Below, piece after piece: positions 1-64,000 of a DNA stretch of 64,000 nucleotides. The DNA comes from Flavobacterium sp. (GTDB lineage: Bacteria; Bacteroidota; Bacteroidia; Flavobacteriales; Flavobacteriaceae): positions 31,423-95,422 of the forward strand of contig VEQT01000002.1 in the NCBI GenBank assembly GCA_018883065.1, written 5' to 3'. Below the pieces are notes generated by a model, which was given only the letters and a program-made list of their open reading frames with translations, searched no databases and had not been told where the DNA came from. Numbering within the stretch: the first letter of the stretch is position 1; every line of letters begins with the position of its first letter. The position numbers and the translations under genes were made by a program.

Positions 1-286
1 AGGATAAATCTCCTTCACGTAATTTTATAATATAGACCCCTGGAGTTAAGTTGGCAATTGAAATTTCTTTGGAAGAGGCCACCACTTGAAATACTTTTTT
101 CCCCAACACATCAAATATTACAACTTCTTTGTCAAGAGTTGATTTTGAAGTCAAGTATAATTTGCCATTACTTACGGGATTGGGATAAAATCCGGGTAAT
201 TCTTGTTGTGATTTGATTTCTTGTCCTTGAACAGAGCAAAAAAACAAAGAACAAAAAATGGCTATGTAGTTTTTATACTGAAGCAT
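1..286 (-). CDS. Secreted protein with T9SS type A C-terminal sorting domain (C-terminus beyond window)
   Basis: Minus-strand translation from ATG at 286: MLQYKNYIAIFCSLFFCSVQGQEIKSQQELPGFYPNPVSNGKLYLTS...GVYIIKLREGD; signal peptide and YPNPVSNGKLYL motif. Not in ORF track (truncated by window edge). Confidence 0.75.
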   Translation of the reverse strand, partial: MLQYKNYIAIFCSLFFCSVQGQEIKSQQELPGFYPNPVSNGKLYLTSKSTLDKEVVIFDVLGKKVFQVVASSKEISIANLTPGVYIIKLREGDLS

Positions 287-422
287 TTTGGTTAAATCTA
301 TGGCGCAAATATAGGTATATAATTTAGGTTCAATAGTTTTTGCAGCTTTTTTTAACGATAGGTTGAACTACTTCTTGACCGTTTTATGTTTCAATGTTAA
401 GAAATTGTAAACAAAAAGTTTT

Positions 423-451
423 GTTATTGTAAAATAAAATATATATTTGGT
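423..451 (+). promoter_or_regulatory. Bacteroidetes-type promoter (TTG-N18-TATATTTG)
   Basis: TTG at 423-425, TATATTTG at 444-451, 30 bp upstream of ATG 481. Confidence 0.55.
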
Positions 452-480
452 ATCGAATTATTAACCCAAATACCTATATC

Positions 481-828
481 ATGAAAAAATTACTCTTTAT
501 AGCTTTGTTAGTTTCGTCTCTAACTTATGCACAAAACAGCGCGCCAGAATTAGAAATAATTGGTAACCAAGTTAAAGCAACCTACTATTTTGAGAACGGA
601 GCCGTTCAACAAGTGGGTCATTTTCTTGATGGGAAACTAGAAGGTAAATGGATTTCGTATGACCAAAATGGCAATGTGCTGTCGATTGCAGAGTACAAAA
701 ATGGAGCCAAAACAGGTAAATGGAAAGTATATTCGCATACCCTACCCGTTAAAGAAATTGACTACGTGTCCAATCAAATTGTTTCGATTACAGAATCTAC
801 TTCAACGGCCTTGGCATCAAAAAATTAA
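481..828 (+). CDS. Secreted MORN-repeat (YwqK-like) protein
   Basis: Signal peptide MKKLLFIALLVSSLTYAQ; repeats FENGAVQQVGHFLDGKLEGKW / YDQNGNVLSIAEYKNGAKTGKW. Confidence 0.75.
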   Translation: MKKLLFIALLVSSLTYAQNSAPELEIIGNQVKATYYFENGAVQQVGHFLDGKLEGKWISYDQNGNVLSIAEYKNGAKTGKWKVYSHTLPVKEIDYVSNQIVSITESTSTALASKN

Positions 829-842
829 TGAAATATAAAAGC

Positions 843-870
843 AAAAAACCACCCAAAGGGTGGTTTTTTT
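843..870 (+). terminator. Rho-independent terminator
   Basis: aaaaaccaccc-aaa-gggtggttttttt hairpin and T-tract just after CDS 481..828. Confidence 0.8.
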
Positions 871-953
871 ATGCGTATACGCAAAGGTTACTTAGCAATC
901 AAAAGTATACCAAAAACGAATTAAGATCCTGGTTTTTGATGGATAACAGTGAA

Positions 954-2138
954 TTAATTTAATAGATTTATTCCTTCTACGATTGTCCAAGCACCCGGTG
1001 TGATTGATGCCCCGGTTGCTGTATTGCTTAAAGTAAAGTCAGCAGGATTGAATACAACTTGTAGACTAGCTGAACCAGCATAAGGAGTTGTTCCGTCATT
1101 TATCGTAACATTTGATAATTTGATTTTACGACCTTCAACTTGCCCTGTATTGGTTGCGGCATCTTGAATTCTAACAGCAGTTGCTCCAGCAGTAGTGTAG
1201 CCTGAAATTACAATGTTCGAGAAATCACCATTTCCTTGTTTTTTAAATTGAATCGCATCATATTCTGCCGCAGATGTTCCACCTTCCGTTACAGTTCCTG
1301 CTGCTCTTTTAAGTGTAATATTGGATATAACAGGCCAAAAGTCATTATTTACACTTTTGGTTTCTATTTCCATACCAAAGTTTCCTGTGCCAACTTGTGA
1401 AGCATACCAATTGCTGTTTAACTGGCCTCTCCAACCGTCTTGCCAATCAAAAGAATCGTCAGAGTTTCCATAAGAGATTAGATTTGAAGCGCTTACTGTT
1501 CCGCCATAAAATTCGAAACCATCGTCTGCTCCTTTGTAGGACACTAAATTCTCGAGTACGGTTCCTGACCCAACTGAATAGAAAGAAAACCCATTCATTT
1601 CACTGGTGCCATCTGTAATTTTTTTACCTGCATACTCTACACGAACATAGCGTAAAGTACCACCATTGTGAGTTGGATTAGATCCGCCGTAAGTATAGGC
1701 TGTCCCTGTAATAGAACTTGTAAGTCCGTCTTCTGAAGTAGCGCTAGCAACAGAATTTGCCCCTACAATCGGCGCGTCACCATAAATAATGATGCCTCCC
1801 CATGAGCCGGGTATTTTAGTTAAATGGGTACAAACAATTGGCTCAGCAGCAGTTCCTATCATGATTAATTTTCCACCATTTTCTACTACTAATGCATCTA
1901 CCCCGTCGGTTACATCAGCTGTAATTACGGAACCTGCATCAATGGTTAATGTTACTCCCGACTTAACACGAACAGTTCCTTTTAAGGTGTAATTACCCTT
2001 TACAAAAGAACTATTTGCACTAAAATCACCAGAAATTTCTCCAGTAGGAATTGGGGCGTTATTTGCATTTTCATCATCAGATGTACAAGAGACAAATAAA
2101 CTCGAACAAGCAGCTAAGCAAAATAATAATTTTTTCAT
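954..2138 (-). CDS. Outer-surface lipoprotein, right-handed beta-helix-like
   Basis: Lipobox LFVSCTSDD, repeated G/S/T-rich beta-helix-like sequence; same strand and directly downstream of TonB receptor. Confidence 0.65.
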   Translation of the reverse strand: MKKLLFCLAACSSLFVSCTSDDENANNAPIPTGEISGDFSANSSFVKGNYTLKGTVRVKSGVTLTIDAGSVITADVTDGVDALVVENGGKLIMIGTAAEPIVCTHLTKIPGSWGGIIIYGDAPIVGANSVASATSEDGLTSSITGTAYTYGGSNPTHNGGTLRYVRVEYAGKKITDGTSEMNGFSFYSVGSGTVLENLVSYKGADDGFEFYGGTVSASNLISYGNSDDSFDWQDGWRGQLNSNWYASQVGTGNFGMEIETKSVNNDFWPVISNITLKRAAGTVTEGGTSAAEYDAIQFKKQGNGDFSNIVISGYTTAGATAVRIQDAATNTGQVEGRKIKLSNVTINDGTTPYAGSASLQVVFNPADFTLSNTATGASITPGAWTIVEGINLLN

Positions 2139-2314
2139 TTTTTTAGATTTAAATGTTTACTGCGAAGGTATTTTCGATAGGAATAGGTAGAGTTAGTTAA
2201 ACATTACCTTATAATTATTAAATTTTAAATGGAATGTAAACTAGAAGTTAACAGGTTTTGCGAAGGTTAATTTTATGTGCGCAGTTGCTTAATTTGGGCA
2301 ATAGCTTGTTATGA

Positions 2315-5098
2315 TTAAAACGAATAATTTACACCCAATGAAAACCCGGTACCTCTTTTGAATTCACGAACCGTTAAATCATTTTCAGTAATTTCTTGAG
2401 AACTTGCCGTCCCTAATTCTCTTTTGAAAGAAGGATTTAGTATATTGTCTATCGCTAATTTAACCTCTATATTTTTAGATAACTTGCTGGACCAGATAAA
2501 ATCTAATTTTTGAAATGGGTTTTCATAAATGTGATCTATGCCTGCTGTACCTACCGCAAAGATGCGTTCTCCCGATACACCATAAACCAACGAGATAGAA
2601 TTTTTCATCTCTTCTTTAAATTTAAAATCATATTTCAAATCAGAATTAATTAACCAATTCGATGCGCCTTGAAGGGCCCTTTTTTTGCTGTTTTCCAATG
2701 GGTTTTTAACTAAATCTACTTCTACATCAGTTTTCATAACAGAGGTGTTAAAGCCCCATGAGAAATTTGACAAGGCTGCACTTATTTTGGTCAATGGCAT
2801 CAAAATTTCTAATTCAGCCCCAAATAGCAAAGCGCTTTTTGAGTTAGCATAGGTAATTATTTGGCCACCGCTACTTGCTGTTGGAATGAAGATTCGTTCT
2901 ATTGGATTGGAAATTTTTTTCCCAAACAATCCAACCACGAATAACTGATTTGTCTTTGGAAATAATTCATATTTCAAGTCAACATTAATATTGTCGCTGT
3001 TTATTATTTTTGGATTACCAATTTCTACCGTTCCATCCGGATTTACAAAGTTCACCGGAAGAATCTCAATTGATGTGGGTCGTGTAATTGTTTTGGATGC
3101 AGCAAATCGAACATTACTCTTTTCAGTCAAGGTGTATTTTACGTTCACCGCAGGAAGTAAATCCGTTTTGTTAAGGTTTAATTTTCTGTATTTGGCATCA
3201 AAGGCATCCCCAGTTTGGCGGTATTTAATTTGTCGAATGGAACTTTCAAATCTTACACCTCCATTAATATCCCATTTTTCACCCATCGAAAAGAAAATAT
3301 TAGCATAGGTAGAATTCACATTTTGATACAATTTAGAACGCCAATCACCAGTAGATTCCTCTGTAAATTTCACTAATCCATTGTTTACATCATTGCTAAT
3401 GGCCTCGTTAATTGAATTAATTGAGGTTGTAAAAGGCGTAGCCAACAAAGGCCTACCAAACACAAATCGATAGGACGAAACCTCCTCGTTACTCAAGCCG
3501 TTGTATCCTATTGTTATTTTGGTGTCTTTTCCGTTTTCTTTTTCTTTTAGCTTTAAAGCATATTCAACCATTCCCGAAAAGAATCGATCACCTGCTACAT
3601 CAAAATATTGTCGAATTAAATTATCTGCTCCGTAGGTAGTTATGATCTCTGTTTCGTTTATTTTTTCTCCGGTAATTACTTTTCTGTCAGGTAATCCAAA
3701 TGCTGTTTTTACAAACGAAAATCCTCCTTTTAGTGCATGTTTTCCACTTGGGGTAAGTTTGTAATTGGCTACCAATTGATTATTCCAGTATTTTGATTCT
3801 TCAAATTGGTTCAACCGAATTAAAATATTGGGATTGGTGTTTAAACTGTTTTTGTAACCCAATTGGTCTTGAATGACACTTGAAGTAGCACGTAAAACAA
3901 ATGAATTATAGGCCAAGTCAAAACGTTCAGATTTATATTTTACACCAACTAAACCCGAAAGAGAAGTCGTGTAGTTGTATTTAGACACCTTGAAATTGTT
4001 GTCATAGTTTCCTTGACCTTGGTTAAATGTTCGATCAACACCTTCTAAAACTTGGTATTTATTTTCGGCATTAAACGAAAAAATATAACTAATACTTCTA
4101 TTTTTCTCTAAGTTAAATTTTTCTGTATGCAGAAATCCAATACCAGAATTAAACGGACTAGTTGTGTTATTTACATTCCATGAATTGTTTTTATTTGACT
4201 CTTGGTATTGAACCGGTGTTAGTATTTTGCCGCCGGGTACATTACCAAACACGGCTGGCAATTCACGATCGTTGCCCAAAAGCCCTAAGTACCCTTGTGT
4301 AGTATTCGCGTTTTCAGATAGTAGAAAATCACGACCATTGTTGTTGGTTGTATACCCCAAACTAGTGCTAATTTTGGTTATGCTAGATCTAGCCTGCGAG
4401 GTTTCTATATTTATGGTTGCACCTGCAAAATCCCCGGGTATATTTGGATTAAAGGTTTTATATACATTTAACACACCTACAATATCGGTAGGAAATAAGT
4501 CAAGAGGTATAATTTTTTTAAACGGACTATTTGATGGTGCTTGTAGATCATTGATTAACAAATTGTTGTATCTTTCTTCCAATCCACGCACAAACAATCC
4601 ACGTGATTCAACTTTTGAAATGCCAGTAATTTTGGTTAGACCTTCTTGCACATTGCTCACTCCTTTTCTAGTCATTTCTTGTGCGCCAATACTCTGCTTA
4701 ATTTCTACCGCATTTTTTTGCTCCAACAAGAGTGCGGTTTCTTTTTCTCGGTTGGCAGCTTTTTTAATTACTACATCTTGCAATTGATAGCTACCTGATC
4801 CTAGCGCTTTGTTGATAGTAAGTGTCTCGCCACTTTTAATTGTTATTTTTTCTTCACTATTTTCATAGCCAACAAAACTAAATTGTACTGTGTAGGTTCC
4901 GGGGTTTAGACTCAATTTGTAGGTTCCTTTTTCATCGGTGGTTACTCCAGTAGTCGATCCTTTTATCAACACATTCGCAAAGGGAAGCGGTAGATTGTTT
5001 TGGTCTTTATCTGTTAATGTTCCGCTAAGTGTTCCTTTGTTTTGTGCAAATGATAAAAAGCTTATCAAAAAAAAGGGAAAGATTAATTTACATTTCAT
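2315..5098 (-). CDS. TonB-dependent receptor with N-terminal carboxypeptidase-like regulatory domain
   Basis: Signal peptide; GTLSGTLTDKDQNNLPLPFANVLIKGSTTGVTTDEKGTYKL CarboxypepD_reg-like domain; plug and barrel; C-terminal FSLGVNYSF. Confidence 0.93.
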   Translation of the reverse strand: MKCKLIFPFFLISFLSFAQNKGTLSGTLTDKDQNNLPLPFANVLIKGSTTGVTTDEKGTYKLSLNPGTYTVQFSFVGYENSEEKITIKSGETLTINKALGSGSYQLQDVVIKKAANREKETALLLEQKNAVEIKQSIGAQEMTRKGVSNVQEGLTKITGISKVESRGLFVRGLEERYNNLLINDLQAPSNSPFKKIIPLDLFPTDIVGVLNVYKTFNPNIPGDFAGATINIETSQARSSITKISTSLGYTTNNNGRDFLLSENANTTQGYLGLLGNDRELPAVFGNVPGGKILTPVQYQESNKNNSWNVNNTTSPFNSGIGFLHTEKFNLEKNRSISYIFSFNAENKYQVLEGVDRTFNQGQGNYDNNFKVSKYNYTTSLSGLVGVKYKSERFDLAYNSFVLRATSSVIQDQLGYKNSLNTNPNILIRLNQFEESKYWNNQLVANYKLTPSGKHALKGGFSFVKTAFGLPDRKVITGEKINETEIITTYGADNLIRQYFDVAGDRFFSGMVEYALKLKEKENGKDTKITIGYNGLSNEEVSSYRFVFGRPLLATPFTTSINSINEAISNDVNNGLVKFTEESTGDWRSKLYQNVNSTYANIFFSMGEKWDINGGVRFESSIRQIKYRQTGDAFDAKYRKLNLNKTDLLPAVNVKYTLTEKSNVRFAASKTITRPTSIEILPVNFVNPDGTVEIGNPKIINSDNINVDLKYELFPKTNQLFVVGLFGKKISNPIERIFIPTASSGGQIITYANSKSALLFGAELEILMPLTKISAALSNFSWGFNTSVMKTDVEVDLVKNPLENSKKRALQGASNWLINSDLKYDFKFKEEMKNSISLVYGVSGERIFAVGTAGIDHIYENPFQKLDFIWSSKLSKNIEVKLAIDNILNPSFKRELGTASSQEITENDLTVREFKRGTGFSLGVNYSF

Positions 5099-5300
5099 TG
5101 TAGTGTACTTAATAAATTTTTTGCAAAGGAACTACCGAACTGTTAAGCTATTGTTAAGTGACTATTACCATATTATGCATTTAATGTGAACAAATCATTA
5201 CTACGTTAAATTACCTGAATGCAATGATATGCCATAGTGATTAATCTATATATTTACCATCGATTAAATACGAATACCTTTTAAAAGTATTTTTAAACGC

Positions 5301-5987
5301 ATGAAAAAGAAAGACATCAAAATATTATTGGTAGATGATGAACCGGATATCTTGGAAATTGTAGGATACAATTTAAGCCAAGAAGGCTACAAAATTAGCA
5401 CCGCTTCCAATGGGAAAGAAGCAGTTGAAATGGCCAAAAAAGAATTGCCACATTTAATTATTTTAGACGTCATGATGCCCGAAATGGATGGGATTGAGTC
5501 CTGTGAGTTGATTCGAAAACTACCTAAGATGGAACAAGTAATCATTGCATTTCTTACCGCCCGCAGTGAAGATTACTCCCAAGTAGCCGGATTTGATGCC
5601 GGAGCCGATGACTACATCACAAAACCAATTAAACCCAAAGTTTTGGTTAGTAAAGTAAAAGCCTTGTTGCGTCGCTTGAAGGCTACAGAATCAATAAATA
5701 GCCAAACTTTACATGTTGGTCCAATTGAAATCAATAGAGAAGAATACAAAATTATTCACAATCAATTGGAGATTGTACTTCCAAGAAAAGAGTTTGAACT
5801 GTTTTATTTACTAGCTTCGAAGCCCGGTAAAGTGTTTAATAGAGAAGAAATTTTAGAGCGTGTGTGGGGAAATGAAGTGGTCGTTGGCGGTAGAACAATT
5901 GACGTACATATCCGAAAACTGCGCGAAAAAATTGGTGAAGATTATTTCAAAACACTTAAAGGAGTAGGATATAAGTTTGAGATCTAG
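5301..5987 (+). CDS. OmpR/PhoB-family response regulator
   Basis: Receiver ILLVDDEPDILEIVGYNL...LILDVMMPEMDG...KP and winged-helix GRTIDVHIRKLREKIG...GVGYKFEI. Confidence 0.95.
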   Translation: MKKKDIKILLVDDEPDILEIVGYNLSQEGYKISTASNGKEAVEMAKKELPHLIILDVMMPEMDGIESCELIRKLPKMEQVIIAFLTARSEDYSQVAGFDAGADDYITKPIKPKVLVSKVKALLRRLKATESINSQTLHVGPIEINREEYKIIHNQLEIVLPRKEFELFYLLASKPGKVFNREEILERVWGNEVVVGGRTIDVHIRKLREKIGEDYFKTLKGVGYKFEI

Positions 5988-7025
5988 GTGATTCGATTAA
6001 CAAAAACATACAAATTTGCAGTAATCACTGCACTTTACATCAGTTTTATTTGTACCCTATTGGGCATAATTTTTTTTAAATTATTGCCTGTAACTTGGTA
6101 TGGATACGTGGGGTTTTTCGCTTCTATTTTTTTGGCATCAACTTTTATTATTCAATACCGTGTTGAGCGATTTATTTACCAACGCGTTAAAAAAATCTAC
6201 GACGACGTTTCTTTACTTGATTCCACTTCCTTCAGTAATGTTTCTGTAACAACCGACATGGATACCCTTACCCGTGAGGTAAAGAAATTTGCTACCAATA
6301 AAAAACTCGAAATCGAGATGCTCAAAGTACGAGAAGAATACCGTAGAGAGTTTTTAGGAAATGTATCTCACGAACTTAAAACGCCTTTGTTTACAGTTCA
6401 AGGCTATTTATCAACGGTATTAGAGGGAGGCATCAAAGACAAAACCATTCGTCAAAATTATCTAGCGCGTGCTGAGAAAGGAGTTGAACGCCTCATTCGT
6501 ATTGTAGAGGATTTGGACATGATTACAAAGCTAGAAGTTGGAAATCTTCAATTAAATACCACAAAATTTGATATAGTGCCACTCATTCAAGAGGTCTTTG
6601 ATTTGTTAGAAATGAAAGCCTCCAAAAAAGACATCATCTTGATGTTTGACATGAAGTACAGTAAGCCTTATTATGTGAATGCCGACAAAGAAAAAATCGA
6701 ACAAGTTTTGATTAATTTGATTGTAAACTCAATAAAGTACGGCAAAGAAAAAGGTACTACCGAAGTGAGTATCGAACAACTCACCAAAAATTTATTATTG
6801 GTGCGTGTAAAAGATGACGGCGAAGGCATTGCGCCTCAACATTTGCCGCGTTTGTTTGAGCGCTTTTTTAGAGTTGACAAATCGGGCTCGCGAGATGCTG
6901 GCGGATCCGGTTTAGGCTTGTCGATTGTAAAACACATTATCGAGGCCCACGAACAAAAAATCTATGTTGAAAGTGAACCAGGCCAAGGTGCCGAATTTTC
7001 ATTCACGATCAAAAAGGCACAATAA
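5988..7025 (+). CDS. Sensor histidine kinase (PhoR-like), GTG start
   Basis: Two N-terminal TM segments, H-box FLGNVSHELKTPLFTVQGYL, N/G boxes NLIVNSIKYG, GGSGLGLSIVKHI; abuts the response regulator. Confidence 0.93.
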   Translation: MIRLTKTYKFAVITALYISFICTLLGIIFFKLLPVTWYGYVGFFASIFLASTFIIQYRVERFIYQRVKKIYDDVSLLDSTSFSNVSVTTDMDTLTREVKKFATNKKLEIEMLKVREEYRREFLGNVSHELKTPLFTVQGYLSTVLEGGIKDKTIRQNYLARAEKGVERLIRIVEDLDMITKLEVGNLQLNTTKFDIVPLIQEVFDLLEMKASKKDIILMFDMKYSKPYYVNADKEKIEQVLINLIVNSIKYGKEKGTTEVSIEQLTKNLLLVRVKDDGEGIAPQHLPRLFERFFRVDKSGSRDAGGSGLGLSIVKHIIEAHEQKIYVESEPGQGAEFSFTIKKAQ

Positions 7026-8102
7026 ATTTTTCCAATTCTCTGTTTTTTCACTCGAAAAAGGCGTCTTGTATAAATCCACCTCAAGTAAATGCTCTAGTTT
7101 AAATTGGCTTTGTTTAGCAAATGGAAAAACCCCAGCTTTTTTTAAACGTTTAGCCAAATATTCTTGTTCAAATTGACCTGGTGTAGGAATAAAAAATGCT
7201 TTTTTATTCAGGGCAACCAAATCCATTACCGAACTGTAGCCTGATCTACAGAGCACGAGTGCACTTTCTTGCATGGCTTTCTCAATTTGAGAAGAGGTCA
7301 TGAAATTGAAATAAGTGTGGGAGTCCAAGTGAAATTTTTTTTGCTCGGCTTCAATTTTACCACTCACAAAAAGCAGGTTTCCTGTAAAGCTATTCAACAT
7401 CTCTCGCAACTGAATTTCAATCTTTCCTCTATGTGGCTCAGGTCCTGAAAGCAAGACAAATAAGTCATATTTTTTAGGCAACTCTTTTTTGGTAAATCGA
7501 CTTAAAGGTCCAATGTACTTATAGTTTGGCTCTGGGTTTTTAAGGTGTCCCATTTTTCCAGACAAATTGAGTTCGTCCGCAAAGTCAGGGATCCATACTT
7601 CATCAAATTTTTGAATAAAGTTTTGATGCAACGAAGACGAAAACCAAGTAGTCGAACCAGTCAGTACCCGCAATTGGTGCGTTATAAATACCGAAGGCAC
7701 TTTTTTAGAGCGCGCACCCAAGCGGTTGTCGGAGATAATCCCACACAAATTGTATTTGTTAACCCAACTCTTGATTATTTTTTTTTCAGCCAAAAGCGCC
7801 TCTAGTATTTTGGGCAATTGTTGCATCATTTTCCATCTAAATTTTGAAGCGTCTTCGGGGTATTCAATTTGGTACGAAGGCAAGTCCAAACAAAGCAAAT
7901 TGGGAAATTCTTTTTTCAACAAGTCCAATGCTTCGCCGTCAGAGGCAATAATTGGCGTATAGTGGTTTTCTTGTAATGCACGAATAATGGGAATGCATCG
8001 CGTGGCGTGGCCTAATCCCCAATTTAATGGGGCAACTAATACGGCGTTTGGATATGATTTTGGTGTCAAAAATGAAAAAGTTAAAGCGGGTAAAAGCGGC
8101 AA
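6999..8102 (-). CDS. Glycosyltransferase (MurG/UDP-GlcNAc transferase-like fold)
   Basis: VAPLNWGLGHATRCIPIIRAL, C-terminal ALVLCRSGYSSVMDLVALNKKAFFIPTPGQFEQEYLA. Confidence 0.8.
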   Translation of the reverse strand: MPLLPALTFSFLTPKSYPNAVLVAPLNWGLGHATRCIPIIRALQENHYTPIIASDGEALDLLKKEFPNLLCLDLPSYQIEYPEDASKFRWKMMQQLPKILEALLAEKKIIKSWVNKYNLCGIISDNRLGARSKKVPSVFITHQLRVLTGSTTWFSSSLHQNFIQKFDEVWIPDFADELNLSGKMGHLKNPEPNYKYIGPLSRFTKKELPKKYDLFVLLSGPEPHRGKIEIQLREMLNSFTGNLLFVSGKIEAEQKKFHLDSHTYFNFMTSSQIEKAMQESALVLCRSGYSSVMDLVALNKKAFFIPTPGQFEQEYLAKRLKKAGVFPFAKQSQFKLEHLLEVDLYKTPFSSEKTENWKNLLCLFDRE

Positions 8103-8162
8103 TTTAATTACAATAATCGTCAGTAATATTTCCTTAGTTTTGCCAAAACATTAAATTATATC

Positions 8163-8834
8163 GTGGGAAGTAAAAATAAGTTAAAAAGATTTAAAGAAAA
8201 CGAAAACTTTAGCAATGTGTTTCAGCCTACCCGAGAAGAGGTGGTTGCCGATGCCTTTCCGTATAAAGGCCGCTGGTCCGATTTTTTTAAGAACAACAAC
8301 CCAATTGTGTTGGAATTAGGCTGTGGAAAAGGCGAATACAGTGTGGGCTTGGCCGAGCGGTATCCCAATAAAAACTTCATCGGTATCGACATAAAAGGTG
8401 CTCGATTTTGGCGAGGTGCAAAGACTGCAGTAGAAAGTGGCATGCACAATGTAGCCTTTGTGCGCACCCAAATCGAATTGATTGATCACTTGTTTAATGG
8501 CGGAGAAGTAGCCGAAATTTGGATTACCTTTCCTGATCCGCAAATCAAATACAAGCGCACCAAACACCGCATGACCAATTCGGTTTTTTTGCAGTTGTAT
8601 AAAAAAATCTTGCAGCCCGCTGGTGTTGTACACCTTAAAACAGACAGCGAATTTATGCATGGATACACCCTTGGGTTATTGCACGGCGAAGGACACGAAG
8701 TAGAGTATGCCAACCATAATATATATAAAAATGAAGGTAGTCCGGCCGAAGTTACGTCGATTCAAACTTTCTATGAAAAACAATATTTGGAAATAAACAA
8801 AGCAATTACGTATATTCGTTTCAAAATCAAATAG
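8163..8834 (+). CDS. trmB: tRNA (guanosine(46)-N7)-methyltransferase
   Basis: LELGCGKGEYSVGLAERYPNKNFIGIDIKGARFW, ITFPDPQIKYKRTKHRM; GTG start. Confidence 0.95.
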   Translation: MGSKNKLKRFKENENFSNVFQPTREEVVADAFPYKGRWSDFFKNNNPIVLELGCGKGEYSVGLAERYPNKNFIGIDIKGARFWRGAKTAVESGMHNVAFVRTQIELIDHLFNGGEVAEIWITFPDPQIKYKRTKHRMTNSVFLQLYKKILQPAGVVHLKTDSEFMHGYTLGLLHGEGHEVEYANHNIYKNEGSPAEVTSIQTFYEKQYLEINKAITYIRFKIK

Positions 8835-9470
8835 ATGACTGTGTTTTTTTCGTTTATCGCAGGCTATTTAGCAGCATTTGTGGGGATTTTTCCGCCAGGT
8901 TTAATCAACATGACCGCCGCCAAAATTAGTTTGGAGGACGGAAAATCACGCGCAATGGGCTTTGTTTCTGGCGCATTGGTAATAATCGCTGTACAAGCAT
9001 TTATCTCGGTGTACGGTGCAAGATACATAGACAGCCACCATGAAATTGATTTGATTTTGCGTGAAATCGGCTTAGTGATTTTTACCCTAGCCAGTATCTA
9101 TTTTTTCTTTTTGGCAAAAAAGCCCCAACTTGTCTCTCAAAATGCCTTAGTCAAAAAAACGAGCCGCTCTGCTTTTTTATTGGGCTTGTTTATTTCGGCC
9201 ATCAATTTATTCCCTATTCCGTATTATGTCATCGTAAGTATAGCCTTGGCTTCCTATAGGTTGTTTGGTTTTCAAACAGCCGAGATTTATGGTTTGGTAC
9301 TGGGTATTTTATTGGGATCCTTAACAGTATTTTACGCCTATGTAGTAGTATTTAATCGGTTGCGATCCAAAACCGATTACTTGATCCGCAATATGAATGT
9401 CATTATGGGCAGTATTACTTCAGTAGTTTCTTTACTCACCTTATATCAAGTGGTAAAATATTATTGCTAA
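8835..9470 (+). CDS. LysE-family transporter-like membrane protein
   Basis: Multi-TM, AAFVGIFPPGLINMTAAKISLEDGKSRAMGFVSGA; abuts trmB stop. Confidence 0.8.
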   Translation: MTVFFSFIAGYLAAFVGIFPPGLINMTAAKISLEDGKSRAMGFVSGALVIIAVQAFISVYGARYIDSHHEIDLILREIGLVIFTLASIYFFFLAKKPQLVSQNALVKKTSRSAFLLGLFISAINLFPIPYYVIVSIALASYRLFGFQTAEIYGLVLGILLGSLTVFYAYVVVFNRLRSKTDYLIRNMNVIMGSITSVVSLLTLYQVVKYYC

Positions 9471-9815
9471 ATGAAGCACGATTCATCCCTTCCCGAACTT
9501 TCATTTTTTGAACGCGTATACCAAGTTGCTCGTCAAATACCGCTTGGGAAAGTAACCTCTTACGGCGCCATTGCTAAAGCCATTGGATCAGCTCAATCGG
9601 CACGCATGGTTGGTTATGCCATGAACGCCTCACATGCTTTGCCAGATGTGCCTGCTCATCGCGTGGTCAATAGAAACGGATTGCTCACGGGTAAGCATCA
9701 TTTTCAAGGAACTTCACTCATGCAACAATTGCTCGAAAACGAAGGAATTACCGTGGTAAACAATCAAATTGTAGCCTTCGAAAAGCATTTTTGGCAGCCG
9801 GAAATACAGCGCTAA
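9471..9815 (+). CDS. MGMT-family alkyltransferase-like (ATL) protein
   Basis: FFERVYQVARQIPLGKVTSYGAIAKAIGSAQSARMVGYAM; PCHR motif replaced by PAHR. Confidence 0.88.
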   Translation: MKHDSSLPELSFFERVYQVARQIPLGKVTSYGAIAKAIGSAQSARMVGYAMNASHALPDVPAHRVVNRNGLLTGKHHFQGTSLMQQLLENEGITVVNNQIVAFEKHFWQPEIQR

Positions 9816-9935
9816 TTCGCTACTATTTTCCCTCTTATTCCGCTGAAACTTTTGTGTTTCAGGTATATGCATTTCAACTTTTCAACCTATATTTGTGTTC
9901 GAAAATTTTGAGCACTAATGCGAAGTTTTCTTCCT

Positions 9936-11072
9936 ATGAAATTAGACAGAAAAGAAATTTTAAAAGCCCTAGAATCCATATCAATTGCCGGCGAAGGTAA
10001 AAATATGGTCGAAAGCGGAGCGGTACAAAATGTGGTGGTTTTTGGTGATGAAGTGGTGGTTGATTTAGTAATTAGTTCACCTGCTATGCACATTAAAAAG
10101 CGCGCCGAAGACGACATTAAAAAACGGATAAATGAACAGTTTCCGTCGGCAACTGTAGTAAAAATAAATACCAAAGTAGAAGCACCAGCTGCTGCAGCAT
10201 CACAATCAATTAAAGGCAAACCCATTCCCGGTATCAGCAATATAATTGCGGTGGCTTCTGGAAAAGGCGGCGTAGGAAAATCTACTGTTACGGCCAACTT
10301 GGCTGTTTCGTTGGCCAAGATGGGATTTTCAGTCGGGATTTTAGATGCCGATATTTATGGCCCGTCGATGCCTATTATGTTTGACGTAGAGAATGAAAAA
10401 CCCATTTCGATTGAGGTGGATGGAAAATCAAAAATGAAACCGATTGAAAGCTACGAAATCAAATTGCTTTCCATTGGGTTTTTTACGGCACCCAGTCAAG
10501 CGGTAATTTGGCGCGGTCCTATGGCGGCCAAAGCGCTAACCCAAATGATCTTTGATGCCGATTGGGGTCAATTGGATTTTATGTTAATTGACTTGCCTCC
10601 AGGAACCGGCGATATACATTTGTCAATTATGCAATCGTTGCCAATTACTGGTGCAGTTGTGGTTAGCACTCCACAAGCGGTAGCACTTGCCGATGCCAGA
10701 AAAGGCGTTTCGATGTTTTTATCCGAGAGCATCAACATTCCGATTTTGGGAATAGTTGAAAACATGGCTTATTTTACCCCTGAAGAGTTGCCCAATAACA
10801 AGTATTATATTTTTGGACAAGAAGGCGCTCAGCAATTGGCCGATGATTTAGCAGTACCCTTTTTGGGTGAAGTGCCTTTGGTGCAGTCGGTGCGCGAAGC
10901 GGGGGATATTGGACGACCTGCTGCTATGCAAGACAACTCAATCATAGCAAATGTCTTTGAAACCATAACCCGAAATGTGGTTCAGCAAGTGGTGCATCGC
11001 AACGAAGCTTTACCCCCAACCGAAGCAATCAAAATTACAACTATGGCCGGTTGTTCGGCTGTTAAAAAATAA
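9936..11072 (+). CDS. apbC: Mrp/NBP35-family Fe-S carrier ATPase
   Basis: VASGKGGVGKSTVTANLAVSLAKMG deviant Walker A, N-terminal DUF59-like domain. ATG at 9936 chosen over track start 9918. Confidence 0.93.
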   Translation: MKLDRKEILKALESISIAGEGKNMVESGAVQNVVVFGDEVVVDLVISSPAMHIKKRAEDDIKKRINEQFPSATVVKINTKVEAPAAAASQSIKGKPIPGISNIIAVASGKGGVGKSTVTANLAVSLAKMGFSVGILDADIYGPSMPIMFDVENEKPISIEVDGKSKMKPIESYEIKLLSIGFFTAPSQAVIWRGPMAAKALTQMIFDADWGQLDFMLIDLPPGTGDIHLSIMQSLPITGAVVVSTPQAVALADARKGVSMFLSESINIPILGIVENMAYFTPEELPNNKYYIFGQEGAQQLADDLAVPFLGEVPLVQSVREAGDIGRPAAMQDNSIIANVFETITRNVVQQVVHRNEALPPTEAIKITTMAGCSAVKK

Positions 11073-11105
11073 TAAAGTCCAACTAATAACCAAAAGGCGT
11101 AGACT

Positions 11106-11345
11106 ATGAACCACGAACAATTGACCGAGAATGTACTGAAAGCACTCGACGAAATTAGACCTTTTCTCAATTCAGATGGAGGAGACATATCCTTGGTTTC
11201 TATCGAAGAGAATAAGCATGTAAAAGTGCGGTTAGAAGGCGCTTGCATCAGCTGTAGTGTTAACCAAATGACGTTAAGAGCGGGTGTGGAGACCACCATT
11301 AAAAAATATGCTCCGCAAATTGAGACCGTAGAGAACATCTCCTAG
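11106..11345 (+). CDS. NifU-like C-terminal-domain protein (Fe-S scaffold/carrier)
   Basis: ALDEIRPFLNSDGGDISLVSI...VRLEGACISCSVNQMTLRAGVE CxxC. Confidence 0.92.
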   Translation: MNHEQLTENVLKALDEIRPFLNSDGGDISLVSIEENKHVKVRLEGACISCSVNQMTLRAGVETTIKKYAPQIETVENIS

Positions 11346-11414
11346 GTTACGGAATATTTATTGTAGTACAAATCCCAGCGAGTCTTCTTCTACGCTGTTT
11401 CGAAATTGAATAAG

Positions 11415-12467
11415 ATGATTCAAACAGATATATTAATTATTGGCGCCGGACCTACCGGACTCTTTACCGTATTTGAAGCGGGATTGCTCAAATTAAAATG
11501 CCATTTAATTGATGCACTGCCACAGCCTGGCGGACAATTGGCTGAATTATACCCTAAAAAACCCATATTTGATATTCCGGGTTATCCCTCGGTTTTAGCC
11601 GGAGAATTAGTAACTAATTTGATGGAACAAATCAAGCAATTTGAGCCCGGTTTCACCTTGGCTGAAACTGCCGAAACCATAGATAAACTGGACGACGGCA
11701 CCTTTGTTGTTACCACCAACAAAGGAACCCAACATCAAGCCAAAGCGGTTGCAATTGCCGGCGGTTTGGGCACTTTTGAACCCCGTAAGCCCTTGATTGA
11801 AGGGATAGAAAATTACGAAGAACGCGGCGTAGAATATTTTGTAAAAGACCCCGAATTATTTCGAAATAAAAAGATTGTGATTGCCGGAGGTGGAGATTCT
11901 GCCTTGGATTGGAGTATCTTCTTGGCTGATGTGGCTTCGCAAGTAACCTTGGTGCACCGCCGAAACGAATTTCGAGGCGCCTTGGATTCGGTAGAGAAGG
12001 TGCAAGAATTAAAGAAAAGCGGTAAAATAAATTTAATTACGCCTGCCGAGGTTGTAGCGATTCAAGGCGATGGGCATTTGCAATCCATCACCCTAGAAAA
12101 CGAAGGCGTACAGCAAGTATTGGAAACGGATTACTTTATTCCCTTATTTGGACTAACGCCCAAGTTGGGTGCCATTGCCAATTGGGGATTGGAAATTGAG
12201 AAAAACGCCATCAAAGTTGATAATGCTCTCGATTACCAAACTAACATTCCCGGCATTTATGCCATTGGCGATGTGAATACCTATCCGGGCAAATTAAAAC
12301 TCATTTTGTGCGGATTTCACGAGGCTACACTCATGTGCCAAAGTGTCTACCAACGCTTAAATCCGGGTAAAAAATACGTACTTAAATACACTACGGTTTC
12401 TGGTGTGGATGGCTTTGACGGCACCCGCAAGGAAGCTGAGAAAGCAGTAGTCAAATCGATAGATTAA
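11415..12467 (+). CDS. Ferredoxin--NADP reductase, thioredoxin-reductase-like type
   Basis: DILIIGAGPTGLFTVFEAGLLKLKCHLIDALPQPGGQLAELYP; IAGGGDSALDWSIFLA; no CxxC redox pair. Confidence 0.92.
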   Translation: MIQTDILIIGAGPTGLFTVFEAGLLKLKCHLIDALPQPGGQLAELYPKKPIFDIPGYPSVLAGELVTNLMEQIKQFEPGFTLAETAETIDKLDDGTFVVTTNKGTQHQAKAVAIAGGLGTFEPRKPLIEGIENYEERGVEYFVKDPELFRNKKIVIAGGGDSALDWSIFLADVASQVTLVHRRNEFRGALDSVEKVQELKKSGKINLITPAEVVAIQGDGHLQSITLENEGVQQVLETDYFIPLFGLTPKLGAIANWGLEIEKNAIKVDNALDYQTNIPGIYAIGDVNTYPGKLKLILCGFHEATLMCQSVYQRLNPGKKYVLKYTTVSGVDGFDGTRKEAEKAVVKSID

Positions 12468-12469
12468 AG

Positions 12470-12796
12470 ATGGATATTACGCTTAAAATTACCGACAGAA
12501 ACGGACAAGTGCACGAAGTACAAGCACCTACTGACATGAATATGAACATCATGGAGTTGGTCCGCGCCTATGAAATTGCTGAAGAAGGCACCATTGGCAT
12601 TTGCGGCGGCATGGCCATGTGTGCGTCTTGTCAATGTTATGTAATGAATGAAGTAGAATTGCCTGAAAAATCAGACGAAGAAGAGGCGATGCTTTCAGAA
12701 GCTTTTCACGTAAAACCCAATAGCCGATTGGGTTGTCAAATTCAACTTACCGAAGAGATCAACGGGCTAGAAATAGAATTGGCTCCCGAATCTTAA
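12470..12796 (+). CDS. Adrenodoxin-type 2Fe-2S ferredoxin
   Basis: GICGGMAMCASCQCYVMNE ... SRLGCQI cluster ligands; 2 bp after reductase. Confidence 0.93.
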   Translation: MDITLKITDRNGQVHEVQAPTDMNMNIMELVRAYEIAEEGTIGICGGMAMCASCQCYVMNEVELPEKSDEEEAMLSEAFHVKPNSRLGCQIQLTEEINGLEIELAPES

Positions 12797-12822
12797 TCCA
12801 AGTTTTCCACAAACTTTTGTAT

Positions 12823-13545
12823 TTATTGACCGAGTACCGTAATGGCCTTGGGTAAAATTCGTTCTACAAATTGCGCATAAGCCAATTCCGATGGATGCAA
12901 ACCATCTGCAGCTACAAGTGCTGGATTCGCTAATCCTTGTTGAGTGATGTCGGTAATGTAAACAAATTCAATTTGATTTTGAGTGCAATAATTTTGCGCA
13001 AATGTATTGTAGGCATTGAGTTCAGTTGTAATATCTGTTGCGCCTTGTCCAAAGGGCGTATAGGCATAATCGGGAATCGAAACGACAATTACATTTGATT
13101 TATCGCCTTTGGCCAATTGAATCGCTTTTTGTACCAATGCCGGAAACTCTTGTTCATACAGCGAAAAAGGTTTGTCTTGGTATTGGTTGTTTACGCCGAT
13201 TAATAAGGTCACCAAATCAAAATTGGTAGACGGATTGGCCAGATTAATTTCAGAAAGTAGATTGGTAGTCGTCCATCCCGTTTTGGCAATGACTTGTAAC
13301 AGAAAAGGATTGTTTGGGTAGGTGGTTTGTATGCGTGACTTTAATTGTTCGGGAAATCTACACGTGGTGCATACACTTTGTCCAATGGTATAGCTGTCGC
13401 CCAATGCCAAATAATTGATTTGTTTGGTGAATGGGTTGTCAACATAATACGGAAGCGTTTGTTCGGGACTGCAACTGCTAAGCCAAAAACTTACAAATAA
13501 TAAAATTTTTTGCGGCCACTGCATACGTTGATAAATTAACTTCAA
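12823..13545 (-). CDS. SGNH/GDSL hydrolase
   Basis: YLALGDSYTIGQSV, LLIGVNNQYQ, ADGLHPSELAYAQF blocks; lipoprotein-like N-terminus. Confidence 0.9.
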   Translation of the reverse strand: MKLIYQRMQWPQKILLFVSFWLSSCSPEQTLPYYVDNPFTKQINYLALGDSYTIGQSVCTTCRFPEQLKSRIQTTYPNNPFLLQVIAKTGWTTTNLLSEINLANPSTNFDLVTLLIGVNNQYQDKPFSLYEQEFPALVQKAIQLAKGDKSNVIVVSIPDYAYTPFGQGATDITTELNAYNTFAQNYCTQNQIEFVYITDITQQGLANPALVAADGLHPSELAYAQFVERILPKAITVLGQ

Positions 13546-13556
13546 ATATGAGTGTT

Positions 13557-14339
13557 TTATGCAAGTTCGAGCTGCATCATTATTTTCTCTTCAATCGCAT
13601 TCCAAAGTCCCAATCGTTTGTCTAAGGCTTCGGCCGAGGTTTGGGCCACTTCTTCCCATTTTTGCGCATCAGATCCACACAATTCAGTGATCATTTGCAT
13701 CGCCATCGGACCATGCTCATCGGCATCCAATTCGATGTGGCGTTCAAAATAATAAATCAATTTGCTCAAATCGGTTTCGGGAAAATTGGTTTGAAAATTA
13801 CGTAAGATTTCAGTAAACATACTGGGGATTAAATCTTCCCGGCCAAAAGTAAAGGCAGCCGCAATAGTGTGGGCTTTCCCTTCTTCAATAACACGAAATG
13901 TAAAACTCAGAAATTCTTTTACCTTGGGGTGTAAATCTGCCGATTTTATGGCCACAAAAATATTTTGGGTGCGTTGTACAGTATCTAAAAATGAAGTGAT
14001 ATTAGCCGTTGAGGCGCCGCATTGTTGCATGGCGTCCAAATACATTTCAAAATGACTTTGTCGGCTTCCGTCCATGGCCAAATCAGTTTCTTCGGCCACC
14101 ACAATCTCATTTATCAAATAGCGTAAGGCCGGATTTCCAATTGGCATCCAAGGTGTGCTCGTGCAAGTAAGTTTAATTTGAAGTGCTTTAAGCAACGACA
14201 TAAAATCCCAAACGGCATAAATGTGCTGTTCCAAGAAAACATGCAAATCGGCAATGGTTTGCACTTTTTGGTAGAGTGAATGCTGAATTAATGCGTCTTT
14301 TTGGGGTTGAATTTGCAGGTTTATGCGAGAAATTTCCAT
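13557..14339 (-). CDS. DUF3050-type protein
   Basis: HVFLEQHIYAVWDFMSLLKALQ, haem-oxygenase-like all-helical, HIELDADEHGPMA. Confidence 0.78.
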   Translation of the reverse strand: MEISRINLQIQPQKDALIQHSLYQKVQTIADLHVFLEQHIYAVWDFMSLLKALQIKLTCTSTPWMPIGNPALRYLINEIVVAEETDLAMDGSRQSHFEMYLDAMQQCGASTANITSFLDTVQRTQNIFVAIKSADLHPKVKEFLSFTFRVIEEGKAHTIAAAFTFGREDLIPSMFTEILRNFQTNFPETDLSKLIYYFERHIELDADEHGPMAMQMITELCGSDAQKWEEVAQTSAEALDKRLGLWNAIEEKIMMQLELA

Positions 14340-14429
14340 GGAATATATTTTGCCGTAAAAGTAAATAAGCTCCCCTTTTCAGTGAAGCTTATTTTGTGAT
14401 TTTAGGTATTTTTTAATACTTGTTGACGC

Positions 14430-15608
14430 TTATTTAAAGGCAGGAATTCCTGTAATATCGGCCCCTGTTATTAGCAAATGAATGTCGTGTGTTCCTTCAT
14501 AAGTTATCACTGACTCTAAGTTCATGCTGTGGCGCATGATCGAGTATTCGCCAGTAATTCCCATTCCACCCAAAATTTGGCGGGCTTCACGAGCGATGTG
14601 TATTGCCATTTCAACATTGTTGCGTTTGGCCATTGAGATTTGAGCCGTAGTCGCTCTTCCTTCGTTGCGCAACACACCCAAACGCCAAGTTAACAACTGC
14701 GCTTTGGTGATTTCGGTAATCATTTCGGCCAATTTTTTTTGTTGCAATTGGGTTCCAGCTATCGGCTTGTCAAACTGGATACGCTCTTTGGCATAACGCA
14801 AAGCGGTGTCATAACAATCCATGGCAGCACCAATGGCACCCCAAGCGATACCGTAACGAGCTGAATCTAAACACTGCATGGGCGCACCCAATCCAGTTTT
14901 GCCCGGCATTAGGTTTTCTTTTGGAACCTTAACGTTGTTAAACACCAATTCCCCAGTCGCTGAGGCACGAAGTGACCATTTGTTGTGTGTTTCTGGCGTG
15001 GTAAATCCTTCCATGCCGCGTTCTACAATGAGTCCGTGAATTCTTCCTTCTTCGTTTTTAGCCCAAACTACAGCGATATCAGCAAATGGGGCATTCGAGA
15101 TCCACATTTTGGCGCCGTTCAACAAATAATGATCGCCCATGTCTTTAAAGTTACTGGTCATGCCACTTGGATTTGAGCCATGATCAGGTTCAGTTAAGCC
15201 AAAACAACCCATCATTTCACCGGTAGCCAACTTGGGTAAATATTTCATGCGTTGTTCTTCTGTTCCAAATTTCCAGATTGGATACATCACCAAAGATGAT
15301 TGTACCGATGAGGTAGATCGAACACCCGAATCACCGCGTTCAATTTCTTGCATGATTAAACCATAGGAAATCTGATCTAAACCAGCACCACCATATTCTT
15401 CTGGAATATAGGGACCAAAGCCGCCAATTTCTCCTAATCCTTTGATGATTTGTTTAGGAAATTCTGCGCGTTGGGCATAGTCTTCAATAATGGGAGAAAC
15501 TTCACGCTTTACCCAAGCACGTGCTGAATCGCGCACCAATTTGTGTTCGTCAGTTAATAGATCGTCTAAGTTGTAATAATCAGGAGCTTGAAATAAATCA
15601 GGTTTCAT
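14430..15608 (-). CDS. Acyl-CoA dehydrogenase (glutaryl-CoA dehydrogenase-like)
   Basis: GCFGLTEPDHGSNPSGM, QILGGMGITGEYSIMRHSMNLESVITYEGTHDIHLLITG. Confidence 0.93.
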   Translation of the reverse strand: MKPDLFQAPDYYNLDDLLTDEHKLVRDSARAWVKREVSPIIEDYAQRAEFPKQIIKGLGEIGGFGPYIPEEYGGAGLDQISYGLIMQEIERGDSGVRSTSSVQSSLVMYPIWKFGTEEQRMKYLPKLATGEMMGCFGLTEPDHGSNPSGMTSNFKDMGDHYLLNGAKMWISNAPFADIAVVWAKNEEGRIHGLIVERGMEGFTTPETHNKWSLRASATGELVFNNVKVPKENLMPGKTGLGAPMQCLDSARYGIAWGAIGAAMDCYDTALRYAKERIQFDKPIAGTQLQQKKLAEMITEITKAQLLTWRLGVLRNEGRATTAQISMAKRNNVEMAIHIAREARQILGGMGITGEYSIMRHSMNLESVITYEGTHDIHLLITGADITGIPAFK

Positions 15609-15714
15609 AGGGTTTTTGATTAGTGTTGAACGAAATTTTGTTCGAAATCGTTTGCAAATTTAAGTAAACAAATTCGAGTTTTGAATGAACAGTAGTTATT
15701 TTTCGAGTGTTCCT

Positions 15715-16455
15715 TTAGTCCATCTTGAGGTAAAAATCTCGTGTAAGTGCGCTGTATTCAGGTGTGTATTGGTGTCGATCTTTTTCGATAACCAATTCGT
15801 TTGTGGGAATTTTAGCCAAGGTATTTCTGCTAAAAGCCAATAAACTGCGTACAATTGCAGTAGTCGGATTGCCTTTTACCCGGGTAATTTTGTAGGGGAA
15901 AAGTTGGTTTTGGGCACATAGTGCTATAAAACGTTCTTCTTCTTTAAAGGGAATAATTACAGCTAAAATACCTTCGTCGCTCAGCAACAAATCGGCGGCT
16001 TCAACCAATTCTTCAAAAGGTAGTGCGTCCTGAAATCGAGCCAAATCACGCGCAACGTCATTGGTTTTGAAGTCTTCACTATAAAAGGGTGGATTACAAA
16101 CAATAAGATCATAACAATTGGATTCGCCCACTTCTTCTTGCTCGGCTTTGGCTTCTTCTACCAATTCATCCAAAGCGGCATGGTAACAAAATAGCCGATC
16201 GCGCCAAGGTGATTGTTCAAAATTATCTACGGCTTGTTCGTAGGCATGTTCGTCAATTTCAAGCGCATCAATCTGAAAGGCAGAACTGCGTTGGGCCAAT
16301 TGTAAAGCAATCAATCCCGTACCAGCGCCAATGTCTAAAATGCTCTCGGGCATCAAATCAAGTGGTGTCCAAGCGCCAAGTAATACTCCGTCGGTGCCCA
16401 CTTTCATGGCAGTTTTGTCTTGATTGATGGAGAATTGTTTGAATTTAAAGTGCAT
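15715..16455 (-). CDS. tRNA1(Val) (adenine(37)-N6)-methyltransferase
   Basis: KFKQFSINQDKTAMKVGTDGVLLGAW, DIGAGTGLIALQLAQR, VCNPPFY. Track start 16503 reads through a repeat array; ATG 16455 preferred. Confidence 0.9.
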   Translation of the reverse strand: MHFKFKQFSINQDKTAMKVGTDGVLLGAWTPLDLMPESILDIGAGTGLIALQLAQRSSAFQIDALEIDEHAYEQAVDNFEQSPWRDRLFCYHAALDELVEEAKAEQEEVGESNCYDLIVCNPPFYSEDFKTNDVARDLARFQDALPFEELVEAADLLLSDEGILAVIIPFKEEERFIALCAQNQLFPYKITRVKGNPTTAIVRSLLAFSRNTLAKIPTNELVIEKDRHQYTPEYSALTRDFYLKMD

Positions 16456-16458
16456 TTT

Positions 16459-16510
16459 AAAATTCCAATTAAAAAATTCCAAATTCCAAATTCCAAAATC
16501 CAAATTCCAA
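16459..16510. repeat. AAATTCC word array
   Basis: aaaattccaattaaaaaattccaaattccaaattccaaaatccaaattccaa. Confidence 0.85.
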
Positions 16511-16522
16511 AAAAGGAATTAG

Positions 16523-16913
16523 TTATGAAATTTTCGTTTTATTTATAATTGCATAAAATATTTTTCTGATTTCTTCAACTTCGGTTAATAGAATTTCAGA
16601 TTGGTTTGAAAACATTGAATTCATTTCATGAAGTAACTTCAACCAGTATTTTGATTCTTTCGCTTCTTTTCTGGATATCTTTAATCGAAATACAAAATCT
16701 TTATCACCTAGTTTTTCGTTTGCTTCAATATAATTGGCTCCAATCGAACCAGAGGATCTTACAAGTTGTTTGCCGTCCTCAAGATTAGAAATTGTTTTAG
16801 GTAATTTAGAAATATAAATTCGGCAACTTTTAGCAAATTGAAAGGTGCGTTCTTCAAGGTTGTATATTTTTTCTATCTAATTTTTGTTTGGCTTTTATAG
16901 TTTTTAATGGCAT
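16523..16913 (-). pseudogene. Four-helix-bundle (S23/23S-rRNA IVP-like) protein, frameshifted
   Basis: Manual reading: MPLKTIKAKQKLDRK (frame 1) then IYNLEERTFQFAKSCRIYISKLPKTISNLEDGKQLVRSSGSIGANYIEANEKLGDKDFVFRLKISRKEAKESKYWLKLLHEMNSMFSNQSEILLTEVEEIRKIFYAIINKTKIS* (frame 2); +1 nt in T6 at 16867-16872 (A6 on coding strand). Absent from ORF track. Confidence 0.87.
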
Positions 16914-16956
16914 ATATTGGTTTTTGGAATTTTATAGTTTGAATTTTGAAATTTTT

Positions 16957-17481
16957 CTAGAAATACATCTCTACCAAGCCTTCTGGCAGATTCATTTTAA
17001 CCTTCTTGTTGGGGCGATCAATTTCAATCAAAAACAGGTCAATCATGGGAATGAGTAGTTCAACCGAGCCGTTGAGTACTTCAAAAAGCGGTTGCGCCGT
17101 CGAGTCGTTTACCGATTGGATTACACCTATAACACCCAGGCGTTTATCTTCTATTTCAAAGCCGATCACTTCGTGGTAGTAGAATTTATTGCCTTCTAAT
17201 TTGGGCAATTGACTCAGCGGAAGATATACCGCACAGCCCACTAATTTGTCGGCTTCTTCTTCGTTGTCGACATCTTCAAATTGCACACGTAAAAAATCAT
17301 TTTTGTGCAAGGAACTGCTAGAAATAAAATATGGAACCAGATTTTTGTTGAACTCAACAAATACTGATTCCATATCTTCATATAATTCGGGTTCATCGGT
17401 GTCTAGATAGACAAGTACTTCTCCCTTAAAACTAAACTTTTTTGCGACTTTACCTAAATAGAAGCAATCCTCTTTACGCAT
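16957..17481 (-). CDS. rimM: 16S rRNA processing protein RimM
   Basis: CFYLGKVAKKFSFKGEVLVYLDTDEPE...NKFYYHEVIGFEIED...LLIPMIDLFLIEID. Confidence 0.95.
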   Translation of the reverse strand: MRKEDCFYLGKVAKKFSFKGEVLVYLDTDEPELYEDMESVFVEFNKNLVPYFISSSSLHKNDFLRVQFEDVDNEEEADKLVGCAVYLPLSQLPKLEGNKFYYHEVIGFEIEDKRLGVIGVIQSVNDSTAQPLFEVLNGSVELLIPMIDLFLIEIDRPNKKVKMNLPEGLVEMYF

Positions 17482-17494
17482 GAGTCGCTAAAAA

Positions 17495-18127
17495 TTAGGC
17501 TTCTTCGCCTTCGCTAGCTGCTTCTTCTGATGCAGGAGCTTCTTCAACAGCTGGAGCCTCTTCAGCCACTACTTCTTCAGCAGCAGGAGTTTCTTCTACA
17601 GCTACTTCAGCTACCACTTCTTCAGCGCTTTCTTCGGCAACTACTTCTTCTTGTTCTGCTTCTTGTGCAGCAACTTCTGCTTCAGCAGCAGCAGCCATAC
17701 GTTTAGCATTTACTTCTTTTTCAGCTTTCAAGGCTTTGGCTTTTGCATCAGCTTGTGCTTTTGACAATCCATCTTTTTTTGCATCTACTTTACCCGCTTT
17801 TGCTTCTAACCAAGCGGCAAGTTTAGCATCAGCTTGTTCTTGCGTTAAAGCACCTTTTCGAATACCGCCATCCAAGTGGTGTTTCAATAACGCTCCTTTG
17901 TACGAAAGAATCGCTCTTGCGGTATCAGTTGGTTGAGCACCATTGTGTAACCATTGCACTGCGCTATCCAAGTTTAATTCGATAGTTGCAGGGTTAGTGT
18001 TTGGATTGTACGTACCAATTTTTTCAAGGTATTTACCATCTCTTTTTGAGCGAGCATCAGCCGCTACTACCCAGTAAAAAGGTTTCCCTTTTTTACCATG
18101 TCTTTGTAATCTAATTTTTACTGACAT
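17495..18127 (-). CDS. rpsP: 30S ribosomal protein S16 with long Ala/Glu-rich C-terminal extension
   Basis: MSVKIRLQRHGKKGKPFYWVVAADARSKRDGKYLEKIGTYNP; 210 aa, extension rich in A, E, V, K. Confidence 0.96.
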   Translation of the reverse strand: MSVKIRLQRHGKKGKPFYWVVAADARSKRDGKYLEKIGTYNPNTNPATIELNLDSAVQWLHNGAQPTDTARAILSYKGALLKHHLDGGIRKGALTQEQADAKLAAWLEAKAGKVDAKKDGLSKAQADAKAKALKAEKEVNAKRMAAAAEAEVAAQEAEQEEVVAEESAEEVVAEVAVEETPAAEEVVAEEAPAVEEAPASEEAASEGEEA

Positions 18128-18322
18128 AATCGTGTGATTAAATTTTGAGGTACTCGACCTCGGTTAATTAAGGGCGCAAATATACAATTAATATTCAAAA
18201 ATGCTAATCCCTTGTGCAATAATATTTAAGCGCTTATTTTTCTTGACTCGTTGTCGAATTTTTGTAAATTAATGTAGTGAGTTTGGTTTAAAAAGTTATT
18301 TTTGTTCTTTAAAATTTCAAAA

Positions 18323-18826
18323 ATGAAAAAAATACTTGCTCTAGCTCTGGTTGCTATTTCACTCCAGTCTTGTACAGAAGATATTCAGTTTAATGACAAA
18401 TCGGTGTTTCAATGTGTGAAAGACAACCAAGCTTGGAAAGGAGGAGATGCAGTGGCTACTTTTTATGCAGATGGTAAATTTACTATTGAAGGGTTTAAGT
18501 TAAATGAGTCCATGTCATTAACAGTGCCAAAACCAACTACCCTAATTGATCCAAATTTCCCAAACACGTATGTGCGCCACACTTTTGGAACCACACTTAA
18601 TCGAACAGCATCTTATTCCTATATCATTAACACAGTTGAAACCAATTACACTACTGGAATTGGAATAGGAAATGGCGAAATAGAAATTACGGAATACGAT
18701 GGGGAGTATGTGTCGGGAAATTTTCGATTCAACGCTGTTAATCCTGATGCAACTTCAGAAGAGCCAGATAATGTAAATGTGCAAGGCGGTTATTTTTACA
18801 AAGTTAAAATAGTTGACGGCCTATAA
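18323..18826 (+). CDS. DUF6252-like lipoprotein
   Basis: MKKILALALVAISLQSCTED lipobox; small beta-rich protein. Confidence 0.55.
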   Translation: MKKILALALVAISLQSCTEDIQFNDKSVFQCVKDNQAWKGGDAVATFYADGKFTIEGFKLNESMSLTVPKPTTLIDPNFPNTYVRHTFGTTLNRTASYSYIINTVETNYTTGIGIGNGEIEITEYDGEYVSGNFRFNAVNPDATSEEPDNVNVQGGYFYKVKIVDGL

Positions 18827-18849
18827 ATAGCAATGACAATCTCTAATTC

Positions 18850-18877
18850 TAAACCGCTTTCTACAGGCGGTTTTTTT
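18850..18877 (+). terminator. Rho-independent terminator
   Basis: aaccgctttctacaggcggttttttt. Confidence 0.75.
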
Positions 18878-18959
18878 ATTATTGGTAATTTTACTTGATT
18901 TATAGTGCTTTAGAATTATATACCGCTATATTTGTTCCAATTATTATAAATAAGTACAT

Positions 18960-19295
18960 ATGAACATTTTTGTTGGAAGTCTTCCATTCAGTATTGAGGA
19001 AGCAGATTTAAGAGAGTCTTTTGAGGCTTACGGTGCAGTTGATTCTGTAAAAATTATTTCGGATAAATTTACCGGAAGAAGCAAAGGATTTGGTTTTGTT
19101 GAAATGCCTAATGACGACGAAGCGCAAAAAGCGATCGACGAATTAAATGGGGCTACCGTTCAAGGTCGTGCCATTGTGGTAAACAAATCAGAGCCAAAAC
19201 CAGAAGGCGAAAGACGTTCTTTTAACAGCAACAGAGGTGACTCTAGAGGCGGTTACGGAGGAAACAATCGCGGTGGAAACCGAGGAGGTTATTAA
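18960..19295 (+). CDS. RRM RNA-binding protein with Gly/Arg-rich tail
   Basis: MNIFVGSLPFSIEEADLRESFEAYG...SKGFGFVEMP; tail RGGYGGNNRGGNRGGY. Confidence 0.95.
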   Translation: MNIFVGSLPFSIEEADLRESFEAYGAVDSVKIISDKFTGRSKGFGFVEMPNDDEAQKAIDELNGATVQGRAIVVNKSEPKPEGERRSFNSNRGDSRGGYGGNNRGGNRGGY

Positions 19296-19483
19296 TTAGA
19301 AGGATAAAATCTAGGTTTAGATTTTCTTTATAATTTTTTAAATCAACCATTCTTAAAGCTGAAAATTCAGTTTTGGGAATGGTTTTTTGTTGATAACTTC
19401 CCGCGAATCGCTGCTCAAAAAAAATTAAATTTGGAACTCCTTGGCAAAAGGAGCAAACGCTTCTTTGGACTTCAAATTCAGCT

Positions 19484-22400
19484 ATGTATTTAATTTTTGA
19501 TACCGAAACCACCGGCTTGCCCAAACGTTGGGATGCCCCCTTGTCTGACACTAACAATTGGCCACGCTGTGTGCAAATTGCTTGGCAATTACACGACGCC
19601 ATGGGAGGCATTTTGGAGCACCGTGATTTTTTGATCCAGCCCGAAGGCTATAATATTCCTTACGAAGCTGAAAATATTCACGGTATTTCAACCGAGTTGG
19701 CCCAAGCGCAGGGTGTTCCGTTGGCAGAAGTTTTGGCCCAATTTCAAGCTGTTCTCCAAAAAACACAATTTGTAGTTGGGCAAAATGTAAGCTTTGATTT
19801 GAACATCATGGGCTGCGAGTTTTTCCGTTTAGAAATGGAAAACCCCTTAACCGGAAAGCCCGTTTTAGATACCTGTACCGAAGTCACCGCATCCTTGTTG
19901 CAGTTGCCAGGCGGTCGAGGCGGCAAATATAAATTACCCACACTAACCGAGCTACACTCTTTTTTATTTCAAGTGCCTTTTGCCGAGGCACACAACGCTA
20001 CCGCCGATGTCGAGGCCACAAGCCGCTGTTTCTTAGAATTGATTCGTTTAGAGGTATTTACTCCGCAAGAATTGCGCGTAGAAGGTGGTTATTTTCAAGA
20101 ATTTCAGCATAAAAATCCCCGTCCAATTGCTTTATTGGGCTTGCAGCACGCCAATCTTAAGGAAGCTTCTGCGCGTTTGCGTCAACAGCAAGGTGATGCG
20201 CAAGTACCCTCGCTGTCTAAGCAAGAGGTGTCCAACAATATTGAGGTTTTAGAAGCCGCCACATTTGCGCATTTACATAACCACACCCAATTTTCGGTAT
20301 TGCAATCTACCATTAGTGTAGCCAGTTTGGTTGCTGAGACGGCGGCCCAACGCATGCCGGCCGTAGCTCTTACTGATCACGCCAATTTGATGGGAGCTTT
20401 TCATTTTGTGCGCGACATTTTAAATCATAATAAATCAGTAGATAGCAAAAATGCTGCTGCCATAGAAAAAGGTGAAGAGCCCAATCATGTGCCTATCAAG
20501 CCCATAGTAGGTTGTGAGTTTTTTGTCTGCGAGGACCATTTGGATAAGTCTAGAAAAGACAACGGCTACCAAGTTGTGTTCTTGGCTAAAAACAAAAATG
20601 GCTACCACAATTTGGCCAAATTATCCTCGATTGCTTACACCGATGGTTTTTATTATGTGCCTCGTATAGATAAAAAATGTATTGTACAATACAAAGAAGA
20701 TCTGATGGTCTTGTCAGGAAATTTGTATGGTGAGGTGCCCAATAAATTATTGAATTTGGGCGAAAACCAAGCCGAAGAAGCACTCCTATGGTGGAAACAA
20801 CAGTTTGGTCCTGATTTCTATTTGGAACTCATGCGCCACAACCAAGAAGACGAAAATCGGGTTAATCAAGGATTGTTATCCCTTTCTAAAAAACATCAAG
20901 TTCCCGTTATAGCGACTAACAATACATTTTACATTAAAAAAGCCGATGCCAATGCGCACGATATTTTACTCTGTGTGCGCGACGGCGAAAAGCAAAGTAC
21001 TCCCGTTGGCCGTGGTCGTGGCTATCGTTATGGATTGGCCAATCATGAATATTATTTTAAGTCGGGAGCCGAGATGAAGCAATTGTTTCAAGACATTCCC
21101 GAGGCAATTACCACTATACAAACGATAATAGATAAGGTTGAAATTTACAACTTGGCTCGAGAAGTATTGCTGCCTAAGTTTGAAATTCCATTAGAATTTG
21201 TTGTGCCAGAAGATGCCCAAGATGGGGGCAAACGCGGAGAAAATAAGTATCTAAAAGAACTCACCTTTAAAGGGGCTCAACGCCGGTATGCCGAAATTAC
21301 TCCCGAGATTCAAGAGCGCGTCGATTTTGAGTTGCTCACCATAGAAAATTCGGGCTATCCAGGCTATTTTTTGATTGTACAAGACTTTATTGCAGCAGCC
21401 CGAGAAATGGGGGTTTCGGTTGGGCCGGGAAGGGGATCGGCAGCCGGATCGGTGGTGGCTTATTGTTTGGGCATTACCAACATTGATCCGCTCAAGTACA
21501 ATTTACTTTTTGAGCGTTTCCTCAATCCCGATCGTGTGTCTTTACCCGATATTGATATTGATTTTGATGACGAAGGACGAAGCAGCGTGATGGATTACGT
21601 GATCAACAAATACGGATCCAAACAAGTGGCTCAAATTATAACCTACGGTACCATGGCCGCCAAATCGGCTATACGAGATACGGCACGGGTGTTGGATTTG
21701 CCTTTGTTTGAAGCCGATAAAATTGCCAAACTCATTCCCAATAACATTAATTTAGCCAAGATTTTTTCGCTCGATGATGCCAAACTCAAAGCGGCGCTTC
21801 GTCCCGAAGATTTTGAAAAAGTAAAAGAACTGAAAGCTCTGGCAGGGGCCCAAGATTTAGGTTCCGAGACTTTGCAACAAGCGCAGTTATTAGAGGGCAA
21901 TTTGCGCAATACGGGAATTCATGCCTGTGGAGTAATCATTACCCCCGATGATATCACCAATTTTGTTCCAGTAGCCACGGCCAAAGACTCCGATTTGTAT
22001 GTCACCCAATTTGACAACTCGGTAGTAGAAAGCGCGGGTTTGCTCAAAATGGATTTCTTGGGCTTGAAAACCCTTACCTTAATTAAGGATACTGTAAAAT
22101 TGGTGAAATACCGTTCGGGCATCGATTTAAATCCTGATGCCTTCCCAATTGATGATTTGAAAACCTATGAATTGTTTCAACGGGGAGAAACAGTGGGGAT
22201 TTTTCAGTACGAGAGTCCGGGAATGCAAAAATACATGAAGGAACTTAAGCCTACGGTTTTTGATGATTTGATTGCGATGAACGCCTTGTACCGACCTGGA
22301 CCAATTGCGTATATACCGAGTTTCATCAAACGTAAAAACGGCGAAGAACCCATTGAATATGATTTGGATGCTTGCGAAGAATTACTCAAAGACACGTATG

Positions 22401-24004
22401 GCATTACCGTATACCAAGAGCAAGTGATGTTGCTTTCGCAGAAACTAGCCGATTTTTCTAAAGGTGACGCCGACGTGTTGCGTAAAGCTATGGGAAAAAA
22501 ACAACGCGATGTACTCGACAAGATGAAGCCGAAATTCATTAGTCAAGCTGCGGCCAAAGGACATCCGGAAGACAAATTAGAAAAAATTTGGAAAGACTGG
22601 GAAGCCTTTGCCGAATATGCCTTCAACAAATCGCACTCCACGTGTTACGCCTGGATTGCCTACCAAACGGCCTACCTAAAAGCCAATTATCCAGCCGAAT
22701 ATATGGCGGCGGTGCTGTCTAACAATATGAATGACATTAAGCAAGTTTCCTTTTTTATGGAGGAATGTAAGCGCATGGGCTTGGCTGTATTGGGTCCCGA
22801 TGTCAATGAATCGTTTTATAAGTTTACGGTAAATCAAAATTATGCCATCCGATTTGGCATGGGTGCGATAAAGGGAGTAGGATCGGGTGCTGTACAAACC
22901 ATCGTCGAGCACCGTAAAGACGGAAAATACCGATCTATATTTGATTTGGCCAAACGCATTGATTTGCGGGCAGCCAACAAAAAAGCTTTCGAAAATTTAG
23001 CCTTGGCTGGTGGTTTTGATTCGTTTGCCGGTACTACACGAGCGCAGTATTTTCATGACGAGGGTGACGGAATCTCATTTTTAGAAAAGGCCATACGGTA
23101 TGGTAATAAATTCCAAGAAAACGAAAATTCTTCTCAGGTGAGTTTATTTGGCGAAGCCAGTGATGTACAAATTCCTGAGCCGGTTGTGCCGCCTTGCGAA
23201 GATTGGAATACGATGGAAAAATTGGCCAAAGAAAAAGAAGTGGTGGGTATTTATATTTCGGGACATCCGCTCGATGATTACAAATACGAGATCAAGTATT
23301 TTTGCAATGCCAAGCTCGAAATGCTCAAGAATTTAGAAGCCCATGTAAATAAAAACCTTTCGTTTGGCGGAATCATCACCCAGGTACAGCATCGTGTGAC
23401 CAAAAACGGAAAAGGTTGGGCAACTTTTGTTTTGGAGGGGTATGATGAGAGTTTTGAATTCCGAATTTTTAATGAAGAATACCTGAAATTCAAGCATTTT
23501 TTAATTCAAAATAATTTCACTTACCTCAAATTATTGGTCAAGGAAGGTTGGCCCGACAAAGAAACCGGCAAGAAAACAGAGCCGCGTATTCAATTTACGG
23601 CCTTGCAATATTTACAAGATGTGCTGCCTAGTTTTGCCAAAAAATTGGTGTTGCACCTTAATATTGCCGACTTATCTCCCCAACTGGTGACCGAATTGTC
23701 CCAGTTGTTTCATGGGCACAAAGGAGAGCAAACCGTGAGTTTTGAGGTAATGGAACTCGAACACCTAAAACGCCTCATTGAACCCGAAGTTCTGGCGATT
23801 GCTGCGCCCGAAGAAGGTGCAGAGGAGTTGGTTGACGCCGAACTTACCCCCAACGACGAGGAAGAAGTGTTGGTTCCCACCGAAGTAGAAGAAACCAAAA
23901 TCATTACGCGTTTGTCCATGCCCAGCCGCAAACTCAAAGTGGCGATCAATGCTGATTTGTTGAGCGAAATTGAACGGTTGGGATTGAAATTTAAGTTGAA
24001 TTAA
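19484..24004 (+). CDS. dnaE: DNA polymerase III subunit alpha with fused N-terminal DnaQ-like exonuclease
   Basis: N-terminus MYLIFDTETTGLPKRWDAPLS...EAHNATADVEAT; PHP HLHNHTQFSVL; polymerase GPGRGSAAGSVVAYCLGIT, PDIDIDF, FNKSHSTCYAWIAYQTAYLKANYP. Confidence 0.97.
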   Translation: MYLIFDTETTGLPKRWDAPLSDTNNWPRCVQIAWQLHDAMGGILEHRDFLIQPEGYNIPYEAENIHGISTELAQAQGVPLAEVLAQFQAVLQKTQFVVGQNVSFDLNIMGCEFFRLEMENPLTGKPVLDTCTEVTASLLQLPGGRGGKYKLPTLTELHSFLFQVPFAEAHNATADVEATSRCFLELIRLEVFTPQELRVEGGYFQEFQHKNPRPIALLGLQHANLKEASARLRQQQGDAQVPSLSKQEVSNNIEVLEAATFAHLHNHTQFSVLQSTISVASLVAETAAQRMPAVALTDHANLMGAFHFVRDILNHNKSVDSKNAAAIEKGEEPNHVPIKPIVGCEFFVCEDHLDKSRKDNGYQVVFLAKNKNGYHNLAKLSSIAYTDGFYYVPRIDKKCIVQYKEDLMVLSGNLYGEVPNKLLNLGENQAEEALLWWKQQFGPDFYLELMRHNQEDENRVNQGLLSLSKKHQVPVIATNNTFYIKKADANAHDILLCVRDGEKQSTPVGRGRGYRYGLANHEYYFKSGAEMKQLFQDIPEAITTIQTIIDKVEIYNLAREVLLPKFEIPLEFVVPEDAQDGGKRGENKYLKELTFKGAQRRYAEITPEIQERVDFELLTIENSGYPGYFLIVQDFIAAAREMGVSVGPGRGSAAGSVVAYCLGITNIDPLKYNLLFERFLNPDRVSLPDIDIDFDDEGRSSVMDYVINKYGSKQVAQIITYGTMAAKSAIRDTARVLDLPLFEADKIAKLIPNNINLAKIFSLDDAKLKAALRPEDFEKVKELKALAGAQDLGSETLQQAQLLEGNLRNTGIHACGVIITPDDITNFVPVATAKDSDLYVTQFDNSVVESAGLLKMDFLGLKTLTLIKDTVKLVKYRSGIDLNPDAFPIDDLKTYELFQRGETVGIFQYESPGMQKYMKELKPTVFDDLIAMNALYRPGPIAYIPSFIKRKNGEEPIEYDLDACEELLKDTYGITVYQEQVMLLSQKLADFSKGDADVLRKAMGKKQRDVLDKMKPKFISQAAAKGHPEDKLEKIWKDWEAFAEYAFNKSHSTCYAWIAYQTAYLKANYPAEYMAAVLSNNMNDIKQVSFFMEECKRMGLAVLGPDVNESFYKFTVNQNYAIRFGMGAIKGVGSGAVQTIVEHRKDGKYRSIFDLAKRIDLRAANKKAFENLALAGGFDSFAGTTRAQYFHDEGDGISFLEKAIRYGNKFQENENSSQVSLFGEASDVQIPEPVVPPCEDWNTMEKLAKEKEVVGIYISGHPLDDYKYEIKYFCNAKLEMLKNLEAHVNKNLSFGGIITQVQHRVTKNGKGWATFVLEGYDESFEFRIFNEEYLKFKHFLIQNNFTYLKLLVKEGWPDKETGKKTEPRIQFTALQYLQDVLPSFAKKLVLHLNIADLSPQLVTELSQLFHGHKGEQTVSFEVMELEHLKRLIEPEVLAIAAPEEGAEELVDAELTPNDEEEVLVPTEVEETKIITRLSMPSRKLKVAINADLLSEIERLGLKFKLN

Positions 24005-24036
24005 TGTTGATGGAATTCAATTCGAAACGTTATATT

Positions 24037-24090
24037 TTATAATATTTTGTGGTTACAACCATAAAAAATTATAATTTTTTGTGATTACAA
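24037..24090. promoter_or_regulatory. Duplicated operator-like palindrome upstream of DUF4143 ATPase
   Basis: ttataatattttgtggttacaa (24037-24058) and ttataattttttgtgattacaa (24069-24090), 20/22 identical, 32 bp apart; first copy extends to near-palindrome ttttgtggttacaaccataaaa. Confidence 0.6.
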
Positions 24091-24113
24091 GCACAATTTA
24101 TTATGTTTGCAGC

Positions 24114-25229
24114 ATGATTGCTAGAACGATAACTCAAAATTTACATGCCGATTGCGACAATAAAAAGGCGGTTGTTGTTGTTGGACCAAGACAAGTAGGC
24201 AAAACCACCTTGATTCAAAAATTAGTCGAAGGCAAAACCACCTTGTTTCTAAATGGTGATGATCCGCAAACTCGATTGCAATTGGCCAATGCAAATCTTC
24301 AATTTCTATTACAACTGGTTATGGATTATGATACCATTGTAGTAGATGAAGCACAGCGAATAGCAAACATTGGTTTAACCATAAAATTACTTGTAGATGC
24401 AAAACTAAACAAGCAATTTATTCTTTCGGGTTCGTCATCATTAGATTTAGGGAATAAAATAAACGAGCCCTTAACGGGAAGAAAATGGGAACATCAATTA
24501 TTTCCACTTTCATGGAATGAAATCAAAAGCCATTATACATTTGCTGTTGCATTTGCTCGATTAGAGGAGTTTCTTATTTATGGAATGTATCCTGAAGTGG
24601 TAACCCATACAAACAAACAGAAAATACTTTTACAGCTATCGGGTAGTTATTTGTATCAAGATATATTAGAATTAGCAAACATTAAAAAACCTGATTTATT
24701 AATGAAATTGCTTCATGCATTAGCGATGCAATTGGGAAGTGAAGTATCCTACAATGAATTATCAAAAATACTTGGGGTAGACAGAATGACGGTGATCAAT
24801 TACATCGATTTGTTAGAAAAAGTGTATGTGGTTTTTAGACTTCATCCGTTTTCAAGCAATCAAAGAAATGAAATTACAGCAAAACCAAAAATTTATTTTT
24901 ACGATAATGGAATTCGAAACGCAATTGTAGGGCAATTTAGTCCGTTGCAAAGCAGATTAGATGTAGGCGCTTTATTTGAAAATTTTTTCATTAGCGAAAA
25001 AATGAAACAACTTAATTATCAGGGGTTTTATGGCAAAACACATTATTGGAGAAACAGCCAACAAGCAGAAATTGATTTTATCGAACGCATCGAAGACGAA
25101 ATTTCGGCCTATGAAATAAAATACAATCCAAACAAAAAAGTAAAATTCACCAAATCATTTACAGAAAAATATCATCCAAAACACACCTTTGTGGTGCATA
25201 AAGATAATTTTTGGTCGTATTTACAGTAA
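24114..25229 (+). CDS. AAA-family ATP-binding protein with DUF4143
   Basis: VVGPRQVGKTTLIQKLV Walker A, TIVVDEAQRI Walker B, C-terminal DUF4143-type ALFENFFISEKMKQL...YWRNSQQAEIDFI. ATG 24114 preferred. Confidence 0.9.
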   Translation: MIARTITQNLHADCDNKKAVVVVGPRQVGKTTLIQKLVEGKTTLFLNGDDPQTRLQLANANLQFLLQLVMDYDTIVVDEAQRIANIGLTIKLLVDAKLNKQFILSGSSSLDLGNKINEPLTGRKWEHQLFPLSWNEIKSHYTFAVAFARLEEFLIYGMYPEVVTHTNKQKILLQLSGSYLYQDILELANIKKPDLLMKLLHALAMQLGSEVSYNELSKILGVDRMTVINYIDLLEKVYVVFRLHPFSSNQRNEITAKPKIYFYDNGIRNAIVGQFSPLQSRLDVGALFENFFISEKMKQLNYQGFYGKTHYWRNSQQAEIDFIERIEDEISAYEIKYNPNKKVKFTKSFTEKYHPKHTFVVHKDNFWSYLQ

Positions 25230-25289
25230 TTTACTGCAATCATAGCATAGCTCATTTACCGCTAAAATTTAAGTTGAATTAAACACCAA

Positions 25290-25322
25290 ACAAAAGGCCT
25301 AAATAATTTTAGGCCTTTTGTT
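25290..25322. terminator. Bidirectional terminator between convergent genes
   Basis: acaaaaggcctaaataattttaggccttttgtt. Confidence 0.8.
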
Positions 25323-25673
25323 TTATTTGTCGTGAAGTAACTTGAGTAACTGTACTTGTTCTTTTAGTGCTTGAATCGTTTCTTCGTATTGCTGGATTAG
25401 CTTATCAGGAATACTAATGTGATTTATTCCAATATATCCATCTTGTTTACAATTATTAAAAACCTGTTTATCATCAAACCCTAAAACCTCCATTGGGGGT
25501 ACTCCCATGATAGCCGAAATTTCATTTAGCCGGTTGATTGTGAGCTGAGTTTCTCCCGATTCTATTTTACTATAAGCTCTAGTTGATAGCCCAAGTTTTT
25601 GAGCCATATATTCTTGAGTAAAATTCTTTAATTCTCGAATTTGTTTGATTTTGGTTTCTGCTTGTTGTATCAT
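25323..25673 (-). CDS. XRE-family helix-turn-helix regulator with C-terminal coiled coil
   Basis: IKQIRELKNFTQEYMAQKLGLSTRAYSKIESGETQLTINRLNEIS. Confidence 0.92.
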   Translation of the reverse strand: MIQQAETKIKQIRELKNFTQEYMAQKLGLSTRAYSKIESGETQLTINRLNEISAIMGVPPMEVLGFDDKQVFNNCKQDGYIGINHISIPDKLIQQYEETIQALKEQVQLLKLLHDK

Positions 25674-25796
25674 GTTAATAGGAATTAATAGTTCAAAAGT
25701 AGAATATATAATTCATTTAAAGAAACATTCTAACGAATATTTTGTGTTGTATTAAGGTATTTTTGTTTTTGTCTCAATTTTAAAGAGTAAAAAATC

Positions 25797-26117
25797 ATGA
25801 AACAGGTAATACTTCCTTATGCCAATAATACAAAAATTCCTGTTGAGGATTTAATAACACACTTTAGAGAAAACAATTTAAAGTATATGATTGTTGGCTC
25901 TAAACAAGTTACACTTCAAAATCATCCCAAACCCAATTCTTTAGATGTTTGGCTTCGTAAACATTCTAATGTTATTAATTACAAAGACACCTGTCAATCG
26001 GTCACTAAAGTAATCACTCAAATTATAAAACATCAATCATTTTCGCAAGGCCTTAGAAAATGCCCTTCAAGTAACAGAATGTGTAAGGCGTTGGTTTTTT
26101 GTGATTGTAATAAATAA
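25797..26117 (+). CDS. Hypothetical protein
   Basis: ORF divergent from HTH gene; Cys-containing C-terminus CPSSNRMCKALVFCDC. Confidence 0.5.
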   Translation: MKQVILPYANNTKIPVEDLITHFRENNLKYMIVGSKQVTLQNHPKPNSLDVWLRKHSNVINYKDTCQSVTKVITQIIKHQSFSQGLRKCPSSNRMCKALVFCDCNK

Positions 26118-26163
26118 AAAACACCAATTAAAAACAAAACATCAATCTTTAAATAAAAATTAC

Positions 26164-27456
26164 ATGAAAAAACTCTTTACATTTTTGACTTTGTTCACGG
26201 CAACTAACATTTTTGCCACAGACCGTTATGTTGACCCAAACCTTTCATCGGGAAACGGCACCACTTTATTTACTACAATCACTTCTGCAGTTGCAGCAGC
26301 AGTTGGTGGAGACCGAATTATTGTCTCCTCAAATACCTATAATGAACCAACATTAACTATCAATAAATCATTAAAAATAATTCCTCAAATATCAGGTTCT
26401 GTAATTAATCTTAATGCAGATATAAATATTGTTGGCTTATCTGGAATGAAATTAGAATTAATAGGTATAAACTTAGGTATTTATTCAATAAGTACAAGTC
26501 CAATTTCTTCCGGAAGTAATACAAATAGAGCAAAAGTTTCCATAATAAATTGCTCAACTGCAAGTATTGGATTTAACAATGATTATTATGAATTAAATTT
26601 AATTAAAACAAATGTAACTTCAGATGTAAATTTTAGGTTTGGAAATATTGTATCAAGCAGTATGTTGAATTGCTTTTTGTGGGATGAAGACTCAATAGAT
26701 GTAAATGGTTCAATTAAAAATTTCATTGTAGGAAATTCAATAGGGAACAATACTTTTATCTATAATGATAATTATAAATTTATTTTAGCAAATAATACTC
26801 TTAAAAATCTATTTATTAGTAAATGGGTTCTTAATTCTAATTTAACAAACTATATTGAAAACAATGAATTTAACTCAAATTGTAAGTTATATTTTGCTTC
26901 AGTTACTTTATTAGCTCAATGTGGTGCAGATGAAAGTTGTTATTTTTCAAGTGGAGCAGGAAACTTAATTTATAATTTTAAGTTTGTCAATAATAAATTT
27001 TTAGGAAATATTTTGTGTGCGAGAAGAAATACATCTTTAGTTTGGCCTAATGCATTCGGCTGTTTATTATATGGTAGTAGCTATACAGCAGTAACCCAGG
27101 AAGCCACATATAGTACTCAAGCAACCGATACTCCAAATGTATATGCTAATGGTTTTTTTGACTGGTCTTATAATGGTGTTGGAAATTTGCAGGGTTTAAA
27201 TGGTAGTTTGGTTTATACAAATATCGCAGGACCTTCAAACGATATTGACGGGGGTAATCCCAATCACGATTATTATGATATAGATTTAACTATTAATGAT
27301 AGAGGTATTAATGGTGGACCTTATTCACAATTAAATTATAATCCAACCTCAAATCCGAACAATAGCAAAGCTTTCATTTTTGATTTGGAGATGCCTACAG
27401 ATTTGTTTCCTACCCAAACGGTTAATATTAAAGCCAAAGGGTATCATAAAAATTAA
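26164..27456 (+). CDS. Secreted beta-helix-like protein
   Basis: MKKLFTFLTLFTATNIFATDRYVDPNLSSGNG...; many N/S/I repeats; ATG 26164 gives signal peptide. Confidence 0.7.
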   Translation: MKKLFTFLTLFTATNIFATDRYVDPNLSSGNGTTLFTTITSAVAAAVGGDRIIVSSNTYNEPTLTINKSLKIIPQISGSVINLNADINIVGLSGMKLELIGINLGIYSISTSPISSGSNTNRAKVSIINCSTASIGFNNDYYELNLIKTNVTSDVNFRFGNIVSSSMLNCFLWDEDSIDVNGSIKNFIVGNSIGNNTFIYNDNYKFILANNTLKNLFISKWVLNSNLTNYIENNEFNSNCKLYFASVTLLAQCGADESCYFSSGAGNLIYNFKFVNNKFLGNILCARRNTSLVWPNAFGCLLYGSSYTAVTQEATYSTQATDTPNVYANGFFDWSYNGVGNLQGLNGSLVYTNIAGPSNDIDGGNPNHDYYDIDLTINDRGINGGPYSQLNYNPTSNPNNSKAFIFDLEMPTDLFPTQTVNIKAKGYHKN

Positions 27457-27462
27457 TCTACT

Positions 27463-29154
27463 ATGAAAAAGATATTATACATTTTTTTGATAGTAAGCTG
27501 TAGTGTTTTAGCGCAGCCTAAAATAACAGCTAGTGAGTATTTCTGGGGTACTAATGACCCGGGTACTGGAAATGGTATTTCATTGTCTGTAGAAGATGGT
27601 GTTTTTGATGAAGTTGTTGAAAGTGTTATTACAACATTTATTAACTCACAAACAACTGTAGGACCTTTACTTTTTAATATCAGAGTTAAAGACGTTAATA
27701 ATCAATGGGGGCCTACTTTTAAAAAAGTTATTTTTATATTACCAAGTGCTACTGGTTCATTTCGTCATGTTAATTTAACAAAATTTGAATATTTCTTTGG
27801 CAATTTTGATCCAGGAGAAGGAGCGGGAACTACTATCATTGCTTTTGATGGCGCCTTAGATGAAGCTGTCGAAACTGTTTTTAGAAGTCAAGTTACGTGG
27901 GATGTTTCATCGGGGCCTATATTATTTAATATTCGCGCAAAAGATGCCGATAATAGATGGGGACCCTTGTTTAAAAAAACTGTTTTCCCTTATGGAGCAA
28001 ATCCGAATGCAAATTTGGTTCAAGAAGGCGATGCTATTCAAATATGTCCTGGCAGCAGTGTTACTTTAAACTATGCAGGGCCAAACGGGTATACGCCAAC
28101 GTGGTTTGATGGTAGTCATGGTCAATCGATTACTTTTACTCCAACAACAACTGGAGATTATAGCGTTTCAGCAACTTTAGAAAATACAACTTATACAGAT
28201 GCTATAAACATCACATTCAGACCATTGCCAACAGCAACTATTACACCTGCTGGGCAAGTTTTAGTTTGCGCTTCAAGCAATTTCAATTTAGTAGCTAATT
28301 CAGGAACTAACTTAAGTTATCAATGGATATTAAATGGAAATAATATTGTTGGCGGCACAAATGCAAATTATCTGCCTACTGCTACTGGTAATTATAGTGT
28401 TAAGGTAACCGACAGCTCAACAGGTTGTGTAAAAACATCAGATGCAACCGTGCTTGCAAGCTCATTTGTCATGAGTCCAAATGGGACAAATTCTTTTTGC
28501 GGGTCACAAGTACTTTCTGTTCCATTCGGTTCTTCAAATGGTTATCAGTGGAAAAAAGATGGCGTGATACTTTCAGGAGCAGTAAGTAATTCATACACGG
28601 CAACACAGTCTGGAGCCTACACTTGTGTAGTTACTAATGGCGCGTGTGTATTTACCACCGCTAGCACAACACTTTCAACAACACCTGCTCCCACAGGAGC
28701 TTCACCACAACAATTTACATTGGGTAATACCTTGTCTAATTTGACGGTTAATGGCGCATCCTTGTTGTGGTATACAAGTGCAGTAGGAGGTAGTGCAATT
28801 CCTAGTTCGACAGTTTTAGTAAATGGTAGCACGTATTATGTGAGCCAAACAGTTAATGGTTGTGAAAGTCCAGTTCGGCTTTCGGTTGTAGTTCAACAAG
28901 CCTTGAGCACTCCAGAATTTAATTTGTTTTCTATAGAATATAGCCCAAATCCGGTACACAATATTTTGCATATAAAATCTGATGTTATAGTTCAGACTTT
29001 CAGGTTGATTTCGAGTTTAGGTCAATTAATAAATCAAAAAGAAGTGAATAATAATGAATTTGAATTTGATTTTACCTCATTGCCAACGGGAGTTTATTTT
29101 GTTGGAATTACCACTTCACAGGGATATAAATTATTGAAAATAATAAAAGAATAA
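27463..29154 (+). CDS. Secreted protein with two EYFxGxxDPGxGxG repeats, Ig-like domains and T9SS sorting domain
   Basis: SEYFWGTNDPGTGNG...LFNIRVKDVNNQWGPTFKK and FEYFFGNFDPGEGAG...LFNIRAKDADNRWGPLFKK; C-terminal YSPNPVHNILHIKS...VYFVGITTSQGYKLLKIIKE. Confidence 0.88.
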   Translation: MKKILYIFLIVSCSVLAQPKITASEYFWGTNDPGTGNGISLSVEDGVFDEVVESVITTFINSQTTVGPLLFNIRVKDVNNQWGPTFKKVIFILPSATGSFRHVNLTKFEYFFGNFDPGEGAGTTIIAFDGALDEAVETVFRSQVTWDVSSGPILFNIRAKDADNRWGPLFKKTVFPYGANPNANLVQEGDAIQICPGSSVTLNYAGPNGYTPTWFDGSHGQSITFTPTTTGDYSVSATLENTTYTDAINITFRPLPTATITPAGQVLVCASSNFNLVANSGTNLSYQWILNGNNIVGGTNANYLPTATGNYSVKVTDSSTGCVKTSDATVLASSFVMSPNGTNSFCGSQVLSVPFGSSNGYQWKKDGVILSGAVSNSYTATQSGAYTCVVTNGACVFTTASTTLSTTPAPTGASPQQFTLGNTLSNLTVNGASLLWYTSAVGGSAIPSSTVLVNGSTYYVSQTVNGCESPVRLSVVVQQALSTPEFNLFSIEYSPNPVHNILHIKSDVIVQTFRLISSLGQLINQKEVNNNEFEFDFTSLPTGVYFVGITTSQGYKLLKIIKE

Positions 29155-29259
29155 ATAAAATAACCTCAGCCAATACCCACATAGTGAAAACTAATTTAGA
29201 TGTAGGGATGGTTGAGAAAATTTCGGTAGCTTTGCTCGGTAATTATAAAAAAATACAAC

Positions 29260-29577
29260 ATGGCATTAGCAATAACCGATGCAACTTTTGATGAAGTTGT
29301 ATTGCAATCAGACAAACCAGTATTGGTAGATTTTTGGGCAGCTTGGTGCGGTCCGTGCAGAATGGTGGGTCCCATCATCGATGAAATTAGTGAAGAATAT
29401 GCGGGTAAAGCCGTAATTGGAAAAGTAGATGTAGATGCCAATCAAGAATTTGCTGCCAAATATGGTGTGCGAAACATTCCAACGGTATTGGTGTTTCACA
29501 AAGGAGAAGTAGTAGGTCGTCAGGTGGGTGTAGCCCCAAAACAAACCTATGCAGATAGTTTGGACGCTTTATTGTAA
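29260..29577 (+). CDS. trxA: Thioredoxin
   Basis: PVLVDFWAAWCGPCRMVGPIIDEI. Confidence 0.97.
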   Translation: MALAITDATFDEVVLQSDKPVLVDFWAAWCGPCRMVGPIIDEISEEYAGKAVIGKVDVDANQEFAAKYGVRNIPTVLVFHKGEVVGRQVGVAPKQTYADSLDALL

Positions 29578-29599
29578 TTCTGTTTTTCTCTAAATAAAC

Positions 29600-29630
29600 A
29601 AAAGGTTTAACGCAAGTTAGGCCTTTTTTT
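29600..29630 (+). terminator. Terminator
   Basis: aaaggtttaac-gcaa-gttaggccttt plus T-tract (two G-U pairs). Confidence 0.6.
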
Positions 29631-29658
29631 TGTGCGATTACTTCCTATATTTGAAGCC

Positions 29659-30585
29659 ATGAATCTCTCGCAACAGCAAGCGCAAATTGCCCGTTTTGAC
29701 CACCTAGAATTACTGGCCAACCAAGTGGTTGAAGGTTTTATTTCGGGCATGCACAAAAGCCCATTTCATGGGTTTTCGGCCGAGTTTGCCGAGCACAAGG
29801 TGTACAACCCCGGCGAGAGCACCAAGCATTTAGATTGGAAGTTATTTGCCAAAACCGATCGCCTATATACCAAGCGTTTTGACGAAGAAACCAACCTGCG
29901 CTGCCATTTAATCATCGATAATTCCTCGTCGATGCATTACCCCAAATTAACTGCCAATGAACCATTTTACCAGAGTAAAATTGGATTTGCTGTTTTGGCT
30001 TCGGCAGTATTGATGAATTTACTCAAAAAACAACGCGATGCAGTGGGTTTAAGTTTGTTTTCTGATCGCTACGAATTTTATGCGCCAGAAAAAGGAAGCG
30101 ACCGGCATCACCGCATGATTTTACAGCAATTGGAACACGTATTGGTTGCGCCCAAAGTAGCCAAGAGTACACAAACGATAGCTTATTTACACCAAATTGC
30201 CGAGAAAATTCACCGCCGTTCGATGATCATATTGTTTACAGATATGTTTCAGTTAGAAGATGAAAAGGCTTTGTTTTCGGCTTTGCAACACCTCAAGTAC
30301 CAAAAGCATAAAGTTGTGTTGTTTCATGTAATTGACGAAAAAACCGAATTGCACTTTGATTATGATAACGCCCCGCGCAAATTTATCGACGTAGAAACCG
30401 GTGAATTTGTGAATATTTATGCCGACAACGTCAAGGAAATCTACGAACAAAAGCTTCAAGCCTACTTTAAGCGCCTATCTGAAACCTGTATTCAAAACAA
30501 GATTAAGTACGTTCCGGTGAATGTGGGCGCCGATTTTGAAAAAATTCTTACTACTTACTTGGTTGAAAAACAAAGTTTTGGCTGA
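29659..30585 (+). CDS. DUF58-family (VWA-like) protein
   Basis: HKVYNPGESTKHLDWKLFAKTDRLYTKRFDEETNLRCHLIIDNSSSMHY. Start ATG 29659 preferred over GTG 29632. Confidence 0.9.
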   Translation: MNLSQQQAQIARFDHLELLANQVVEGFISGMHKSPFHGFSAEFAEHKVYNPGESTKHLDWKLFAKTDRLYTKRFDEETNLRCHLIIDNSSSMHYPKLTANEPFYQSKIGFAVLASAVLMNLLKKQRDAVGLSLFSDRYEFYAPEKGSDRHHRMILQQLEHVLVAPKVAKSTQTIAYLHQIAEKIHRRSMIILFTDMFQLEDEKALFSALQHLKYQKHKVVLFHVIDEKTELHFDYDNAPRKFIDVETGEFVNIYADNVKEIYEQKLQAYFKRLSETCIQNKIKYVPVNVGADFEKILTTYLVEKQSFG

Positions 30586-30623
30586 CATTTTGAATTCAGT
30601 AAAAAGAAAATAAAAATAAATAC

Positions 30624-30653
30624 TTGCAGATGTAAAATTCTATCCTATATTTG
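30624..30653 (+). promoter_or_regulatory. Promoter of tRNA-Asp
   Basis: TTG (30624-30626)-N19-TATATTTG (30646-30653). Confidence 0.6.
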
Positions 30654-30691
30654 CAACCGCTAATAAAGTTTCTAGTATACGATAGCAGCAA

Positions 30692-30765
30692 GGTTTGGTA
30701 GTTCAGTTGGTTAGAATACATGCCTGTCACGCATGGGGTCGCGGGTTCGAGTCCCGTCCAGACCG
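30692..30765 (+). tRNA. tRNA-Asp (GTC)
   Basis: Acceptor GGTTTGG/CCAGACC, anticodon arm CATGC-CTGTCAC-GCATG, T arm GCGGG-TTCGAGT-CCCGT. Confidence 0.96.
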
Positions 30766-30776
30766 CAACTTTTGGG

Positions 30777-30806
30777 AAAGCACTTTGGAAACAAAGTGCT
30801 TTTTTG
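30777..30806 (+). terminator. Terminator of tRNA-Asp
   Basis: aaagcactttggaaacaaagtgctttttt. Confidence 0.8.
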
Positions 30807-31030
30807 CCCAAAAAAGGAAATATCCAAGACGATGTTTTAAAAACATCTGAAACGAAAGTTGTGTTGTTTTCGTCTCGTTTTTTAAAATGAGACACGGTTT
30901 AGTAGTTAGACCAATGAAAAGCTTTTCGCTCCGGCGATTAGCTTTTTTGCATTTAGTACCATTTCTGTTCAGTAAATTCAAGATGTTTTTTAGTATCTTT
31001 CCAAACATTTCCCGATTTAAAAGCGATTTT

Positions 31031-34000
31031 ATGAAAAAAACATTCCTTTTTGTTGCATTATTTTTTATTTCATTAGCGGGTCAGGCCCAATTTACACAAC
31101 CCGTTGTAAACAATAATGCCTGCGATTCCAATGGCGATGGATACGAAGTATTTAATTTGTTGAATATTTCATCTGAGATCTTAACGCTAGTCGATCCCCA
31201 ACAATATACGGTGACGCATCACCTGAATCAGCAAGAAGCTTCCCTTGGAATAAATCCAATTTTGCAATCGGATTATACCAATACAGTGTTTGTCCAACAA
31301 ATGCTGTTTGCGCGAATAGTAAATATTCAGACCAACGCGGTGCAAATCATGCCCTATATTTTGCACGCGAACCCTTCGCCACAAGACATAGATTACACCA
31401 TAACAATTTGCGACTACGACAACAATAACGACGGCTTTGCGGTTTCAGAACCTTTAAATTCGTATGATGCAATATTTATTGGGAATAATGCCAATAGTAT
31501 AACATCCTATCACGCTACCCAACTTGAAGCCGAAACCAACCACAATGCCTTGGACGCGTTTGGTCCCTACATGAATCAAAGTCCCTGGACTGAAATTATT
31601 TATGTGCGCGTAACCGACTTATCTACAGGTTGTGTAACCATATCATCCTTGCATCTACAGGTAATCTATTGCGGTACCAATTTTTGCGAAGCCCCTTATG
31701 CGTTACAGGCTGTTGCATCCACCCCAACTTCGATAGCAGTAGAGTGGGCATTTAATACTGTGGCAACCCAAATCGAATTGTATGTAGTGCCTGCAGGATC
31801 ACCTGCTCCAACAGCCAACACCACCTCCACAATTGTATTGCCGCCCACCCAATCAAACACAAGTATTACCGGTTTGCTTTGTAACACCACCTACGATATT
31901 TACCTCAGAAATAGTTGTTCATCTGGACTAAGTAGTTCATGGACATTACTAACAGCTTCAACCGAACCATGCAGTAGTCCGTATTCAAACCCTGTAGATT
32001 TATATGCTTGTGGAACAGGAGTTGTTTCTTGTTTTAACCTCACCGAAAATACACCAGTTATTTTGGGCAATTTAAATCCGGTGAATTACCAAGTTACATA
32101 CCACAGTTCCTATTCTAATGCAAGTGCTGGGATCAATCCACTACTCAATGCAACCCAATATTGTACAGAAATTAACGCGTTTATTTACGTTCGTGTGGTT
32201 GAACTCAGCACAGGTGTAGTAGAGATTAAATCGTTTAGCGTGTATTTGGTTGACGCTCCTCCAATGCCCGATCAAGTGATTACGAATTGCTTCAATGGGC
32301 CTAATGCTACTTCCTGTTGGGATTTAACTCAAGTGGCTACAAATACCAATCAAGACCCACAAAACATCAGTTACTTTTCATCTCAAAATGAGGCCACTTT
32401 AGGCATTAATCCCATTCCAAACCCCAGTTGTTTTGTGAGTATAGTGGGAACACCAACCTTACCCACATTGTATTACCGGGTGTTTTATCCTTTTTCTGGT
32501 TGTTCATCTATTGGACCAATCCAATTGATTTTGATTGATTGTGTTCAGCCCGGCCAGCCACAAAGTTTTGCTCAATGTGTTGATGCAAATGGTACAGCTT
32601 GTTTTATGCTTACTGATAATAATCAACCTATAATTGGAACGCTCAATCCGGCCGATTATACCATTACTTATCACGACTCACCAAACACAGCCGAAGCCAA
32701 TGTTAATCCGTTGTCTTCTCCCTATTGTGTGGGCGAAGGAAACCACGCCATTTATGCCCGTGTAGACAACAACAACGACGCCGGTTACTTTACTACAGTG
32801 TTTTTCTTGAATGTGAATTCCTATTTATATAATCCTACTCCATTAGCTGAGCTAAATCAATGCGATGACAACCTCGATGGCAACATCATCTTTGATTTAA
32901 CCAGTGTGCAAGCTCAGCTTAATTCATCGGCTCCGCTCACGTATTTTGTTAGCGAAGCAGCGGCACAAACCAACACCAATCCAATTGCTAATCCAGCAAC
33001 CTATTCGATTCCTGTTCAGCCCAATGCAAGTGTGATTTACGTACGTGAAAATATCCCAAATGCCTGCGATAACTTGTATAGCTTTCAGTTGCGCACGTAT
33101 TCCAATTGCAATTTAGCGTCCAATTGCATCATGGCCAATTCACTTTGTAACGCCCTTGGGATTCCGTTTATTAATTCAGTAAACACGCAAGTTACAGAGC
33201 CAGGAGCTAGTTACGGCTGTTTAAATACTCACCCAAACCCAACTTGGTTTTATCTGCCGGTTAGCAATCCGGGATCAATAAATCTAATGGTACAACAAAA
33301 TGCTTCAATTTCGTTCAATTCAACTACGTTTGATGTAGACTTTATAGTGTATGGACCCTACACCAGCCCAACAGCTCCATGTTACAACCAACTCACGCCC
33401 GATAAAATCGTAAGTTGTAGTTATTCGGCAGCTGCAACTGAGTATCCGGTAATTCCTAATGCACTACCCGGTCAATATTACTTGTTGATGACTACCAATT
33501 TTAGCAACCAACCCGGTTACATTAAAATATCGGACATCGGAAATGGAAATAGTGGTGGTATCGATTGCTCAGGTATGCGATTAAATGCCTTTTTGGATTC
33601 AAATGCCAATGGTGTGCAAGACAACAATGAACAAAATTTTCCTTTAGGACAATTTCAATACGAGCTAAACCAAAACATGGTGGTTCATAATATTTCATCA
33701 CCATCCGGAATGTATAATATCTACGACACCAATGCGGCCAATTCCTATCAGTTAAATTATGTACTAGATGCAGCCTATGCCAACCAATATCAAGTATTAG
33801 CTTCCTATTCAGATGTACATGTGGTAATAGGTGGCGGCATGACTACCTATAATTTCCCCGTTACAATCTTGCAAACCTACCACGATTTGGCAGTTACAGT
33901 TGTTCCTCTAAGCGCTCCACGTCCCGGGTTTATTTACCAAAATTTAATTACTTTTAGAAATCTAGGAAATCAGGTTGTGGCCAATGCCGTTTTGAATTTC

Positions 34001-34939
34001 ACAAAAGATCCGATGATTAGCATTAGTTCTATTTCTGCCCCTGGTAGTGTGGCCAATGCTACAGGATTTACTTACCCCGTTTCTAATTTACAACCTTTTG
34101 AATCGCGCACAATTACCGTATACATGCAAGTGCCTGTAATTCCTACTGTAAATGCCGGTGAATTTCTTACCAATTCAGCATTAATAACTTCAACAGTTTC
34201 AGATATAATGCCCGAGAACAACAACTCGTTTGCTACTGAAATGGTGATAAACGCTTATGATCCGAATGACAAAGTAGAGTCGCACGGGGAGAAAATTTTA
34301 TTTTCAACCTTCACTGCCTCCGATTATTTGTACTATACCATACGATTTGAAAATACCGGAAATGGCAGTGCTATCAATGTTACAGTAAATGATTTGCTTG
34401 ACGAGCAATTGGATGAAAACTCCATTCAAATGATACGCAGTAGTCATAACTATGTGTTGGATCGGGTAGGCCGAAATTTGAGCTGGCGTTTCAACGACAT
34501 TTTATTGCCGCCATCAATTGAAAATACGGATATTGGTAAAGGATACATTACCTTTAAAATAAAGCCAAAACCTGGTTTTGCAGTGGGCACCATTATTCCA
34601 AATACGGCATCCATCTATTTTGATTTTAATCCGGCCATTGTAACCAATACATTCCTCACCAAGTTTGTATCCACATTAGGTTCAAATGCACCCGATACTG
34701 TTGCATTTTCGCTCTACCCCAATCCGGCCCACAATCAAGTTGCTGTTCGCATAGGCAATTCATCAGCCACTATAGAACGCATCAAAATTATGGACTACAT
34801 GGGTAAAGTTATTTTGCAGCAAGTTGGCGCATCTCCTACCGAAACAGTTGATGTACAACAATTGGCCAAAGGCATATATTTGATTGAAATAACCACAAGT
34901 CTACAACAAGTAGCTACACAAAAATTGGTGGTTCAATAA
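31031..34939 (+). CDS. Large secreted multi-repeat protein with T9SS sorting domain
   Basis: MKKTFLFVALFFISLAGQAQ; fibronectin-III-like and DUF11-like segments; C-terminal YPNPAHNQVAVRIG...GIYLIEITTSLQQVATQKLVVQ. ATG 31031 preferred over 30887. Confidence 0.88.
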   Translation: MKKTFLFVALFFISLAGQAQFTQPVVNNNACDSNGDGYEVFNLLNISSEILTLVDPQQYTVTHHLNQQEASLGINPILQSDYTNTVFVQQMLFARIVNIQTNAVQIMPYILHANPSPQDIDYTITICDYDNNNDGFAVSEPLNSYDAIFIGNNANSITSYHATQLEAETNHNALDAFGPYMNQSPWTEIIYVRVTDLSTGCVTISSLHLQVIYCGTNFCEAPYALQAVASTPTSIAVEWAFNTVATQIELYVVPAGSPAPTANTTSTIVLPPTQSNTSITGLLCNTTYDIYLRNSCSSGLSSSWTLLTASTEPCSSPYSNPVDLYACGTGVVSCFNLTENTPVILGNLNPVNYQVTYHSSYSNASAGINPLLNATQYCTEINAFIYVRVVELSTGVVEIKSFSVYLVDAPPMPDQVITNCFNGPNATSCWDLTQVATNTNQDPQNISYFSSQNEATLGINPIPNPSCFVSIVGTPTLPTLYYRVFYPFSGCSSIGPIQLILIDCVQPGQPQSFAQCVDANGTACFMLTDNNQPIIGTLNPADYTITYHDSPNTAEANVNPLSSPYCVGEGNHAIYARVDNNNDAGYFTTVFFLNVNSYLYNPTPLAELNQCDDNLDGNIIFDLTSVQAQLNSSAPLTYFVSEAAAQTNTNPIANPATYSIPVQPNASVIYVRENIPNACDNLYSFQLRTYSNCNLASNCIMANSLCNALGIPFINSVNTQVTEPGASYGCLNTHPNPTWFYLPVSNPGSINLMVQQNASISFNSTTFDVDFIVYGPYTSPTAPCYNQLTPDKIVSCSYSAAATEYPVIPNALPGQYYLLMTTNFSNQPGYIKISDIGNGNSGGIDCSGMRLNAFLDSNANGVQDNNEQNFPLGQFQYELNQNMVVHNISSPSGMYNIYDTNAANSYQLNYVLDAAYANQYQVLASYSDVHVVIGGGMTTYNFPVTILQTYHDLAVTVVPLSAPRPGFIYQNLITFRNLGNQVVANAVLNFTKDPMISISSISAPGSVANATGFTYPVSNLQPFESRTITVYMQVPVIPTVNAGEFLTNSALITSTVSDIMPENNNSFATEMVINAYDPNDKVESHGEKILFSTFTASDYLYYTIRFENTGNGSAINVTVNDLLDEQLDENSIQMIRSSHNYVLDRVGRNLSWRFNDILLPPSIENTDIGKGYITFKIKPKPGFAVGTIIPNTASIYFDFNPAIVTNTFLTKFVSTLGSNAPDTVAFSLYPNPAHNQVAVRIGNSSATIERIKIMDYMGKVILQQVGASPTETVDVQQLAKGIYLIEITTSLQQVATQKLVVQ

Positions 34940-34956
34940 ACCACGCGTTAATTCAC

Positions 34957-34985
34957 AAAAACCAGCTTACAAATGCTGGTTTTTT
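34957..34985 (+). terminator. Terminator
   Basis: aaaaaccagcttacaaatgctggtttttt. Confidence 0.8.
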
Positions 34986-35050
34986 GTTTGTTTCAAGCTC
35001 GTCTATGTTTTTGATTTATTTACTACTTTTGAGGCGCTAACGACACTATT

Positions 35051-35533
35051 ATGAATGTAAAAGTTGCTTTATTTCTTGTATTGCTTTTCCTAAGTTCCTG
35101 TCAGTACTTGGAAAAAAAAGTGCCCAATAAAGCTGATTTACTAAAAAAAGAGCTACAAGCCATTAATTGGAATCAAGTAGACGAATATCCCTCTTTTGCG
35201 CAGTGTGATTCATTAGCCGATTCGAAAGCCAACCAATCCTGTTTTTTTGACTTTTTGACACAATTGATCCAAGCCCGTTTAGGTGCTGATACCTTGACTA
35301 TAATTTACCCTGAATTGGATACTATACAACTAAAAGTTACAGTTCTGCCCAATGCAACGTTTTCTTTTGAGCCACAAATTTTAGACACCATTGCATACAA
35401 CAAAACCCTAATAGATAGCGTGTTTAAAGCAAGATTAGTAGGGTTTCCAAAAGTGAATCCGGCCATTAAAAGAGGTTTGCCGGTTAAAACACAATTTGTT
35501 TTGCCTGTAGTGATGAAATCGACTCAGCCCTAA
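35051..35533 (+). CDS. Lipoprotein with TonB C-terminal-like segment
   Basis: Lipobox LFLSSCQYL; C-terminal FPKVNPAIKRGLPVKTQFVLPVVM. Confidence 0.5.
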   Translation: MNVKVALFLVLLFLSSCQYLEKKVPNKADLLKKELQAINWNQVDEYPSFAQCDSLADSKANQSCFFDFLTQLIQARLGADTLTIIYPELDTIQLKVTVLPNATFSFEPQILDTIAYNKTLIDSVFKARLVGFPKVNPAIKRGLPVKTQFVLPVVMKSTQP

Positions 35534-36657
35534 GACAATTTTCTGCCTTTCCAGGTATAAGTTCCAGGCAGCACATGCAATGCCACAAAAACACAATAAA
35601 ACGGATAAAGTAAACTACTACAAAGCAGGTAGCGTAAACGTTTAACTGCCGCGTTTTTTTGGGCTTCGCGAATAAGCAACCAATCCATGGTAAATTTTAA
35701 TCCTGTAGCCCATACAAAAGCGACAATCCACACATTTAGAAAAAGGCTATACGTTCCCAATACAATCCAGCTCAAATTACCCAGTAAAACCCAAATGGCT
35801 AAGTCTTTGCCAAATACGCTGCTGTAATTTCCTGTTTTGGAAGCCCATCGGGTGCGTTGAATGAGAAGTTGTTTCCAGCTTTGTTCGGGTTTTGTATAAA
35901 CCAAATGGCATTTGCTTTTCAAGTACTGTACTTTTGACGCGTCAAAGGCCATTGATTTTTGAAGTAAAAACACATCGTCTCCGCTAGCCAAGGAGTCATT
36001 TCCGGTAAACCCCTGTAATTGCTGAAAATGTGATTTAGTATATGCCAAGTTGGCGCCGTTGCATAAAAAGCCCAAACCCATGCCAAAACTGCCTTGGGTG
36101 GCGCCTTGTAAACTGAGCAAATCGAGCAATTGAAATTGATCTAAAAATGTTGAGGTAGACTCATAATGTACCGCCCCAACTACCATATTGGCTGAATGTG
36201 TTTGCAAGTAACTGTCGAGTGTGCTGAGCCAAGTTGTGGGCACTTCACAGTCGGCATCGGTGGTGACGATCCATTGTTTTTGCACAATAGGAATAGCCCG
36301 TGTTATTGCATCTTTTTTGGGTGATTGGCTCAGTCGAATATTCTCCAGTAGGGTTGTTTGTAGGGTTCCATTGGCCGTGCGCCATTGGTACAGTAGCTTT
36401 ACCGATTCGTCAGTTGAAAAATCATCTACAAAAATGAGTTCAAACAACTCGTGTGGGTAATTTAAGTTTTTAAAACTTTCCAGAAGACGAGGCAAATTTT
36501 GAGCTTCATCCCGAAACGGAATGATAATTGAAAAAAAGGTAGAAGGAGTTTTATCTTTACTTTCAAAGGATCTGATTTGCCTTGCTCCCCAAATTAATTG
36601 ACCAATTGTGAGAAAATAACCGCCCAAAAGCAACAAACAAATTAATGGAATCATCAT
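35530..36657 (-). CDS. Family 2 glycosyltransferase, membrane
   Basis: FSIIIPFRDEAQNLPRLLESF, LIFVDDFSTDESV, TDADCEVP, QRTRWASK. Confidence 0.92.
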   Translation of the reverse strand: MMIPLICLLLLGGYFLTIGQLIWGARQIRSFESKDKTPSTFFSIIIPFRDEAQNLPRLLESFKNLNYPHELFELIFVDDFSTDESVKLLYQWRTANGTLQTTLLENIRLSQSPKKDAITRAIPIVQKQWIVTTDADCEVPTTWLSTLDSYLQTHSANMVVGAVHYESTSTFLDQFQLLDLLSLQGATQGSFGMGLGFLCNGANLAYTKSHFQQLQGFTGNDSLASGDDVFLLQKSMAFDASKVQYLKSKCHLVYTKPEQSWKQLLIQRTRWASKTGNYSSVFGKDLAIWVLLGNLSWIVLGTYSLFLNVWIVAFVWATGLKFTMDWLLIREAQKNAAVKRLRYLLCSSLLYPFYCVFVALHVLPGTYTWKGRKLS

Positions 36658-37613
36658 GGGCTGGCAAGGGGTTTAAAATTCAACACAAAATAACTCCCAA
36701 TCAGAACGGGAATTACCACATTCAAAAACCACATTATAGAAGTGATGAGCAATGGAATCCAAGAATTGATTCCCAAAAGACCACAAAAAAATATAGCCAC
36801 GCTACCTTTTACGGCAAAATCCAAAAACTGAAAAGAGGGCAAGGATGACGATAAAAAATAAATACTCGTAACAGCCGACATCAGCGTGAGATAGGGTAAA
36901 TCAACACCAAAAAGTAAAAAGAAAAAATAATATTGATGAGAAAACACTACATAACGACTCAAGCCCAACACGATATTTTTTTGATGGATGCGTTTGGGAA
37001 TTTCATTTATTTTATGCAACAATCGTTCTATCGAGTAGCCTTTAAGGGTGATTTTTTTTGCCGAAAAGAGCAGGCAGATTAACAGCACAAAACCTACAAA
37101 TAAAATCAGTATCGTTTGGGTTCCAAAAATTGGATGCAAGGCATTGAAATAGAGTAGGCCAAATAGTCCAGCGATCACCGTGATAATCATTTGAATTCCG
37201 TTGCAAATCAGATTTAGAAAAAGTATTTTTTTTGTTTTTGTTTTTTGAAAAAAGACTGCTTTTCCGGCATATTCACCAAAGCCGTTGGGAGTGAAAATTC
37301 CAGCAGTTAACGCTGCAAATACATGAACGGCCGATTGGCCGACTGTTATTGCACGAAAACTACCCACCAAGTTTTGCCATTTTATAATCTCAAAATAGCG
37401 ATTCCAAACACTTAAACTCAATACAAATAGCAAAAAGAAAACCGATTGTTGTTCCATCATTTCCCACAATCTATTCCATTCAAGGGTTTTTGAGTTTGAA
37501 ATTTGGTTGTAGATAAAATACAAGGCTGCCAAAACAATACCCCATTTTAAAAGGATTGTTAGTTCATTTTTGTACCGGAAGATCAATTGCCTCATGCGTG
37601 CAAAGAAAACCAA
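36654..37613 (-). CDS. Lysylphosphatidylglycerol synthase TM-like (flippase-like) membrane protein
   Basis: Multi-TM, AALTAGIFTPNGFGEYAGKAVFF; 4-bp overlap with glycosyltransferase. Confidence 0.8.
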   Translation of the reverse strand: MVFFARMRQLIFRYKNELTILLKWGIVLAALYFIYNQISNSKTLEWNRLWEMMEQQSVFFLLFVLSLSVWNRYFEIIKWQNLVGSFRAITVGQSAVHVFAALTAGIFTPNGFGEYAGKAVFFQKTKTKKILFLNLICNGIQMIITVIAGLFGLLYFNALHPIFGTQTILILFVGFVLLICLLFSAKKITLKGYSIERLLHKINEIPKRIHQKNIVLGLSRYVVFSHQYYFFFLLFGVDLPYLTLMSAVTSIYFLSSSLPSFQFLDFAVKGSVAIFFCGLLGINSWIPLLITSIMWFLNVVIPVLIGSYFVLNFKPLASP

Positions 37614-37718
37614 AAAGAGGCAGACTTCCCAACCTTTTGCTTGGTCAAAATGAGCGGTTAAATTGAGTTTGTAGTCTGAATAATTTTTTTACTTTTAGCG
37701 CACTAAAAATCAACCCGA

Positions 37719-40700
37719 ATGAAAAAATATTATCTATTCATATGCTTGTTTAGCGCAAGTATATTTGCACAACAAACAACTACTTGGACAAAAGTGGATC
37801 AGATTACCACTGCTCAGTCCAAAAACAGCTTACGCGAATCATTCCCAAAAAGCTATGCCTTGTATGCAGCTCCTATTGCTTGGATGAAACAGGTCTTGCA
37901 AGCAGCTCCCAACAGAATGGGATCTACCCAATCCAATGTGATTATTCCGGTTCCCAATATGGAAGGTGAAATGGAGCATTTTCGCATATTTGAGTACACC
38001 AATTTTTCTGCTGAATTACAAGCGCGTTTCCCTGAAATACGTTCCTATATAGGAATTGGAATTGAAGATCCCGCGGCACAAATCCGCTTCAGTATGGACC
38101 AAAATGGCTTTCAAGCGATGGTTTTTCGTGTAGGTAAACGCAACGAATTTATTGAGCATTTTTCTGCTGATGGTTCGGTATATGCTTTATTTGAAAGCAG
38201 CCGTGAAAAAGGAAAATTACCCTTCGTTTGTTCAACCATTGACACCCAAATAGCCACGGATTTGGCCGGTAGAACTACCCAATCTAGCTCGGGAGAATTG
38301 CTCACGTTTCGATTGGCCTTGTCTTGTAATGCCGAGTATACTACTTATTTTGGAGGAACTGTTGCCGGCGCTTTGGCAGCAATGAATGCTACTATGACCC
38401 GTGTAAACGGCGTATTTGAAAAAGATTTGGCTATTCATATGAATTTGGTTGACAATACTACTATTATCTATACCAATGCATCTACTGATCCCTACACAAC
38501 AATGGGGCAATGGAATGGACAATTGCAAACTACTTTAACCAATGTGGTTGGTGAATCCAATTATGATGTAGGCCATATGTTTGGTGCAACTGGCGGTGGA
38601 GGAAATGCAGGTTGTATAGGTTGTGTATGTGTAAATGGACAAAAAGGAAGTGGGATTACTTCGCCCTCCGATGCCATTCCTGAAGGCGACACCTTTGATA
38701 TTGATTATGTGGCTCACGAATTGGGTCATCAATTTGGAGGCAATCATTCTTTTTCACATAATGTAGAAGGATCGGGAGTTAATGTAGAGCCAGGTTCTGG
38801 ATCAACCATTATGGGTTATGCTGGAATTACCAGTCAAGATGTACAGCCGCACTCGGACGATTATTTTGTGTATGCCAACATCAAACAAATTCAAGACAAT
38901 ATGGTGGGCAAAACCTGTCCGGTGCGAACCACCTTAACCAATGTAGCGCCAGTTGTAAATGCAGGTGCAGATTACACTATTCCAAAAAGCACCCCTTTTA
39001 TTTTAGATGGGACCGCCACCGATACCGATGGGGATGTGTTAACGTATTGTTGGGAACAAAATGATACCGCCACCAATCAAACGGGTGCCAATAGCGCAGC
39101 ATCAGCAACTAAAACAGGCGGGCCAAATTGGCGCTCCTATACGCCGGTAGCTACATCAAAAAGATACTGTCCGCCCTTGGCTCGAGTGGTAGCAAATGCC
39201 AATACTACACAAGGAGCAGAGATTGCAGTAGAGGCTTTGAGTTCGGTAGCACGTACATTGAATTTTGTGTTGACTGCCCGTGATAATTATGCTGGAGCGG
39301 GTCAAACCAAATCAGATGCGATGCTTGTAACTGTTTCAGCTGCCGCTGGACCTTTTTTGGTTTCGGTACCCAATACAGCAGTTGATTGGCCTGTAGGAAC
39401 CAGCCAGGACGTAACTTGGGACGTGGCCGGCACTACTGCCAACAATGTAAATGCAGCTACTGTTGATATTTATTTGTCAACCGATGGCGGATTTACCTAT
39501 CCCATTCAATTGGCAAGTGCAGTTCCAAATGATGGAACAGAAACCATTACAGTGCCCAATAACATTGGATCAACCAACCGAATTATGGTAAAAGGACACA
39601 ACCATATTTTTTATGATATTTCGAATACCAATTTCACCATTTCGGAGGCTTTGGTTGACTTTACAATCAATGCCATTGGCGGAAATACTGCTCAAGCGTG
39701 TGCTGGAACAGCAGTAGAGAAAGCCATTCAATTTACCACCTATTTGGGTTTTGCTGATAATACTAGTTTTACAACGAGCGGTGCGCCTGCAGGATCCGTG
39801 GTGACATTTAACACTAACCCGATCAACGCGACGGGAATTGTGTTGATGAGTATAGACAATACAACGGGAGCAACTCCAGGAATTTATCCAATTGTGGTTA
39901 CAGCTTCGTCTGGTTCAATTGTAAAAACCATTACCATCAACTTTCAATTGTTTGCTTCTAGCTTTGTAGGGGTAAACTTAACGAGTCCAGCCAATTTAGC
40001 CGGAAGTCAAGCGACATCCTTAACCCTTTCATGGACTGCCGATGCCAATGCCACTTCCTACGATGTTGAGGTGTCCACTGATGCTGCATTTGCAACACTA
40101 GTAGCTACGGGAACAGCCTCATCAAACAGCTATGCCATTTCTGGTTTGAGCAACCAAACCGATTATTTCTGGCGTGTGCGTCCATTAAATTCGTCTTGTT
40201 CAGGAGAGTTTAGCACAGCCAATCAATTTACAACCGGTAATATTTTGTGTGCAACTCTGCCTTCGGCCAACGTGCCTTTGACTATTGCAACTACAGCCAA
40301 CGTGACCGTAAATTCTACTTTGGCGGTAACTGAAAACCTCACGTTGACCGATGTTAATGTGAGTGTAAATATTACGCACTCTTGGGTTCGTGATTTGACC
40401 CTAACATTAATTAGCCCCGCTGGAACAGCTGTTCAATTGGTGGCTCGTCCGTGTACCAATGTGGCCTTAAATGACATCATAGCTACCTTTGACGATGCGG
40501 GAATCCCGATAGCCTGTGCCAATAACCCGGCCATTTCTGGCACAGTAAAACCTACGCAAGTATTATCAGCCTTTAACGGGCAAAGTTCGCAAGGAACATG
40601 GACGCTGCGTGTTTTGGATTCGGCCAATCAAGATGGTGGGTCAATTGTGGGTTGGAGTTTAAATCCATGTGGAATTCAAGTGCCGTTGGGTGTTGACCAA

Positions 40701-40955
40701 AACAGCTTAGCCAATTTTACGGTTTATCCAAATCCAAATCAAGGGAATTTTACCGTTCAATTTAACTCAGATTCTACTCAATTTATTCAGCTTGACTTGT
40801 ATGATTTGCGTGGCCGATCGGTGTATCATTCAACCATTGAAAACACAGGATTTATTAACCAAAACATCCAATTACAAGCGCTACAAGCAGGCGTATATGT
40901 GTTAAAAGTAAAAGACGGAGACAAACAAGTGACCCGTAAATTGGTATTAAATTAA
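37719..40955 (+). CDS. Secreted zinc metallopeptidase (reprolysin-like) with P-domain and T9SS sorting domain
   Basis: HELGHQFGGNHSF zinc motif; P-domain VTHSWVRDLTLTLISPAGT-like; C-terminal VYPNPNQGNFTVQF...GVYVLKVKDGDKQVTRKLVLN. Confidence 0.93.
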   Translation: MKKYYLFICLFSASIFAQQTTTWTKVDQITTAQSKNSLRESFPKSYALYAAPIAWMKQVLQAAPNRMGSTQSNVIIPVPNMEGEMEHFRIFEYTNFSAELQARFPEIRSYIGIGIEDPAAQIRFSMDQNGFQAMVFRVGKRNEFIEHFSADGSVYALFESSREKGKLPFVCSTIDTQIATDLAGRTTQSSSGELLTFRLALSCNAEYTTYFGGTVAGALAAMNATMTRVNGVFEKDLAIHMNLVDNTTIIYTNASTDPYTTMGQWNGQLQTTLTNVVGESNYDVGHMFGATGGGGNAGCIGCVCVNGQKGSGITSPSDAIPEGDTFDIDYVAHELGHQFGGNHSFSHNVEGSGVNVEPGSGSTIMGYAGITSQDVQPHSDDYFVYANIKQIQDNMVGKTCPVRTTLTNVAPVVNAGADYTIPKSTPFILDGTATDTDGDVLTYCWEQNDTATNQTGANSAASATKTGGPNWRSYTPVATSKRYCPPLARVVANANTTQGAEIAVEALSSVARTLNFVLTARDNYAGAGQTKSDAMLVTVSAAAGPFLVSVPNTAVDWPVGTSQDVTWDVAGTTANNVNAATVDIYLSTDGGFTYPIQLASAVPNDGTETITVPNNIGSTNRIMVKGHNHIFYDISNTNFTISEALVDFTINAIGGNTAQACAGTAVEKAIQFTTYLGFADNTSFTTSGAPAGSVVTFNTNPINATGIVLMSIDNTTGATPGIYPIVVTASSGSIVKTITINFQLFASSFVGVNLTSPANLAGSQATSLTLSWTADANATSYDVEVSTDAAFATLVATGTASSNSYAISGLSNQTDYFWRVRPLNSSCSGEFSTANQFTTGNILCATLPSANVPLTIATTANVTVNSTLAVTENLTLTDVNVSVNITHSWVRDLTLTLISPAGTAVQLVARPCTNVALNDIIATFDDAGIPIACANNPAISGTVKPTQVLSAFNGQSSQGTWTLRVLDSANQDGGSIVGWSLNPCGIQVPLGVDQNSLANFTVYPNPNQGNFTVQFNSDSTQFIQLDLYDLRGRSVYHSTIENTGFINQNIQLQALQAGVYVLKVKDGDKQVTRKLVLN

Positions 40956-40979
40956 TCGCACAGTATCCATTAAAAATGA

Positions 40980-41006
40980 AGGCCGTTATTTCAACGGCCT
41001 TTTTTT
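40980..41006 (+). terminator. Terminator
   Basis: aggccgttatttcaacggcctttttt. Confidence 0.8.
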
Positions 41007-41089
41007 ATGAATTCATTAGCGTGAATGCACGACTTGTGATGGAAAAGTAATTTATATTTTGAGTAGATTTGGAGGCAAACAAATACCCT

Positions 41090-41635
41090 ATGGAACGCAT
41101 CATTTTAGGCATCGATCCTGGCACCACCATTATGGGTTTTGGCTTGATTAAAGTTGTCCATAAAAAGATGGAATTTGTTCAGCTTAATGAATTGATTTTA
41201 AGTAAATACGACGACCACTACACCAAGCTAAAAGTTATTTTTGAGCGCACCATTGAGCTCATTGAAACCCATCATCCAGATGAGATAGCCATTGAAGCTC
41301 CTTTTTTTGGTAAAAATGTGCAATCCATGCTCAAGCTTGGACGAGCCCAAGGAGTAGCCATGGCAGCTGGTTTATCGCGCCAGATTCCCATTACCGAATA
41401 CGAGCCCAAAAAAATTAAAATGGCCATAACGGGCAACGGAAACGCAAGTAAAGAACAAGTAGCCAAAATGCTTCAACAGTTGTTGGGACTCAAAGAATTG
41501 CCCAAAAACTTAGACTCCACAGATGGATTGGCCGCTGCGGTTTGTCATTTTTTTAATTCCGGAAAAGTCACAGGCAGCAAAAGTTACAGCGGCTGGGATG
41601 CCTTTGTGAAGCAGAATGAAAACAGAGTGAAATAA
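41090..41635 (+). CDS. ruvC: Crossover junction endodeoxyribonuclease RuvC
   Basis: MERIILGIDPGTTIMGFGLI, IAIEAPFFGKNVQSMLKLGRAQGVAM. Confidence 0.95.
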   Translation: MERIILGIDPGTTIMGFGLIKVVHKKMEFVQLNELILSKYDDHYTKLKVIFERTIELIETHHPDEIAIEAPFFGKNVQSMLKLGRAQGVAMAAGLSRQIPITEYEPKKIKMAITGNGNASKEQVAKMLQQLLGLKELPKNLDSTDGLAAAVCHFFNSGKVTGSKSYSGWDAFVKQNENRVK

Positions 41636-41673
41636 CTTGGTATTTCTTTTTTATAGATAAATCTTCAAATTAA

Positions 41674-42807
41674 ATGGCTGGTATATACATCCATATTCCG
41701 TTTTGCAAACAGGCCTGTCATTATTGCGACTTTCACTTTTCGACCTCGGTCAAGAACAAAACCCAATTGATACACGCGTTACTTGGTGAAATCCAATTAC
41801 GTAAAAGCAGTTGGCAAGACGAGGCAATAGAAACCATTTATTTTGGCGGTGGCACACCCTCGGTTTTAACCATAGCGGAGTTAAATTTAATTTTAGATGC
41901 GGTGTATCACCATTTTCGGGTAATTGAAAAACCAGAAATTACCCTCGAAGCCAATCCCGATGATTTGTTACCCGATTACTTACTATTACTTGCTCAATCT
42001 AGAATTACTCGCTTGAGTATTGGTATTCAATCTTTTTTTGATGCTGATTTGCAACTGATGAACCGCGCCCATAATGCCGAACAGGCAAAACAAAGTTTGG
42101 CATTGGCCACCACCTATTTTGACAATATTAGCCTTGATCTGATTTACGGCATACCTGCTTTATCGGATGAAAAATGGCGCCAAAATATCGAAATGGCCTT
42201 ATCGTTTGGCGTCCCTCATATTTCGGCTTATGCCTTAACGGTAGAGCCCAAAACGGCTTTGCATCAGTTTATACAAAATAAGCAAATGCCCGCTCTTGAT
42301 GAATCGCAAGCTGAAGCCCATTTTAAGTTGATGGTAGAACTACTCGAAGCCAATGGTTTTGTGCACTATGAGTTGTCTAATTTTGGCAAACAAGGCTATT
42401 TTTCGCGTAACAATTCAAGTTATTGGCTGGGCAAAAAGTACTTGGGTATTGGCCCTTCGGCACATAGTTTTGATGGGCAGACGCGCTCTTGGAATGTGTC
42501 AAATAATGCAAAATACATCAAGTCAATTCAAAGTCAAGTTCTACCTTCTGAAACTGAAATCTTGAGCATCACAGATCGCTATAATGAATACGTTATGACG
42601 GGCTTACGCACCATATGGGGAGTATCATTTGCTCATATCGAATCCCAATTTGGTCTGGCTTATTTGGAGTACCTACACATACAAATTCAACCCCATTTGC
42701 ATTCGGGTTTGTTGAAGGTAGAACACAATATTGTTACTACTACCCCAAAGGGCAAATTTTTATGCGATGGCATTTCGGCCGATTTGTTTATGATACATCA
42801 AGATTAA
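41674..42807 (+). CDS. hemW: HemW-type radical SAM protein
   Basis: GIYIHIPFCKQACHYCDFHFS, IYFGGGTPSVL, SIGIQSFFD. Confidence 0.95.
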   Translation: MAGIYIHIPFCKQACHYCDFHFSTSVKNKTQLIHALLGEIQLRKSSWQDEAIETIYFGGGTPSVLTIAELNLILDAVYHHFRVIEKPEITLEANPDDLLPDYLLLLAQSRITRLSIGIQSFFDADLQLMNRAHNAEQAKQSLALATTYFDNISLDLIYGIPALSDEKWRQNIEMALSFGVPHISAYALTVEPKTALHQFIQNKQMPALDESQAEAHFKLMVELLEANGFVHYELSNFGKQGYFSRNNSSYWLGKKYLGIGPSAHSFDGQTRSWNVSNNAKYIKSIQSQVLPSETEILSITDRYNEYVMTGLRTIWGVSFAHIESQFGLAYLEYLHIQIQPHLHSGLLKVEHNIVTTTPKGKFLCDGISADLFMIHQD

Positions 42808-42900
42808 GTAGCTAAAGGTATAGTTCAAAAGTACAGGTGTACATCTGTCGAGCGCCATCCAACATGTAGAAAAAAACTATATTTGCCAAAACATTTACCC

Positions 42901-44025
42901 ATGCACAAGGCTTCTGATTTTATTCCAACCGGCAGTTCAATGATAGTTCGTAGCGGAAGCGTAACCTATAGCGCGCCCAGTAATATTGCCTTAGTGAAAT
43001 ATTGGGGAAAATTAGCTAATCAAGTGAACGAACTGGGCCTAGCTGACACACAAATCCCAGCCAATCCTTCGCTGAGTTTTACCCTCAAAAATTGCCATAC
43101 GGTTACGAGTTTAGCCTTTTCCCGTCTAGAAAATGCAGCAGCTACTTTTTCGTTTGAGCTACTTTTTGAAGGACAGCCCAAACCCGAATTTCACCCCAAA
43201 ATCGAACAATTTTTTCAGCGCATCGCGCCGTATTGTCCGTACCTCAAGGAATATCATTTTACCATATCTTCTCACAATACGTTTCCACACAGTTCAGGAA
43301 TTGCTTCCTCTGCTTCGGGTATGGCCGCTTTGGCTGTAAATCTTATGCATTTGGAACAACAAATTTACCCTGAAATTTCTGCCGATTATGTGGCGGAAAA
43401 AGCTTCCTTTTTGGCACGTTTGGGATCGGGTAGTGCTTGCCGCAGCATCAAAGGTAGTGTGGTGGTTTGGGGCGAAACCCCCAGCATTGAAGGCAGTTCA
43501 AACCAGTTTGGCATTTCATTTCCAGGTGAAATCCATCCGATATTTCAAAACTATCAAGACACCATTTTATTGGTCGATAAAGGCGAAAAACAAGTGTCTA
43601 GCACGGTGGGTCATGAACTCATGCATGGACATCCGTTTGCACAAAACCGCTTTGCTCAGGCGCATGAACATTTGGCGCAATTGAAAATCATTTTTGCTTC
43701 GGGAAATTTGGAACAATTTATTGCCTTGGTTGAAAGTGAGGCCTTGACTCTACACGCCATGATGATGTGTTCGCAGCCCTATTTTATCTTAATGAAACCC
43801 AATACGCTCGAGATTATTCAGCGCATTTGGCAATTTAGAGAGCGTACCAATACGCCCATTTGCTTCACGCTTGATGCCGGTGCCAATGTGCATGTGTTGT
43901 ATCCGGATTCACATAAAGAAAGTTGTTTGCAATTTATTCAGGCTGAATTGGTTGGCTATTGCCAAAAGGAACAGTATATTTGTGACCAAATTGGAGATGG
44001 CGCGCAAATGATTGAAGATTGTTGA
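42901..44025 (+). CDS. mvaD: Diphosphomevalonate decarboxylase
   Basis: APSNIALVKYWGKL, SSGIASSASGMAALA, RLGSGSACRSIKGSVVVW. Confidence 0.94.
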   Translation: MHKASDFIPTGSSMIVRSGSVTYSAPSNIALVKYWGKLANQVNELGLADTQIPANPSLSFTLKNCHTVTSLAFSRLENAAATFSFELLFEGQPKPEFHPKIEQFFQRIAPYCPYLKEYHFTISSHNTFPHSSGIASSASGMAALAVNLMHLEQQIYPEISADYVAEKASFLARLGSGSACRSIKGSVVVWGETPSIEGSSNQFGISFPGEIHPIFQNYQDTILLVDKGEKQVSSTVGHELMHGHPFAQNRFAQAHEHLAQLKIIFASGNLEQFIALVESEALTLHAMMMCSQPYFILMKPNTLEIIQRIWQFRERTNTPICFTLDAGANVHVLYPDSHKESCLQFIQAELVGYCQKEQYICDQIGDGAQMIEDC

Positions 44026-44128
44026 TTGAAGAGTGCTGATTTTGCCCATGAATTTGGGAATGCATAGAGAACGATTATTAGAAGAACGAAAATTATTAAT
44101 TATTCACTTTTAATTATTAATTAAAAAA

Positions 44129-45067
44129 ATGAAAGGTCCTTTATTTTATTCTAAGATTTTACTTTTTGGCGAATACGGCATTATCCGTGATTCCAAGGGC
44201 TTGTCTATTCCGTATAATTCATACAATGGCGCATTGAAATTTGATGATGCTCAAACTGCTGAGGCCTTGCAATCGAACGCCAATTTGGCCAAGTTTGCCG
44301 CTTATTTGCAGCAATTGCAAGTCGATCAACCCACCTTAGTTCAATTTGATATCGCTTCGTTAAACGCAGATATTGCCCAAGGACTTTATTTTGATTCGAG
44401 CATTCCACAAGGCTATGGCGTGGGAAGTAGCGGTGCTTTAGTGGCCGCGATTTACCACAAATATGCCTTTGATAAAATTACCGTTCTTGAAAATCTAACC
44501 CGCGAAAAACTATTGACCTTGAAAACCATTTTTGGTCAGATGGAATCATTTTTTCACGGAAAAAGTTCGGGTTTAGATCCGTTAAATAGCTATTTAAGCA
44601 TTCCCATTTTAATTCACTCCAAAGACAATTTAGAAGCTACTGGAATCCCTAGTCAAAGTACTTCGGGTAAGGGCGCTGTGTTTTTGTTGGATTCGGGCAT
44701 CGTAGGCGAAACCGCTCCCATGGTTACCTTGTTTATGGAAAACTTGAAAGATCAAGGATTTCGCAAGATGCTTAAAAATAAATTTGTCAAATACACCGAT
44801 GCCTGTGTAGAAAATTTCTTGGGTGGTGATTTGAAATCCTTGTTTACCAATACCAAAAAATTGTCACAAGTGGTGTTACAAAACTTCAAGCCCATGATTC
44901 CTGAACAATTTCACGGATTGTGGCAAAAAGGCCTTGACACCAATGATTACTACTTGAAACTTTGCGGATCGGGTGGTGGTGGCTACATTTTGGGCTTCAC
45001 TGAAGATTTAGAAAAAGCCAAACTTGCACTCAAAGACTACAAATTAGAGGTGGTTTACCAATTCTAA
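44129..45067 (+). CDS. GHMP kinase, probable mevalonate kinase
   Basis: KILLFGEYGIIRDSKGLSIPY, PQGYGVGSSGALVAAIY, KLCGSGGGGYILGF; follows mvaD. Confidence 0.85.
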   Translation: MKGPLFYSKILLFGEYGIIRDSKGLSIPYNSYNGALKFDDAQTAEALQSNANLAKFAAYLQQLQVDQPTLVQFDIASLNADIAQGLYFDSSIPQGYGVGSSGALVAAIYHKYAFDKITVLENLTREKLLTLKTIFGQMESFFHGKSSGLDPLNSYLSIPILIHSKDNLEATGIPSQSTSGKGAVFLLDSGIVGETAPMVTLFMENLKDQGFRKMLKNKFVKYTDACVENFLGGDLKSLFTNTKKLSQVVLQNFKPMIPEQFHGLWQKGLDTNDYYLKLCGSGGGGYILGFTEDLEKAKLALKDYKLEVVYQF

Positions 45068-45077
45068 TTTTTTGTTT

Positions 45078-46001
45078 ATGTTAAGCAAAAAACAGAAGTT
45101 GCTTATCAAAAAAAGCATCAGTTTGTTTTCGGTGGTGCGCGGCTACAACATTCCTATTCTAGTCTTAGCCCAATATTTATCGGCCATTTTTATCTTGGCT
45201 CCAGAAAAAGCACCGCTTGCTGTAGTGCTCGATTTACACTTATTTGTTCTCATTTTGGCATCGAGTCTCACTGTGGCTTCGGGCTACATTATCAATAATT
45301 TTTACGACAGCAAAAAAGACCTCATTAACCGTCCCACCAAATCCTACATTGATCGCCTGGTGAGTCAGCAAACCAAATTGCTAGTATACTTTGGCTTGAA
45401 TTTTTTGGTGGCGCTCCTAGCTTTTTTTGTTTCATACCGAGCTGTGCTTTATTTTTCGGTATACATTTTTGCTATCTGGTTTTATTCGCATAAAATTAAA
45501 CGCTACGCCATTTTAGGAAATTTCATGGCAGCCTTGTTGGCTGTATTGCCATTTTTTGCCGTGTTTTTGTATTACAAGAATTTATATGAAGTGATCATTT
45601 TTCACGCCTTGTTCTTGTACCTGATTTTGTTGGTGCGCGAATTGGTGAAAGACCTGGAAAACATCAAAGGCGACTTGGCCAACGATTACCACACGATTGC
45701 CATTACTTATGGTGCCCAAACCTCAAAAGCAGTAATTACGTGCTTGCTTTTACTTACGATTGTTCCGGTTTATTTCTTGATTTCTGTCTATGACGTAGGT
45801 TACATGGATGCCTATTTTTACTTTGGGTTTATGGTTATGTTATACTTTTTGCAAAAACTCAATACTGCACAAACCAAACGCGATTTCTTGTTGTTGCATA
45901 ACCTACTAAAATTCCTCATTGTGTCGGGTGTATTTTGCATTGTACTTATTAATCCTTCGGTTTTGAGCAAAGGACTTGTATGGCTGCAGCGGTTAATTTG
46001 A
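45078..46001 (+). CDS. UbiA-family prenyltransferase (GGGP geranylgeranyltransferase-like)
   Basis: ASGYIINNFYDSKKDLINRPTK, LVRELVKDLENIKGDLANDY. Confidence 0.87.
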   Translation: MLSKKQKLLIKKSISLFSVVRGYNIPILVLAQYLSAIFILAPEKAPLAVVLDLHLFVLILASSLTVASGYIINNFYDSKKDLINRPTKSYIDRLVSQQTKLLVYFGLNFLVALLAFFVSYRAVLYFSVYIFAIWFYSHKIKRYAILGNFMAALLAVLPFFAVFLYYKNLYEVIIFHALFLYLILLVRELVKDLENIKGDLANDYHTIAITYGAQTSKAVITCLLLLTIVPVYFLISVYDVGYMDAYFYFGFMVMLYFLQKLNTAQTKRDFLLLHNLLKFLIVSGVFCIVLINPSVLSKGLVWLQRLI

Positions 46002-46081
46002 TGAATTGGTTTTTGCCACGAATACACGAATGTTTTTTTAGATGATAGACCAAAAGAGGTTAGATGAGAGACGTTGCTAAG

Positions 46082-46272
46082 AAATTCCAATCTAAAAATT
46101 CCAATCCCGACGCTTCGGAATCAAACTGCATCTACAACACGAAATCTTTCAATCTTTAAATTTTTCAATCTTTAAATCTTCTATAAAGATAAACCACAAC
46201 TAAAAAACACACACCCCCAGCCCCTCTCAAGAGGGGAGTTCAAAAGTCATAAAGTCTAAAGTCATAAAGTCT
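46082..46272. repeat. Intergenic short-word tandem repeats
   Basis: aaattccaatc x2; tttcaatctttaaat x2 (46147-46161, 46163-46177); aaagtcataaagtct x2 perfect (46243-46257, 46258-46272); palindrome ccccctctcaagagggg core at 46221-46236. Confidence 0.85.
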
Positions 46273-46432
46273 GGATCAGGAATAAACGCATAAGGCATAA
46301 CTATCAAAAGTTCTTAGTATACTTCAGAACCTACCGTCTAATTCCTACAACCTACTACCTATAAACAAGAATCTACAACCCAAAAGAAAACCCTATCTTT
46401 GCCGTCAAATTACCTAAATACGCCCAATACCC

Positions 46433-47335
46433 ATGAATAAAAAGGACGGCCCATCAAAACGCAATACTTCCCGCAGCGGAAGCGCTAGACCTGGTTCCAG
46501 TAAACCCAAGCCTGCGATGGCCAAAAGAGCCCAAGGCCCCAAAAAACCTAAGCCAGCTGTAGCCTCAGTTGCTGCCGCCAAACCCGAACGCAAACCCAAT
46601 CAGGCGCCCAAACGCGCCAAAAGTCCAGACGAAATGCGTTTAAATAAATACATCTCAAATTCGGGTGTTTGCTCACGCCGAGATGCAGATATTTATATTC
46701 AATCGGGTAATGTAAAGGTGAACGGAGTGCCAGTAACCGAAATGGGTTTTCTCGTAAAACCGGGTGATGTCGTTAATTTTGATGGTGTAGAACTCACGCC
46801 CGAACGCAAAGAATACATTCTACTTAATAAACCCAAAAACTTTACCACAGCCCTCGACGAAGGCCAAGAAAACCGGAATGTGTTGGAATTATTACGCGGG
46901 GCCACAACCGCAAAAATTGCCGCGGTAGGGCGTATGGATAAAAATACTACCGGCTTGTTGTTGTTTACCAACGACACCGATATGATTCGTAAATTTAGTT
47001 TGCCCAACCAAAAATCGTCTAAGATTTACCAAGTTTCCTTGGATAAAAATTTGAAATTTGAAGATCTCGAAAGCATATCGTCAGGTGTTGCTCTCGATGG
47101 GCATCGTTTATTTGTAGAGGAAATTAGCTACATCGAAAAAGAACCCAAGACCGAAATTGGTCTCAAATTGCGCACTTCCAATGTAAAAGTAGTACGCTCC
47201 ATTTTTGAAAACTTTGATTATAATGTACTAAAAATTGATCGGGTTTCGTTTGCCGGACTCACCAAAAAGAATTTGCCACGAGGCAATTGGCGATTTTTGA
47301 CCGAACAAGAAATCATTAATTTAAAAAATATGTAA
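46433..47335 (+). CDS. Pseudouridine synthase (RsuA/RluB family) with basic N-terminal extension
   Basis: S4 domain MRLNKYISNSGVCSRRDADIYIQSGNVKVNG; AAVGRMDKNTTGLLLFTND. Confidence 0.93.
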   Translation: MNKKDGPSKRNTSRSGSARPGSSKPKPAMAKRAQGPKKPKPAVASVAAAKPERKPNQAPKRAKSPDEMRLNKYISNSGVCSRRDADIYIQSGNVKVNGVPVTEMGFLVKPGDVVNFDGVELTPERKEYILLNKPKNFTTALDEGQENRNVLELLRGATTAKIAAVGRMDKNTTGLLLFTNDTDMIRKFSLPNQKSSKIYQVSLDKNLKFEDLESISSGVALDGHRLFVEEISYIEKEPKTEIGLKLRTSNVKVVRSIFENFDYNVLKIDRVSFAGLTKKNLPRGNWRFLTEQEIINLKNM

Positions 47336-47377
47336 CCCAAATTCCTGCTGTAAAGTGGGAATTTTTTTCATAAGCCT

Positions 47378-47734
47378 ATGATTACTCCTGAACAAATTGC
47401 ATACAATTGGTTGACCGCTTTTAATGAAAAGCAGCTTGAAAACTTGCTTGAGTTGTATGATGACCATGCCGAACATTTTAGTCCCAAATTGGCCCAGCGC
47501 CAACCCGAAACCAAAGGGCTTATAAATGGAAAAGAAACCTTACGTGCTTGGTGGGCAGATGCGTTTAATCGGTTGCCAACCTTGCATTACAAACCCTTAA
47601 CCATAACTGCCAATCAAGATCGGGTGTTTATGGAATACCTGCGTCAAGTAGACGGAGAGCCCGATTTGAAAGTAGCAGAAGTACTGGAAATAAAGAACGA
47701 AAAAATTGTATTTTCGCGCGTATACCACGGATAA
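47378..47734 (+). CDS. SnoaL/NTF2-like protein
   Basis: IAYNWLTAFNEKQLENLLELYDDHAEHFSP. Confidence 0.8.
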   Translation: MITPEQIAYNWLTAFNEKQLENLLELYDDHAEHFSPKLAQRQPETKGLINGKETLRAWWADAFNRLPTLHYKPLTITANQDRVFMEYLRQVDGEPDLKVAEVLEIKNEKIVFSRVYHG

Positions 47735-47744
47735 TTAAACCACT

Positions 47745-49508
47745 ATGAAATTACTAAAACTCACCGTATTTGCACTTTTTGTAGCGCTATGTTTGGCCGC
47801 ATGTAGCTCAAAATCACCAGTTGAATTTTCTGTTTTTACCAAACAGTATTTTGACGACAAAAACGCGCTGTTTCCGCTAGAAGCCACTCAATATGGTCAA
47901 AATCAATACAACGACCAATTGGTTTTTGAAATGACCGAAAGCTACCGCAAAAAGCTGGGCGAATTTTATACCAACTACGAAAAAAACTTGGCGCAATTTG
48001 ACCTTAAATCCCTTACGGAAGAAGAACAAAATAGCTATGAAATCATCAAATGGGAAGTGGCTGTTGGGAAAGAAGTATTGGAGCAACCAACCAATTTAAT
48101 TCCGATACAGCAGTTTAACGGTACACACCTTACCATGGGGCAATTTGCCGGCGGAACAAGTGCGCAACCCTTTGCGACTGAAAAAGACTACCGTAATTTT
48201 TTGGTGCGTATGGAAAAATATGCGGTTTGGATTGACTCGGCGATGGTGTATATGAAAAAAGGAATGGCACAAAATGTAGTTTTACCCAAAGCTTTAACCC
48301 TGAAAGTCATTCCGCAATTTCAAGATTTAATTACGGCCAATCCGACGGATAATTTATATTATTCGGCTATTAAATTAATGCCCAAAACCATTCCTGCCGT
48401 CAAGCAACACCAATTGGCTTCTGCCTATGCCCAAGTAATTAGTCAAAAATTGGTTCCGCAATTTCAAAAAATGGTCAACTTTTTACAGAACGACTATTTA
48501 CCTGCTTGCCGAAACACAAGTGGCATTGGTGCTTTGCCCTTTGGCAAAAAACTATACGCCGCTTATGCCAAACAGTGGACCACCACGACTTTAGACCCAG
48601 AAACCATTCACCAATTGGGGCTTAAAGAAGTGGCCCGTTTGCAAGCCGAAATGGAAGTGGTAAAAAAACAAGTTGGCTTCACCGGAAGCTTAAAGGAGTT
48701 TATGAATGAAGTACGAACAAGTTCTAAACTCAAACCCTTTACTACCCCCGAACAGGTGTTGGCCAATTTTGACCGCATTTACCAAAAAATAAAACCCAAT
48801 GTAGACAGACTTTTTTCGTTGCAACCCAAAACCAAATTTGAAATTCGCCGCACCGAAGCTTTTCGTGAAAACAGCGCGAGTGCCGAATATGTACAAGGAT
48901 CTGCTGATGGCACACGCCCTGGCATTTTTTATGTACCCATACCCGATGCCAAAGCTTACAACGTGCTCGAAGATGAAGATTTGTTTTTGCACGAGGCCAT
49001 TCCAGGACATCATTTTCAGGTGTCTTTGCAGCAAGAAAGCACCACCTTACCCGACTTTAGAAAGTTCAATTGGTTTGGCGCTTATGGCGAAGGCTGGGCC
49101 TTGTATACCGAAAGTTTAGGAAAAGAATTGGGTTTGTACCAAGATCCATACCAATATTTGGGGATGCTCAACGACGAGATGCACCGTGCCATTCGCTTAG
49201 TTGTGGATACCGGAATACACTGCAAAGATTGGACGCGTGAAGAAGCGATTGTCTATTCGATGAACAACGAAGCCGGTGGTGAGGCCAGCATAACCGCCGA
49301 AATAGAACGGTATATGGCCATTCCAGGCCAGGCTCTTTCGTACAAAATTGGCCAACTGAAAATTCTGGAACTGCGCCACAAAGCTGAAACACAACTTGGA
49401 ACTAAATTTGACATCAAAAAATTTCACGAAAAAGTATTGGAATCAGGTGTAATGCCTTTGGCCTTGCTAGAAAACAAAATGAATGCGTGGATGGACTCTG
49501 TAAAATAA
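47745..49508 (+). CDS. DUF885-family lipoprotein (predicted metallopeptidase)
   Basis: Lipobox ALCLAACSS; LFLHEAIPGHHFQVSLQQES HExxH-like, GEGWALYTESLGKELG. Confidence 0.9.
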   Translation: MKLLKLTVFALFVALCLAACSSKSPVEFSVFTKQYFDDKNALFPLEATQYGQNQYNDQLVFEMTESYRKKLGEFYTNYEKNLAQFDLKSLTEEEQNSYEIIKWEVAVGKEVLEQPTNLIPIQQFNGTHLTMGQFAGGTSAQPFATEKDYRNFLVRMEKYAVWIDSAMVYMKKGMAQNVVLPKALTLKVIPQFQDLITANPTDNLYYSAIKLMPKTIPAVKQHQLASAYAQVISQKLVPQFQKMVNFLQNDYLPACRNTSGIGALPFGKKLYAAYAKQWTTTTLDPETIHQLGLKEVARLQAEMEVVKKQVGFTGSLKEFMNEVRTSSKLKPFTTPEQVLANFDRIYQKIKPNVDRLFSLQPKTKFEIRRTEAFRENSASAEYVQGSADGTRPGIFYVPIPDAKAYNVLEDEDLFLHEAIPGHHFQVSLQQESTTLPDFRKFNWFGAYGEGWALYTESLGKELGLYQDPYQYLGMLNDEMHRAIRLVVDTGIHCKDWTREEAIVYSMNNEAGGEASITAEIERYMAIPGQALSYKIGQLKILELRHKAETQLGTKFDIKKFHEKVLESGVMPLALLENKMNAWMDSVK

Positions 49509-49573
49509 ACGTACACATTTACGGCCAGTATTACAGCCTCACTTGAATGAAATAAGCGCAAAAGAAGACGTTT

Positions 49574-51370
49574 TTATTCCACAATTATTTTTTGAACAAC
49601 TTGTTCATTTTCGCTCGTGATGAGTTTTGCGATGTACACACCTTGTGCCAAGTTTGCAGTAGAAAATTGATAACTCTGCGCGTTACCCATTTGCTTCTGG
49701 TACAGCAATTGTTTGCCTGAAAGGTCATACAAGCAAATCGACGCTAAGGCTACTGCACTTGGATTGGCTACTTCAAGTGTGTGTGTACCCATTTGATGTG
49801 AAATCACGATGTTGGTTGTGGAATTTACAGGATTGCTTCCTAAATTACTCATAAAGGTTAATTCAAAGCGGTTGTTGTAGGTGCCTGCTGGAACATTTAC
49901 GGTATACGGACTGTTTTTAATGTTATGGTAACTGGCATCGGCGGCATCATAGAGGAAGATGGGTTGAGCAGCATCAAAATGAGAAACTAAACTGGCATCA
50001 AAAGAAAAGCCAGTTGAATTGTTGGTTTTAATTCCAAGTGGAATTCGTTTGTTTGGGTCAAAATTTGTGCCTTGAATTACATATTTATCGTTGTCTAATA
50101 CAAAGTAGACATCATAAGGAAGCGTTTCGTCAGCCGGCGATAATGCGTCTATTCCACGATCTACGCCATCGGTTGCAGAGGGTAAGAAAACCAAAGCGAG
50201 CTGTTTGGTGAACTGGTTATTCATCATGGTATTTAAGCGAATTTCCGGCAATTGATCGCCAGCGTTATTTTCACTTTTGAGTTGTTTCTCATTGTTAAAT
50301 CCTCGCTCAAACTGAGAATATACATCAGCCTCTTTGTAATAGCTTCGGTGTGTGTTTTTTAAGCTCACTGAAACTGGTGCTCCGGTTGCTTTTCCTTTTA
50401 TCATAAAGCCTTGTCCGATGGGTGCGTACTTGCGCTGAATGTTCAAACCAGATGAGGCACCCACTACATTTAGAGTACCATCATTGTTATAGGAATTAAA
50501 CGTTGCGGGCACATATACGCCATAGGTTGTAGGTCCAGTACCAATAGGCGAGAAGGTGCCGTAACCTCCTTGATAGCTAGTTAATACGTGGGAATTTACC
50601 GTTTTGTCTTGTTCCCAATAATAGGCAATTCCCGTGCAGTCGGTGTTGGAAGGATCCAACAAAAATGCATTGACGTGTAAAGCAGAAGGGTAGGGATTTC
50701 CGGTTAGGCTAAGTTTATCTAAGCCCACACCAACAGTGATTGTCCCGTCATTGGCTTTGCCCCGAAAGTCGTAGCGTTGCGCCCCGCCAGGATTATTGGC
50801 TGTGGCCTCGCCCACCGTAATTGGGTCTGTTCCAGCAGTGCCTTTCATGGTAAACCCTTGTCCGGCGGCTATTGTTGATGCTGCTGCGGTTTGCACCCAT
50901 TCTGAATAATTTACACCCGATAAAAAGCGCCAAATCCAATAACTGGCAATCGACAAACTGGCCGCGCTCGAAGCACCATCGTAGCTGGTTACAATGTTGG
51001 CCGCATTGCTGGCAGTAGTTGAAGTGGGTACATGAAATTGGGTAATACCAAAATTTTCATTGCCTACGGCCGCTGAGGCGTTACCCACAGGCGAACACCA
51101 ATAATTGTAATCAAAATTATCGGAGGTTCCTTCTTGAAAAACGGATAATTTTCCCAATCCTTTATTGGTTGATGATCCAGTTGTACCTTGAATTAGTTGG
51201 GCTTCATTTCGTAGATACAAAAACCCATTGTTTTGAAGATCAATATCTTGTGTGACAAAAAATACTTCATTTTTCACAAATACATAACTGTTGCTGCTCA
51301 CATATAGTTGGGCTTGTAGCCAATTTGTACTACAGCACACCGCAAGAACTAGTAAAAGTGATTTATTCAT
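49574..51370 (-). CDS. T9SS-sorted secreted protein
   Basis: Signal peptide; C-terminal LYDLSGKQLLYQKQMGNAQSYQFSTANLAQGVYIAKLITSENEQVVQKIIVE. Confidence 0.87.
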   Translation of the reverse strand: MNKSLLLVLAVCCSTNWLQAQLYVSSNSYVFVKNEVFFVTQDIDLQNNGFLYLRNEAQLIQGTTGSSTNKGLGKLSVFQEGTSDNFDYNYWCSPVGNASAAVGNENFGITQFHVPTSTTASNAANIVTSYDGASSAASLSIASYWIWRFLSGVNYSEWVQTAAASTIAAGQGFTMKGTAGTDPITVGEATANNPGGAQRYDFRGKANDGTITVGVGLDKLSLTGNPYPSALHVNAFLLDPSNTDCTGIAYYWEQDKTVNSHVLTSYQGGYGTFSPIGTGPTTYGVYVPATFNSYNNDGTLNVVGASSGLNIQRKYAPIGQGFMIKGKATGAPVSVSLKNTHRSYYKEADVYSQFERGFNNEKQLKSENNAGDQLPEIRLNTMMNNQFTKQLALVFLPSATDGVDRGIDALSPADETLPYDVYFVLDNDKYVIQGTNFDPNKRIPLGIKTNNSTGFSFDASLVSHFDAAQPIFLYDAADASYHNIKNSPYTVNVPAGTYNNRFELTFMSNLGSNPVNSTTNIVISHQMGTHTLEVANPSAVALASICLYDLSGKQLLYQKQMGNAQSYQFSTANLAQGVYIAKLITSENEQVVQKIIVE

Positions 51371-51880
51371 AATGTAGGGTTTTGAAAATAGGGCTTGAAG
51401 CTGTTTTATTTATTGAAATTGCCTTCAATTTAATTCGTTTGGATAATTCGTAGATGTTATTCTGCCTAATTGAAGTTTCAAAGAATAATTTCAAATATCA
51501 TGTTTTATCTGATAGTAGTCAAGTTTAATTGCTACTGTAATTTGCCAATTCTACCCAATGGAATTATTTTTTACAACTCGTTTTGAATCAAATTCTGCTT
51601 TGAATGGCTAATCGTTCTCAGTTGCTTGATTTTCATGAACGAACCAAAGTTTATGGCAACTGCTGATTTTATTGGTTTTTTTCTTGATTAACCTATAAAG
51701 TGAAACTCTAATTCCACAACGAATGCGTTGGCTTGGGCATCGAATTTATCTGCAGCACTTTTTTTTACTTGTATAGTTATTATATATGTGTAGCGTATTT
51801 TTTTTAACTGCTTCTGCGTTATTTTTAGATTTTATTTAAGCAAATTCAATGCACAAGTTGTGCATTTAAAAACAAGTTGT

Positions 51881-53140
51881 ATGAAATCATTTTACTATAC
51901 CGTTATTTTTTTAGGTCTATCGGCCATTAGTTTTGCACAAATAGGTATTGGCACAACCACACCACAAGGAATGTTAGATGTAGTTTCTACAAACAACGGG
52001 CTGCTAATTCCAAGAGTGCCCTTAACGATTGGTCCAGCGAATGCACTGCCTTTAGTTGCACCTACAATTTCTGAAATGATTTACAACACCAGTACCGTGG
52101 GAGGCGCTACGCCTGGTTTTTATTTTTGGAACGGCACGAGTTGGGTGCGTTTTGCTACGGGCGCTACAAGCGGTTGGTTAACAACGGGAAATGCAGGATT
52201 AACTGCCGGTACAAATTTTATTGGCACTACCGATGCGGTGGATGTCTCGTTTAAAAGAGGAAATATATTATCTGGTTATATTGGTGCAACCAGTACTGCT
52301 TTTGGAGTAGGTGCCTTAGCAAGCGGTGCAGCAACCACTAGTACTGCTTTTGGAAACAACGCCTTATCAGTGAGTACGGGAGCAAACAATGTAGCTGTAG
52401 GTCAAAATGCACTTCGCGATTGTGCGGGCTCGGCGGTGTATAATACGGCGGTTGGGGCCAATGCATTAAAAGGAATCAACAATGCTGCATCTCAATACAA
52501 CACAGTTGTTGGCGGTGAAGCAATGGGCCTCACCACGGGAGATGTGAGTTATTGTACTGCAGTTGGCTATCAAGCGCTGAATGCTATAAGCGGTTCAGGT
52601 GCAGCTCGAGGTCTATATAATACAGCCTTAGGTTATCAAGCTGGAAGTACCATCACTACCGGCGAAAACAATATTGCCATTGGATACCAAGCCCAAGTTC
52701 CTGGAATTACATCCAACAACCAAATACAACTAGGCAATAGCGCCATTAGCTTGGCCCGATGTCAAGTTGCATGGACCTTGAGCTCAGATCAGCGATTTAA
52801 AAACAACATCAAAGACTCCGAATTGGGGCTGCAATTCTTACAAACACTTCGTCCCGTTTCATATTTGAGAAACAATGACACGCAGTCCAAAACCGAATAT
52901 GGATTTATAGCACAAGAGCTACAAGCTGCCTTTGACAAAGCGGGCCATTCGAATAATGGTGTAATTTCTAAAGATGATTCTGGCAAATTGGGTGTGCGCT
53001 ACAATGATTTTATTTCCATTTCTGTAAAAGCAATACAAGAGCAACAACAACAAATTGAAGCACTTCAGCAATCTAATGCCGAATTGAGAAAAATGAATGC
53101 GGTAATTTTGGAGCGATTGGCTGCTTTAGAGCGAAAATAG
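51881..53140 (+). CDS. Secreted tail-fibre-like protein with YadA-head-like repeats and S74 chaperone domain
   Basis: Signal peptide MKSFYYTVIFLGLSAISFAQ; NNVAVGQNAL/YNTAVGANAL/NNIAIGYQAQ repeats; SSDQRFKNNIKDSELGLQFLQTLRPVSY; C-terminal coiled coil. Confidence 0.9.
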   Translation: MKSFYYTVIFLGLSAISFAQIGIGTTTPQGMLDVVSTNNGLLIPRVPLTIGPANALPLVAPTISEMIYNTSTVGGATPGFYFWNGTSWVRFATGATSGWLTTGNAGLTAGTNFIGTTDAVDVSFKRGNILSGYIGATSTAFGVGALASGAATTSTAFGNNALSVSTGANNVAVGQNALRDCAGSAVYNTAVGANALKGINNAASQYNTVVGGEAMGLTTGDVSYCTAVGYQALNAISGSGAARGLYNTALGYQAGSTITTGENNIAIGYQAQVPGITSNNQIQLGNSAISLARCQVAWTLSSDQRFKNNIKDSELGLQFLQTLRPVSYLRNNDTQSKTEYGFIAQELQAAFDKAGHSNNGVISKDDSGKLGVRYNDFISISVKAIQEQQQQIEALQQSNAELRKMNAVILERLAALERK

Positions 53141-53578
53141 CCCACCCTTTTTTTGGAATAAGTGTATTGAACTGGTATGTTTTTTATAACTATAAGACAA
53201 TGCCAAAGGTGTTTGTTTTTTTTATACCAACGATCAATTATTAATTAGGTAGCCAAGCGTCTTTGTATTGCTAAAACGCCTTTTCTAGTAATAGTTGCTA
53301 AATTTTTACACGATTACTTTTTGCTATTGCTGCTATTTATTAGCCAAATAACACAACATTAGTACAACATTTAGTTTTTGGGTTAAACGCTTAGAAGGCC
53401 GCTATTGCTTGTTTGAGGCATTATTTAAACTATATCGTTTGCGTACGTTTTAATTTTCAAGACCAATTATAGCTTCTGTTTTTTTGTATAGTTTATTTAT
53501 AGCTGTGTGGAAATTTTTAACGCTACACCTTGAATTATATTTGAGAAACTAATTATGTAACCAATTAAAAACCAAACT

Positions 53579-56500
53579 ATGATGAAACAAATTCTTTTAT
53601 GTTTTTTCCTGATGACTATTTCATTGGGATATGCACAGCCTGCTGCATCGCCATCAGATCCGCCTAGTAGAAATGCTTGGGATGTGAAATCGGTATACAG
53701 CGATTCGTATACCAACGAAGCGGGTGTTGCTTTTTTAAATTTTGGTGGAAGCACCATCAATGCTGATTATACTCCCCCAGGAGGAACACCAGCCAAATAC
53801 TACACCGGACACAGTTATTCTGGAATGCAAGTAAACGCTGCAGGAAGTTTAAATGTGTTTCAAATGACCCATTTACACTTTGATGTCTACTCTCCAAACT
53901 TCAGTTCGATGGCTATTAAATTGGAATCATCAACTGGAGCAGCAAGAGAGCTAGCTGTAACCGGAGCTGTTGTTCCATCTGCATCTACTAGAGACCAATG
54001 GATTAGTGTTGATTTAGCGTTGAGTACCTATGACACCGGTAATATTTTAACTAGCTTAAAATATATTGTGCCTGTAACTTTTGGTCAAAATGCTACTTTG
54101 TACATTGATAATGTGTACTTTTACAGGCCGGCCACTACTCAGCCACCTACATTAGGAAGTTTTACAGTGCCTTCACAATTAATAGGCGCGGCGCCAATAA
54201 CCTTAACTGCACCCACATCAAACAGTGCTGGTGCATTTACGTTTACCAGTAGCAATACTGCTGTGGCAACCATTAGTGGTACTACATTAACCATTGTTGG
54301 TCCTGGTTCATCAAACATTACTGCTACTCAAGCTGCTGATGGGCCTTATGGCACTGGGTCGGCAATTGCTGTTTTTAACGTTACACCCAATGCAGCTCCG
54401 GTTCCTCCCGCTCGAAATACCTGGGATGTAATTTCCTTGTACAGCGGAGCCTACACGAATCTAGCCAATACAAATTTTAACCCGAACTGGGGGCAATCAG
54501 GATTTGGCGCATTTTCGGCTACTACTTTTGAAGGCGATGCGGTATTGCAGTACCCGAACTTGAATTACCAAGGTACTGAAACAGCTGCTGATGTTAATGC
54601 TATTGCAATGACCAAAATGCACATTGATATTTACTCGCCAACCTTAACGTCAATTCGTTTGTCGTTAATTAAAACAACTGGAGGCGCTGTCGAAAAATCA
54701 ATCACTTTGCCTTTAACTGCAGGCGTTTGGAACAGTTTTGATATTGATTTGACTTCGGCTACGTTTACGGGCTTGGATTTTACCAAAATCCGTCAATTAA
54801 AATACGACCAACCATCAGCTGCAGGACAAACCCTTGTGGTTGACAACATTTATTTCTGGAGAAATGCCACTACGCTTCCGCCAACTTTAGGTGCATTTAC
54901 CGTTGCGCCACAGTTAATCGGAGCTGCGCCATTTACATTAACAGCACCAACATCAAATAGTAATGGTGCCTTTACTTTTAGTAGTAATAACACAGCTGTA
55001 GCCACAGTTAGTGGAACCACAGTTACTGTAGTTGGAGCAGGTTCGGCTGTAATTACAGCAACACAAGCTGCCGATAGCGGATACGGAGTAGGAATTGCCA
55101 CTGCTACACTTGATGTAACGCCTACTGCGGCACCAACTCCGCCAGCAAGAAACACGTGGGATGTGATTTCTTTATACAGCGGATCGTATACCAATTTATC
55201 GGGAACCAACTTTAACCCAAACTGGGGACAGTCTGGATTTGGTGCATTTTCAACCGCTTCTTACGAAGGGAATGAGGTATTGCGTTATCCAAACTTAAAC
55301 TACCAAGGAACCGAAACGGCTGCCGATGTAAATGTTTTAGCATTAAACAAATTACATATTGATTTGTTTTCTCCAACCTTAACATCAATCCGTTTGTCTT
55401 TAATTAAAGTAACCGGTGGCGCTGTTGAAAAACCAATTACTTTGCCCTTAACCGCAGGGGTTTGGAATAGTTTTGATATTGATTTAACTGCTTCTACATT
55501 TACAGGTTTGGATTTCACCAAAATCCGTCAGTTAAAATATGACGCACCTTCTGCTGCAGGCCAGACATTATCAGTAGACAACATTTACTTTTGGAGAGAT
55601 GCTACTACACAACCGCCAACATTAGGGTCATTTACAGTAGCAGCTCAGTTAATTGGTGCTGCCCCATTTGAATTAACCGCACCAACCTCAAATAGTGCAG
55701 GTGCTTTCACCTTTACAAGTAGTAACACAGCAGTGGCTACAGTAAGTGGAACTACAGTTACCGTAGTTGGCGCTGGATCAACAACTATTACCGCTACACA
55801 AGCGGCTGATGGAAGTTACGGAACAGGTGTGGCAACAGCTACACTAAATGTTACTCCACCTGCTGCACCTACGCCTCCTACAAGAAATGCCTGGGATGTA
55901 ATTTCGCTATATAGTGGAGCATATACACCTTCTTCTAGCCCTAACTGGGGTGCCGCAGGAAGCGATGTTTCATTGTCGGGAGATACGGCTAGATTTTTTA
56001 ACGGCTTTACCTTGTCACGTTTGGCATTTGCCGCAACCAACGTTTCTGAAATGACTCACCTACACATTGATGTGTTTTCACTGAATCAAAATCCATTGTG
56101 GTTTGAATTAAATGGAAACCGACGTGTAACAAGTACGCCAGTAAACGGTTGGGTAAGCGTAGACATTGCGCTTTCAGAATTTGTAGGGTTAAATCTGACA
56201 AACGTGAGCTTTTTTGATTTAAACAACCCAACAGGTGCATCATTGCCAGTAAAACAAGTGTATTTAGATAACATTTACTTCTATAGAACAGCTACTTTGC
56301 AACCGCCTACAATCGGGGCATTAACTGTACCTAGTGGAGTTACTATGGGTGATGCCCCATTTGTGTTGACAAATCCAACAACAAATAGCTCTGGAACTTT
56401 CTCCTATACAAGTAGCAATACGGCTGTAGCTACAATTAGTGGCAACACCGTTACTATTGTTGGAGGAGGTTCAACAATAATTACTGCTACAGTTGCTACT

Positions 56501-58699
56501 GATGGCGTCTATGGACCAAGAAGCACAACGGCTACATTAAATGTTGCGTTTGCTATACCTGGTGCTTCTCCAATTCCTCCAGCAAGAGAGGCGGCAAGAG
56601 TAATGTCAGTATATACTGGAACACCTGCCCAGGTGTATGCCAATAGTCCTGCTTATAACTTAGTGCGTTCTAACTGGACAGCAGGTACAACGGCCAACTT
56701 CAATTTTGCCAATGGTACCAATACCTGTATTCAAGTAAATAACCTTGGCTTTATTGGTTTGGTAGATCAAACCGAGCGACGTTTAAATGTAACAGGCATG
56801 ACGCATTTGCATTTAGATGTGTATTGTAATGCACCATTGTCTAATTTATTTGTATTCCTTTTGGCACCTGGTGATAGAAATTATAATACAGGTCCATTAG
56901 TAGCCGGTTGGAATTCATTAAGCATTCCGTTGACTTCTTATCCAGGAGCATTGAATGATATTTACGGATTCAAGATTGAGCAAAACGTAGCGCCAAACAC
57001 GACACAGATTTACTTAGATAACATCTATTTTAGTAATGATATCTTCACATATTACCAAGACAATGACGGAGATGGATTTGGAAATGCAGCAGCTACAATT
57101 TCTGCAGTTACACCTCCTACAGGATATGTAACCAACAGTACTGACTGCGATGACAACGATAATTTAGTTTGGCAAAGTGGTTCTTTCTATGTTGATTTTG
57201 ACAACGATGGCTATCATTTAGATCTTTCGCCAGAATCGTCTGTAACAACCTTGTGTTATGGAGCTGATTTGGCTCCATACTACATCGCGTCTACACTTGG
57301 TGCTGACTGCGATGATACCAATGGATTAGTTTGGAGATCGGGTGCTTTTTATGTTGATGCTGATGCCGATGGATATTCACCAAACGCTTCTTCAGAAACA
57401 GTATGCTATGGCGCATCATCGCCTTCTGGTTATTCAGTTGCTAGCTTAGGCTTAGATTGTGATGATGCAATTGCGGCAGTTAATCCAGGTCATGTTGAAG
57501 TATTATACAACGGAGTTGACGACAACTGTGACGGCCAACTAGACGAAGGCTTCCAATTGACTACTGCTTTACAGTCTGTGTCTTGTGGAGCTACTTTGCC
57601 TACTATGGGTTCATTGATTTATGCAAACATCAACAATACCGCTAGTGGATACCGCTTTAAAGTGGTAAACAATACGACTGGTGCTACGCAGATAATCAAC
57701 AGAAGTTTCCACTGGTTTGCCTTGAATATGCTTGCTGATTACCAGTATGCTACTACCTATACTATTTCTGTTGAATTACAGAGAGCGGGTATTTGGTTGG
57801 GTTACTACGGATCTGCTTGTGATGTTTCTTCACCAGCTATCTTATCACCAACAGGAGCGTTACAAGTTAACCCTTCACAGTGTGGTGCTACCTTGGCTAG
57901 TATTGGTTCGGTAATCGCTACTACACCAGTTAGTGGAGCTACCGGGTATCGTTTTAGAGTAACTGACATCACGCCAGGAGCTACAGGTGATAATTTAGTT
58001 CAAGTGAAAGATCGTTCATACCACTGGTTTACTTTGCCAATGTTAAGCCGTTTCAACTATGGTTCTACCTATATGGTTGAAGTAGCGGTAAAAACAACAG
58101 CAGGTTATTCAGGATATGGTTCAGCTTGTATGGTATACTCACCTGCAGTTCCAACTTTGGTTGACTGTGGTGGAGTTATCGCAACAGATTACAGCTTAGT
58201 TAGAACCTCACCATTGAATTCGATTACACAGTATCGTTTCCAAGTGACTAAAGTGTCTGACCAATCGTCGGTTACTTTTGATACCAACAAACATTGGTTC
58301 TCATTCCGTGTAAATGTTCCAGGATTTACTTCAGGGGCACAATATGCGGTAAGAGTTGCCGTAATGACAGCAGGAACATGGTCTCCATTTGGAGATGCTT
58401 GTGAAATTACAGCGCCAACCGCTTCAACCAGAGTGAATGAAGTTGCAGCCAATGAGTTTACAGTTGAGGCTTATCCAAACCCGTATTCAACTGAATTCAA
58501 ATTGAATGTAGCTACTTCAACAGAAGGAGCAGTAGATGTAAGAGTGTATGATATGCTAGGAAAATTAATTGAGACACGCTCAATTAACACGATCGACTAC
58601 ATCTCAGAAGACCTTGGATCTGCTTATCCAGCTGGTGTATACAATGTAATTGTAACACAAGGAGAAAACGCGAAAACACTTCGAATGATTAAACGATAA
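53579..58699 (+). CDS. Giant secreted modular protein with Ig-like repeats, MopE-like DNDGDG segments and T9SS sorting domain
   Basis: 1706 aa; repeated NxWDVISLYSGAYT...TLGxFTVxxQLIGAAPxxLTAPTSNS...VTP modules; C-terminal AYPNPYSTEFKLNV...GVYNVIVTQGENAKTLRMIKR. Confidence 0.93.
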   Translation: MMKQILLCFFLMTISLGYAQPAASPSDPPSRNAWDVKSVYSDSYTNEAGVAFLNFGGSTINADYTPPGGTPAKYYTGHSYSGMQVNAAGSLNVFQMTHLHFDVYSPNFSSMAIKLESSTGAARELAVTGAVVPSASTRDQWISVDLALSTYDTGNILTSLKYIVPVTFGQNATLYIDNVYFYRPATTQPPTLGSFTVPSQLIGAAPITLTAPTSNSAGAFTFTSSNTAVATISGTTLTIVGPGSSNITATQAADGPYGTGSAIAVFNVTPNAAPVPPARNTWDVISLYSGAYTNLANTNFNPNWGQSGFGAFSATTFEGDAVLQYPNLNYQGTETAADVNAIAMTKMHIDIYSPTLTSIRLSLIKTTGGAVEKSITLPLTAGVWNSFDIDLTSATFTGLDFTKIRQLKYDQPSAAGQTLVVDNIYFWRNATTLPPTLGAFTVAPQLIGAAPFTLTAPTSNSNGAFTFSSNNTAVATVSGTTVTVVGAGSAVITATQAADSGYGVGIATATLDVTPTAAPTPPARNTWDVISLYSGSYTNLSGTNFNPNWGQSGFGAFSTASYEGNEVLRYPNLNYQGTETAADVNVLALNKLHIDLFSPTLTSIRLSLIKVTGGAVEKPITLPLTAGVWNSFDIDLTASTFTGLDFTKIRQLKYDAPSAAGQTLSVDNIYFWRDATTQPPTLGSFTVAAQLIGAAPFELTAPTSNSAGAFTFTSSNTAVATVSGTTVTVVGAGSTTITATQAADGSYGTGVATATLNVTPPAAPTPPTRNAWDVISLYSGAYTPSSSPNWGAAGSDVSLSGDTARFFNGFTLSRLAFAATNVSEMTHLHIDVFSLNQNPLWFELNGNRRVTSTPVNGWVSVDIALSEFVGLNLTNVSFFDLNNPTGASLPVKQVYLDNIYFYRTATLQPPTIGALTVPSGVTMGDAPFVLTNPTTNSSGTFSYTSSNTAVATISGNTVTIVGGGSTIITATVATDGVYGPRSTTATLNVAFAIPGASPIPPAREAARVMSVYTGTPAQVYANSPAYNLVRSNWTAGTTANFNFANGTNTCIQVNNLGFIGLVDQTERRLNVTGMTHLHLDVYCNAPLSNLFVFLLAPGDRNYNTGPLVAGWNSLSIPLTSYPGALNDIYGFKIEQNVAPNTTQIYLDNIYFSNDIFTYYQDNDGDGFGNAAATISAVTPPTGYVTNSTDCDDNDNLVWQSGSFYVDFDNDGYHLDLSPESSVTTLCYGADLAPYYIASTLGADCDDTNGLVWRSGAFYVDADADGYSPNASSETVCYGASSPSGYSVASLGLDCDDAIAAVNPGHVEVLYNGVDDNCDGQLDEGFQLTTALQSVSCGATLPTMGSLIYANINNTASGYRFKVVNNTTGATQIINRSFHWFALNMLADYQYATTYTISVELQRAGIWLGYYGSACDVSSPAILSPTGALQVNPSQCGATLASIGSVIATTPVSGATGYRFRVTDITPGATGDNLVQVKDRSYHWFTLPMLSRFNYGSTYMVEVAVKTTAGYSGYGSACMVYSPAVPTLVDCGGVIATDYSLVRTSPLNSITQYRFQVTKVSDQSSVTFDTNKHWFSFRVNVPGFTSGAQYAVRVAVMTAGTWSPFGDACEITAPTASTRVNEVAANEFTVEAYPNPYSTEFKLNVATSTEGAVDVRVYDMLGKLIETRSINTIDYISEDLGSAYPAGVYNVIVTQGENAKTLRMIKR
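54413..55882 (+). repeat. Two tandem 735-bp (245-aa) modules within CDS 53579..58699
   Basis: Module 54413-55147 and module 55148-55882 equal in length and nearly identical in protein; related modules at 53669-54412 and 55883-56584. Confidence 0.88.
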
Positions 58700-58721
58700 A
58701 TTTCGAGTTAACACAATAAGT

Positions 58722-58753
58722 CAAAAGCCCTTTCGGAAACGAAGGGGCTTTTT
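58722..58753 (+). terminator. Terminator
   Basis: caaaagccctttcggaaacgaaggggctttttg. Confidence 0.8.
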
Positions 58754-58822
58754 GATTTAAGATTGCTTCGCCAGTTCGAGCAAAGCTCTCGAGTGTTGAT
58801 TTAAGATTGTTGATTTAAGATT
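58752..58822. repeat. Intergenic word repeat ttgatttaagatt x3
   Basis: 58752-58764, 58796-58808, 58810-58822. Confidence 0.85.
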
Positions 58823-58997
58823 TATCAAGTATACTAAGCACGTCTTTGCAAGGAGGAGCTATGAAGCAAGATTTTTGCCGCAGATTCACGGATGGGATTG
58901 ACGATTTTTGAATTTTTCTTTTCAGAGCTGTTTTGTTCATTGCAAGTAAAGAGATATATTTGAGTAGTATTCAATTGTAATTATTTAATACCATTTA

Positions 58998-60248
58998 ATG
59001 ACTATGAAAAAATTAAGTCTATTATGTATTGAACTTGGATCTGTCTCAACTAAACCAAACCTAGCAGAACTCGAAAAAATGGGGTATCGCATCACCCAAC
59101 TGAATACAATTGAATCGTTGTTCCAAGTAAATGGTAATGCGGATGTTTTGTTGGTGTCCATCTCAAAAGTTCATCAGGATTCACTGGAGCTGGCTCAACT
59201 CACTAAATTGGAGCAATTCCCCGTACTTTATTTATTGGATCAGGATGTAACTCCCGAGATAGTTGACCTCACCATGGGAATAAATAGCATTGGCTATTTA
59301 AGTCATCAGTCAAGCCCTACGGTATTGCATGCGGCTATCCAAAATGGATTAGCACAATTTGATTGGCAAAAGAAAAGAGTAGAAAGAACCAATAAGCTCG
59401 AGGCTATAAATAGTATTTATGAGTTATTACTACAAATTTCAACTTTGTACTTAGGGAAGTCTGAAACAGATGACGAAATTAAAATCAACGAATCCCTGAA
59501 GTTAATGGGAAGATATGTGCAGGCAGACCGAGCGTATATTTTTGACTATGATTGGCACAATCAAACCACAAGCAATACGTATGAATGGTGTAATGATGGG
59601 ATTAGTTCAGAAATTAACAATCTGCAAGAAGTCCCTTGTGAATATATACATGATTGGGTAAATACTCACAAATCGGGTAAGGCCTTTGTTTGCGATAATG
59701 TGCAAATATTAGACGACGAGGATGAGTTAAAAAAAATATTGGCGCCACAAAACATCAAAAGTATAATTACCGTGCCCATTTTTAATAATTCCGATTGCAT
59801 TGGATTTGTTGGTTTTGATTATGTAAATCTTTATAGTAACATCACTCAAAAAGAGTATGATGTATTGTCTATTTACACTCAAATTTTAAATAGTTTAGAC
59901 ACTAGAAAACGATACGAAAAAGAGCTTTTACTTCTCAATGAAGCGCTGGAGTTAAAAGTAATCGACAAAACAAAAGAGATACTACAGAAAGACGAAATTC
60001 ACACGCTTGAGCTTAAACAGCACGTAGCTGATTTAGAAGATATTCTTTTTTCAATTTCTCATCGGTTAAGACAGCCAATTGTCAACATCTTAGGCCTTTC
60101 TCAGTTAATTGAGGGCGAGACAAATACAGAAGAGGAACTACACGAAATAGTGCGCTATATAAATCAAAACACAAAGTTACTTGACGATTTTTCACGTGAA
60201 ATCACTTTACTCACACAAGAGAGAAAAAATAGAAACAGACCATTGTAA
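58998..60248 (+). CDS. Pseudo-receiver/GAF/DHp protein lacking a histidine-kinase ATPase domain
   Basis: GAF segment SLKLMGRYVQADRAYIFDYDW...IITVPIFNNSDCIGFVGFDYV; H-box-like ILFSISHRLRQPIVNILGLSQLI; ends 45 residues later. Confidence 0.8.
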   Translation: MTMKKLSLLCIELGSVSTKPNLAELEKMGYRITQLNTIESLFQVNGNADVLLVSISKVHQDSLELAQLTKLEQFPVLYLLDQDVTPEIVDLTMGINSIGYLSHQSSPTVLHAAIQNGLAQFDWQKKRVERTNKLEAINSIYELLLQISTLYLGKSETDDEIKINESLKLMGRYVQADRAYIFDYDWHNQTTSNTYEWCNDGISSEINNLQEVPCEYIHDWVNTHKSGKAFVCDNVQILDDEDELKKILAPQNIKSIITVPIFNNSDCIGFVGFDYVNLYSNITQKEYDVLSIYTQILNSLDTRKRYEKELLLLNEALELKVIDKTKEILQKDEIHTLELKQHVADLEDILFSISHRLRQPIVNILGLSQLIEGETNTEEELHEIVRYINQNTKLLDDFSREITLLTQERKNRNRPL

Positions 60249-60343
60249 CGCATTTTTATTATGCTTTAAGCGCTGTTAAGCAATAAATACAACAGATAGT
60301 TTGATAGCATCAATTAAACTGTAAACTTTTTTAGTACGAGACA

Positions 60344-60487
60344 ACACGCTCTAATTTATAAAAAAAGCTCAAACAAATGTTTGAGCTTGATGTGCGGGTA
60401 ATAGTCCCGAAGTTTCGGGAGAACCTACACGCTCTAATTTATAAAAAAAGCTCAAACATTTGTTTGAGCTTGATGTGCGGGTAATAG
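60344..60487. repeat. Two 61-bp direct repeats containing a hairpin, upstream of integrase
   Basis: 60344-60404 and 60427-60487: acacgctctaatttataaaaaaagctcaaaca[aa/tt]tgtttgagcttgatgtgcgggtaatag. Confidence 0.95.
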
Positions 60488-60505
60488 AAATCACACTTAT
60501 AATTA

Positions 60506-60634
60506 ACCAAAATTAATGAAAATTAATAATTCCTTATTTTAAAGGACTTAACAGAGTTTTTTGTGTTATTTTAACTTCTGTGAATTTACCAAAATTAACT
60601 TCAATTAATAAATTTCGGGGAATATACGGGGAAT
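60506..60634. repeat. Candidate integrase arm-type repeats
   Basis: accaaaattaa-N4-aattaataa at 60506-60529 and 60588-60611; cggggaat at 60616-60623 and 60627-60634. Confidence 0.65.
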
Positions 60635-60671
60635 GAAAAATATTTTATATTTGTAAGAAATCAAAAAAAAC

Positions 60672-61964
60672 ATGGCTACGGGCAAATTCAGAATTAAAAC
60701 CAGTAACGACTGGAACACTATTTTTTATAGATTTAAACATAGTAATTTATTCGATATTGAATGTTCTACAGGAATACAAATTCCAAATAAAAGATGGAGT
60801 GAATCGAAACAAGAAGTTTTAGCGACTATTGATGTCAATTATAAAGAAATCAATAACAAGCTAAAGGAACTTAATACTTATATCCGAAAAGAATTTGGCG
60901 ATGCAACTCTTAAATCCGAAACAATAAATACAAATTGGTTAAAAGAGAAAATAAATATTTTTTTTAACCGAGTAACTGATAATGAAGAAGTAAATGCAAG
61001 TATTTTTTTAACTAACTATATCGACTCTTTCATAGAGGAATCTAAAACCAAAAAATCACGAAACAACACACCCATTAAGCCAAGAACGATACAACACTAC
61101 AATACTACACTCAATAAAATTATAGCCTTTGAAAACCACACAAGAAGCAAAATCAAACTAACCGATGTTACCCTCTCATTTCACACAAAATTTGTTGAGT
61201 TTTTAGAGAAAGAACAAAAACTAAACCCTAATACGATTGGTGGTTATATTGACGATATTAAATTGTTTTGCAACAATGCAGACAAGAAAGGATATACAAT
61301 TTCTAAAGAATTCAAACTTTCCGAATTTTACTCACCAACCAATAAAACAAATGACATTTACCTCAAAGAAGATGAAATAAACGCCATATACAATAAAGAT
61401 TTCGAGCAAGACTATTTAGACAATGCTAGGGATTGGTTTATTATTGGTTTACGAACTGGATTTAGAATTTCCGACTTCCTAAAACTAACCAAAAAGAATA
61501 TTGTAGATGGTTTTATTGAAAAGCAGACAGTCAAAACAGACTTTCCGGTTATTATTCCAATTCACAATCAAGTAAAAGCAATTTTAGAAAAAAGAAATGG
61601 AAGTTTCCCTAGAAAAATAAGCGACCAAAAATTTAATGATTACATCAAAATTATTTGTGAGGAAGTTGGATTTAAAGAGATTGTTGAGGGCGCAAAAATT
61701 TCAGAAATTATAATTAAGAAAAACGGTAAAAAAGAAAAAATACATAGAAAACAAGTTGGCAAATTTCCAAAACACGAACTTGTAACTTCTCATATTTGCA
61801 GACGCTCATTTGCAACCAATTTATATGGTAAAATTGACACACTTACTATTATGAAAATTACTGGTCATAAAACCGAAGCGCAATTTTTAAGTTATATAAA
61901 AATTACACCTAAAGAGTACGCAGAAAAGTTAAAAGCTTATTGGAAAAATTCCGCAATTCTTTAA
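60672..61964 (+). CDS. Tyrosine recombinase/integrase with SAM-like N-terminal domain
   Basis: Phage_int_SAM_5-like N-terminus; GLRTGFRISDFLKLT, HICRRSFATNLYG, TGHKTEAQFLSYIK. Confidence 0.95.
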   Translation: MATGKFRIKTSNDWNTIFYRFKHSNLFDIECSTGIQIPNKRWSESKQEVLATIDVNYKEINNKLKELNTYIRKEFGDATLKSETINTNWLKEKINIFFNRVTDNEEVNASIFLTNYIDSFIEESKTKKSRNNTPIKPRTIQHYNTTLNKIIAFENHTRSKIKLTDVTLSFHTKFVEFLEKEQKLNPNTIGGYIDDIKLFCNNADKKGYTISKEFKLSEFYSPTNKTNDIYLKEDEINAIYNKDFEQDYLDNARDWFIIGLRTGFRISDFLKLTKKNIVDGFIEKQTVKTDFPVIIPIHNQVKAILEKRNGSFPRKISDQKFNDYIKIICEEVGFKEIVEGAKISEIIIKKNGKKEKIHRKQVGKFPKHELVTSHICRRSFATNLYGKIDTLTIMKITGHKTEAQFLSYIKITPKEYAEKLKAYWKNSAIL

Positions 61965-62012
61965 CATTTCCTCTTTGAGTATGTTATGATTTTTCGGCTA
62001 TTATAGACTTTG

Positions 62013-62519
62013 TTATTTTGTTTCGTTTTTCTTAATTCCTAAATCCCAAGTGTATTCAAAACCTAATATTTTTCCTTGCGCTCTCAAGTCGTCTAAAGTA
62101 CCCGAATTGGAGTCAGGTTTAGCGGTAAATTGAATGTCTGCTGTTGAACCACTTGCAGAGATTTTGGTAAGCTCTAAAGCACTTAGTGTTTCTGTTCTTC
62201 CGCTAAAGTCAGCATGATGAAATATTCCATATAATGACGATTGTGTTGAACCGCTTTCATACAATTCAAAATATGGTTCTTGGTCTATTTCTGTCCCATC
62301 TATTCTAAAATAGTTTGCAAAATACATAATTGTACTATCGGTACTCCCCGATGCCCCAATAGCCACTGAATTTATCCCAGTCATACCTGATGGAACAATA
62401 CCCAACGTATATGCCTCGGTTCCAGTAATAACTCTATATTCCATAGGCGGACATAAATCATTCCATTTTTCTTTGTCTAACTTTGCTTTGAAGCCTTTAC
62501 TGAATTTGTTTTTTGCCAT
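62013..62519 (-). CDS. Hypothetical protein with three SGST motifs
   Basis: Long ORF between integrase and AlbA_2 gene; ASGSTDST, ESGSTQSS, ASGSTADI. Confidence 0.6.
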   Translation of the reverse strand: MAKNKFSKGFKAKLDKEKWNDLCPPMEYRVITGTEAYTLGIVPSGMTGINSVAIGASGSTDSTIMYFANYFRIDGTEIDQEPYFELYESGSTQSSLYGIFHHADFSGRTETLSALELTKISASGSTADIQFTAKPDSNSGTLDDLRAQGKILGFEYTWDLGIKKNETK

Positions 62520-62577
62520 AAGTTTTTATTCAACTATAAAGAATTAATAATTAAAAGTAAATAGTGTTTTGTAAAAT

Positions 62578-64000
62578 TTAAGCCCAAAACGGAATATATT
62601 TTTTATATTTTCTTGAATTACTTGATGGGTCATCATCTTTTATTAAGCCATCGTTAAGAGTGTCTTTGATTATCCTTGAAGCAATAGCAGAGTTTTGTTC
62701 TTCAATCTGAAAACGTTCTCTTAAACTTTGATTTGTCATTATATCATTTGAAACATAACGCAAACAAGCATGCTGATAACAAGCTCTAATTTTGTCTTTC
62801 TTATCTAAATTATTAAGTTCTTTATAACTAAACATTGTAACTCGTGTTCTCTTTTCTGAAACAATAAAGTCAACTGCTGGAAGCTGATAAATTTCATTAT
62901 AATAAATCACTTTATCAATTCCACTTCCTTTTTCTTCACACATTCCAAATCTTCTTAAAACATCCGCTAGCTTTTCATTTCTTGAAATATATTCATCGAT
63001 GAAACGCTGTGGAGTAATTAGAGGAAGACCTGGATTTGAGATTTCAATTCTATCCAAAAATATTTCAATCATTGGAAAACCTTTTTCATTAAAATCTTGA
63101 TGAATAAGAGCATTGGCGACTAATTCTCTTATTGCAATTTCAGGGTACATTCTAGTTTCTTTCCTAAATGCTCTTCCAATTTCTTCGTTCGCGGGTAACT
63201 GGCTATTTATCCATTCTATTAATCCATCAAAACCAACTGCATAACCTCTTTTACCGATTTGTTCTCTTACCGTTTCAACTTTGTTTTTCCCTTTATAAAC
63301 AATAACCCTAACGGCTTTTCTACCTATTTCATCAAACTCTTCAAGGTTCTTTGCAAGTAATAATGCGCCAAGTCTAGTTATATCATATAAATCTTTGTTT
63401 CTCTTGATAAACTTTTCTGAAATAAATTTTTCAATTACTCCCTCTTGAGTATTTGGATAAGGCAATTTCAATAGTTCAAAATAAGTTTGAGTATTGAGTA
63501 AACTTATTATTTCTGACAAGCTAACGTTGTGCTTTGCAATTACATTCTCAAGTGGTTTCACGGGAGCTTTCCTCCAAATCTTGCCCTCTTTTTCGGGAAA
63601 ATCTCCTAACTTTCTAGTGTAACTTGAAACTCTAATATATGGCACATGCAAAAAGTCAACTGGTCGATTTTCTGCACTTGGAATACAAAACAATGAAATG
63701 TTTTTCCCATCTTCATATTCAAATTCATGTGTTCTAAAATCGATACGAGGGTCAAGTCTGTTTATTAGCCAACTTTCCAAGTCTTCTCCGCCTTTCTTTG
63801 CTGATTTTACTTTGAAAGTTGTCCCAACAACTTTATGTGTTTTATCTTCAACTCCAAAGATTAAATAACCAAAAGGTTGATTATGTAAACAAGCACCATT
63901 GGCTAATGCTGAAATTCTTTCACCGATTTCCTCTGCTGAATGATAATTCAATTTAAACTCCACCCATTCACTTTCGTTGGGTTGTTTAATCAAATCATTT
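62578..64000 (-). CDS. AlbA_2 (Schlafen-like) DNA-binding/ATP-binding protein, 5' end beyond window
   Basis: ESEWVEFKLNYHSAEEIGERISALANGACLHNQPFGYLIFGVED; IAIRELVANALIHQDFNEKGFPMIEIFLDRIEISNPG. Track start at 63993 is TTG and the frame stays open (N-D-L-I-K-Q) to the window edge. Confidence 0.88.
   Translation of the reverse strand, partial: NDLIKQPNESEWVEFKLNYHSAEEIGERISALANGACLHNQPFGYLIFGVEDKTHKVVGTTFKVKSAKKGGEDLESWLINRLDPRIDFRTHEFEYEDGKNISLFCIPSAENRPVDFLHVPYIRVSSYTRKLGDFPEKEGKIWRKAPVKPLENVIAKHNVSLSEIISLLNTQTYFELLKLPYPNTQEGVIEKFISEKFIKRNKDLYDITRLGALLLAKNLEEFDEIGRKAVRVIVYKGKNKVETVREQIGKRGYAVGFDGLIEWINSQLPANEEIGRAFRKETRMYPEIAIRELVANALIHQDFNEKGFPMIEIFLDRIEISNPGLPLITPQRFIDEYISRNEKLADVLRRFGMCEEKGSGIDKVIYYNEIYQLPAVDFIVSEKRTRVTMFSYKELNNLDKKDKIRACYQHACLRYVSNDIMTNQSLRERFQIEEQNSAIASRIIKDTLNDGLIKDDDPSSNSRKYKKYIPFWA

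Follow-up and report, generated by a model that had tools for sequence, protein, structure and literature searches.

An S23 four-helix-bundle gene between inverted heptamer arrays in Flavobacterium, and a candidate two-part system of S23 genes and dispersed hairpins

S23/four-helix-bundle genes are, to our knowledge, common orphans without known function. The setting most like the one described here is the 23S rRNA intervening sequence of Coxiella and Leptospira, in which terminal inverted repeats form a stem and a PF05635 reading frame occupies its loop; in Coxiella the terminal stem is 28 bp long, the loop holds the S23 open reading frame, and the sequence is excised by RNase III (PMC4990558). 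The present locus, found in a 64,000-nucleotide stretch of a Flavobacterium genome (hereafter, the window), shares this anatomy, together with patchy presence, loss and vertical upkeep (PMC4990558). It differs in lying outside rRNA, between rimM and a tRNA methyltransferase gene, and in that arms of its type consist of 7-8 bp units in tandem, each clade having its own unit, with gene-less hairpins of that unit dispersed in the genome.

REPIN/RAYT (TnpA-REP) systems are alike in placing a gene between inverted short repeats and in having cognate gene-less palindromes that are dispersed and track the gene, a likeness drawn with kinship ignored. There is also mostly one gene per repeat family and, at the rimM site and for the AAATTCC clade only, vertical inheritance. 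Unlike the Y1 HUH nuclease of those systems, S23 is an all-helical, Avd-like bundle, and its repeats are heptamers or octamers in tandem. Avd of the diversity-generating retroelements shares the fold (4dwl, 8ub7 and 8ube; TM about 0.75); unlike such retroelements, the window genome has no reverse transcriptase, and no template or variable repeats were seen on plain reading of the loci.

Heptameric intergenic repeats have been described as TAACTGA in Beggiatoaceae (PMC4679880), and as GGGAATC in Xanthomonas and GGGGA(C/T)T in Nostoc (PMC4692102). Like the arrays reported here, they form period-7 intergenic arrays, sometimes in inverted pairs, at positions that are stable between species. Unlike them, they were described without a partner gene, and S23/four-helix-bundle proteins are named in neither paper (PMC4679880, PMC4692102). 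They have been called unexplained, with the comment that 'no mechanism is evident' (PMC4679880), and lack a detailed literature (PMC4692102). In the literature searched we found no earlier report linking an S23 protein to heptamer arrays, which is no proof of novelty; the partnership is widespread and, it appears, undescribed.

The features of the window locus are collected in Table 1. A first-pass annotation had proposed an S23 four-helix-bundle protein on the minus strand, and this is borne out: in a profile search the protein matched PF05635 and no other family, at 61.3 bits against a curated cut-off of 33.8 (E 1.1e-16), and its AlphaFold model (pLDDT 91.6) is an up-down four-helix bundle like those of solved PF05635 members. 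The solved S23 proteins 2rld and 2gsc are its top fold matches (TM 0.79-0.85), with Avd of the Bordetella phage retroelement (4dwl, 8ub7) lower in the list. Its invariant polar residues are Q37, R40, N48, E51 and E74, numbered as in the window protein. Rfam gave no family at the locus.

Table 1. Features of the rimM/methyltransferase spacer and its neighbours (positions in the window)
Feature	Position	Strand	Basis or remark
tRNA methyltransferase, trmN6-like, downstream neighbour	15715..16455	-	identity taken from the first-pass annotation and from context
AAATTCC heptamer array, downstream arm of the unit	16460..16513	+	three heptamers more than in L039
exact 12-bp repeat AAATTCCAAAAA, left copy	16502..16513	+	sequence
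S23 (PF05635) coding frame	16523..16876	-	117 codons and stop; start ATA where L039 has ATG; profile match and alignment
lost start codon (ATA)	16874..16876	-	alignment with L039
degenerate GGAATTT array in inverse orientation to the downstream arm; upstream arm	16917..16952	+	36 nt pair with 16454-16489 at 83% complementarity; forms the closing stem when the strand is folded
exact 12-bp repeat TTTTTGGAATTT, right copy, reverse complement	16921..16932	+	sequence
rimM, upstream neighbour, co-oriented with S23	16957..17481	-	80 homologous loci

The gene had been read as frameshifted, to be repaired by removing one A from an A6 run. Alignment with the nearest relative, L039, in which the protein is 92% identical and the gene intact, rules out a frameshift or extra A, since the 117-codon frame of the window is open. 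What differs is the start region, which reads ATG GAA AAA ATT TAC in L039 and ATA GAA AAA ATA TAC, in the same frame, in the window. In L039, with its intact gene, the upstream ATG chosen in the earlier reading meets the same stop as in the window, and is therefore not the start. The window frame has no in-frame start ahead of the conserved core and does not read as a translatable gene. The lesion is thus a lost start codon, ATG to ATA, or a one-base assembly error; as a single-base change in a MAG, it could conceivably be the latter.

The 12-bp inverted pair and the AAATTCC array continuing beyond it, both noted in the first-pass annotation, are present and belong to longer arms, which pair as a stem when the strand is folded and enclose the open reading frame as terminal inverted repeats. 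The array, which is the only lag-7 array within the window at the threshold used, starts a few bases from the methyltransferase ATG (at 16455, minus strand). It is 21 bp longer than in L039, having grown by three heptamers.

Orphan S23 genes in general have inverted arrays of 7-8 bp units as arms. In the window genome, all six S23 genes lie within short arrays, each with its own unit; in five the arrays are clearly inverted, and in one (L006) they match only in part. Scoring arms by local alignment of one flank against the reverse complement of the other, with a threshold of at least 16, we found arms at 85% of 94 Flavobacterium S23 loci from 61 genomes, against 2.3% of random window pairs (n=400) and 8.4% of mismatched S23 flanks. 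At matched loci, arms were present at 14/14 S23 genes, compared with 0/80 for rimM, 0/78 for rpsP and 3/75 for the methyltransferase (0-4% for neighbours). The best arm period was 7 in 90 and 8 in 57 of 164 cases. In an independent metagenomic viral set, 88% of 41 distinct viral-contig S23 loci had such arms, against 4.5% of mismatched flanks, and 11 of 16 plasmid loci scored at least 15, among them loci from Cyanobacteria, Gemmatirosa (Gemmatimonadota), Azospirillum (Alphaproteobacteria) and Riemerella. Unrelated flanks at other S23 genes had been named as an outcome that would count against a repeat-bounded unit; when tested, the result favoured a unit. The expectation that other S23 genes have the same ends held for the sharing of inverted 7-8 bp arrays and failed for their sequence, as the unit differs per S23 clade and has no fixed sequence.

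Each S23 clade has its own unit, which is AAATTCC for the clade of the window gene (clade A). Among 31 close S23 pairs at non-homologous places (at least 70% identical), 65% share the unit, compared with about 1% of distant pairs (Mantel 0/200). The unit also occurs apart from the gene: AAATTCC has between 0 and 119 exact pattern matches per genome, and the examples read are mostly gene-less hairpins of regular layout, which fold better than shuffled sequences (z -3.6 to -6.2). With kinship ignored, AAATTCC abundance is associated with clade A S23 (p 0.002) but not with clade B (p 0.29), and AGTGATT abundance with clade B (p 0.0005) but not with clade A (p 0.07). Genome size outranks S23 presence as a predictor of unit counts in these related genomes, though an S23 effect remains when size is accounted for (t 3.9). 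A 453-bp AAATTCC-bounded stretch of G006, considered as possible other cargo, proved to be two hairpins flanking an ordinary gene.

At the rimM site itself, the gene is an old resident. S23 adjoins rimM in 15 of 80 homologous rimM loci, always with AAATTCC arrays; most of the remaining loci have a short spacer without S23. Clade A is present in 11 of 61 Flavobacterium genomes, in 10 of these 11 at the rimM/methyltransferase site, and divergence of S23 and of rimM is correlated (rho 0.69, Mantel 0/1000). Occupancy of the same site and this correlation indicate a gene that is vertically inherited and frequently absent rather than recently inserted, and leave recent transposition between rimM and trmN6 unsupported. 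In two close relatives of the window (L037 and L038), flank remnants are kept and the gene is gone; both appear to have lost S23 by deletion. Empty sites, a check proposed with the first-pass annotation, exist as short spacers lacking S23, but they are too diverged for the junction to be read, and no duplication was seen. Of the proposal that this is a small transposable or decaying unit, what stands is that gene and repeats form one unit and that this unit is decaying in the window genome; recent insertion gives way to vertical inheritance. An apparent inversion of S23 at the rimM site in L246 and L061 was set aside as a possible assembly error, since an arm of L246 holds a run of N and L061 ends at a contig edge.

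We think it reasonably probable that the locus is one copy of a two-part system, in which S23 recognises its cognate hairpin and promotes the spread or upkeep of that hairpin. One part would be a long hairpin with inverted 7-8 bp arrays as arms and the S23 four-helix-bundle gene in its loop, and the other the gene-less hairpins of the cognate unit scattered across the genome. The pairing of S23 genes with inverted arrays, its breadth, the correspondence of clade and unit, the scattered hairpins and vertical inheritance at the rimM site are all observed. As the simplest model, we infer that S23 binds these hairpins and drives their spread: the Avd-like bundle would recognise a hairpin of its own unit, as RNA or as single-stranded DNA, and would promote copying or upkeep of such hairpins through host replication and repair, which are proposed because neither a transposase nor a reverse transcriptase turns up consistently. 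The S23 gene mostly stays put and is passed on vertically, and the resident copy in the window is in decay, its start codon lost. Several observations weigh against the model: the comparison of G040 with G048 described below yielded neither a target duplication nor a fresh insertion, AAATTCC is abundant in some genomes lacking clade A S23 and missing from G055, which carries a distant clade A S23, and genome size predicts unit counts better than S23 does.

The main rival, possible if on the unlikely side and compatible with the recognition model, is a part in RNA processing comparable to the 23S rRNA intervening sequence. The arm stem would be cut by RNase III, S23 would bind and autoregulate or protect the cut RNA, and solo hairpins would be processing sites. 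The Coxiella anatomy set out above is alike, the arms form a closing stem on folding, and units lie between co-directional genes in the window and on several plasmids. Against this, folding of the whole element in the window does not reach significance (z -1.63), and RNA processing leaves both the clade-specific dispersal of units and new arrays within a coding frame unexplained. The latter are found in dxs, where a heptamer array stands in frame in place of about ten DXS loop codons in four related genomes (G040, G048, G013 and G026; L328-L331) and is absent in 26 others. The unit there differs in concert between genomes, three AAATTCC in G040 corresponding to three AATTACG in G048 in the same register, which hints at rewriting in place. 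A spacer about 2 kb upstream of rimM likewise holds different heptamer or octamer hairpins across Flavobacterium species (L071:603-650, L112, L055, L070), and together the dxs array and this spacer could reflect either repeated arrival at one place or in-place rewriting.

An arrangement in which S23 plays no part in making the hairpins is unlikely in our view. Heptamer hairpins would then be independent intergenic repeats, and S23 would insert into their loops as a safe harbour. A gene that landed in the loop of a hairpin would be expected to have matched arms as well, hairpins of many units are found in the rimM spacer and in one other, and hairpins outnumber S23 genes, with AAATTCC abundant in some genomes that lack clade A S23 (66 matches in G006, 44 in G049 and 40 in G057). 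This arrangement is opposed by the correlation between unit and protein clade across non-homologous loci, and by unit abundance that specifically tracks the cognate clade.

That the hairpins are an ordinary MITE family, with S23 as a passenger and mobility supplied by a transposase or reverse transcriptase encoded elsewhere in the genome, seems improbable. Their size and dispersal are MITE-like, and Y1 presence is weakly correlated with unit count (rho 0.37), but with genome size and S23 in the model Y1 is no longer significant (t 1.4). Genomes with many AAATTCC matches can lack Y1 transposase (29 in G054, 18 in G053, 16 in G039 and 15 in G004), and reverse transcriptase (PF00078) had no match in the window genome or in the two genomes with most AAATTCC matches, G008 (119) and G042 (113). 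Neither enzyme is supported as an obligatory helper. No duplication was seen at the ends, and comparison of G040 with G048 gave no clean empty site, target duplication or fresh insertion: the G040 hairpins are nearly all shared, with compared flanks mostly 91-99% identical, and a few are diverged or replaced in G048 rather than cleanly empty. From this pair the hairpins appear not to move on a short scale; gains are seen on a longer one. At the G048 orthologue of L286 (G048:C150:3183-7504), about 4 kb part flanks that meet at a solo hairpin in G040, which suggests another insertion at that hairpin. Chance, that is, an accidental 12-bp inverted repeat around a decaying orphan gene in an AT-rich spacer, has a negligible probability. 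In its favour are the AT-rich DNA, for which the first-pass annotation had allowed, and the occurrence of exact 12-bp inverted repeats at least 300 bp apart in 12 of 2000 random 521-bp pieces of the window (0.6%); it is rejected because S23 genes of several phyla, at homologous and non-homologous places alike, have the same arms.

A wider form of the recognition model is one that we hold tentatively, as quite possible though short of even: a hitherto unrecognised cross-phylum system, selfish or domesticated, in which an Avd-like S23 protein, with neither transposase nor reverse transcriptase, would recognise heptamer hairpins and direct both their spread and their rewriting in place. If true, this cross-phylum reading of S23 would explain the heptameric repeats of bacteria generally, and the 23S intervening sequences would be its rRNA-resident members. 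The link between S23 and heptamers gives orphan S23 genes and heptameric repeats each a concrete, testable partner, offers in S23 a first testable cause for the seven-base repeats of many bacteria, and lets intervening sequences, orphan S23 genes and intergenic hairpins be viewed in one frame. It is also a warning that S23 genes beside CRISPR or other operons may be passengers of spacers.

Heptamer-armed S23 genes were seen in cas-operon spacers of three cyanobacterial plasmid loci (L263, L265 and L268; cas6/cas4 and cas10/cmr3), and the legend of a figure on CRISPR-linked genes in the FLSHclust study includes 23S rRNA IVP (PMC10910872); taken together, these suggest that CRISPR-linked S23 genes may be passengers. 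Among 365 loci, no exact TAACTGA match was found in arrays beside S23, so that the Beggiatoaceae repeat is tied to S23 by analogy only. The solved S23-like protein 2gsc (Xcc0516) comes from Xanthomonas campestris, a species reported with 186 GGGAATC heptamer arrays. Finally, in the tRNA-Leu intron of Nostoc, degenerate heptanucleotide repeats make up the hairpin of the P6b stem (PMC3488679), which may be a further home of heptamer arrays.
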